Below, piece after piece: positions 1-33,448 of a DNA stretch of 33,448 nucleotides; position 1 is the first letter of the stretch; each line of letters opens with the position of its first letter. Made by a program: the position numbers and the translations under genes. Source of the stretch: Acidimicrobiaceae bacterium (GTDB lineage Bacteria > Actinomycetota > Acidimicrobiia > Acidimicrobiales > RAAP-2). The notes under the pieces are model-generated. The model made no database searches, had not been told where the DNA came from, and worked only from the letters and a program-made list of their open reading frames with translations. The DNA lies in assembly GCA_003138895.1 (NCBI GenBank), contig PLHJ01000020.1:81117-114564 (forward strand), in the 5' to 3' direction.

Positions 1-53
1 GCGCCTGCTTTGGGAGCAGGAGGCCGCGGGTTCGAATCCCGCCTTCCCGACCA
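1..53 (+). tRNA. tRNA-Pro (anticodon TGG), 5' end outside the window
   Basis: Only the 3' two thirds are present. The anticodon stem CCTGC/GCAGG encloses the loop TTTGGGA, so the anticodon is TGG (Pro). The T-arm GCGGG-TTCGAAT-CCCGC follows at 26-42. The 3' acceptor strand CTTCCCG is at 43-49, with discriminator A50 and an encoded CCA at 51-53. The acceptor 5' strand and most of the D-arm lie before the window. Confidence 0.93.
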
Positions 54-86
54 CACCACCATCACGGGATGGGACCTAGGGCCGCA

Positions 87-116
87 ATGACGCAAGCACT
101 ATGAGTGACTTATATT
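87..116 (+). promoter_or_regulatory. putative leaderless promoter of the GT87 gene
   Basis: A good -10 hexamer TATATT (111-116) lies 6 bases before the GTG at 123, and a weak -35 (ATGACG, 87-92) lies 18 bases further upstream. With normal -10/+1 spacing, transcription would begin on the start codon. No ribosome-binding sequence is visible. Confidence 0.45.
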
Positions 117-122
117 TAGAAA

Positions 123-1400
123 GTGGAATCGCTTAAGTCAGAGGAAGAACGTGCCGGCTGGGACGCCTTCCTGCAGCGATTCGGTTTGCCTTGGTACTAC
201 GCAATTATCGCGGCGCTCGCTCTCGTCGTAGTCGGATCTCTTTTTTGGGTCCACGAAGGCGTCCACTTGGCCGACATGGTGCGATATCGTCGCCCGCTGG
301 ACTTTCAGGTGTACCGAGACGCGGCCGCCAACATGCTGCACAACGGTCGGACCTACGTGCACAGATTTACCTGGGTGCATTTACCCTTTACGTATCCCCC
401 GTTTGCGCTGCTGCTCTTCAGCGGACTTACCGTGGTTTCGGTCACGACGTCGATGGTCTTGTGGTGGGCCCTTAGTGCCCTCGCACTCGTTGGTGTCGTC
501 GACATCGCCCTTGGTTCCGTCTTTTCTCTTCCTCGCTACGTTCGTCTAGCCCTCGCGTTCGCCTCGGCCGGTGTGATGTGCGTGTGCCTCGAACCAGCCC
601 AGAGTTCCATGGACTTTGGTCAAATCAATTTTCTCTTGATGTTTCTCATTGTGTTTGACATCTTTCACGTTCACAAGACCGGACGGGGGTTTCTCGTCGG
701 CATCGCCGCCGCGATCAAACTCACTCCCCTGACCTATCTCTTCTATTTTGCGGCGGAGCGTTCGTGGCGTACGGTCTACTGGGCGATTGCCACCTTTGTT
801 GGAGCGGGCGTCGTCGGACTCATTTTTCTGCCGTCAGACTCTGTGACGTACTGGTTTCACCAGGCGTTCTCGCCCGGACAAAAGGGCAACGCGACCGGAG
901 CCATGAATCAGTCGTGGTACTCGCTGATTCAGCACCTCGTCGGTGACAACCAAGTGGCGACGATGACGATTTGGGTAGTTCTTAGCGCACTGACGCTCGC
1001 CGCCGGATTCTTTGTGGCCCGCGTCTGTGTGAGTAATGGTCGTTTGCTCGAAGGACTCTTTGCGCTTGCTCTCACCGAACTGCTCATTAGTCCCATCTCG
1101 TGGACGCACCACTGGTCGTGGGTGGTCGTCGCACCCATTTTGATTGTTGCCCAATGGCGTAGGGACGCGTGGACGTGCGTGGCGATGCTCTTCTTGCTAC
1201 TTATCTGCTTTGATCCGCCCTTCGAATGGCACCCGTGGAAGTGGTACCACGTGGGCTTCCTTCGTGGATTAGAAGGATATTCATTGCTCTTGTCCGGCGC
1301 GATAGTGCTCGCAACGATGACCATTAGTCAATGGCACGTTCGAAAATGGAACCGCGCCAGCGAGGTCTCCACGCCACTTCGCTTAGCCAACGAACACTAA
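123..1400 (+). CDS. GT87-family polyprenyl-phosphate-mannose-dependent mannosyltransferase (DUF2029)
   Basis: A 425-residue polytopic membrane protein with about ten hydrophobic segments. The N-terminal extracytoplasmic loop carries DFQVYRDA (residues 60-67), followed by FTYPPFA (89-95). These match actinobacterial GT87 enzymes (PimE and relatives), where an Asp in the first loop is catalytic; Asp60 is the candidate here. Family members transfer mannose (or arabinose) from a polyprenyl-phosphate donor to glycolipids on the outer face of the membrane. The exact acceptor cannot be read from sequence. The GTG start is supported by a -10 box placed for leaderless initiation. The gene stands alone after tRNA-Pro, and no other cell-envelope glycosylation gene is adjacent. 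Confidence 0.8.
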   Translation: MESLKSEEERAGWDAFLQRFGLPWYYAIIAALALVVVGSLFWVHEGVHLADMVRYRRPLDFQVYRDAAANMLHNGRTYVHRFTWVHLPFTYPPFALLLFSGLTVVSVTTSMVLWWALSALALVGVVDIALGSVFSLPRYVRLALAFASAGVMCVCLEPAQSSMDFGQINFLLMFLIVFDIFHVHKTGRGFLVGIAAAIKLTPLTYLFYFAAERSWRTVYWAIATFVGAGVVGLIFLPSDSVTYWFHQAFSPGQKGNATGAMNQSWYSLIQHLVGDNQVATMTIWVVLSALTLAAGFFVARVCVSNGRLLEGLFALALTELLISPISWTHHWSWVVVAPILIVAQWRRDAWTCVAMLFLLLICFDPPFEWHPWKWYHVGFLRGLEGYSLLLSGAIVLATMTISQWHVRKWNRASEVSTPLRLANEH

Positions 1401-1433
1401 AAGGAGCGGCGGGCCAAGAAATCCGGCCGGTCT

Positions 1434-1439
1434 TATACT
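1434..1439 (+). promoter_or_regulatory. -10 box TATACT for the NfeD-like gene
   Basis: TATACT ends 7 bases before ATG 1447, the spacing expected for a leaderless transcript. This favours ATG 1447 over the upstream in-frame TTG at 1441, which would lie before the predicted transcription start. No convincing -35 was found. Confidence 0.45.
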
Positions 1440-1446
1440 TTTGAAT

Positions 1447-1890
1447 ATGGTGACCGTGTTCTTCTGGATTGTCATCGTTCTCTTTTGCATCGTTGTTGAA
1501 ATGCACACCAATGCGTTCTTGGCAATATTCATTGGTACGGGCGCAACGCTCGCGTTCATTCTCGCCCTCGTTGGCGTTCCCTTCGCCATTCAAGCGCTAG
1601 CGTGGCTTGTTTTTTCAGGAGGAACTATCGCTTTTCTTCGACCGTGGGCCATGCGCAAGTTTCAACACCATCGCTACGAAATTGATATGAGTAAACCCAC
1701 GCATACGGCGCTCACGAATTTGACCGGCTTCGTTGAAGAACCCGTAGGCGACGAAAAGAGCCCGGGGCGCGTCAAGATTCAAGGAGAACTGTGGCGCGCG
1801 GTAACGGACTGGCCCGAAGCCCTTCCGAACGGAACACAAATTGTCGTGAAAAAAGCGTACGGCACGACGCTCTGGGTTGACCCCGTTTAA
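1447..1890 (+). CDS. NfeD-like membrane protein (short form, C-terminal OB-fold)
   Basis: About 147 residues. Two or three N-terminal membrane segments are followed by a soluble C-terminal domain beginning near residue 85. That domain contains the NfeD OB-fold pattern: a central Gly-rich turn, GRVKIQGELWRA, and a final strand ending in LWVDPV. Short NfeD proteins partner with SPFH/stomatin-type proteins in membrane microdomains. The next gene is exactly such a protein, although it is convergent (24 bases between stops) rather than co-transcribed. ATG 1447 was chosen over TTG 1441 because a -10 box sits 7 bases upstream. The partnership is inferred from family knowledge and adjacency. Confidence 0.8.
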   Translation: MVTVFFWIVIVLFCIVVEMHTNAFLAIFIGTGATLAFILALVGVPFAIQALAWLVFSGGTIAFLRPWAMRKFQHHRYEIDMSKPTHTALTNLTGFVEEPVGDEKSPGRVKIQGELWRAVTDWPEALPNGTQIVVKKAYGTTLWVDPV

Positions 1891-1913
1891 GCAGCTGGCG
1901 AACGAAGGCGCCG

Positions 1914-2837
1914 CTACGAAACAGAAGGTACGTCGGCCATCACACTCTTGATGGCTTGAGCAGCACCGAGCAACGCTGCACTTTCGGCAGGGATAATTAA
2001 CTTCGTGTTGTCGCTCTCGGCGAATTTGGCCAAGGTGTCCAGTTGCAAAATAGCGACCAACGTTGGATCGGGCGCTTGTTCCTTGATTGCTGCGTACACC
2101 GAAGCAATAGCCTGCGCTCGACCTTCGGCTTCCAAAATCAATGCTTGCCTACGACCCTGCGCACGAAGAATGTCCGATTGCTGTGCGCCTTCGGCTTCTT
2201 TAATAGCGGCTTGACGTTGTCCATCCGCGACGTTCACGGCGGACTGCTGTTGACCTTCTGATTCCAAGATGCGCGCTCGCTTTTCTTGGTCGGCCTGCTT
2301 CTGCAGTGCCATGGCTTGGAGTATTTGGTCGGGTGGCGTGATCTCTAGTACTTCGACGCGATTAATACGCACGCCCCATTTATCCGTCGCCTCTTCCATT
2401 TGGGTCTGGAGCATCGTGCTGATTTGCTCGCGCTGAGAGAATGCATCATCCAGCGTGATGCTGCCGAACACCGCACGTACTGAGGTGCGAGCCAAGTTGT
2501 CAACGCTGACGAGGTAGTCCTGGTTCGTAAAAAGGGCCAGGCGAACGTCGACGACTTGGCTAAAGATGGTGGCGTTAACAATCACGGCCACGTTGTCACG
2601 TGTGATGACCTGTTGGCGATCACCGGTCCTCGGCGTTTCTCGAACGTCCACGATTTTCATCACTTCAATGAACGGAATGATGAAGGTCAAGCCAGGATTT
2701 TTGATGTCCTTGAATTCTCCGAATTTTGTTACGACACCTACGAATCCTTGTTGCACGATTCGAACAGATTTAACGATGAACATCAGCCCAAAAATGACGA
2801 CAACGGCTGCGACGACTGCAATGACTATGCCAATCAT
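1914..2837 (-). CDS. SPFH/Band 7 (stomatin/paraslipin-like) membrane scaffold protein
   Basis: A 307-residue protein. One N-terminal membrane helix (about 3-25) is followed by a Band 7 domain (about 27-190, with FVGVVTKFGEF, PGLTFIIPFI and VDVRETP). Then comes a long Ala/Glu/Gln-rich helical region (about 180-260) with repeated ILEAEG/IKEAEG units typical of QmcA/paraslipin-type oligomers. These proteins form ring or cage scaffolds that organise membrane proteins and proteases. The ATG is preceded by GGAGGA at ideal spacing, so the start is firm. It is tail-to-tail with the NfeD-like gene. Confidence 0.9.
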   Translation of the reverse strand: MIGIVIAVVAAVVVIFGLMFIVKSVRIVQQGFVGVVTKFGEFKDIKNPGLTFIIPFIEVMKIVDVRETPRTGDRQQVITRDNVAVIVNATIFSQVVDVRLALFTNQDYLVSVDNLARTSVRAVFGSITLDDAFSQREQISTMLQTQMEEATDKWGVRINRVEVLEITPPDQILQAMALQKQADQEKRARILESEGQQQSAVNVADGQRQAAIKEAEGAQQSDILRAQGRRQALILEAEGRAQAIASVYAAIKEQAPDPTLVAILQLDTLAKFAESDNTKLIIPAESAALLGAAQAIKSVMADVPSVS

Positions 2838-2963
2838 GGTGTTTCCTCCAGAGGAGCAACGTAAATAACAGGTATTTGCCCGCTATCGGGAGTGTAGCCA
2901 TCTGTCCAAAGAATCACTCGAAGACGTACGCGCATTCCAGTGATCGGCTTAATGACACGACTC

Positions 2964-2979
2964 TTCAACTACAGTTGAA
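2964..2979. repeat. 16-bp inverted repeat in an otherwise empty intergenic region
   Basis: TTCAACT-ac-AGTTGAA is a perfect 7-bp inverted repeat with a 2-bp spacer, about 90 bases upstream of the hypothetical gene at 3071. The interval 2838-3070 holds no convincing gene. The open frame there shares the downstream frame but has no ribosome-binding site. The repeat could be a dimeric repressor operator, but no regulator gene lies beside it. Confidence 0.35.
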
Positions 2980-3070
2980 AGCACATCAAGAGCGACCGAG
3001 GGACATGGCCCTACGACATCGCCGCAACCTGCTTCGGCAAGGTGCGAATGCCATGCGATGGAGGAAAATT

Positions 3071-3832
3071 ATGAGTCAAGCACCGAATCCCACCAAAAAC
3101 GTTGGCTGGCAAGTTTGGAACATGAGCAAGCGAATCTCGTCAGCGATGTTCATGGCGAAGGTATCTCGACGCCACTTAGAAAATTGTCGGGATACCGATT
3201 ACTGGAAGTCCGAAGATATCGACGAACTCGAACGATTGACCGTCGCCTTGGAGGACTGCGCCGAGAGGGCCAAAGAAACTTGGACCAACTTGAAGGCGGT
3301 TCCTCGAAGTCGCCGCGACGACACCGACCTCGACGAAGTGCTCGAACAGGCATCGGAGGTTTATCGGTCCGGCAACGTCGCAGAATATTGGGAACTCGTT
3401 GAGGAGTTCAAGCGTTTGATGGTGCGCGTTGAATGGGAGGGTAACCGGATTCGTTGGAATGCAATTTGCAAGATCAAGCAAGAACGAAATCATCTCAAGT
3501 CAATCGCATCTAGCCAGCGTGCAAAGAACCACAAGCAACCGCTTGGTTTGGTTCAGTTGTACGCGCTTTCGTCTCATGAAATTTCCGAACTCCATCAGTT
3601 ATCGGCACGACTTGCCACTATTGCCAGGCAAACTCGAAGCGACTTCAACGCAGTGGGCGATTTCACTACTCAAATCGATCCAGACTTTTTGGGGTCCAGC
3701 CTTTGGAGTGTTCCTGGCCACCTAGAAGAGCGAATGATCGCAATTAGATCGACGGAGTCGCTCGTTGAAGACTCGCGACAGATTGAGTTACAAATCGATG
3801 CCCTGCTGAGCGCCGCCTCACGCCGTAACTGA
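3071..3832 (+). CDS. hypothetical helical protein
   Basis: About 253 residues, and not recognised. The frame is open from 2876, but GGAGGA at 3060-3065 with 5-base spacing fixes ATG 3071 as the likely start. The protein is rich in Glu, Arg, Leu and Trp with long amphipathic stretches and no membrane segment or signal peptide. It has few Gly/Pro residues, suggesting an all-helical or coiled-coil fold. Cysteines near the N-terminal third do not form an obvious metal motif. Codon use resembles that of its neighbours. It is a single gene, flanked by a divergent SPFH gene and a convergent tRNA-Arg. No function is proposed. Confidence 0.65.
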   Translation: MSQAPNPTKNVGWQVWNMSKRISSAMFMAKVSRRHLENCRDTDYWKSEDIDELERLTVALEDCAERAKETWTNLKAVPRSRRDDTDLDEVLEQASEVYRSGNVAEYWELVEEFKRLMVRVEWEGNRIRWNAICKIKQERNHLKSIASSQRAKNHKQPLGLVQLYALSSHEISELHQLSARLATIARQTRSDFNAVGDFTTQIDPDFLGSSLWSVPGHLEERMIAIRSTESLVEDSRQIELQIDALLSAASRRN

Positions 3833-3872
3833 CCGACCAATCAAGGGGCTCGACTGGGAAATCATGTACGAC

Positions 3873-3925
3873 CACCGGACGAAACCTAAACTCAGGGGTT
3901 CGTTCGTCCGGTGTGTCGCGACACA
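3873..3925. terminator. overlapping inverted repeats between convergent transcription units
   Basis: CACCGGACGAA (3873-3883) pairs perfectly with TTCGTCCGGTG (3903-3913) around a 19-base loop that has its own small AACC/GGTT stem. Directly after it lies a perfect 14-bp palindrome, TGTGTCGCGACACA (3912-3925), five bases beyond the encoded CCA of tRNA-Arg. No T-run follows on either strand, so this would be a non-canonical or bidirectional terminator or an RNA-processing signal. The function is inferred from position only. Confidence 0.4.
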
Positions 3926-3929
3926 TCAC

Positions 3930-4008
<79 letters not shown>

Positions 4009-4086
4009 AGTGCACGTCGAATCAGTTTCCCGATGAACGAGTACGAACAACGATGCTACTGGGCAAGTACGTGATGCTTGATCGCG

Positions 4087-4160
4087 TGCCCTCGGCAGGA
4101 GTCGAACCCGCAACCTGACGGGTAGAAACCGTCTGCTCTATCCAGTTGAGCTACAAGGGC
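4087..4160 (-). tRNA. tRNA-Arg (anticodon TCT), no encoded CCA
   Basis: On the minus strand, GCCCTTG pairs with CGAGGGC (one G-T wobble), and the discriminator is A. The anticodon stem GACGG/CCGTC encloses TTTCTAC, so the anticodon is TCT. The T-arm is TGCGG/CCTGC-type with loop TTCGACT. The discriminator is followed by CGC rather than CCA, so this tRNA needs CCA addition, unlike the other four tRNAs in the window. Confidence 0.94.
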
Positions 4161-4215
4161 GCTCTTCCATCGTAATGAGCGGTTTGAGGGCCAGCGAGTA
4201 ACCACATGTTCGTGG

Positions 4216-4245
4216 TTGACGTTTAATAACACTGTGCAATACTTA
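4216..4245 (+). promoter_or_regulatory. promoter of tRNA-His
   Basis: TTGACG (4216-4221) is a near-consensus -35. The -10 region is TACTTA/ATACTT (4239-4245) with 17-18 base spacing, placing the start a few bases before the mature 5' end at 4254. A 6-bp inverted repeat (AACCAC...GTGGTT) overlaps the -35. Confidence 0.6.
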
Positions 4246-4253
4246 GAAGCCTT

Positions 4254-4331
4254 GGTGGGCGTAGCTCAGTTGGTTAGAGCGCCAGGTTGTGGTCCTGGAG
4301 GCCGCGGGTTCGAACCCCGTCGCTCACCCCA
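4254..4331 (+). tRNA. tRNA-His (anticodon GTG)
   Basis: GTGGGCG (4255-4261) pairs with CGCTCAC (4321-4327) with one wobble pair. The extra 5' G at 4254 (G-1) faces discriminator C4328, the histidine identity pair. The anticodon stem CCAGG/CCTGG encloses TTGTGGT (anticodon GTG). CCA is encoded at 4329-4331. Confidence 0.96.
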
Positions 4332-4448
4332 ATGCGTTTCATTTCCTTTTGGAGCAGTAAAAGAAGGTGTTGCTCCAGCAAAATCGCGTGTAGATTCCCT
4401 TTATCGCGTCAAGGGTGGCGCGGCTCGTGGCATAAGTAAGGGGGAACG
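4332..4448 (+). promoter_or_regulatory. leader region of the aldehyde dehydrogenase gene
   Basis: There is no gene here. A GGAGCA...TGCTCC stem (14-base loop, near 4351-4376) may end tRNA-His transcription. A possible promoter follows: TTGCTC (4370-4375), 15 bases, TAGATT (4391-4396). GGGGGA just before ATG 4449 is a plausible ribosome-binding site. The assignments are weak apart from the last. Confidence 0.35.
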
Positions 4449-5873
4449 ATGACTATCGTTCGCGATTCGTTCTACATCAATGGTGAGTGGGTCAAGGCCT
4501 CCTCCAAAGACACACTCGAGGTCACTTCGTCCGGCACCGGCGAGCTCTACGCGACCATTCCGTCGGGAACTGTCGAAGAAGCTAACGAGGCTGTCGAAGC
4601 AGCAGCAGCGGCGTTTACGTCGTGGTCCAACGTCAGCCCTAAAGAACGCGGTGAGTTCTTGCAGCGCATTTCGGAGAAGCTCGCCGAACGAGCCGACGAA
4701 ATCGCGCTCAACATCTCGAACGAGGTCGGTATGCCACTGATGCTCGCCAAGGGCATCCAGGTGGGCATCCCCACCGCAACGTTTGCCGACAACGCCCAGC
4801 GCGCCATGGAATTCACGTGGGAAGAAGAGGTCGGAAACTCATCACTCGTGCGCGAGCCCGTTGGTGTTGTGGCCGCCATCACGCCTTGGAACTACCCACT
4901 GCACCAGATCGCTAACAAAGTTGCGGCCTCACTGGCCGCAGGATGCACGGTGGTTTTAAAGCCCAGTGAAGTTGCACCGATCAACGCCTTCCTTTTGGCC
5001 GACATCATTCACGAGGTCGGACTGCCCAAGGGTGTCTTCAACATGGTGACCGGTCTTGGACCAGTCGTAGGCGAAGCCATCGTCGCGCACCCTAAAACCG
5101 ACATGGTGTCGTTCACTGGTTCCACCCGCGCTGGAAAGCGCGTTATGGAAATCGCATCACAGATGGTGAAGCGGGTTTCCCTGGAACTCGGTGGCAAGTC
5201 AGCCAACATTATTTTGGAAGGTGCCGATCTCACCAAAGCCGTTCCGGACGGAATCTTCAAGTGCTACTTGAATTCAGGACAAACCTGTTCCGCCCTGACG
5301 CGCATGTTGGTACCTCGCTCGAAGCTCAGCGAAGTCGAAGACCTCGCCGTTGCCGCGGCGGCTGGTTTTCAGCCCGCTGACCCAATCACGGGCACGAGTT
5401 TCATTGGACCGCTCGTCAGTGCCGCTCAACAGCAGCGTGTGAAGGACTACATCAAGAAAGGTGTTGACGAAGGTGCTCGCATCATTCTTGGTGGCACCGA
5501 CGCTCCCGAAGGACTGGAAAAGGGTCACTACGTGCAACCGACGATTTTTACGGACGTCAAGAATTCCATGACGATTGCGCAAGAGGAAATCTTCGGACCG
5601 GTACTTTCAATCATTCCTTACGACACGGAAGAAGAAGCCGTAGCGATTGCCAACGACAGTCTGTACGGACTCGCCGGCGGCGTCTGGGCCGAGAGTGACG
5701 AAAAGGCGTTCGAAGTCGCACGGAAGATCCGAACGGGCCAAGTGGAAATTAACGGTGGCGCATTCAACATTTTCGCCCCCTTCGGTGGCTACAAGCAGTC
5801 CGGCATCGGACGCGAGCTCGGCAAGTACGGATTTGAAGAGTTCCTCGAAGTGAAAGCCGTCCAGCACGGCTAG
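4449..5873 (+). CDS. NAD(P)-dependent aldehyde dehydrogenase
   Basis: 474 residues, full length for the ALDH superfamily. The oxyanion Asn148 is in TPWNYP and the cofactor-binding Lys171 in LKPSE. The glycine motif FTGSTRAG is at about 222-229, the general base Glu246 in LELGGK and the catalytic Cys280 in NSGQTC. All catalytic residues are intact. The enzyme oxidises an aldehyde to its acid; the substrate is not evident. A cytosolic location is expected. It begins with ATG after a G-rich ribosome-binding sequence and sits alone between tRNA-His and tRNA-Lys, so the neighbourhood gives no substrate clue. It is less like betaine-aldehyde and succinate-semialdehyde enzymes than generic actinobacterial family members. 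Confidence 0.9.
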
Positions 5874-5903
5874 TCGGCGACGTCGAGCGGGCGCGTGGCG
5901 ATG

Positions 5904-5909
5904 TAGACT
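5904..5909 (+). promoter_or_regulatory. -10 box of tRNA-Lys
   Basis: TAGACT lies six bases before the mature 5' G at 5916, so transcription would start at or next to the tRNA end. The -35 is poor. Confidence 0.4.
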
Positions 5910-5915
5910 CGTCAC

Positions 5916-5991
5916 GCGCCGATAGCTCAATTGGCAGAGCATTTGACTCTTAATCAACAGGTTCCGGGTTCAAGTCCCGGTCGGCGCACCA
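5916..5991 (+). tRNA. tRNA-Lys (anticodon CTT)
   Basis: The acceptor GCGCCGA pairs with TCGGCGC. The anticodon loop CTCTTAA (anticodon CTT) sits on a TTTGA/TCAAC stem whose outermost pair (27-43) is a T-C mismatch. The T-arm is CCGGG-TTCAAGT-CCCGG, with discriminator A and CCA encoded at 5989-5991. Confidence 0.96.
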
Positions 5992-5995
5992 TTTA

Positions 5996-6021
5996 AAACC
6001 CAAAGGACTCTTTGGGTTTTT
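5996..6021. terminator. rho-independent terminator shared by tRNA-Lys and the clpS-DUF2017 unit
   Basis: AAACCCAAAG (5996-6005), loop GACT, CTTTGGGTTT (6010-6019): a perfect 10-bp stem followed by further Ts. A-rich arms on one side and T-rich on the other let it work in both directions. It lies immediately between the tRNA 3' end and the DUF2017 stop codon (6023). Confidence 0.85.
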
Positions 6022-6022
6022 C

Positions 6023-6460
6023 TTACGACAAACATTCCGCCAGTTCGAAAAGTAATTGCTGCAGTGAATGGACTTCAACCAAGGTGCCTTCGTCGGCTTT
6101 CGCTAAGGCGTCTTCGCTTAGCAGTCCTTCGTTAAGGGCCAAAGAGCGAAGTGCGACTTGCAGCGTCATAAGCCACGCCCAACCTTCGCCGTCATTAATG
6201 AACTCTTCGTCAACACTCAGGACAACAAGTTCGGCGTTCGATGCGGTCGACTTTTGTCGAGCGAGCATTGATACGGGGTCGTCGATATCACGGCTCGGAT
6301 CAATGGGTGCTTGAAGTTGGCGGTGCCAGGCGTGATCGATGTCATTCTCCGCCGCCACGACATCTTCGGCAAATTGGCGGACCAAGTTTCGTCCGTGCTC
6401 GTTGAGACGAACTTCGATGCGTCCGTCTCGTCGGCGAATAAAAATTCGGTTCTTGCTCAC
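6023..6460 (-). CDS. DUF2017 family protein encoded after clpS
   Basis: 145 residues, acidic and helical, with no membrane segment. A basic N-terminus (IFIRRRDGRIEVRLNEHG) precedes LVRQFAEDVV and a C-terminal helical region. DUF2017 proteins are characteristically encoded beside clpS in actinomycetes; their biochemical role is not established. The start is GTG, two bases after the ClpS stop on the minus strand, so the two are co-transcribed and probably translationally coupled. This copy is somewhat shorter than typical family members. A link to ClpP adaptor function rests only on conserved neighbourhood. Confidence 0.8.
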   Translation of the reverse strand: MSKNRIFIRRRDGRIEVRLNEHGRNLVRQFAEDVVAAENDIDHAWHRQLQAPIDPSRDIDDPVSMLARQKSTASNAELVVLSVDEEFINDGEGWAWLMTLQVALRSLALNEGLLSEDALAKADEGTLVEVHSLQQLLFELAECLS

Positions 6461-6462
6461 GA

Positions 6463-6768
6463 CTAATTGTCCTGTTCAATCGTGGCTTGGAGACCGGCGA
6501 CGTGAAGTTTCACGCAGTACGTCTCAGCCCGCTCTCGTTCACCGGACCAGACAATTGCTTTTCCTTCGTGATGCACCGTCATCATTAACTTCGTGGCCTT
6601 CGCATTGGGATAACCAAAAATCTTCCTAAAAATGATGACGACCACGGACATGGGCGTGACCGGATCATCCCAAACGATCACGCTCCAGGGACGAAGCGTC
6701 TGAGTTTCTTCTTCGCTAATCGTGTCGGATTCAGTGGTAGTTCGACGCAATGGTTGTACGGAAGCCAC
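6463..6768 (-). CDS. clpS: ATP-dependent Clp protease adaptor ClpS
   Basis: 101 residues with the ClpS core from about residue 27. WDDPVTPM (33-40) contains the acidic substrate-pocket residues, followed by IFRKIFGY, ATKLMMTVHHEGKA (with the pocket His at 66/67) and KLHVAGLQATIE. ClpS delivers N-degron substrates to the ClpC/ClpA unfoldase for ClpP degradation. The actinobacterial form begins WDDPV where E. coli has a YNDD-type motif, and this copy follows that pattern. The GTG start is tentative because the disordered first 25 residues are not conserved. It is the first gene of the pair with DUF2017 and divergent from the MpaB-like gene. Confidence 0.93.
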   Translation of the reverse strand: MASVQPLRRTTTESDTISEEETQTLRPWSVIVWDDPVTPMSVVVIIFRKIFGYPNAKATKLMMTVHHEGKAIVWSGERERAETYCVKLHVAGLQATIEQDN

Positions 6769-6821
6769 GAATCCAGTTTCGCAGAGTCACCGCGAAAGCG
6801 CCATAGTCCACGTAATCCCCC

Positions 6822-6827
6822 TAGCCT
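6822..6827 (+). promoter_or_regulatory. -10 box TAGCCT for the MpaB-like gene
   Basis: TAGCCT ends six bases before GTG 6834, consistent with leaderless initiation. It lies in the 65-bp divergent region shared with clpS. Confidence 0.4.
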
Positions 6828-6833
6828 TGAAGG

Positions 6834-7745
6834 GTGGCAACGTTTGAAAACGCTCGTGACGAAGGGCGTTCCTTTGTTCTGGATTCGATGAATCAGGCTC
6901 AAACGAAGGCGCAACGACGACTACGACGTTCGCTCGGTGTGCGAGAAGAGCCACCCATCGCCTGCATGGATCCCGAAGAGTCGTACATGCCAATCGGCGG
7001 CGGCGCACGACAGCTCCACGGCGACCTCGCCTCAATGCTCATTGGCGGACTTGGTTCCTTGCTCTTACAGATGTTGCACCCCTACGCCATGACGGGCGTG
7101 GCCCAGCACTCGATGTACAAAGAAGCACCTCTTCGACGTCTGGAACAAACGGCGATGTTTATCGGCGTGACCACCTACGGCTCACGAAAAGACGCTCTAG
7201 CGACTATCGAAAAGGTGAGGGCGGTCCACAAGGTTGTAAAGGGAACGGCTCGTGATGGCGTTACCTACAGCGCGAACGATCCACGCTTACTGGAGTGGGT
7301 GCACGTTGCTGAAGTATGGATGTTCTTAGCGGGTGCCAAAGCGTATGGACCTTCGCCTATCAGCAATGAACTTGCCGATGCGTACGTGAACGAAATGGCG
7401 ACGTTGGCTCGTGACCTTGGCGTGCTCGATCCTCCGACAACGGTACGCGGACTCAAGGTTCGATTAGAGAAATTTCGCCCTGAATTGGAACTTATTCCCG
7501 AAGGTCGCGAAGCGCGCAACTTTGTCATGCGAGGCGTCGCGAGGAGTCCTCAAGAACGACTCGCCTACGCGACGCTGATCGCCGGATCCGTAGGTCTTCT
7601 TCCTTCGTGGGCGAGACGTGGACTCGGTATTCCGAAGTTACCGCTCGCCAATACGTTGCTCGTGCGGCCGGCCGCAACGCTGCTTTGCACGTCACTTCGA
7701 TTTGTTGTGCCGCCGGCAAGAGACCATTCAACTAGCGAGCGTTAG
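6834..7745 (+). CDS. MpaB-like oxygenase (DUF2236, latex-clearing-protein superfamily)
   Basis: 303 residues. Conserved DUF2236 features are GDLASMLIGG...LLLQMLHP (about 63-83), RRLEQTAMFI (about 102-111), VRAVHKVVKG (about 129-138, with the candidate haem-ligand His) and YSANDPRLLEWVHV (about 145-158). Characterised relatives are b-type haem oxygenases acting on hydrophobic substrates (rubber oxygenase Lcp, fungal MpaB). Related actinobacterial proteins are numerous and mostly uncharacterised. No signal peptide is present, so it is probably intracellular or membrane-associated. Its last 18 bases overlap the convergent SDR gene. The substrate is unknown. Confidence 0.8.
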   Translation: MATFENARDEGRSFVLDSMNQAQTKAQRRLRRSLGVREEPPIACMDPEESYMPIGGGARQLHGDLASMLIGGLGSLLLQMLHPYAMTGVAQHSMYKEAPLRRLEQTAMFIGVTTYGSRKDALATIEKVRAVHKVVKGTARDGVTYSANDPRLLEWVHVAEVWMFLAGAKAYGPSPISNELADAYVNEMATLARDLGVLDPPTTVRGLKVRLEKFRPELELIPEGREARNFVMRGVARSPQERLAYATLIAGSVGLLPSWARRGLGIPKLPLANTLLVRPAATLLCTSLRFVVPPARDHSTSER

Positions 7746-8465
7746 GCCTCCGTCAATCGCCACGACTTGGCCCGTGACGTACGACGCGCCCGCGAGAGCA
7801 ACCACCACTTGAGCCACGTCGACGGGCTTTCCAGAACGCTTCAGTGGGGCAATCTGTTCGACGAAGCCACGAATGACGTCCCAGTCCTCGGTCCAGGGCG
7901 TGTCAATGAGACCTGGCGCAACTGCGTTGACGCGAACGTTGGGTCCTACCACCTTCGCAAGCAAGACCGTCATGTGATTAAGAGCAGCCTTTGATGACGC
8001 GTACGGAATTGATGAACCCGTAGGGCGAAGTCCCGCCACTGACGACACGTTGATAATTGTTCCGTGCGTCTCTTGTAATGCCTTCATCGCGGCCACACTG
8101 AGTGCCCAAGTGCCAAAGACGTTCACTTCGAAGATTTCTCGCCACACTTCAACACTCGCAGCGGCCAGATCGTGATGAGGAATTACCTTGGTCGTTCCCG
8201 CATTGTTAACCAAAACGTCGAGCTTGCCGAAGTGTTGCAGAACTTTCTCGATAAGTCGCTCGGGCTCGCCCGTCACTGAAATATCCGACTGCACGTACAG
8301 CGAGTTGGGTGTTCGCTTTGCGAGTGCCTCACCGGCCTCAACGCTTCGTGCAGAATTAAACACCACCTTGGCTCCGCGTTCGCTAAAGGCCAGCGCCGTT
8401 GCCTCACCAATGCCACTCGTTGATCCCGTTACGAGAACAACGTGATCGTTCCAATCGTCGCTCAT
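7728..8465 (-). CDS. classical short-chain dehydrogenase/reductase
   Basis: 245 residues, a full classical SDR. The cofactor motif TGSTSGIG is at 13-20, NNAG at 87-90, and Asn115, Ser141/142, Tyr155 and Lys159 form the catalytic tetrad. The C-terminus IDGGLTLAS is typical. Its ATG lies four bases after the stop of the upstream mutarotase gene, so the two form an operon. Pairing with an aldose epimerase suggests a sugar or sugar-alcohol dehydrogenase that uses one anomer, but this is inference; annotation as a generic 3-oxoacyl-ACP-reductase-like SDR is equally possible from sequence. The 3' end overlaps the convergent MpaB-like gene by 18 bases. Confidence 0.9.
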   Translation of the reverse strand: MSDDWNDHVVLVTGSTSGIGEATALAFSERGAKVVFNSARSVEAGEALAKRTPNSLYVQSDISVTGEPERLIEKVLQHFGKLDVLVNNAGTTKVIPHHDLAAASVEVWREIFEVNVFGTWALSVAAMKALQETHGTIINVSSVAGLRPTGSSIPYASSKAALNHMTVLLAKVVGPNVRVNAVAPGLIDTPWTEDWDVIRGFVEQIAPLKRSGKPVDVAQVVVALAGASYVTGQVVAIDGGLTLAS

Positions 8466-8469
8466 AGAA

Positions 8470-9381
8470 CTACTTTCTTCGAATGCGCCAGGAACCAGCC
8501 CAACGCTGACCAGGCTCCAGTACCAACACGTCTTTGCCGCTGCGCAGAGCGTCGGGCGGACAGGTCATTGGTTCAACGGCGAGCGCCGTTCGTCTGCGAC
8601 CTTGTTCCAGAGTGTCGCCCGTGAAAACCTGCAGGTAAGGAAAATTACGATCAACGCTCAACTCAACGCTCGCGCCTTGCGCGTCGGTCAATGTTGCTGT
8701 CGCCATTCCCGAATCATCGCGAACTAACTCGGTGAAGGTCCCGTCAATTTCGTGGCCGCTGAGTGAGCGACTCGTGCGAAAATCAAAGTTCCCGCCGACG
8801 ACTGGCAGGATTTCGCCGGTCGGCAACTTTCGGTCATTAAGAGCTACGTAGGCGTTCGCGGGAAGCTCCAGGCACGATCCCTCGAGTGTGGGTGACGTCA
8901 CAGCGAGATAGGGATGGAATCCCAGACCAAAAGGGATGGGCACGTCGTCGCGGTTGATCACCGTGGTCGTGACCGTGAGACCCAGCGTTCCCAGGTGATA
9001 GGCAACTTCAATCCACGCAATGAAGGGATAAGCCGGCGACGGGTGCAAGAGGTACGAAAGCACGCAACGATTTTGATTAAAGACGTCGACGTGAAAAGGA
9101 CGCCATCGCACGATGCCGTGAAGCGCCGTAGCGTGGGCGACGTCGTCAACAAGTGGACGTGCCATACGTCCCGAGAACTCCCACGGTCCATCACCAATGC
9201 GGTTGGGCCAAGGAAAAAGCACCTGTCCGCGTCCGCCCGTGGCCTGCTCGTCGGCGGCGAAACCCTCTACGACACTGACACCACCTTTAACGTAGGTTCG
9301 AAGTGTCGCGCCTACCTCGCTAATGATGACCCGCTGGTCGCCGTGCGCGATGGCCACTTGTTCACCGGTTGGCAACATCAC
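8470..9381 (-). CDS. aldose 1-epimerase (galactose mutarotase family)
   Basis: 303 residues with a beta-sandwich mutarotase fold. Motifs are VLFPWPNRIGDG (about 54-65), the active-site His in TALHG (about 85-89), the second His in LGFHPY (about 153-158) and the catalytic Glu in VEPMTCPPDA (about 266-275). It interconverts alpha and beta anomers of hexoses. GTG 9381 is followed directly by an in-frame ATG (9378). AGGA seven bases before the GTG favours 9381 slightly. It is the first gene of a two-gene operon with the SDR and divergent from surE. Confidence 0.88.
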   Translation of the reverse strand: MMLPTGEQVAIAHGDQRVIISEVGATLRTYVKGGVSVVEGFAADEQATGGRGQVLFPWPNRIGDGPWEFSGRMARPLVDDVAHATALHGIVRWRPFHVDVFNQNRCVLSYLLHPSPAYPFIAWIEVAYHLGTLGLTVTTTVINRDDVPIPFGLGFHPYLAVTSPTLEGSCLELPANAYVALNDRKLPTGEILPVVGGNFDFRTSRSLSGHEIDGTFTELVRDDSGMATATLTDAQGASVELSVDRNFPYLQVFTGDTLEQGRRRTALAVEPMTCPPDALRSGKDVLVLEPGQRWAGSWRIRRK

Positions 9382-9422
9382 TGTGTTTTCCTAACGTTCG
9401 CGGAATGATTACTTCCGCCAAG

Positions 9423-9428
9423 TATCGT
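9423..9428 (+). promoter_or_regulatory. -10 box TATCGT for surE
   Basis: TATCGT ends seven bases before ATG 9436, with no ribosome-binding site between them, giving leaderless geometry. The 54-bp interval also carries the mutarotase promoter on the other strand. Confidence 0.4.
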
Positions 9429-9435
9429 ACGACGA

Positions 9436-10284
9436 ATGCGACTCTTGATAACGAACGACGACGGCATTGAAGCTCAAGGAATTATTACCCTCACGAGGGC
9501 CGTGGCCCGTTGGATTGAAGACGCCGCACCCGGCGAAGAGCGTGAAGCCATTGTGGTGGCGCCAATGATCAACCACTCCGGCATGAGTTCGGCCGTGGGT
9601 GACGTCTTTAGTCAGCCCTCCATCAAGTACCAGCGTCACCACTTCGAGGGGGCCGAAAATATCCCTACCTACGCCCTCGACGCCACGCCGGCGCTCTGCA
9701 CCATCATTGGCGCGCTCGGCAGCATGGGTCCCCGTCCGGAACTCATTTTGTCGGGCATCAACGCAGGCGCAAACATTGGTCGAAGCGTCTTGCACTCGGG
9801 CACCATCGGCGCGATTCTCACCGGCGCGCAACTGGGCTTATCGGGTCTCGCTGTTTCGGTACAGTGGGGCGAAGATCCACAGTTTGACCTGGCGGCAGAA
9901 ATTGCCATTGACGTCCTCGAACAAATGTCTCACGCGCCTGAACGAACTTTGCTCAATCTCAACGTACCCAATAAAACCCGTAGCGAACTGCTTGGCATTC
10001 GAAGAGGTCACATCTCTACCGCCGGCATCGTGAAGTCTGCTGCTCCCGCCGATGGTGCACCACTCGGCGAGTCAGGCGAACTGCCCCTACGTCTTGGGCC
10101 AGCGACACCCGAACTCGGTGACGTCAGTGACGAGGCGTACTTTGACGATGGAGCACTATTGGTCGCTGGTTACGCGTCGCTCACTCCCCTGCGTGGAGTT
10201 CACGAGGACACCGAGCCGAGTATGGAAGCAATCATTCACCGCTCACTTGAAGCAGTGGAGTTGCAATTGAAGGCCAATCGCTAA
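9436..10284 (+). CDS. surE: 5'-nucleotidase SurE
   Basis: 282 residues. The N-terminal metal site TNDDGI (Asp8, Asp9), the loop NHSGMSSAVGD (metal-ligand Ser) and LSGINAGANIGRSVLHSGTIGAI (metal-ligand Asn) are all present. These are the hallmarks of the SurE phosphatase family, which dephosphorylates nucleoside 5'/3'-monophosphates and is linked to stationary-phase survival. The protein is slightly longer than the typical 250 residues through its C-terminal dimerisation part. ATG 9436 directly precedes the conserved MRLLITNDDG. The stop codon overlaps that of arfB on the other strand. Confidence 0.93.
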   Translation: MRLLITNDDGIEAQGIITLTRAVARWIEDAAPGEEREAIVVAPMINHSGMSSAVGDVFSQPSIKYQRHHFEGAENIPTYALDATPALCTIIGALGSMGPRPELILSGINAGANIGRSVLHSGTIGAILTGAQLGLSGLAVSVQWGEDPQFDLAAEIAIDVLEQMSHAPERTLLNLNVPNKTRSELLGIRRGHISTAGIVKSAAPADGAPLGESGELPLRLGPATPELGDVSDEAYFDDGALLVAGYASLTPLRGVHEDTEPSMEAIIHRSLEAVELQLKANR

Positions 10285-10715
10285 TCGTCCGACGGCCGCG
10301 ACTGACGATCTCGCTTCGTCGCCCCACGGCGCTTTTTCTCATCGACGCGACGTCGCTTTGACGCCTTTGTCGGCTTCGTGGCACGACGAGGGGCGTCCGT
10401 GTGAAGGCCCACGACAATCTTGTTACTGAGTCGTTCTAGAGCAGCGTCACGATTTTGTGCCTGCGAACGATGTGTGGACGAACTCGCTGAAATGGACGAA
10501 CCGCACTTATTCAGCAACCGTGCACGTTGCATGGCACTGAGCGTGGTGGCCGACGCCACTGAATACGTGACGATGACGCGACTGAGTGTTCGATTCGCGT
10601 GTTGGCCACCCGGTCCACCCGACGTTGTAAAGCGCGTCGTGAGTTCGCTCGCCGGAATCGTAAGGCGAGCATTGATGTAGAGCGAACCATCGCCCAGGAC
10701 GCGAGGACCGGTCAT
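10281..10715 (-). CDS. arfB: alternative ribosome-rescue factor / peptidyl-tRNA hydrolase ArfB
   Basis: 144 residues. The release-factor-like catalytic loop SGGPGGQHANRT has GGQ at 36-38. The C-terminal tail (about 105-144) is very rich in Lys and Arg, as needed to enter the empty mRNA channel of a stalled ribosome. ArfB hydrolyses peptidyl-tRNA on non-stop ribosomes. It starts five bases after the thioesterase stop codon, in the same orientation, and is probably co-transcribed with it. Its stop codon overlaps the surE stop by four bases. Confidence 0.92.
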   Translation of the reverse strand: MTGPRVLGDGSLYINARLTIPASELTTRFTTSGGPGGQHANRTLSRVIVTYSVASATTLSAMQRARLLNKCGSSISASSSTHRSQAQNRDAALERLSNKIVVGLHTDAPRRATKPTKASKRRRVDEKKRRGATKRDRQSRPSDD

Positions 10716-10720
10716 GACGC

Positions 10721-11557
10721 TCAGCTCGATTCGTGAAAGCGAACCATCGCGAGTTGTTTGGAAGACGCCACGAGGTGCCCCTGGTCATCAAAAAGTTCAC
10801 ATTGTTCGTCAACGAGTCCATCTTCAATAACTACGCACCATTGTCGAACGCGCAGCCATTCGCTCGCGGGAACGGCTCGGACATACGACGAGAGTTGCAA
10901 GGTGGGCACCCAACCAGAAGATCCCAAGGGAAACGTCGCGGGCGGCAAGACGTCACTCGCGAACAGCACACTCCACGCGTCCCAGTGCGCGCCCGAGTCG
11001 TCGTTCAGTCGAAGCCAGCCCCGCAGTTCGCCCTTTTCAACCGCTTCTCCAAACCACCATTTCGCGCAGTCGGGATCAAGGCGAAGGTCCGCCACCGTCA
11101 TAATGCCAACGTCGCCAGCCGGATTCACGGCCTCCACGCAGTCTTCGATCGGTGGAACGAAAGGAACAGTCGCATCGTGATAGCGAGGCAATGAATTTTC
11201 TCGAAGGGTGCCAAGCGTTACGAGCGATTCTGTTGTCATGACGCCGTTTTGAACAAGTTCCGCGTGAACAAACGAAGCTCCCCGACCAACGCGGCGAACA
11301 TCCGTGCGAATTTGTGCCGGACCGAGGTCGGGGGCATTCATATAATTCGTCGTGATGGCAGTGGCGTGAATATGGGGAGCACCTTCGTTTGACGCCGCCG
11401 CGAGGGCAGCGTTGGCGAGCACGCACTGCAAGTAGCCACCGTTCGGTTTTCCCACGACGGTGTAGAACTCCGAAAGTTCAACGTCGTAGAGATTCTCGCT
11501 CACGTACTCAACCGATGCTGCGTCAAGAAGCGCTTTAGTGGAAAATGTCTCAGACAC
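10721..11557 (-). CDS. TesB-like acyl-CoA thioesterase (double hot-dog fold)
   Basis: About 278 residues from GTG 11557. The frame is open to 11626, but TAGGGT (11565-11570) lies seven bases before this GTG, favouring a leaderless start there. The N-terminal hot-dog half contains VGKPNGGYLQCVLANAAL and HIHATAITTNYMNAPDLGP; the C-terminal half contains GWLRLNDDSGAHWDAWSVLFASDVLPPATF and VPTLQLSSYVRA. This matches the thioesterase family PF13622-type TesB proteins common in actinomycetes, which hydrolyse acyl-CoAs. The gene is divergent from the methylmalonate-semialdehyde dehydrogenase (47 bases between starts) and probably co-transcribed with arfB. Physiological substrate unknown. Confidence 0.82.
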   Translation of the reverse strand: MSETFSTKALLDAASVEYVSENLYDVELSEFYTVVGKPNGGYLQCVLANAALAAASNEGAPHIHATAITTNYMNAPDLGPAQIRTDVRRVGRGASFVHAELVQNGVMTTESLVTLGTLRENSLPRYHDATVPFVPPIEDCVEAVNPAGDVGIMTVADLRLDPDCAKWWFGEAVEKGELRGWLRLNDDSGAHWDAWSVLFASDVLPPATFPLGSSGWVPTLQLSSYVRAVPASEWLRVRQWCVVIEDGLVDEQCELFDDQGHLVASSKQLAMVRFHESS

Positions 11558-11564
11558 GAAATAA

Positions 11565-11599
11565 ACCCTAACGGGCAGTGGCATGGTTCCGATTAGATT
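11565..11599. promoter_or_regulatory. divergent promoter region between the thioesterase and mmsA genes
   Basis: On the minus strand, TAGGGT (complement of 11565-11570) sits seven bases before GTG 11557. On the plus strand, TTAGAT/TAGATT (11593-11599) sits five to six bases before ATG 11605. Both starts would be leaderless, and the two -10 boxes are under 30 bases apart, so the promoters probably interfere with each other. Confidence 0.4.
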
Positions 11600-11604
11600 T
11601 GGAC

Positions 11605-13104
11605 ATGATGAAGACCACGACGCCAAGCGTTATTCCCCACTATTTGAACGGAAAACTCGATGAACGAGGCGGCGCGAGCGCATCCGTGTTCAATCCCGCG
11701 ACCGGTGACGTCACGGGCGAAGTGTTCTTCGCCGACGAAGCATTGGTCGACGAGGTTGTTGCGGCTGCGCGTCACGCCTTCAATTCTTGGCGTAATTCAT
11801 CTCTCTCGCAGCGCACCAGTATTCTTTTTGCCTTTCGCCAATTGCTCGTCGAACACGCCAACGAGTTAGCGGGCATTATCACCGCCGAGAACGGTAAGAC
11901 AAACGCTGACGCCCACGGCGAACTCTCGCGCGGTCTCGAAAACGTGGAATACGCCTGTGGTCTTGTTGAGCACCTGAAAGGTGGCTTCTCCAACCAAGTC
12001 GCCGATGGTGTCGACGTCCACTCCGTTCGAGAGCCCGTGGGTGTCGTTGCGGCAATTACGCCATTTAATTTTCCCTTGATGGTGCCGCTCTGGATGGTCG
12101 CGAACGCCATCGCCAGTGGCAACGTCGTGATATTGAAGCCCTCCGAGCGAGACCCCTCGGCGTCGAATCGTTTGGCGGAGCTTTTGACCGAAGCGGGCCT
12201 GCCCGAAGGAGTTCTTAATGTTCTGCATGGCAACGCCACCACGGTGCAAGAGCTTCTAACGCACCCTGACATTGACGCCGTGAGCTTCGTCGGATCTACG
12301 CCCGTCGCCCGTTACGTCTACGAAACCGCGACCGCCCACGGAAAGCGCGCCCAAGCACTCGGTGGTGCGAAGAATCACATGGTGGTTTTGCCCGACGCTG
12401 ATCTCGACGTCGCGGCGGACGCCGCCATTAACGCAGGCTTTGGCGCCGCGGGTGAACGCTGCATGGCGATCAGCATCGTTGTCGCGGTAGGGGCCATTGG
12501 CGACGAACTGGTGAAGAAGATCGCCGAACGAGCGGACAAGTTGACCGTAGGTCCGGGAAATGATCCGACATCGGATTTTGGTCCGGTCATCACCAAAGAA
12601 CATCGCGACCGAGTGGCCAGTTACGTCACGGGTGCCAAGGCCGAAGGTATCAAAGTGGTGCGTGACGGCACAGCGCTTCTCAATCGACCTGGATTTTTTG
12701 TCGGACCCTCGTTGTTGGACGGAGTGGCTCCGGGCATGAAGGCTTACGACGATGAAATCTTTGGCCCGGTGTTGGGTGTGGCTCGCGTAGAGAATTACGA
12801 CGCCGCAGTAAAACTCGTGAACGACAACCCCTACGGCAATGGTGTTGCGGTGTTCACCCGCGACGGCAACGCCGCTCGGCATTTCTCACGCGACGTGAGC
12901 GTGGGCATGATTGGCGTGAACGTGCCGATTCCCGTTCCCGTGGCGAGCTATTCGTTTGGTGGATGGAAGAACTCGCTCTTTGGTCATTCCCACATCTATG
13001 GACCCGAAGGTTTTTCGTTCTACACACGCGCCAAAGTCATTACGACTCGATGGCCTCAACCGTCTGATTCACAGATTGACCTCGGCTTTCCTCGCACGAG
13101 ATAA
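11605..13104 (+). CDS. mmsA: CoA-acylating methylmalonate-semialdehyde dehydrogenase
   Basis: About 499 residues from ATG 11605 (a second ATG follows at once; the frame is open to GTG 11578). Key positions from 11605 are the oxyanion Asn155 in TPFNFP, the glycine motif FVGSTPVARY (228-237) and the catalytic Cys286 in GERCMA. GAKNH (254-258) has Asn where ordinary ALDHs carry the general-base Glu. That substitution marks the MmsA/IolA subfamily, which uses CoA to release propionyl- or acetyl-CoA from (methyl)malonate semialdehyde in valine, thymine or inositol breakdown. No valine-pathway partner is immediately adjacent, but acyl-CoA ligase and dehydrogenase genes follow within 5 kb. Confidence 0.93.
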   Translation: MMKTTTPSVIPHYLNGKLDERGGASASVFNPATGDVTGEVFFADEALVDEVVAAARHAFNSWRNSSLSQRTSILFAFRQLLVEHANELAGIITAENGKTNADAHGELSRGLENVEYACGLVEHLKGGFSNQVADGVDVHSVREPVGVVAAITPFNFPLMVPLWMVANAIASGNVVILKPSERDPSASNRLAELLTEAGLPEGVLNVLHGNATTVQELLTHPDIDAVSFVGSTPVARYVYETATAHGKRAQALGGAKNHMVVLPDADLDVAADAAINAGFGAAGERCMAISIVVAVGAIGDELVKKIAERADKLTVGPGNDPTSDFGPVITKEHRDRVASYVTGAKAEGIKVVRDGTALLNRPGFFVGPSLLDGVAPGMKAYDDEIFGPVLGVARVENYDAAVKLVNDNPYGNGVAVFTRDGNAARHFSRDVSVGMIGVNVPIPVPVASYSFGGWKNSLFGHSHIYGPEGFSFYTRAKVITTRWPQPSDSQIDLGFPRTR

Positions 13105-13115
13105 CGATTCATTTC

Positions 13116-14513
13116 ATGGGGACCGCGTTTCACTGGGTTGAACGCGGCTTCAAAGAAGCCTTCGTCATGTTATGGATGACGTGGTGGCCACTCGTCTTTG
13201 GTTTCACTATTTCGGGTTTCGTCCAGAGCTTCTTTCCACGCAACGGTCTTCGTTCGTCTCTAGGGACGACATCCATTCGTTCCCTGACGCGCGCGTCGCT
13301 CTTGGGGATGATCTCGTCGTCGTGCAGTTACGCCGCGAGTGGCATGAGTCGCGCTTTGTTTTCCAAAGGCTCAACCTGGACGAACTCCCTGGTATTCATG
13401 GTGGCGTCCACCAATTTGGTCATTGAATTGGGCATCGTTATCGTGGCCCTGCTCGGTGTCAGTTTTCTCATTGCTCAACTCGTCGGCGGGGTCATCATGA
13501 TTGCCCTGCTCGCCTTCGAAACGCGATGGTTCTTTTCGCCAGCTCGCGAGAGAGCGTTGTTGGACCACGTGCAAGACGAGCAGCCAACAACCGCCGTCAC
13601 GGTGGCAGTGCCATGGCGAGAACGTCTTCGAACGCCATCGAATTACGTCAGCGCCGCTCGTTACAGCGTCGCGGACCTTCGCATGCTGCGGCGAGAACTC
13701 GTGGCCGGCTTTATCGTCGCGGGGTTTTTGGCGGTAGACGTTTCCGCGTCATGGTGGTCAAAAATTTTCGTAACGGGCCACGGGTCTTGGACCATTGCGG
13801 AGAACATCGTGGTGGCGCCAATCCTCGCCATGTTGTCGTGCGTGTGCTCCGTGGGAAACATTCCCCTCGCCGCTGCTTTTTGGAGTCAGGGAATTTCTTT
13901 TGGCGGCGTCGTCGCGTTCATTTTCGCGGACCTTATTACGTTGCCGTTGCTTTTCATCTATGTACGCCTCTATGGTCGCGCGAACGCGTGGCGACTTTTC
14001 TTACTGCTCTGGTCGGTCATGAGCCTCGCCGGTCTCTTTGTGCAGTTGCTCTTCGCGGGCGTCCACGAAATTCCCTCGCACCGGCTCTTGCAGCTTCACC
14101 AAGGAGACATCACACTGGGTTGGACATTGTGGCTAAACATTGTCGCCACCATGGTCATGGTGCTGTTGTACGTCGCGAGTCGTCAAAAAGTCGCGAGCAC
14201 GCATTTCGCTACCGATCCAATTTGTGGCATGCAAGTCGATACGTCCGCCCCGGCGGCGACAATTGTGAGAGACGGAACCACGTATTACTTTTGCTCGCCA
14301 CGATGTGCCAGCAAATTCCAAGAAGGAACAACGAACTTCGCCTCCGGGGCGTCGACAATTGGGCACGACACTCGCTTCGCGGTGGATCCAATTTGCGGGA
14401 TGGACGTGGAAATCACGGCCGATGCTGTGTTTTCTGGCGAAGGCGACAAAAAGGCCTATTTTTGTTGTACCGGATGTCGCGATTCGTACGAGGCGAATCT
14501 GACCGCGCAGTAA
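13116..14513 (+). CDS. DUF318-type permease fused to two C-terminal YHS domains
   Basis: 465 residues. About eight membrane helices in two homologous halves carry the permease signatures SSSCSYAASGMSRALF (68-83) and SCVCSVGNIPLAAA (241-254), characteristic of the ArsP/DUF318 permease family. Two YHS metal-binding domains follow: DPICGM at 367-372 with FC-x3-C at 392-397, and DPICGM at 424-429 with FCC-x2-C at 449-454. YHS domains occur in heavy-metal transporters and presumably bind a soft metal. Together this suggests a metal or metalloid exporter with tandem cytosolic metal sensors or chaperone domains. It starts 11 bases after mmsA without a clear ribosome-binding site. Confidence 0.82.
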   Translation: MGTAFHWVERGFKEAFVMLWMTWWPLVFGFTISGFVQSFFPRNGLRSSLGTTSIRSLTRASLLGMISSSCSYAASGMSRALFSKGSTWTNSLVFMVASTNLVIELGIVIVALLGVSFLIAQLVGGVIMIALLAFETRWFFSPARERALLDHVQDEQPTTAVTVAVPWRERLRTPSNYVSAARYSVADLRMLRRELVAGFIVAGFLAVDVSASWWSKIFVTGHGSWTIAENIVVAPILAMLSCVCSVGNIPLAAAFWSQGISFGGVVAFIFADLITLPLLFIYVRLYGRANAWRLFLLLWSVMSLAGLFVQLLFAGVHEIPSHRLLQLHQGDITLGWTLWLNIVATMVMVLLYVASRQKVASTHFATDPICGMQVDTSAPAATIVRDGTTYYFCSPRCASKFQEGTTNFASGASTIGHDTRFAVDPICGMDVEITADAVFSGEGDKKAYFCCTGCRDSYEANLTAQ

Positions 14514-14546
14514 TCCACGCGCACTACACACGAAGAAGGACGCCAG

Positions 14547-14972
14547 ATGACCAAGCAACGAAAGCCCTCCGCTCGAGCGTATGGCGTCACGATTCGAGAC
14601 GGCCAGATTCTTATGGTGCGCGCCGCGCGACGCGATGCGTCAACGTCACTGTGGTGGCTTCCCGGTGGCGGCATTGAATTCGGTGAATCGCCCGAAGCGG
14701 CCGTCGTTCGAGAATTCTTTGAAGAGACCGGCATCACGATTGAAAACCCGCGACTCTTGGACGTCACGAACGACACGTACCGTCGCCATAACGGCGACCT
14801 CGTACACAACATTCGAATTATCTACACCGTGGATTACGTCAGCGGAGAACTTCGAGACGAGGTAAACGGTACGACCGACCTCGCGCTATGGATGCCGCTT
14901 GACCAAATAGGCGACTACGAAATCGCAGAGTACGCCCAACACGCAATCGGACTCGTTACTCAAACGAAGTAG
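14547..14972 (+). CDS. Nudix hydrolase
   Basis: 141 residues. The Nudix box is complete at 41-63: Gly41, Glu47, Arg55-Glu56, Glu59-Glu60, Gly62. Preceding LWWLPGGG fits nucleoside-diphosphate-X hydrolases; the substrate is not predictable. AAGGA seven bases before the ATG gives a normal ribosome-binding site. It is 33 bases after the permease gene and probably in the same transcript. Its last 13 bases overlap the convergent acyl-CoA ligase gene. Confidence 0.92.
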   Translation: MTKQRKPSARAYGVTIRDGQILMVRAARRDASTSLWWLPGGGIEFGESPEAAVVREFFEETGITIENPRLLDVTNDTYRRHNGDLVHNIRIIYTVDYVSGELRDEVNGTTDLALWMPLDQIGDYEIAEYAQHAIGLVTQTK

Positions 14973-16636
14973 TGCTCGCGAAGATCACGCTTCAAGAACT
15001 TGCCCGCGGGATTTCGAGGCAACGGCACCTTCGAGAAAGCAACCCGCGTGGGGACCTTGAACGACGCGAGGCGCTCTCCCACGAAGGTTCGAATCTCGTC
15101 TTCGCTCAGCGTTGCTCCGTCTTTTAGAAAAATGACGCAACCCACTTCTTCACCGAGTCGTTCATTCGGGACACCAATGACGGCTGCTTCGTGCACCGCG
15201 GGATGTTCGTAAATGGCAGCTTCAACTTCGCTGCAATACACGTTCTCCCCGGCGCGAATGATCATGTCCTTGGCGCGATCTTCGATGTAGAGGAATCCTT
15301 CGTCGTCAATGCGTCCTAAGTCGCCACTTCGTAGCCAACCGTCTTGAATGGTCTCCGCAGTGGCATCGGGCTTTCGCCAGTATCCGCGAATCAGCGTCGG
15401 CGACTTCATCCAAATTTCGCCACTCTCATTCGGCGACACCGCTTTGCCTTGTTCGTTTCGAATTTCCACATCCATGACAATGGTCGGAGTCCTTCCCGTC
15501 GACGTCGGGTGTGAAACATACTCATCGCCGAGGTTGCCCGGGCCGTACGCGTTGGTCTCGGTCATTCCATAACCAATCGAAGGTCGACCCTTCGAAAAGG
15601 AACCTTCAACGCGGGCCACCAACTTGGGTGGTGCCGGTGCGCCGCCACCACCAATCGAAGCGAGCGAGCTGGTGTCGTACTTCGAGAAGTTAGGACTTTC
15701 AATCATGTCCCACGACTGCGTTGGTACACCAACGAATGCAGAGACTTTGTGTCGCTCAATAAGTTGCAGCGCCCGCTCTGGTTCCCAGCGATACATCATC
15801 ACCAACTTGAAATGCCATGAAAAACACGACAGCATCACCGGCACACAGCCCGTGACGTGGAACAGCGGAACAATCAAAATGAAACAAGGCGGCACGCTGC
15901 TTGGCTCACTCGCAGTGCCGCGCCGTGCCGCTTGGAGCACGGCCCCCGACGAAAACGCCATGATGGCTTGACAGATGGCGCGGTGCGTGGAAACCGCGCC
16001 CTTTGGAAAGCCGGTCGTACCCGAGGTGTAAAGAATGGTCGCGTCGGTATCGGGTGTTATCTCGACTTGGGGCATTGGAACTCCACGAACGAGCACCTGG
16101 TTCCAATCCTCAACGCCAGGACCGAGGGGTTGAAGATCGTCAAGGCGAACGCCAAGAATCGGCACGCCCGCTCTGGTGCACGGTCCGAGCGAGCGCGTAA
16201 TTCGTTCGGGGTCGGCAATCAGCACTTGCAATTCAGCATCGTTGATGGCGTAGTCCAACTCGTCTTCAGTCCACCATGCGTTCAGTGACACCGAAATCGC
16301 ACCAATCGAAAGAATGGCCGCGAACGAAACAATCCACTCGGGCAGATTTCGCATCGCGATGCCCACTCGGTCGCCAACTTTGATGCCGTAGTGGTGCACG
16401 AGCGCGTAACCGAGAGCGTCGGCTTCTTGCATCACCTGATCAAACGTCCACTCCTCGTCTTCATAGACGAGAAAGGTTTCGTGCAGCCCCCTCGACGAAG
16501 CAAAGAACTCGCGAAGTGTCGGAGGCGCATTTTTGAAACTCCGATTTGTGACACCGTCAACCTCAACATCAACAAGTTCGAAGGGTTGGCCGGGGCCTGT
16601 TATCGCCGCAACTGCTTCACTGACACTGATTGTCAC
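14960..16636 (-). CDS. AMP-forming acyl-CoA synthetase (class I adenylate-forming enzyme)
   Basis: About 558 residues from GTG 16636, which has GGGGAGG immediately upstream (the frame is open to 16690). The P-loop ILYTSGTTGFPKGAV (about 212-226), YGMTETNA (about 359-366), the hinge-region sequence SGDLGRIDDEGFLYIEDRAKDMI (starting near 432) and the C-terminal NPAGKFLKRDLRE with the catalytic Lys are all present. It activates a carboxylic acid to its acyl-CoA through an acyl-AMP. Length and motifs suit a medium/long-chain fatty acid or aryl-acid ligase. It is divergent from an acyl-CoA dehydrogenase, so the two probably act in one beta-oxidation-like route. Confidence 0.9.
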   Translation of the reverse strand: MTISVSEAVAAITGPGQPFELVDVEVDGVTNRSFKNAPPTLREFFASSRGLHETFLVYEDEEWTFDQVMQEADALGYALVHHYGIKVGDRVGIAMRNLPEWIVSFAAILSIGAISVSLNAWWTEDELDYAINDAELQVLIADPERITRSLGPCTRAGVPILGVRLDDLQPLGPGVEDWNQVLVRGVPMPQVEITPDTDATILYTSGTTGFPKGAVSTHRAICQAIMAFSSGAVLQAARRGTASEPSSVPPCFILIVPLFHVTGCVPVMLSCFSWHFKLVMMYRWEPERALQLIERHKVSAFVGVPTQSWDMIESPNFSKYDTSSLASIGGGGAPAPPKLVARVEGSFSKGRPSIGYGMTETNAYGPGNLGDEYVSHPTSTGRTPTIVMDVEIRNEQGKAVSPNESGEIWMKSPTLIRGYWRKPDATAETIQDGWLRSGDLGRIDDEGFLYIEDRAKDMIIRAGENVYCSEVEAAIYEHPAVHEAAVIGVPNERLGEEVGCVIFLKDGATLSEDEIRTFVGERLASFKVPTRVAFSKVPLPRNPAGKFLKRDLREHYFV

Positions 16637-16714
16637 ATCGCCTCCCCTAGACAGTTGGAGAAATCCTAGGCAGTTACGACCCGGTCTCATGTCAATTATT
16701 GCTAGAACTGGCGA

Positions 16715-17971
16715 ATGCCAATAAACGTTTCCGCCCTGGATTCACTTAGTGACCACGTGAACGACGTCCGTCTTCGAACGGCCGAGCTCATAAATAACGA
16801 GATCTTGCCTTACGAAGGAGACCTCTTCGCCTCACGTCGTGGCACCGCCGTCACTGACGCCGATAAGAAGCGTTCCAAGGATCTCAGAGAATCGGTGAAA
16901 TCCAAAGTGAAATCCGCTGGTCTTTGGGCGCCACACCTTCCCGCGGAGTACGGGGGCATGGGCCTCGACTTCATGGCCCACGCCTACATGAACGAGATTC
17001 TGGCGTACGCCGTGGGAGCAGCGTCACTCTTTGGTGTGGTGGCGCCAAATTCCGGTAACCAGAAGATCCTCGTGAAGTACGGAACGGAAGAGCAAAAGAG
17101 AAGGTGGCTGTTGCCGCTCATTGAAGGCACGATGGAATCGGGCTTTTCCATGACCGAACCCGACAACGCGGGATCCGATCCTCGCTCCATCAAAACCTCG
17201 GCTCGCTTAGAGGGTGACGAATTCGTCATCAACGGCCACAAGTGGTTTACCAGTAACGGCATCGACGCGGACTTCTTTATCGTGATGTGTCGCGTTGATG
17301 ACCCTTCGGGTGAAGCCGGCCGTAGCGGATCGATGGCTCAGATCATTGTTCCCACCAATACGCCCGGCGTCAATATCGTTCGCGGCATTGGCATCTGGGG
17401 ACACGCCACGTCGGATCACTGCGAAGTAATTTACGACAACGTTCGAGTCCCCGCCGAAAACGTGCTCGGACGCGTGGGCCAAGGTCACGAAGCGGCTCAA
17501 GAACGTCTCGGCGCTGGACGGGTCTTTCACTGCATGAACTGCGTGGGGCAGATGTGGCGAGCGTTCGATCTGATGGTGGAACGATCACTCTCTCGAGAAG
17601 TGCACGGCGGAAAACTGAAGGACAAGCAGTTCATTCAAGGTTTCATTGCCGATTCGTACATTGATCTTCAGACCGCTCGACTCTTAACGATTCGCGCCGC
17701 GGAACTTATTGACCGCGGCGACCCGCAGGCCCGGACCGAAATTTCCGCGTTGAAAATTTACGTTCCCGAGGCCTTCAGTCGTGTGGCCGACCGAGCCATT
17801 CAGATTTGGGGAGCGGCGGGCGTTTCCAATGATTTGCCACTCGCCCAAATGTACCTGGCCGCTCGAACGTTGCGCATTGCTGATGGTCCTGACGAGGTGC
17901 ACAAGATTCTTATCGCGAAGAACGTCCTGCACCACTACGAAAAAGGCTTGAGCTGGGACTTTGCTCGTTGA
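16715..17971 (+). CDS. acyl-CoA dehydrogenase (ACAD10/11-like)
   Basis: 418 residues. The FAD and substrate motifs are GFSMTEPDNAGSDP (about 145-158), INGHKWFTSNG (about 171-181), ERLGAGRVFHCMNCVGQMWRAFD (starting near 265) and, near the C-terminus, QIWGAAGVSNDLPLAQMYLAARTLRIADGPDEVH. The ERLGAGR block is typical of the ACAD10/11-like branch that acts on long or branched chains. It introduces the alpha,beta double bond into an acyl-CoA, passing electrons to ETF. ATG 16715 follows a TAGAAC box by six bases, again a possible leaderless start. Its stop codon overlaps the next start (TTGA). Confidence 0.92.
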   Translation: MPINVSALDSLSDHVNDVRLRTAELINNEILPYEGDLFASRRGTAVTDADKKRSKDLRESVKSKVKSAGLWAPHLPAEYGGMGLDFMAHAYMNEILAYAVGAASLFGVVAPNSGNQKILVKYGTEEQKRRWLLPLIEGTMESGFSMTEPDNAGSDPRSIKTSARLEGDEFVINGHKWFTSNGIDADFFIVMCRVDDPSGEAGRSGSMAQIIVPTNTPGVNIVRGIGIWGHATSDHCEVIYDNVRVPAENVLGRVGQGHEAAQERLGAGRVFHCMNCVGQMWRAFDLMVERSLSREVHGGKLKDKQFIQGFIADSYIDLQTARLLTIRAAELIDRGDPQARTEISALKIYVPEAFSRVADRAIQIWGAAGVSNDLPLAQMYLAARTLRIADGPDEVHKILIAKNVLHHYEKGLSWDFAR

Positions 17972-18237
17972 TCACGTTTGAGGTTCACGTACATCCCGGG
18001 TCCAAGGTCAATCGCGTAGGCGGTCTTTACGCGGGTGCGTTAGTCGTACGTGTTCGTGAAAAAGCAGTCGATGGACGGGCCACCGACGCGGTGACATCAG
18101 CCATTGCTGACGCGTTCGGCGTTGGTCGCTCACAAGTCGCGTGTCTTCGTGGTCATCGCTCGAGAAGGAAGTACCTTTCCGTCGAAGGCGAAGAAATCTA
18201 TCTGACAACAACGCTCAACGAGCTCTTGGGCATTTAG
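17968..18237 (+). CDS. DUF167 (YggU-like) small protein
   Basis: 89 residues matching DUF167: VHPGSKVNRVGG, VVRVREKAVDGRATDAV, a GVGRSQV turn and a RGHRSRRKYLSV strand. The family adopts a small alpha/beta fold with no established function. The start is TTG, embedded in the TTGA that also holds the acyl-CoA dehydrogenase stop, so translation is probably coupled. There is no obvious metabolic link between the two. Confidence 0.85.
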   Translation: MITFEVHVHPGSKVNRVGGLYAGALVVRVREKAVDGRATDAVTSAIADAFGVGRSQVACLRGHRSRRKYLSVEGEEIYLTTTLNELLGI

Positions 18238-18308
18238 CCCCTACCAGGAATTATCCGCCCCTCGGTAGCGTGGCTCTGGCCCAACTGGGCAGAAAGCGAG
18301 GCGGTGCC

Positions 18309-18605
18309 GTGATTGCCACGAGTTATCCCCTGTTCAACTTCTTCCTCTCATTGCTCTGGATAGCCCTCTTTGTTTTCTGGGTTTTCCTCGCGTTCCACGT
18401 CATTCTCGACATCTTTCGAAGTCACGACATGATTGGAGCCGTAAAGGCTCTCTGGGTAATAGGCATCATCTTGTTTCCCTTTATCGGCGTCCTTCTCTAC
18501 CTCGTGGTTCGCGGTGGATCGATGCATCTGCGTCAGATACACGCCATGCAAATGCACGAGGCCGCGTACGACGAGTACGTGCGAAAGTCGAAGAATATGC
18601 AGTAA
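18309..18605 (+). CDS. small PLDc_N-type two-helix membrane protein
   Basis: About 98 residues from GTG 18309 (the frame is open upstream to 18141, but that part is Arg-rich and overlaps the DUF167 gene, so it is unlikely to be coding). Two hydrophobic helices (about 8-33 and 43-65) flank a short polar loop with SHDMIGAVKALWVIGI, LFPFIGVLLYLVVRGGSM, the pattern of the phospholipase D/transposase N-terminal (PLDc_N) membrane domain. The C-terminal tail is Met/Glu-rich and charged. There is a weak GAGG about eight bases before the GTG. The role is unknown; such proteins are often stress- or envelope-associated. Confidence 0.72.
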   Translation: MIATSYPLFNFFLSLLWIALFVFWVFLAFHVILDIFRSHDMIGAVKALWVIGIILFPFIGVLLYLVVRGGSMHLRQIHAMQMHEAAYDEYVRKSKNMQ

Positions 18606-18682
18606 GTGTTTGTTAAAGGTGACACGCCCCTAACCAACACCGATGTTCACCAACAAAAAGAGACACCCTCGCTGTAGCGTGA

Positions 18683-19951
18683 ATGCTCGTGTCATCTATC
18701 ATGCCGAGCGATTTTCGTGCTTTGTTACACGGACCCGTACGTACCTATTATTTGACGACCATTTTTGGCTGTATTGGCCTTGGCCTCACGCTTTCACTCA
18801 GCGTCATCTACGTCCACGACATTCGACACTTTTCAATTGCTTTCGCTACGTATCTCTTAGCGGTGAACGCGGTGGTCGCCCTTGGGATAACGCCCCTCAT
18901 TGGTTCACTCACCGACCGTTTCGGTCCAATGAAGGTCTTGCTGACCTGCACTGTTGCTCAAGCATTCGCCCTCTTCGCATTCTCGGTTTCGACGAGCCGA
19001 GTTGAAATCATTGCTTCGTCGCTAGTGCTCGCTTCGACGAGTGCCGGAACGTGGGGCCCGAGTTCGGTTCTCTTAACGCGCATGATTGCCATTGAGCATC
19101 GCCAAAGGGCCTACGGCACCAATTTCATGCTGGTCAATTTGGGCATTGCCCTCGGAGGCCTCATTTCCGCTTCCGTCGTGAATCTGCACCGCCCGTGGAC
19201 GTTTGAGCATCTCTATCAAGGCATGGCCGCCATCGAGCTTCTCACCGTTCTACCTCTCTTAACACTTCGCCGGTTTGGCGGTCCGGTGCCTGACGAGCAA
19301 GCGCACGAGAACGAAGGACCGGGTGGTTGGACGCAGGTGCTGAAGGATCGCCGGATGCTCCACTATCTTCTTGCGGCGTTAGTACTGCTCGTCGCTGGTT
19401 ACGGTTCGCTCGAAGCAGGATTTTCTCTCTTCGTTGTTCAAAACGTTCATCTTCCCGTTCGAGCAATCGGCATCGTGTTTTTCTTCAATACAGTCACGAT
19501 CGTGGTGGCGCAGCTCTTTGTCCTGCGCATGATTGAAGGCCGTAGTCGTACACGCGTCATGGCAGGCGTTGGCCTACTTTGGGCTCTGGCGTGGATCGTC
19601 ATTGGACTGAGCGCGCAAACACCTCACTGGCTGGCACTCGGATTTCTTTGCGTCGCACAAATTATCTTTGCGCTAGGTGAAACATTGTTGTCACCTGTCG
19701 CTCCGGCAATCGTGAATGAAATTGCGCCCGAACATCTGCGTGGCCGTTACAACGCTGCCTCGGGACTCACCTGGAGTCTCGGCGGCAGCGTTGCTCCACT
19801 GTTTGCCGGGCTCATTCTCGGCGGACACCTCGCTGAGTACTGGCCGTTGTTTGTTGCTGGCGGAGCATTCGTTGGCGGTCTCTTCGCACTCAGTCTTCGG
19901 CGAAGCTTGACGCCCCAAGAAGATGGTCTCGTTCCAGCAGTTTCCTCATAG
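18683..19951 (+). CDS. major facilitator superfamily transporter
   Basis: 422 residues with 12 predicted membrane helices and the loop 2-3 motif GSLTDRFGPMKVL. A central cytoplasmic loop (about 195-215, PDEQAHENEGPGG) separates the halves. It resembles multidrug-type 12-helix MFS carriers; the substrate is unknown. The start is uncertain: ATG 18683, GTG 18689 or ATG 18701. TAGCGT (18675-18680) is eight bases before GTG 18689, which would suit a leaderless start there. Stand-alone gene; 19952-20056 after it holds only the leader of the next gene. Confidence 0.88.
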   Translation: MLVSSIMPSDFRALLHGPVRTYYLTTIFGCIGLGLTLSLSVIYVHDIRHFSIAFATYLLAVNAVVALGITPLIGSLTDRFGPMKVLLTCTVAQAFALFAFSVSTSRVEIIASSLVLASTSAGTWGPSSVLLTRMIAIEHRQRAYGTNFMLVNLGIALGGLISASVVNLHRPWTFEHLYQGMAAIELLTVLPLLTLRRFGGPVPDEQAHENEGPGGWTQVLKDRRMLHYLLAALVLLVAGYGSLEAGFSLFVVQNVHLPVRAIGIVFFFNTVTIVVAQLFVLRMIEGRSRTRVMAGVGLLWALAWIVIGLSAQTPHWLALGFLCVAQIIFALGETLLSPVAPAIVNEIAPEHLRGRYNAASGLTWSLGGSVAPLFAGLILGGHLAEYWPLFVAGGAFVGGLFALSLRRSLTPQEDGLVPAVSS

Positions 19952-20056
19952 TTTTCGTCAGCAACCGGCTGGCAACGTGCGAAGTGTTACGTCCATTTTT
20001 TGGGGACTAGCGTCAAAAATGTTCTAACGTCTTTTGAAAATATCGAAAGGAACGTC

Positions 20057-21379
20057 GTGAGCGTCGCTGGATTCGTCGTCGCAGCTTTTGATAACAAGTT
20101 GCCCTTTCGTGTTGAGGCCTACGACGGCAGCGTTGCCGAACCGACAGTGGTCACGGAAGCCAACAACCTGACTCTCAGGATTCTTAGTCGGGACGCACTC
20201 ACTCGCGTTCTCACCCGACCCGGCGAACTCGGTCTCGCACGAGCGTACGTCGCGGGTGACATTGATATAGATGGCGACGTCAGTGCTCTCTTCTCACTAG
20301 AGGTTCCCCCGGTTTCCAAACTTTTGAGTCTTAGCAACGTTCGAACGATGCTCGCCACCCTTGGAGTCTCTGGACTTCGTCCTCTGGCGCCACCGTCGGT
20401 CGAACACCGGCCACGGGGTGCCTTGCACTCCAGGTCGCGCGACAGCGACGCCATTTCGCACCACTATGACGTTTCCAACCGCTTCTACGAAATGGTGCTG
20501 GGACCGACCATGACGTATTCGTGCGCGGTCTTTTCGTCGCCCGACGACACTCTTGAAATTGCACAGAAGCGAAAGGTCGATCTCGTCGCACGAAAACTCG
20601 GGCTCTCGCCTGGCGACCGATTGCTCGACGTCGGCTGTGGTTGGGGTGCCATGGCTATCCACGCCGCCAAAACCTATGGCGCCAGGGTCGTGGGCGTCAC
20701 GCTTTCTAAACCGCAACAAGAGTACGCCACCGAAAAGGCAAAACAAGAAGGCGTCTCTGAATTTGTTGAATTTCGCGTCCAAGATTTTCGCGACGTAACC
20801 GACGGACCATTTGATGCGATTTGTTCGATTGGCATGTTTGAACACGTTGGTCGACGCTCCATGGCCCTCTACACGCAGACGCTTTTTGACCTTCTTCGAC
20901 CCGGTGGTCGCTTTCTCAACCACGCCATCGGTCGACCCGGTTCGTTGGAGCAGAATCCTGAACCTTCTCGCACTGACCTCGCCAAGCAGCACTTCCAACA
21001 GGCGTTGGGTTTTCGCGGTGAATCAAAAATTGGTAGTCCGTTCATGGATCGCTACGTTTTCCCCGACGGCGAACTCCACGAAGTCGGTGAGTTGGTGTCG
21101 TTATTCCAGGCGCACGGCTTTGAAGTGCGCCACCTCGAAAGCCTGCGCGAGCACTATGCCCTCACCCTTCGTCGTTGGGTTGACAATCTCGTAAAGCGCT
21201 TCGACGAAGCAGTTTGCGAAGTTGGTCCCGAGCGCGCCCGCGTGTGGCGGCTCTATATGGAAGGCTCTGCCGTCGGCTTCGCAAAGAATTATCTGCAGAT
21301 TCATCAAGTGCTCTGCGTGCGACCAGATAACGGCGTCAGCAACGTGGCGCTTCGACCGTCGTTTGAGCCTGACTTCTAG
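20057..21379 (+). CDS. cyclopropane-fatty-acyl-phospholipid synthase family methyltransferase
   Basis: About 440 residues from GTG 20057, chosen because AAAGGA lies five bases upstream (the frame is open to 20000). An N-terminal lipid-binding domain is followed by the SAM-binding motif LLDVGCGWGAMAIHAA (about 189-204). Active-site counterparts of E. coli Cfa are present: Cys156 in TYSCAVF, Glu262 in FEHVG, His289 in NHAIG and a Tyr in REHYALTLRRW. It methylates or cyclopropanates double bonds of membrane phospholipid acyl chains. Mycolic-acid-specific paralogues are shorter, so general membrane-lipid modification is more likely. Monocistronic by appearance. Confidence 0.9.
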   Translation: MSVAGFVVAAFDNKLPFRVEAYDGSVAEPTVVTEANNLTLRILSRDALTRVLTRPGELGLARAYVAGDIDIDGDVSALFSLEVPPVSKLLSLSNVRTMLATLGVSGLRPLAPPSVEHRPRGALHSRSRDSDAISHHYDVSNRFYEMVLGPTMTYSCAVFSSPDDTLEIAQKRKVDLVARKLGLSPGDRLLDVGCGWGAMAIHAAKTYGARVVGVTLSKPQQEYATEKAKQEGVSEFVEFRVQDFRDVTDGPFDAICSIGMFEHVGRRSMALYTQTLFDLLRPGGRFLNHAIGRPGSLEQNPEPSRTDLAKQHFQQALGFRGESKIGSPFMDRYVFPDGELHEVGELVSLFQAHGFEVRHLESLREHYALTLRRWVDNLVKRFDEAVCEVGPERARVWRLYMEGSAVGFAKNYLQIHQVLCVRPDNGVSNVALRPSFEPDF

Positions 21380-21411
21380 TTCGAAGGACTTTTGACCGTG
21401 CGCGCTGCGGT

Positions 21412-21439
21412 TTGAAACGAGAACTTTCAACGCTAAAGT
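21412..21439 (+). promoter_or_regulatory. sigma-A-type promoter of the SGNH esterase gene
   Basis: TTGAAA (21412-21417), 16 bases, TAAAGT (21434-21439). The start would fall near 21446, leaving a leader with AGGGGGA (21457-21463) as ribosome-binding site for GTG 21471. This is the clearest leadered promoter in the window. Confidence 0.65.
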
Positions 21440-21470
21440 AAAAAAGGCCTAATTTCAGGGGGAATTCACC

Positions 21471-22391
21471 GTGCTGTCACTTCGATCGTTGTTTCGACTG
21501 CGAACACTCTTCGCCGTTTTAAGTATCAGTTCACTCGTCGCTTTTGGGGCCACCACTGTCGCCAGTGCGAGTCCCAAACTTCCCGGCTCGTATTACATTT
21601 CGCTCGGCGATTCCTACGCGGAGGGCTACCAACCCGGCTTCACCGACAACAGTGAGACACTCTCGGGTTTCGCCAATCAAGTCGCCTCCGAGTCGCTCGC
21701 GCATAACAAGAAGCTGCTCCTCGAAAACTTCGGCTGTGGTGGTGCCACGACGAACTCCATCTTGAACACGGTTGGTTGTCCGGCCCCCGCCGAGAACGCA
21801 CCGCAGTACCCAAACACCACGCAGGCACAAGCCGCTCTCAATTTCATTGCGAAGCACAAGAAGCTAATTGGTCTCGTCACAATCTCGATTGGTGGCAACG
21901 ACTTCGATGGTTGTGCCACGTCACCTCTTTCGTGCGTGCAGGCCGCCATGCCAACAATGGAATCCAACATCTTGAAGCTCTCGGCGAAGCTTCGGGCCGC
22001 CGTGGGTTGGAAGGTGCCAATTATCGCCATCACGTACCCCGACGTCATTGCCGCTGACTGGCTCACCGGCACCGCCGGACAAGCGCAGGCCGCTCTTTCC
22101 CAGCAGGCGTTCGAGACACTTATCAATCCGACCCTCGAAGCTGCGTACGCACCAGCGAAGATCCGTTTCGTTGACGTCACCACCGCCACAGGTAGTTTGA
22201 CGCCCTTCACGAGCACGACGACGCTCGCGCCGTTTGGAACGGTTCCCGTCGCGGTGGCTCAGGTGTGCACACTCACGTGGATCTGCGCCAAAGGCGACAT
22301 TCACCCCCAGCCCGCTGGTTACACACTGATCGCGAAACTCGTCACCGCCCAATACTTCAAACTTCTGAAGTCGGATCCACCTAACGCCTAA
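21471..22391 (+). CDS. secreted SGNH/GDSL-family lipase or esterase
   Basis: 306 residues. A signal peptide (charged start, hydrophobic 12-26, probable cleavage after ASA at about 31-33) precedes an SGNH hydrolase domain. The nucleophile is Ser48 in SLGDSYAEG. Gly90 in the GCGGA block and Asn143 in SIGGND supply oxyanion residues, with Asp276 and His278 in GDIHP. Six cysteines (89, 103, 148, 155, 266, 272) fit three disulfides, as in Streptomyces secreted SGNH lipases. It presumably hydrolyses acyl esters outside the cell. Starts GTG with a good ribosome-binding site. Convergent with the TetR gene. Confidence 0.92.
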   Translation: MLSLRSLFRLRTLFAVLSISSLVAFGATTVASASPKLPGSYYISLGDSYAEGYQPGFTDNSETLSGFANQVASESLAHNKKLLLENFGCGGATTNSILNTVGCPAPAENAPQYPNTTQAQAALNFIAKHKKLIGLVTISIGGNDFDGCATSPLSCVQAAMPTMESNILKLSAKLRAAVGWKVPIIAITYPDVIAADWLTGTAGQAQAALSQQAFETLINPTLEAAYAPAKIRFVDVTTATGSLTPFTSTTTLAPFGTVPVAVAQVCTLTWICAKGDIHPQPAGYTLIAKLVTAQYFKLLKSDPPNA

Positions 22392-22400
22392 GGCGTCGTT

Positions 22401-23075
22401 CTAGTTACGACGACGCGTGGCGTTAATAGCGTGGCGCTTGGCAGCTGATAAGGCCTGATGGCTCGGTGCTCGAACGTCGGGCGAAAAACCAGCCACAACG
22501 ATGTCCACGTGACGTTGCCAGGTGCCCGGAGCCAATTGGTGTGACGTGTCAATGATCCCTCGAAGGGCCCAAAACGTAACGATGACGTCGCTCGCGACGC
22601 AATCCTCGCGTATTTCCTTGGCTGCTTTCGCTTGTTTGAGTAGTTCTTCGATGATGGCGTAGAACTCCTTGTACGCCACGGGAGTAAGTGGAGCGCTCCA
22701 GAGTCGACTGATGAGGCCTTGGTGCGACTCCAGCAACAAGGCCACTGAACGCAAGAACTGCTCGAGGCCGCCGCTCGAGCTCTCCAGTGCCTGGTGGCCC
22801 AGCGCCAACATTTGTTGCATGAGGTCCGAGACCATTTCATCAATGAGGGCTTCTTTTGTCGCAAAGCGCCGGTACAGCGTCCCCATGCCGACGCCGGCAA
22901 TCTGAGCAATTTCCTCTACCGAAGCATCGAGTCCGTGGACTCCAAACGCTTCGTTGGCCGCGACTAAAAGGCGTTCACGATTCTCCTGGGCGTCGCGACG
23001 CATCCTCTTCTTAACGACCGGTGTCGTTATGGCCTTGGCTCCCACAATTATCCGTTCGTCATCATGACTCGGCAT
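22401..23075 (-). CDS. TetR-family repressor of the adjacent MFS pump
   Basis: About 224 residues (ATG 23075; the in-frame TTG 23078 precedes it directly). The N-terminal DNA-binding domain reads RERLLVAANEAFGVHGLDASVEEIAQIAGVGMGTLYRRFATKEALID in overlapping motif blocks (about 34-79) and ends with the canonical TLYRRFATKEAL recognition region. The ligand-binding domain resembles TetR_C SbtR-type helices. The start overlaps the end of the upstream MFS gene by 14 bases, so it is the second gene of that operon and probably autoregulates through the inverted repeat at 24576-24597. Confidence 0.9.
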   Translation of the reverse strand: MPSHDDERIIVGAKAITTPVVKKRMRRDAQENRERLLVAANEAFGVHGLDASVEEIAQIAGVGMGTLYRRFATKEALIDEMVSDLMQQMLALGHQALESSSGGLEQFLRSVALLLESHQGLISRLWSAPLTPVAYKEFYAIIEELLKQAKAAKEIREDCVASDVIVTFWALRGIIDTSHQLAPGTWQRHVDIVVAGFSPDVRAPSHQALSAAKRHAINATRRRN

Positions 23076-24546
23076 CAACGAGGCCCGCGCCAGCTACCAC
23101 AGCACTCTCACCATGCTCAATAACGTGGCGTGACGAAAGAAGTTCGGTCTCGTCTTGTTGTGTCTGGGGGATTAAGAGACAGGCCAGGGTGGCAAAAATT
23201 GTGGCCACCATCAAAAACGCGAAACCGTTGCGATAGCCCGCGTCGGTGGGAAGACCACTCTTGGAGGCACCTTGGGCCACGATGACCGCCATCACCGCGG
23301 CACCAATGGATCCGCCAATGGTACGGATATTCGCGTTCATGCCACTGGCAACGCCGACCTGGGTCGAAGGAACGGACTCAACAATCAGATTGGACATGGC
23401 GGCAAAGGCAAAACCGAGTCCGAGTCCGAGTAACGCTGAAGCAATGTAAATCTCCCAACGCTGGTGGTGAGCGAAAGCAAAAATAGCGAAGGGAATGACG
23501 GTCGCGAGCGAACCAAGTAACAAAACACGCTTGGAACCAACGCGGGCCGCTAACGGCGCCGACAACATTCCCGAAAAGAACATGACAACGGTCATCGGGA
23601 GAAGAAAGAGCCCCGACGCAGTGACACTTGCCCCAAAGCCGTACCCCGCACTGCTACGTGTTTGCAAAAAGGCGGGCAGGAAGCCAATCGCTGCGTACAT
23701 ACCCGCACCAAAGAGCAGCGCCACGAGATTGGTTGTCCATACCGCGGGCAGCCGCATCATTCGCATGTCGATTAGCGGCTGTTCCACTCGAAGTTCCACA
23801 CGAATCCACACCACGAAAAGCACGATGCCAATCGCAATAAGCCCAAGGGTTCGTCCCGACGTCCAACCCCAGAGTTGACCTTCGGACAGCGCCACGATGA
23901 GCGCAATAAGCCAACCCGACAACAACAATGCCGGCGTGACGGCCACGTGCCCTTTGCCTCGTGTTGTTGATTCGGGAACGAGAAAGAACGCAGCGATAGC
24001 CGCACCCGCGACCACGAAGGCAGGAATCCAGAACAACCAGTGAAAGTTCAAGACACCGATCAGGGGCCCCGCGAGCACGATGCCCGCGCCACTTCCTACG
24101 GCTAACAAAGCAGCGACGATGCTGATACTGGAGCCCACCTTTTCGCGGGGGGCTTCGTCGCGAATGATGCCGAACGCCAATGGCAAAACACCACCACCGA
24201 GTCCCTGGACGGCTCGTGCAATGATCATCACGCCAATCGACGACGCGAGCGCCGCCAACAGCGATCCGATTGCGAGCGCGCCAAGCGCCGCCACCAGCAT
24301 CTTCTTCTTTCCCACCATGTCACCGATTCGGCCCACAATCGGTGTCGCTACGGAAGCTGACAACAGATACGCCGTTAGGACCCACGTGACCGTGGTTTGA
24401 CTGGTGTGGAGCGAATGTTGAATAGTCGGTAGTACGGGCAGCACCAGCGATTGCAGTAGTGCGTAGGACGACACGGAAACCAAAATGACCGCAAACGTGG
24501 TCCGAAAATGAGTTCTACCTTGAGTCTCAGACACGGGAAAATCCAA
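23062..24546 (-). CDS. DHA2-type MFS drug efflux transporter
   Basis: 494 residues with about 14 membrane helices. The loop 2-3 motif GRIGDMVGKKKML and the antiporter-type RAVQGLGGGVLPLAFGIIRD are typical of DHA2 drug:proton antiporters. The start is TTG 24546 or GTG 24534 (both in frame); neither has a clear ribosome-binding site. It is transcribed with the TetR gene downstream, and a -10 box plus a perfect inverted repeat lie upstream. It probably exports a hydrophobic toxic compound. The substrate is unknown. Confidence 0.9.
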   Translation of the reverse strand: MDFPVSETQGRTHFRTTFAVILVSVSSYALLQSLVLPVLPTIQHSLHTSQTTVTWVLTAYLLSASVATPIVGRIGDMVGKKKMLVAALGALAIGSLLAALASSIGVMIIARAVQGLGGGVLPLAFGIIRDEAPREKVGSSISIVAALLAVGSGAGIVLAGPLIGVLNFHWLFWIPAFVVAGAAIAAFFLVPESTTRGKGHVAVTPALLLSGWLIALIVALSEGQLWGWTSGRTLGLIAIGIVLFVVWIRVELRVEQPLIDMRMMRLPAVWTTNLVALLFGAGMYAAIGFLPAFLQTRSSAGYGFGASVTASGLFLLPMTVVMFFSGMLSAPLAARVGSKRVLLLGSLATVIPFAIFAFAHHQRWEIYIASALLGLGLGFAFAAMSNLIVESVPSTQVGVASGMNANIRTIGGSIGAAVMAVIVAQGASKSGLPTDAGYRNGFAFLMVATIFATLACLLIPQTQQDETELLSSRHVIEHGESAVVAGAGLVDAES

Positions 24547-24567
24547 TCAACTAGAGGGGGTCACCCC

Positions 24568-24573
24568 ATTCTA
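24568..24573 (-). promoter_or_regulatory. -10 box TAGAAT of the MFS-TetR operon
   Basis: On the minus strand TAGAAT matches the -10 consensus at five of six positions. The expected -35 zone falls inside the inverted repeat 24576-24597. Transcription would begin about 15 bases upstream of TTG 24546. A GGGG-TCA-CCCC hairpin-capable element follows in the leader. Confidence 0.5.
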
Positions 24574-24575
24574 AT

Positions 24576-24597
24576 AAGCGGAGTTCAAACTCCGCTT
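24576..24597. promoter_or_regulatory. perfect 22-bp inverted repeat, probable TetR operator
   Basis: Arms AAGCGGAGTT and AACTCCGCTT (10 bp each, no mismatch) are separated by only CA. The element sits three bases upstream of the -10 box, covering the spacer and -35 region of the MFS-TetR promoter, which is ideal for repression by a TetR dimer. T-rich sequence follows the repeat on the plus strand only, where no plus-strand gene needs a terminator. The regulator assignment is inference from operon context. Confidence 0.6.
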
Positions 24598-24627
24598 CCC
24601 TTTTTCAGGATTTTTCCACTTTCTCGT

Positions 24628-25716
24628 CTAGGTGTCCCGCACTCCTCGTTGATTCGATCTGCCATACAGGGGCTGGCTGAGAGCCAAGCGCCAATCGGTC
24701 CGTGGACTCGAGAACTGTGTATAGAAGGCTTCAATCATGGCGTCGTAGTTGACGCGCCAGCCGACAAAGTCCCACCATGCGGCGTCCACGTCCGCCACGA
24801 GAGGTACGCCACTTCTTCGAAGGTGATCGAGCACCAGGTCGAATTCCTCACGCGTAACAGCAATCGGAATGGAACGATTCGGTTCCGTTGGATACGGAAT
24901 GCGGAAGTAATCGCAGATGTGGCGAAGGGCAATCCACCCCGAGCGAATACAGAGGCCAGCCCGTGACGATGGAGGGAGGTCCACCACGGCGTTATATAAG
25001 GCCGCTGCATCTAAGACCGTCGACGCAGCTCCAATCCACGTCTGTTCCGCCGACGGAGACCGGTAGTAGTTGAGAATCGTGAGCGTCGTGTGAGTCTCTC
25101 CAAGTTCAATGAACCACTGCTCCCATTCGCGCCAAAGTTCCTCCAGAATGTCGTAGGAAAAGACACTCTGAGCAATCTCAATAACTCCCCACGGCGTTGC
25201 TGGCATGCCGGAACGTACTGCCAAGCGTGAGACCGAAAACTCTCGACGTTGAAAAGCGGCGTAGATCGTTGGAACGAAAGCAATGAGAAGGGCCAACAAC
25301 GTAAGTCCAACGCCCGCTTCGAGGTAACTAAGTGCAACTTGTCCGCCACCGTGTGCGGCGGAGGTGCCCAGCGTAAAAAGAGACGATCCTGAGAGTTGAA
25401 ACGCCGCCGCAAAATTAGGAGCGCCTGCGGCGATAAAACCAAAGGCGAAGGCCACGACCGAAAGAGCAAGCCACAAGGCTTGAAAGGTCAACAAGGTGAT
25501 CGGCGCCCCGAGCGACAAAATGCGATCCTGCGTTACGTACGACCGTCCAAATCGAGAAATAACGTAAAACGTACGGCCCATGGCTTGCGAAATGAAACGG
25601 GTAAGTCGAACACGTGCAACCCGCGGCAGCAAGAAGGTTCTAATGGCGGCGTCGAGCACCATGATCTGCAGCGCGAATCCAATAATCCCCGCCAGTATTC
25701 GAAACCACGTCGCCAC
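24628..25716 (-). CDS. ion-channel-like membrane protein with large cytosolic domain
   Basis: 362 residues. An N-terminal helix is followed by two more helices flanking a pore-loop-like segment, GSSLFTLGTS (110-119). It resembles the selectivity-filter region of two-helix potassium channels (TVGYG) but with TLGTS. After the inner helix (YLEAGVGLTLLALLIAFVPTIY, split near 131-152) comes a soluble domain of about 200 residues (EELWREWEQWFIELGETHT, Trp-rich C-terminus). Similar uncharacterised channel-like proteins are known to me from actinomycetes. GTG start with GGGGAGG six bases upstream. Probably follows the PLD-like gene in one transcript (118-base gap). Confidence 0.68.
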   Translation of the reverse strand: MATWFRILAGIIGFALQIMVLDAAIRTFLLPRVARVRLTRFISQAMGRTFYVISRFGRSYVTQDRILSLGAPITLLTFQALWLALSVVAFAFGFIAAGAPNFAAAFQLSGSSLFTLGTSAAHGGGQVALSYLEAGVGLTLLALLIAFVPTIYAAFQRREFSVSRLAVRSGMPATPWGVIEIAQSVFSYDILEELWREWEQWFIELGETHTTLTILNYYRSPSAEQTWIGAASTVLDAAALYNAVVDLPPSSRAGLCIRSGWIALRHICDYFRIPYPTEPNRSIPIAVTREEFDLVLDHLRRSGVPLVADVDAAWWDFVGWRVNYDAMIEAFYTQFSSPRTDWRLALSQPLYGRSNQRGVRDT

Positions 25717-25834
25717 TTCAGCCTCCCCTCGAAAATCGCACTGCGCTGCAATGATTCAACCATTGAATGGTCGGCGCTTCAGACAACCGATTTGGCATCT
25801 TCAATGTCGCTCGGAACAAAGTCGTGCCATCCGG

Positions 25835-26878
25835 CTAAAAGTTACTTGAACCCATGGCATAGTCACTCAGTACGACCGAGCGAACGTCATGAACCACCGA
25901 AGGAAAATTCGACAGAACACCCAGTTCTCGGTTGTAGACAAGCGACGACACGGAGAAGTTTTCGCTGCCAATGAAAACTCTGGCGTCGCTGCTCGCACAG
26001 TCGGTGCAAATAACTTTCGCGTGAATGTAGAGACCCGATGACGGCAACACACGCACGTGCACGCCGGCAGATCGCAGGTTCTCGAGCGCAGTTCGCCACT
26101 CCGAGGAATACGTCATTACAACTTGAACGTCAACTCCCCGACTGGCCGCACCCTCGAGAGCCGATTCAATGCTCGTGTCGTTCATTTCTTCGTTCTCGAC
26201 GAGCAACGAATGTTTAGCGTCGCCAATCAGATTCACGAGAGTCGACGTTGAGCCGGGACTCCACAGCAACGACGCGCCGTCAGCCAAGGGTGCACTCGAC
26301 CCTGAAAAATCAGCACCGAAGGTCGAAAGCGCGGCTTGAACGTCCGACGCTGACCTATCTTCAACCCAAAAGTCTCGAGTCGACGAGTAGTAGTACGACT
26401 CAAGGTTTCCGGTACCGACGTACAAAACTTTGTTATCGATTATCAAATACTTGGCGTGAAAAATCTGCGAACTCGGCGCAAAGACAACGTGTACCCCACC
26501 CTGTTTCAGATACGAAGCCGCCGAAGAATTTTCGCTCCGACCGTCGTAGGCCGAATTCAGCACAACGCGCACGAAGAGACCGGCCTTCGCTCGAGCGACA
26601 AGGTCTGCCTCAAAAGCTTGATCGCTCAGAACGTACATGGAAAGATCAATTGATTTCGAAGCGTGTAGGACAGCCGAATCCAAGAAACCAGTACCGGACT
26701 GAGGAAGTACCCACATCGTGAGCGGAGGCGTTGCAGCTTTGGCGGCATTCGTGCCAAATACGCCCAGGCCAATGGGCGTGAGCACAATCGCGAGGACGAC
26801 CACCAGCGCGAAAGCGAAGCGTCGGCGACGTCGCAACCTTCCAGCGCCCTTACGTTGTTGATTCCACTGCTTGGTCAT
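25835..26878 (-). CDS. exported phospholipase D-superfamily protein with two HKD motifs
   Basis: 347 residues. A highly basic start (RLRRRRR) and hydrophobic segment (21-41) end in a possible cleavage site near AKA (46-48), so the enzyme is exported or anchored. Both HKD motifs are complete: His141/Lys143/Asp148 with GTGN downstream, and His286/Lys288/Asp293 with GSEN downstream. The fold hydrolyses phosphodiesters (phospholipids or nucleic acids); cardiolipin-synthase-like and nuclease-like members look alike. The second HKD contains two Cys (CTDC, 291-294), possibly a disulfide. ATG with AAGGTG six bases upstream. Upstream of the channel-like gene. Confidence 0.88.
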   Translation of the reverse strand: MTKQWNQQRKGAGRLRRRRRFAFALVVVLAIVLTPIGLGVFGTNAAKAATPPLTMWVLPQSGTGFLDSAVLHASKSIDLSMYVLSDQAFEADLVARAKAGLFVRVVLNSAYDGRSENSSAASYLKQGGVHVVFAPSSQIFHAKYLIIDNKVLYVGTGNLESYYYSSTRDFWVEDRSASDVQAALSTFGADFSGSSAPLADGASLLWSPGSTSTLVNLIGDAKHSLLVENEEMNDTSIESALEGAASRGVDVQVVMTYSSEWRTALENLRSAGVHVRVLPSSGLYIHAKVICTDCASSDARVFIGSENFSVSSLVYNRELGVLSNFPSVVHDVRSVVLSDYAMGSSNF

Positions 26879-26913
26879 ATCGGCACCTTACGTTGACGAA
26901 GTGACACTGAAGC

Positions 26914-26933
26914 GCATCGATTTATATCGATGC
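26914..26933. repeat. 20-bp hairpin spanning the SDR stop codon
   Basis: GCATCGAT-TTAT-ATCGATGC is a perfect 8-bp stem with a 4-base loop. It covers the last codons and stop of the SDR gene and contains, on the minus strand, TATAAA, a possible -10 for the PLD-like gene 35-50 bases downstream. No T-run follows, so it is not a standard terminator. Confidence 0.45.
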
Positions 26934-27878
26934 AATCAATGACTCGGAGAGATCCCACAACTGGTCCGCACCGTCAGGATCGACGACGTAGGGGAAATAG
27001 CCAACCCAGGGATTTGCTTCGTCAAACACCACAGATTCGTTGCAGTCCTCCAAATACAAGCCGCCCACACCACTGAGTTCTGGTCCCACAGCCGCCCAGA
27101 GTGACGTCGAAGCGCCCTGCGACACTGTTTTGAATCGTTCGTTGATGTTGCCCTCGGCGTCGAACCACCCCATTGCCTGTTGTTCGTCAAAGGAGAGGCT
27201 CTTTTGCAGACCAGTAATGATGCCTCCGGGGTGAACCGCATTCGCAAAAATCCCTTCATCAGCAAAACGCTGGGTAACACCGAGCGCAAAGAGTGAGCAC
27301 GCAGTTTTCGATTGACCGTACGCCGACCATTTTTCGTATTCGCGACGTTCAAAGTTTGGATCATCAAAGATGACGTTGCTGCGTCGATGCCCAATGGAAC
27401 TAAGCGCTACCACTCGAGCGCCTCCGTTCGCGCGAAGCGCGGGCAAGAGCTCACGAAAGAGTTCGAAGTGTCCAAGGTGATTTGTACCAAATTGCAGTTC
27501 AAATCCGTCAGACGTCGAACTTCGGGGCGTCGCCATCACCGCTGCATTATTGATGAGAATGTCGAGGTTGTCGTGAGAAGCCAAAAAGGCATCTGCGAAG
27601 TCGCGCACTGAAGCAACACTCGCAAGGTCGAGTTCCATGACTTCGACCTGCGAACCCGGATTCGTCAGTAAAATATCCTCTGCGCTCGTAATGCCTCGTT
27701 CAATGTTGCGTACGGGCAAGACAACGCGAGCCCCCACACTCGCGAGAGCTCTCGCGGTCTCAACCCCGAGGCCCGAAGCGGCACCCGTCACCATCACTGT
27801 TTGACCAGAAAGATCGTGACCGGCTACAACCTCGGCTGCCTCGGTCCGGTAACCAAATTGCGACGTAATTCGAGCCAC
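26922..27878 (-). CDS. short-chain dehydrogenase/reductase (retinol dehydrogenase / protochlorophyllide-reductase-like)
   Basis: About 318 residues from GTG 27878, preceded by GGAGG at seven bases (the frame is open to 27965). Cofactor motif TGAASGLG (31-38), NNAAV (110-114), a Ser near 160 and Tyr187-x3-Lys191 in SAYGQSKTAC. It follows the RDH11/WWOX-like branch with FGTNHLGHFEL and NAVHPGGIITGL. NADPH is the likely cofactor; the substrate is unknown. It may be co-transcribed with the PLD-like gene 43 bases downstream, although that gene has its own possible promoter in the hairpin at the SDR stop. Confidence 0.9.
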   Translation of the reverse strand: MARITSQFGYRTEAAEVVAGHDLSGQTVMVTGAASGLGVETARALASVGARVVLPVRNIERGITSAEDILLTNPGSQVEVMELDLASVASVRDFADAFLASHDNLDILINNAAVMATPRSSTSDGFELQFGTNHLGHFELFRELLPALRANGGARVVALSSIGHRRSNVIFDDPNFERREYEKWSAYGQSKTACSLFALGVTQRFADEGIFANAVHPGGIITGLQKSLSFDEQQAMGWFDAEGNINERFKTVSQGASTSLWAAVGPELSGVGGLYLEDCNESVVFDEANPWVGYFPYVVDPDGADQLWDLSESLIASI

Positions 27879-28003
27879 GTCAAACCCTCCCCCACTTTTG
27901 TACTTTGAAGTTACTAAAGCAGGGTTGCACCCAATACTTTCAGCCAACGTCGGCCCTGAGGCCAACTTTCAATCTGGGCTCAGGACGGAGCAGAAATCGG
28001 TAC

Positions 28004-28198
28004 TTACGACTTGGCGGCCTTTTTGACGCTGGCCGCCGTGTCCTTGGTCTTTTCGATCACGTCATCGAGTTTGGCGTTGGTTTGATCGGTTACGCCCTTC
28101 GCTTCCATGTGCTTCTTACCTAAAGCGTGACCCGTTTTTTGTTCCATTTTGCCCTTGAGAGCTTGTGCCTTAATTTCGGCTTTCTTTTCCATTCCCAT
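28004..28198 (-). CDS. CsbD-like stress-response protein
   Basis: 64 residues, highly charged, Lys/Ala-rich, with no aromatic or Cys residues. The KAEIKAQALKGKMEQKTG start and GVTDQTNAKLDD centre match CsbD/hypothetical general-stress proteins of unknown mechanism, often induced in stationary phase or by osmotic stress. AAGGAG about eight bases before the ATG gives a strong ribosome-binding site. It is 38 bases downstream of a very small membrane ORF and probably in the same transcript. Confidence 0.85.
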   Translation of the reverse strand: MGMEKKAEIKAQALKGKMEQKTGHALGKKHMEAKGVTDQTNAKLDDVIEKTKDTAASVKKAAKS

Positions 28199-28236
28199 GA
28201 TTCATCTCCTTATTTGAAAAAACCCTTTTCGTCCCG

Positions 28237-28311
28237 CTACGCGTGTCGAACGAACCAAACCACTCCCACAACGATGAGCACAAAAACAATGGTGCCTAGA
28301 CCGATATACAT
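28237..28311 (-). CDS. 24-residue single-span membrane peptide upstream of CsbD
   Basis: A small ORF (ATG 28311, TAG 28237-28239). Residues 2-20 form one uninterrupted hydrophobic helix (YIGLGTIVFVLIVVGVVWF) ending in the basic tail VRHA. GAGG five bases before the ATG is a good ribosome-binding site. Too short for routine annotation, but its composition, ribosome-binding site and position 38 bases ahead of csbD argue for a real membrane microprotein. Similar tiny membrane proteins are common beside stress genes. No family is recognised. Confidence 0.6.
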   Translation of the reverse strand: MYIGLGTIVFVLIVVGVVWFVRHA

Positions 28312-28499
28312 ATGAGCCTCGTTTCTTTAGGGCCAGAAAACACTTTCGGCACAACTGCACTGCAGTCCTTTTCAATGCCGAAATGATGACCGTCGGGCCC
28401 AAGCGCGTGTGAAGTGTCGTCTCCACGCAACTCTTCGTCAGAATGGTTCGTCCGGAACTCGTGCTTCGATCCGTCGGATGTATATAGGAATGTGCTCAC
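28296..28499 (-). CDS. possible small hydrophilic protein, first gene of the CsbD cluster
   Basis: 67 residues from GTG 28499. The first 50 are charged and polar (YTSDGSKHEFRTNHSDEEL, DDTSHALGPDGHHFGIEKD) with many G-starting codons (GAC, GAA, GGA), as in genuine genes of this region. The tail overlaps the 24-residue ORF by 16 bases. There is no clear ribosome-binding site. The evidence is compositional only, and it may be a chance frame. If real, the cluster would be hydrophilic peptide, membrane peptide, CsbD. Confidence 0.3.
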   Translation of the reverse strand: MSTFLYTSDGSKHEFRTNHSDEELRGDDTSHALGPDGHHFGIEKDCSAVVPKVFSGPKETRLICISV

Positions 28500-28707
28500 T
28501 AGAAGAACGGCTACCTTTCATTTCACAGACTCAGAAAGTTCGTGCGAGCGACGCACCTTTGGCACCTCTCTACGTAGAACCGTATGGGTGTCCCCTAGAG
28601 TTCCTCAGGGCACAAGGGCCTTTCACGAGTAAGGGCCGCACCACCAGAAGCATGCTCTCGGTCTTGTAATGTGGGCCAGAACATTGCACGAATGAGGAGT
28701 GATTGCC
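28312..28707. other. sparse region upstream of the VOC gene
   Basis: Apart from the doubtful 67-residue frame on the minus strand, nothing coding is supported here. Plus-strand frames are Arg/Ser/Cys-rich with no ribosome-binding site. It must hold the promoters of the CsbD cluster and of the VOC gene, but I cannot place them with confidence. Confidence 0.5.
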
Positions 28708-29076
28708 ATGGGAGCCGTTGTCATCTTTTCCGTTAACGTTTCCAAAATGGCCTCGTTCTACGAGAAGGTTCTCGGAGCAACGGCAACCAAAGAAGGAAAT
28801 GACGTTCGCCTCCGTACGGAAACTGACGAACTGGTCATTCATTCAATTCCTAAAGCCATCGCCAAAGACATCAACATTGATATCCCGCCAAGGCGTCGAA
28901 GCGAAACGCCAATAAAGCCTGCCTTCGACGTTAAATCACTCTCAGAAGCGCTCGAAGAAGTGATTCCTGCGGGTGGCGTCGACACCAAGTACAGCTTCAC
29001 TCACAACGGTTTGGATCGCCACGACATCCTTGACCCTGAGGGAAATGTCGTACAACTTCGAAGTCCCGAAAAGTAG
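28708..29076 (+). CDS. VOC-family (glyoxalase/bleomycin-resistance fold) protein
   Basis: About 122 residues. GAGGAG (28694-28699) lies eight bases before ATG 28708, which is preferred over GTG 28699 inside that site. The single VOC module shows VIFSVNVSKMASFYEKVLGA at the N-terminus, and GLDRHDILDPEGNVVQLRSP at the C-terminus. The final DPEGNVVQL strand is characteristic. Function within the superfamily (lyase, dioxygenase, binding protein) cannot be assigned. Stand-alone. Confidence 0.8.
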   Translation: MGAVVIFSVNVSKMASFYEKVLGATATKEGNDVRLRTETDELVIHSIPKAIAKDINIDIPPRRRSETPIKPAFDVKSLSEALEEVIPAGGVDTKYSFTHNGLDRHDILDPEGNVVQLRSPEK

Positions 29077-29107
29077 ACGGCGATTTCTCTATCACGATTC
29101 GAGAAGA

Positions 29108-29123
29108 CGTACCTCAAGGTACG
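29108..29123. repeat. short palindrome between convergent genes
   Basis: CGTACCT-CA-AGGTACG, a perfect 7-bp repeat with a 2-bp spacer, in the 53-bp gap between the VOC and secreted-protein stops. It might assist termination, but no T-run is present. Confidence 0.3.
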
Positions 29124-29129
29124 ACCTCC

Positions 29130-29630
29130 TTACCGGACGAAACCGGTTACCACTATCTGAAACGGTGACGCCGAGGTATCCGGAATCGGACCAATGGGCC
29201 CACTGTTCGAATTTGACGTCACGAAAAGGCTCACATTCAAGTCCCTGAAATGAGCGGCCGGACCCGTTAACCGGTAATCATGATGAGCATATCCACCAAC
29301 ACAAAAACTATTGATTCCCGCCAAATAACTTGAACTGATACTGACGCCGTAACAGGTTTGTTTAGAGCTCTCATTCACTACACGAAGATCCAAATTTTCC
29401 GTCCTGAATTTGGTCGGCAGATTTGGTATCGACGACTCGCAGGTCTCGTAGTGCCCTATCGAAGAGCCATTGGAGCACGCCGCGTTTCCATCGAGCGTTC
29501 CAACAATATCGTTATTCCAGGCGTCGGACGTGGGAGTCGAATTTTTGTGTGCGCTGATTATCGCCGAACCTACTGACAAAATCAGAAGCATCGTCAGTAG
29601 TGCGTAAGGGCCAAATCGAGTCTTCGTCAC
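29130..29630 (-). CDS. hypothetical exported Cys-containing protein
   Basis: 166 residues. One N-terminal hydrophobic segment (9-28) after a short basic start suggests a signal peptide or anchor. The mature part has four cysteines (52, 64, 93, 110), likely two disulfides, and is rich in Ser, Asn and Thr, typical of an extracellular beta protein. No family is recognised. TAGCAT lies eight bases before GTG 29630, partly overlapping the stop of the hydrolase gene, so it could be transcribed separately (leaderless) or as the last gene of the epoxide-hydrolase-like operon, 11 bases after it. Confidence 0.65.
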   Translation of the reverse strand: MTKTRFGPYALLTMLLILSVGSAIISAHKNSTPTSDAWNNDIVGTLDGNAACSNGSSIGHYETCESSIPNLPTKFRTENLDLRVVNESSKQTCYGVSISSSYLAGINSFCVGGYAHHDYRLTGPAAHFRDLNVSLFVTSNSNSGPIGPIPDTSASPFQIVVTGFVR

Positions 29631-29641
29631 GGGCCTGCATG

Positions 29642-30541
29642 CTACATCGGAGAATGCCGTTTATTGGCCGTTCCAAGCAAAACCGGAAGCAGCGCTTGAG
29701 AAACCTCCGTCGGACGTTCTTCATGGCTGAAGAGACCGGCCCCTGTGATGACCGCAAGTTGGGCGTCGGGGAACGAGTCCACCATTTTCTTGGCCCACGC
29801 AACTGGAAAGAAGGCATCCTTCTCGCCCCATACAAGTTGGACCGGAACAGCAATTCGTTGATGCAGATCACTGAGTTCATTGACGTAGCGATATTCAAAA
29901 CTACGAAGCAACGTGACCGCGGCGAATTGACGTAATTTTTCGTCGTGCATCGGCTTCAAAAAGAACTCTGCGAATTCTCCATCAAGTAACGATGGGTCAG
30001 CAAACGCGTCGCCAAGAACTAACCGACTTCTTCGTAAACGAGGTCGGCCGCAAAGCCAACCAAGTACCGCGCCAAAACCAGGTGTTCGTCCGGAGGTAAT
30101 AAATGACTTGAATTTTCGACTCAAGCCAGTGGATTGTTCCGTGTCAATCAGTCCAAGTGCGCGTAGACGTGGATCGCCGGCCATGGCGTGACGAGAAATG
30201 AGCCCTCCACTATCGTGCCCGACCACCGCAACACTGTTCAGCCCAAGTTGGTCGACAACGCTTCGAACACTACGTATGTGATTCTCGAAGGACATGGGCG
30301 TTTGCGCCGAGAACTCACTTGATCCAGATCCCACAAGATCAATCACGTGGCACGTGACGTGGTCGGCCAAGTTTGGAAGGAGGCGGCGAAACGTCGCCCC
30401 ACTCACTGGCCAACCGTGCACGAACAAAACATCGGGACCGTTTCCTACGACACGGTAGGCAACCTTGCCCGTGCCGACGTCTATCAGCCGGTCTGGCTCG
30501 CGACGAAAGAGGTCTGCTGCCTCTTCGATGGAGATATTCAT
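29642..30541 (-). CDS. alpha/beta hydrolase with Asp nucleophile (epoxide hydrolase / haloalkane dehalogenase type)
   Basis: 299 residues. HGWP (42-45) is the oxyanion/HGXP motif of epoxide hydrolases and dehalogenases. The nucleophile elbow GHDSGG puts Asp110, not Ser, at the nucleophile position. The catalytic acid is probably Asp242 in GEKDAFFP, and the base His273 in SHEERP. The cap domain (about 130-210) contains the usual variable helices, where epoxide hydrolases carry ring-opening tyrosines; Tyr217/Tyr219 are candidates just after it. ATG overlaps the stop of the upstream gene (ATGA), so the two are translationally coupled. An epoxide or haloalkane substrate is inferred. Confidence 0.85.
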   Translation of the reverse strand: MNISIEEAADLFRREPDRLIDVGTGKVAYRVVGNGPDVLFVHGWPVSGATFRRLLPNLADHVTCHVIDLVGSGSSEFSAQTPMSFENHIRSVRSVVDQLGLNSVAVVGHDSGGLISRHAMAGDPRLRALGLIDTEQSTGLSRKFKSFITSGRTPGFGAVLGWLCGRPRLRRSRLVLGDAFADPSLLDGEFAEFFLKPMHDEKLRQFAAVTLLRSFEYRYVNELSDLHQRIAVPVQLVWGEKDAFFPVAWAKKMVDSFPDAQLAVITGAGLFSHEERPTEVSQALLPVLLGTANKRHSPM

Positions 30542-30930
30542 GACGCACTCGCGTCGTGAATCTTCGCGGCGGTGGCGAGATCGAAATAGTCACGCCACAC
30601 CGTGATCTTGCCGTCGTGTACCTCAAAGACACTGTTGACGGCAAGTTCTCGCCAACCAAAATCTAAGCGGTGGCGATCCAAGCGCTCAAAGAACACCGTC
30701 GGACCCGACGCAGCTCGACGCAAAATCAAGAATTCATTCTCGTGGATCGGAGCAAAAAACGGATCAAGCATTTCTCGAACTCCGGATGCGCCATAGACAG
30801 TGCCAATCGGAATGTTCGTGTATTCAACGTTTTCGAAAAGAAACGACATCGCAGTATCGAAATCCATCGCGATGAAGGCGTCGATGAACGCGTCCACCAC
30901 CTCCATAGGTTCTGTCAATTGCTTGGTCAT
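30538..30930 (-). CDS. limonene-1,2-epoxide hydrolase-family protein (EphG-like)
   Basis: 130 residues with the SnoaL/LEH cone fold. The residues of Rhodococcus limonene-epoxide hydrolase are conserved at constant offset: Tyr37 and Asn39 (for Tyr53, Asn55), Arg83 and Asp85 in ERLDR (for Arg99, Asp101), and Asp114 in WRDYFD (for Asp132, with a two-residue gap). This makes a catalytic epoxide hydrolase more likely than a generic SnoaL-like protein. AGAGGGG seven bases before the ATG is a strong ribosome-binding site. It is the first gene of the operon and divergent from a TetR regulator through two palindromes. Confidence 0.85.
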   Translation of the reverse strand: MTKQLTEPMEVVDAFIDAFIAMDFDTAMSFLFENVEYTNIPIGTVYGASGVREMLDPFFAPIHENEFLILRRAASGPTVFFERLDRHRLDFGWRELAVNSVFEVHDGKITVWRDYFDLATAAKIHDASAS

Positions 30931-30946
30931 TGGCGTACCCCTCTAT

Positions 30947-30964
30947 TTGTAGTGATCACTACGG
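30947..30964. promoter_or_regulatory. TetR operator 1 (palindrome)
   Basis: TTGTAGTGATCACTACGG contains the perfect 14-bp palindrome GTAGTGATCACTAC (30949-30962). It covers the predicted transcription start of the LEH gene and lies between the two divergent genes. Binding by the adjacent TetR is inferred. Confidence 0.8.
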
Positions 30965-30972
30965 AACTGTAG

Positions 30973-30990
30973 TTGCAGTGGTCACTACAA
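30973..30990. promoter_or_regulatory. TetR operator 2 (palindrome)
   Basis: TTGCAGTGGTCACTACAA; read on the other strand it is TTGTAGTGACCACTGCAA, nearly identical to operator 1. Centres are 26 bp apart. It covers the -10 box TACAAT (30986-30991) of the TetR gene and the spacer of the operon promoter, so one protein could repress both. Confidence 0.78.
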
Positions 30991-30991
30991 T
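30986..30991 (+). promoter_or_regulatory. -10 box TACAAT of the divergent TetR gene
   Basis: TACAAT ends eight bases before ATG 31000 with no ribosome-binding site between, so the repressor mRNA may be leaderless. It overlaps operator 2, implying autorepression. Confidence 0.55.
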
Positions 30992-30999
30992 CAAGCCCA

Positions 31000-31545
31000 A
31001 TGGGGCATAAACATACAAAGTCCGAAATTCTCGAGGGAGCGCTCGCCACGGCCTTCGAAGACGGCCTCAGCCAACTCACGTTCGGCCGAGTGGCCAAAAA
31101 GATAGGAATCAGCGACCGAGTTGTCGTGTACTACTTCCCCACCAAAGATGATCTGGTGGGCTCCGTCCTCGTTTCTATGGCTTTACAGCTTCAAGAAACG
31201 CTGAACCCAGTACTGACTGGTTCCGCACCGGATTATCTCGCGCTCATCCGCAACGTGTGGCCACACTTAGCACGACCGTCCGCTGACGCGATTTTCGCCC
31301 TTTTCTTTGAAGCAAACGGCCTGGCGGCGGCGGGACGTGAGCCGTACGTGACGCTCGTTCCCCAATTGGTCGAAGCTTTCATAGCGTGGGCTGCGACGTT
31401 TCTCAGTGGTACACCTCGACAGCGACGAACCGAAGCGGAGACGGCGATCGCGGTGCTCGACGGACTCTTACTGCTGCGCCAACTCGCTGGGCCAGAAGCC
31501 GCCAACAGAGCCGCTCGACGGGCTGGCGTTGCAAGGACGTCGTGA
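31000..31545 (+). CDS. TetR-family regulator of the epoxide-hydrolase-like operon
   Basis: About 181 residues from ATG 31000; the frame is open to TTG 30973, but that start would place coding sequence inside operator 2 and before the -10 box, so ATG 31000 is preferred. The helix-turn-helix LTFGRVAKKIGISDRVVVYYFPTKDDLV (blocks near 25-53) is canonical. The ligand-binding half is Ala/Leu-rich with a C-terminal RRAGVARTS tail. Likely a local repressor responding to an epoxide, terpene or product; the ligand is unknown. Confidence 0.88.
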   Translation: MGHKHTKSEILEGALATAFEDGLSQLTFGRVAKKIGISDRVVVYYFPTKDDLVGSVLVSMALQLQETLNPVLTGSAPDYLALIRNVWPHLARPSADAIFALFFEANGLAAAGREPYVTLVPQLVEAFIAWAATFLSGTPRQRRTEAETAIAVLDGLLLLRQLAGPEAANRAARRAGVARTS

Positions 31546-31576
31546 GCTTCGAGTCGCACGCTTAAAGGGCGAGGTT

Positions 31577-31582
31577 TAATAT
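31577..31582 (+). promoter_or_regulatory. -10 box TAATAT of the VOC gene
   Basis: TAATAT ends six bases before GTG 31589, with no ribosome-binding site. It is one of the best leaderless-type examples in the window, although the gene could also be read through from the TetR gene 43 bases upstream. Confidence 0.5.
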
Positions 31583-31588
31583 CACTTC

Positions 31589-31972
31589 GTGAATCTTCCT
31601 CGACTGCACCTCATTGCGCTTGATTGTCCCAATCCCTATGCGCTTGCGCAGTTTTATTCGGCACTGACCGGCATCGACGTGGAAACGTGGCCCGGTTATC
31701 CTCCCGAAGATATGCCCGGCATCGACTTAGTGCACGACGTGCTGCCGGCTTTGAGTTTTCAAAAAGTGGAGAACTACGTTGCACCCAACTGGCCCGAGGG
31801 AGAGATTCCTCAGCAGATACACCTTGACTTCGAAGTCGACGACCTTGACGAAGGCGAGAAGCATGCCTTAAGCGTTGGCGCTCGCAAGGCTGACTTCCAA
31901 CCCGGAGAAACCTTCAGGGTGTTTCTAGACCCGGTCGGGCACCCCTTTTGCTTGATTTTGAAGAACGATTAA
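31589..31972 (+). CDS. VOC-family (glyoxalase-like) protein
   Basis: 127 residues. LHLIALDCPNPYALAQFYSALTG (split near 6-28), LSFQKVENY, HLDFEVDDLDEGEKHALSVGA and the C-terminal RVFLDPVGHPFCLIL are the standard features of the glyoxalase-like domain common in actinomycetes (PF18029-like). Possible metal ligands are His7 and His98. Activity unknown. It is the same strand as TetR and might belong to its transcript, which would tie it to the epoxide-hydrolase-like cassette; the separate -10 box argues against. Confidence 0.83.
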   Translation: MNLPRLHLIALDCPNPYALAQFYSALTGIDVETWPGYPPEDMPGIDLVHDVLPALSFQKVENYVAPNWPEGEIPQQIHLDFEVDDLDEGEKHALSVGARKADFQPGETFRVFLDPVGHPFCLILKND

Positions 31973-32007
31973 TCTCCGCCCAATCGAACCCTGGGATACT
32001 TGCAAAC

Positions 32008-32763
32008 CTAAAAACCCGGGAATGCTTTCCTGAGGGCTTCCAGCGAATCGTTGTTGAGATCCAAAGGAGTGTGCTGCGCGTCTAGCCGTCCATAAACGAG
32101 GCGAACGAACGCCTCCGCGGGTAATTCAACATCAATGGCACCGGAGTGTGAAGCATCAATCAGACTTACTGAGTCACCAGCAAACACAATCGTTAAATCG
32201 CGAGCGGGTTCAACTGTACGAATGTTAACTTCCTTCGTCTCGTCGTTTGCTTTGCCCGTGAAACCAACCAGTCGAGGGAGGCTCTGCAAGATGACTTCTG
32301 CGACATCATTCGAAAGTGTGGCTGTCGGATCAATGGCTACTTCGACGTCCCACGTGTGCAGTGCCTGCTCGCCCAAACGAAGGACAACGAAGCCGTCGAA
32401 GTCGAGGTCGAATGGACCCATTACCAAACGGAATGTCTTTCGTTTTTCTTCCGGCAAGGCTTCGAGAGCTAGCAAGAGAGCTTGGTCGGCGACTAGGGCT
32501 TCGCTGACTTGGTCGGCGGGCGACTTGGCGTTCCATTCGTCCCATACCGACTGGTTGAATCCTGCGTCACCTTCTTGGCCCGTAACGACGTCTTCGAAAC
32601 GTTGCTTTAAGATGACCGCACCCGAACCAATGTGCGACATGGTATCGGCAATGCTCCAATCGGTGGGGTAAGCAGACGTACCAGGATCCAGTTCGCCGCT
32701 GTTCTCAATAACGGAACGTAAGTGAACTGTCGATGCGCGAAGAACCTGTAGCGGCTTGGTCAT
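32008..32763 (-). CDS. mycothiol-dependent maleylpyruvate isomerase-like (DinB-fold) protein
   Basis: About 251 residues from ATG 32763 (the frame is open to GTG 32853, but the upstream part is unconserved-looking and GAGA precedes this ATG). The metal ligands of mycothiol S-transferases are present: His44 in DTMSHIG, and Glu132 and His136 in GEQALHTWDV. The C-terminal half is an SCP2-like domain (LPAEAFVRLVYGRLDA). Family TIGR03083/MDMPI proteins use mycothiol for detoxification or isomerisation, supporting an actinomycete host. The substrate is unknown. Confidence 0.85.
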   Translation of the reverse strand: MTKPLQVLRASTVHLRSVIENSGELDPGTSAYPTDWSIADTMSHIGSGAVILKQRFEDVVTGQEGDAGFNQSVWDEWNAKSPADQVSEALVADQALLLALEALPEEKRKTFRLVMGPFDLDFDGFVVLRLGEQALHTWDVEVAIDPTATLSNDVAEVILQSLPRLVGFTGKANDETKEVNIRTVEPARDLTIVFAGDSVSLIDASHSGAIDVELPAEAFVRLVYGRLDAQHTPLDLNNDSLEALRKAFPGF

Positions 32764-32941
32764 TACGTCTCTTTTCTCGCATTTAGTGATGCGGGCTGTT
32801 CGATGGTTTTTACTAGCCCACGCGATTAAGTCCTTCACGGCGGGGATTAGCACTCTATTGGTGTCGGCGAATATCTAGAACGCTAAAACCGGTGAATAAC
32901 GTTTGAAGAATCAAAAACTGACGATTCGATGACACTTGACA

Positions 32942-33448
32942 TTACGAACAGCCGCTCGTCGCTCCGCAACTTGAGCAGACGTAGCAAGAGCCTGCTCGTT
33001 GCATCGAGTTTCCACACGAGTAGCACATTGGAGAATCCGACTGTTGTCCGCGCAACACGGGCTCATTAGTCGGCGCTGGCTTCGTAGCCAATTCCACCAC
33101 CATTGGTGTCGATTCGATGCCTACCGATGGCGTACTCTGCTCCACCACCTCGGGAAGCGTCGGCTGAATGCGCTCGCTGGTCGACAGAATTCCTAATTCT
33201 TCACGGTCAGTTGGCGTTAAGTAGTCGAGCGCGAGGCGACGGAAAATGTAGTCCACGAGCGACGTCGCAATACGCAGATCAGCGTCGTCGGTCATGCCCG
33301 AAGGCTCGAACTTCATATTCACGTACTTTCGAACGTACGTCGCGAGCGGCACACCGTGTTGGAGGCCAAGGCTGATTGAGATCGAGAAGGCGTCCATGAT
33401 GCCCGCCAACGTCGATCCCTGCTTACTCACCTTGATGAACACTTCACC
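32942..33448 (-). CDS. nrdJ: adenosylcobalamin-dependent (class II) ribonucleoside-diphosphate reductase, C-terminal part
   Basis: The gene continues beyond the right edge; about 168 C-terminal residues are visible. GEVFIKVSKQGSTLAGIMDAF and MKFEPSGMTDDADLRIATSLVDYIFRRLALDYL are typical of NrdJ of the large actinobacterial type (motifs overlap several segments). The end carries a zinc-ribbon-like CYSCGNSM...CYVCSSCGATSGCS with six cysteines, the redox-active tail expected to regenerate the active-site disulfide. A Pro/Val/Thr-rich linker of about 45 residues separates the two. The enzyme makes deoxyribonucleotides independently of oxygen but needs B12. Confidence 0.93.
   Translation of the reverse strand, partial: GEVFIKVSKQGSTLAGIMDAFSISISLGLQHGVPLATYVRKYVNMKFEPSGMTDDADLRIATSLVDYIFRRLALDYLTPTDREELGILSTSERIQPTLPEVVEQSTPSVGIESTPMVVELATKPAPTNEPVLRGQQSDSPMCYSCGNSMQRAGSCYVCSSCGATSGCS

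Follow-up and report, generated by a model that had tools for sequence, protein, structure and literature searches.

The 33,448-nucleotide stretch of an Acidimicrobiaceae genome that was analyzed here (contig PLHJ01000020.1; hereafter the window) contains a three-gene unit in which a TetR-family regulator is encoded divergently from two enzyme genes, one for a limonene-epoxide-hydrolase-family protein (LEH) and one for an alpha/beta hydrolase with a predicted aspartate nucleophile (ABH) (Table 1). A previous reading made from the DNA sequence alone (the sequence-only reading) had described this arrangement, and its open reading frames, the divergent TetR gene, the 69-bp intergenic region and the translational coupling of LEH to ABH, in which the stop and start codons share an ATGA at 30541-30538, were confirmed on the sequence, as were the HGWP motif and the Asp nucleophile in GHDSGG of ABH. 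The Pfam matches scored above their cut-offs for LEH (104.5 bits vs 24), for Abhydrolase_1 in ABH (81.6 vs 25.8) and for TetR_N in the regulator (36.1 vs 24). The TetR start was placed at the ATG at 31000, which gives the MGHKHT-like start common to its relatives, rather than at the TTG at 30973 of the longer frame in the list of open reading frames. No transporter or monooxygenase gene lies within the three-gene unit. When the window LEH gene was compared with those of three other loci (L078, L088 and L138), differences were concentrated at codon position 3 (66, 64 and 70) relative to positions 1 and 2 (28 and 14, 30 and 12, and 27 and 18, respectively), a codon pattern that is indicative of purifying selection. 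Because of this pattern, and because six other loci show the same gene order, the three-gene unit is taken to be more than a chance arrangement.

Table 1. Positions of genes and predicted control elements of the three-gene unit, numbered from the first nucleotide of the window
Feature	Position	Strand	Remarks
ABH, Asp-nucleophile alpha/beta hydrolase, 299 aa	29642..30541	-	D110/D242/H273; HGWP at 42-45; open reading frame, Pfam, model pLDDT 96.4
LEH, limonene-epoxide-hydrolase-family protein, 130 aa	30538..30930	-	Y37, N39, R83, D85, D114
ATGA shared by the LEH stop and ABH start codons	30538..30541	-	Sequence
Intergenic region, 69 bp	30931..30999		Contains promoter and two predicted operators
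Putative ribosome-binding site AGAGGGG before LEH	30938..30944	-	Inferred from sequence
Predicted operator 2, GTAGTGATCACTAC	30949..30962		Zero mismatches; immediately after the putative -10; spaced 26 bp from operator 1
Putative -10, TACAGT	30966..30971	-	Between both operators; 17 bp from -35
Predicted operator 1, 14-bp near-palindrome	30975..30988		One mismatch to GTAGTGRYCACTAC; in spacer between putative -35 and -10
Putative -35 of LEH-ABH promoter, TTGATT	30989..30994	-	Inferred from sequence
TetR-family regulator, 181 aa	31000..31545	+	From ATG 31000

The host assembly comprises 1.74 Mb in 26 contigs and is 85.93% complete. Relatives of the flanking glyoxalase were present in 51 of 61 genomes (the host's own included) and relatives of the mycothiol-type gene in 24 of the 61. 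At 19 + 19 other loci, examined with ~1.5 kb of flank, the other window genes that were tested lay beside neither flanking gene, so no empty site was found in the genus. A foreign origin was not signaled by base composition (54.5% GC in the cassette vs 55.2% in the window), and LEH was not found in viral contigs either, as none of the seven stretches there that fit a pattern encodes a relative. LEH was found in none of the 36 other genomes of the genus, so the three-gene unit may have reached the genus only recently. Among 396 genomes drawn from the phylum, ABH was detected at E 1e-35 in six, the host of the window and five others, all five of which lie outside the genus.

The intergenic region carries a pair of predicted operators, and this pair is a conserved property of the system. 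Paired GTAGTGRYCACTAC sites with at most three mismatches are present in 40 of the 43 divergent TetR/ABH or TetR/LEH-ABH intergenic regions (window included), a set whose independent number is lower because L059, L061 and L065 repeat others (L092, L105 and L117) and because L077, L124 and L129 are near-identical. The sites are spaced by 24-29 bp (26 bp in 25 of the 40), TTGA immediately precedes the first site in 37 of the 43 regions, and no pair was found in 8600 base-shuffled intergenic regions; the pair was absent from L108, L134 and L140. The proposal that the genes form a divergently controlled unit is thus supported by a shared intergenic region with a conserved, predicted operator pair. 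No site with at most two mismatches was found in the 300 bp upstream of any of 12 ABH genes that have a divergent MmyB-like regulator. Among 10 ABH genes with no regulator detected next to them, three have the operator pair and two have one site, which suggests that such genes may be controlled from a distance. Apart from the two window sites, the host assembly (86% complete) has no operator copies with 0 or 1 mismatch, and 22 sites were counted at up to two mismatches vs 45 for the reversed pattern; the TetR regulator therefore looks local in this host, as judged from predicted sites.

A scan of a species-genome collection, from which the best 80 of 218 ABH relatives were kept, yielded 69 loci with an identity of at least 45%. 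Among these best relatives, a TetR relative is found beside ABH in 38 of the 69 loci (divergent in 35), an MmyB-like regulator (PF17765) in 17, and neither regulator in 14, some of which are at contig ends. LEH lies between TetR and ABH in six of the 69 (L078, L080, L081, L088, L091 and L138); these LEH proteins are 63-73% identical to that of the window, and LEH and ABH overlap by ATGA or GTGA in four of the six, with gaps of 4 bp in L080 and 26 bp in L138. The sequence-only reading had named a lack of co-occurrence of the three genes in related genomes as a ground for its own refutation; their synteny in six of these loci means that this refutation fails. The TetR/ABH arrangement that lacks LEH is commoner than TetR/LEH-ABH, and TetR pairs more often with ABH than with LEH. 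A search for TetR in 298 genomes of the order found a match in 17, window included; besides the window, ABH is divergent in eight of these, in the same direction in two and weakly matched (24%) in one, one has LEH without ABH, and four have neither. The slot holds a DUF2834 membrane protein instead in L108. The nearest named relatives of ABH are mostly records of Acidimicrobiales, Acidimicrobiia or Actinomycetota, in keeping with an actinobacterial host, and relatives also occur in Salinispora, Mycobacterium and myxobacterial records. Actinomycetospora chibensis JCM 17987 (L106) is a named strain that carries TetR/ABH.

Phylogenetic analysis of ABH suggested that LEH has been gained or lost repeatedly. 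The tree contained 72 rows, including L140 (a match in two frames with a long branch, which was left out of the 71-row counts below); relatives under 45% identity, the three repeats, and L069, L071, L144 and L145 were left out. The window belongs to a 14-member clade with support of 98/83, and six of these members, including the window, have LEH. L089, the sister of the LEH-bearing L078 (99/94), retains an in-frame LEH remnant in which the start and end are joined and the ATGA coupling is intact, and 22 of the 24 bases before its ABH gene match the end of the L078 LEH, whereas no more than 13 of 24 match in any of 60 loci from other parts of the tree. This scar is that of an in-frame deletion by which L089 lost LEH. 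A shorter remnant is likely in L077, L124 and L129, one close group with a 16/24 match to the LEH end, and LEH is missing, with no clear scar, from L074 (14/24), L076 (12/24) and L094, the last of which has an LEH-bearing sister, L088 (100/100). Mini-ORFs in L075 and L092 were rejected as LEH scars: L075 is outside the 14 best matches, and L092 is outside the clade. The LEH-bearing L138 groups with L108 (100/90), away from the window clade and among loci that lack LEH, and at least five changes are needed to account for the presence of LEH on the ABH tree; both observations argue against a simple single gain. The TetR and LEH trees were poorly resolved, so descent of the three genes as a unit is not demonstrated.

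LEH genes found away from ABH offer additional insight into this relationship. When 397 genomes of the order were searched with an LEH profile, 72 gave a match at E 1e-25, and the four top-scoring genomes (that of the window, G778, G760 and G311) are all tied to this TetR or its operator, while the flanks of the next 11 LEH loci examined contain neither TetR nor an ABH above 24% identity. G778 contains an intact, lone LEH that has an operator pair of its own, spaced by 25 bp, on a separate contig from an intact TetR/ABH pair, the operators of which are also 25 bp apart and the intergenic sequence of which is that of L101. In G760, a broken LEH adjoins TetR, and a second contig holds a broken ABH that has an operator pair of its own but comprises 204 residues (the median of its relatives is 292) and lacks the nucleophile region. 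In G311, at a locus without ABH, a TetR of 43% identity faces LEH and a small membrane protein, and a single operator is present. LEH is, on this evidence, an optional but dedicated member of the regulon.

The window protein has the features expected of its family, as it combines a match to PF07858 with the LEH fold and the catalytic residues. The complete Tyr/Asn/Arg/Asp/Asp set reported from sequence was recovered by alignment, where Y37, N39, R83, D85 and D114 correspond to Tyr53, Asn55, Arg99, Asp101 and Asp132 of the Rhodococcus enzyme, and the five residues are invariant in all 10 aligned proteins. In the Rhodococcus LEH, Asp132 is described as taking a proton from water and Asp101 as donating one to the oxirane, with Arg99 holding the two aspartates and Tyr53 and Asn55 positioning the water (PMC3734700). 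The best of five structural models was fair (pLDDT 82.1; the other four ranged from 61.2 to 49.7), and its best Foldseek match was 5aif (E 9.4e-11, TM 0.80 by query length). LEH is therefore, as judged from its residues, likely to be an epoxide-opening enzyme. It shares PF07858, the fold and the five residues with the limonene-1,2-epoxide hydrolase family (the Rhodococcus LEH, the M. tuberculosis LEH-like protein 2bng and the metagenomic 5aif, 5aih and 5aii), but it is at most 37% identical to any solved LEH among the 50 fold matches listed and differs from the known enzymes in belonging to a subgroup that is linked with a single TetR operator.

The assignment of ABH is less direct. In 71 aligned ABH proteins (window included), the predicted catalytic residues are kept as D110 in 66, D242 in 70 and H273 in 69, and all three are present in the window protein. 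The H, G and P of HGXP are each found in 71 of 71, G73 and S75 of the GxSmxS pattern are kept in at least 95%, and Ser directly follows the nucleophile in 70 of 71 (Ser111 in the window). A serine hydrolase of the esterase or C-C hydrolase type was rejected, as the nucleophile position is Asp in 66 and Asn in five of the 71 and never Ser. The Asn of these five proteins, which are scattered over several branches of the tree, would be unexpected in an enzyme that relies on its nucleophile. The Asp-His-Asp residues, HGXP and a partial GxSmxS are common to ABH and the epoxide hydrolases CH65-EH, Sibe-EH, MdEH and isobutylene epoxide hydrolase (PMC6198070). However, alpha/beta epoxide hydrolases are reported to use two cap tyrosines for ring opening (PMC6198070), for which Cif substitutes a His-Tyr pair (PMC8244358), and in the ABH alignment the highest Tyr count of any column between 120 and 249 is 10 of 71 proteins, and no His-Tyr pair is seen. 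The polar residues that are kept in 90% between positions 130 and 232 are T134, E135, R170, R171, D182, D187, E192 and H227. The sequence-only reading had called ABH an epoxide-opening enzyme and the cassette a pair of epoxide hydrolases; the first assignment is not supported, and the second is, as judged from the sequence, unproven. The bis-epoxides, terpene epoxides and halogenated compounds that it suggested are candidate substrates. What stood of that interpretation is the divergent unit, the LEH catalytic set, the coupling and the co-occurrence, and it had missed both that TetR accompanies ABH more often than LEH and that LEH is optional.

The predicted structure of ABH, a model of very high confidence (pLDDT 96.4), places it among several enzyme classes. 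The closest fold is that of the subfamily III dehalogenase-like DhmeA (8ooh; Z 32.5 over 269 aligned residues), which shares the Asp-His-Asp residues, followed by a Burkholderia alpha/beta hydrolase and a second entry for DhmeA (Z 30), and dehalogenases, epoxide hydrolases, C-C hydrolases and esterases cluster at Z of about 28-30. Fold was therefore rejected as a means of deciding the reaction, as several classes are tied and only 8ooh stands above them. The best PDB sequence matches are haloalkane dehalogenases (E 6.6e-17), and a search of the PDB with a profile of the ABH alignment found nothing at E 1e-35. Haloalkane dehalogenases are described as needing Trp + Trp or Trp + Asn for the halide (PMC10503415); this pair was not found in ABH, which has Trp44 at the first position and Ser111 after the nucleophile where DhmeA has the halide-binding Asn and Trp.

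The circuit itself has a precedent. In P. aeruginosa, CifR is a divergent TetR repressor that acts from a shared intergenic region on the gene for Cif, an Asp-nucleophile alpha/beta hydrolase, and certain epoxides release it (PMC8244358); two CifR binding sites are named in a title cited by that paper. The window unit resembles CifR-cif, and Cif-like genes of Acinetobacter and Burkholderia, in circuit logic, as it also has a divergent TetR with sites in the shared intergenic region, predicted by sequence conservation, and by analogy it is most likely of the CifR-Cif type. The two differ in that the cif operon includes morB and an MFS gene, with no LEH named in the accessible text of PMC8244358, whereas the window unit includes LEH, and in that Cif has the His-Tyr pair that alignment does not reveal in ABH. 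A further hint at the signal, though a faint one drawn by analogy, comes from the MmyB-like family, to which the regulator beside other ABH genes belongs and in which the ligand of a solved member was tentatively assigned as myristic acid (PMC3406030); the ligand may thus be lipophilic.

We propose, with a probability of roughly 0.6, that the unit is a ligand-inducible detoxification or catabolic operon with ABH as its core and LEH as an accessory under the same operator. When ligand is absent, TetR would bind both operators and block transcription, as the position and conservation of the sites imply. A small, probably lipophilic compound, by analogy with CifR most likely the substrate or its epoxide, would then release TetR. 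From one transcript, LEH would open an epoxide to a diol through machinery of the Asp101-Arg99-Asp132 type, and ABH, coupled through ATGA, would use Asp110 to attack a substrate from the same class of compounds, forming a covalent ester intermediate that His273 and Asp242 would release. ABH would be the core of the regulon, and LEH would be kept, lost or relocated by lineage under the same operator. The presence of both enzymes under one operator even when they are apart, as in G778, argues for a common compound class, and the survival of ABH after loss of LEH argues that ABH needs no LEH product; on the simplest account, LEH is part of this TetR-repressed regulon wherever an epoxide step brings a benefit.

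Several rival explanations were considered. If ABH opened the ring with a non-standard residue, the unit could contain two stereocomplementary or sequential epoxide hydrolases, with LEH taking the other enantiomer or a second epoxide. This would agree with the retained Asp-His-Asp, HGXP and GxSmxS positions, with the replacement of one tyrosine in Cif-type enzymes (PMC8244358) and with the epoxide hydrolases among the close folds (8zp6, Z 29.2; 9c2g, Z 29.0; 8hgu, Z 28.8), but the scarcity of cap Tyr and the missing His-Tyr pair, together with the tied Z-scores of dehalogenases, C-C hydrolases and esterases, make it unlikely. Alternatively, ABH could resemble haloalkane or haloacid dehalogenases in its reaction, and LEH could dispose of a halohydrin-derived epoxide. 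This possibility draws on the leading PDB sequence matches, on a Foldseek list headed by fluoroacetate dehalogenases and on the fold of DhmeA, a member of subfamily III, in which OleB is reported to perform beta-lactone chemistry instead (PMC10503415). The 50 Foldseek matches listed are only 19-25% identical, however, and the halide-binding Trp is Ser in 70 of 71 with Trp44 rather than Asn as partner, so that we regard a dehalogenase as improbable.

It is also conceivable that the two enzymes are mere neighbors, LEH being a chance insertion that rides the ABH promoter with no common pathway, since close relatives keep ABH without LEH (the remnant in L089, and L094 as sister of L088). Against this are the lone LEH of G778 behind the same operator, away from both ABH and TetR, the LEH opposite a related TetR in G311 where ABH is absent, the restriction of the link with TetR or its operator to the four best-scoring of the 397 genomes and not the next 11 loci, and the breakage of both enzymes in G760, which together leave this a rather unlikely account. 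That ABH has become mainly a ligand-binding or sequestering protein and is no longer a hydrolase might be read from the natural Asn proteins, but the retention of Asp110, His273 and Asp242 in nearly all aligned sequences makes it very improbable.

In this proposed inducible operon with an ABH core, ABH and its relatives may constitute a new catalytic group. A more specific and tentative version, to which we give somewhat less than even odds, is that ABH founds a separate group, in which cap Arg, Asp and Glu residues replace the tyrosines and tryptophan and some members naturally have Asn, in a scattered TetR regulon where LEH feeds or is fed by ABH and one lipophilic compound class undergoes an epoxide step and a second displacement step.

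No description of a unit of LEH, alpha/beta hydrolase and TetR was found among the open-license PMC papers listed, and the accessible parts of PMC7429986 and PMC10138715 add nothing on it. All of the parts are from known superfamilies. The analysis illustrates that HGWP and an Asp nucleophile alone do not make an epoxide hydrolase. It also offers a testable regulon, made up of a TetR, a 14-bp operator and two enzymes, one or both of which an operator search can locate away from TetR. Study of this unit would reveal the role of an uncharacterized group of Asp-nucleophile hydrolases.

Among the 69 orthologous loci with an Asp-nucleophile α/β hydrolase (ABH) at 45% identity or more, gene neighbourhoods showed that an MmyB-like regulator adjoins the hydrolase gene in 17, replacing TetR; two of these 17 proteins were assigned by Pfam scan (PF17765) and the remaining ones by similarity. 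When the 300 bp upstream of the 12 ABH genes with a divergent MmyB-like regulator were searched, allowing up to two mismatches, no TetR operator was found in any of them. At one locus with the regulator in the same direction (L135, Salinispora), ABH lies downstream of the MmyB-like regulator and is preceded by a cytochrome P450 gene.

At L108 a DUF2834 membrane protein takes the position that the limonene-epoxide-hydrolase-family protein (LEH) holds between TetR and ABH in the window; in G311 a 131-residue membrane-type protein that separates TetR from LEH gave no match in a Pfam scan (see table). Within the window itself, the ORF that follows ABH had no match in Pfam or NCBIfam, and the Glyoxalase_6 protein has relatives in 51 of the 61 genomes of the genus, its own included; none of the other tested window genes lay beside these relatives in the 19 loci of the genus that were examined.

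Features of the window and of related loci
Feature	Location	Strand	Placement
166-aa ORF	window 29130-29630	-	directly downstream of ABH
Glyoxalase_6 protein	window 31589-31972	+	adjoins TetR
Vitamin B12-dependent ribonucleotide reductase, C-terminal part	window 32942-33448	-	cut by window end
DUF2834 membrane protein	L108:5665-5964		between TetR and ABH (window's LEH position)
131-aa membrane-type protein	L036:1868-2263 (genome G311)		between TetR and LEH
ABH of 204 residues	L144:about 6001-6609 (genome G760)		
MmyB-like regulator	L084, L085, L090, L093, L099, L100, L116, L119, L125, L127, L128, L133		divergent from ABH
MmyB-like regulator	L131, L135, L136, L137, L139		same direction as ABH

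The alignment of ABH relatives revealed that Asn replaces the Asp nucleophile (GHNSGG) at L107, L109, L112, L114 and L130, where the His and second Asp are intact, and that these variants are spread over several branches of the ABH tree. An in-frame internal deletion has removed the nucleophile region of the shortened G760 enzyme, and the LEH of this genome is broken too.

Matches to the TetR operator were also found upstream of ABH genes with no TetR detected adjacent, as pairs at L103, L107 and L122 and as single sites at L096 and L112. Because operators precede these five ABH genes without a detected neighbouring TetR, the sequence matches suggest that they are under TetR control in trans.
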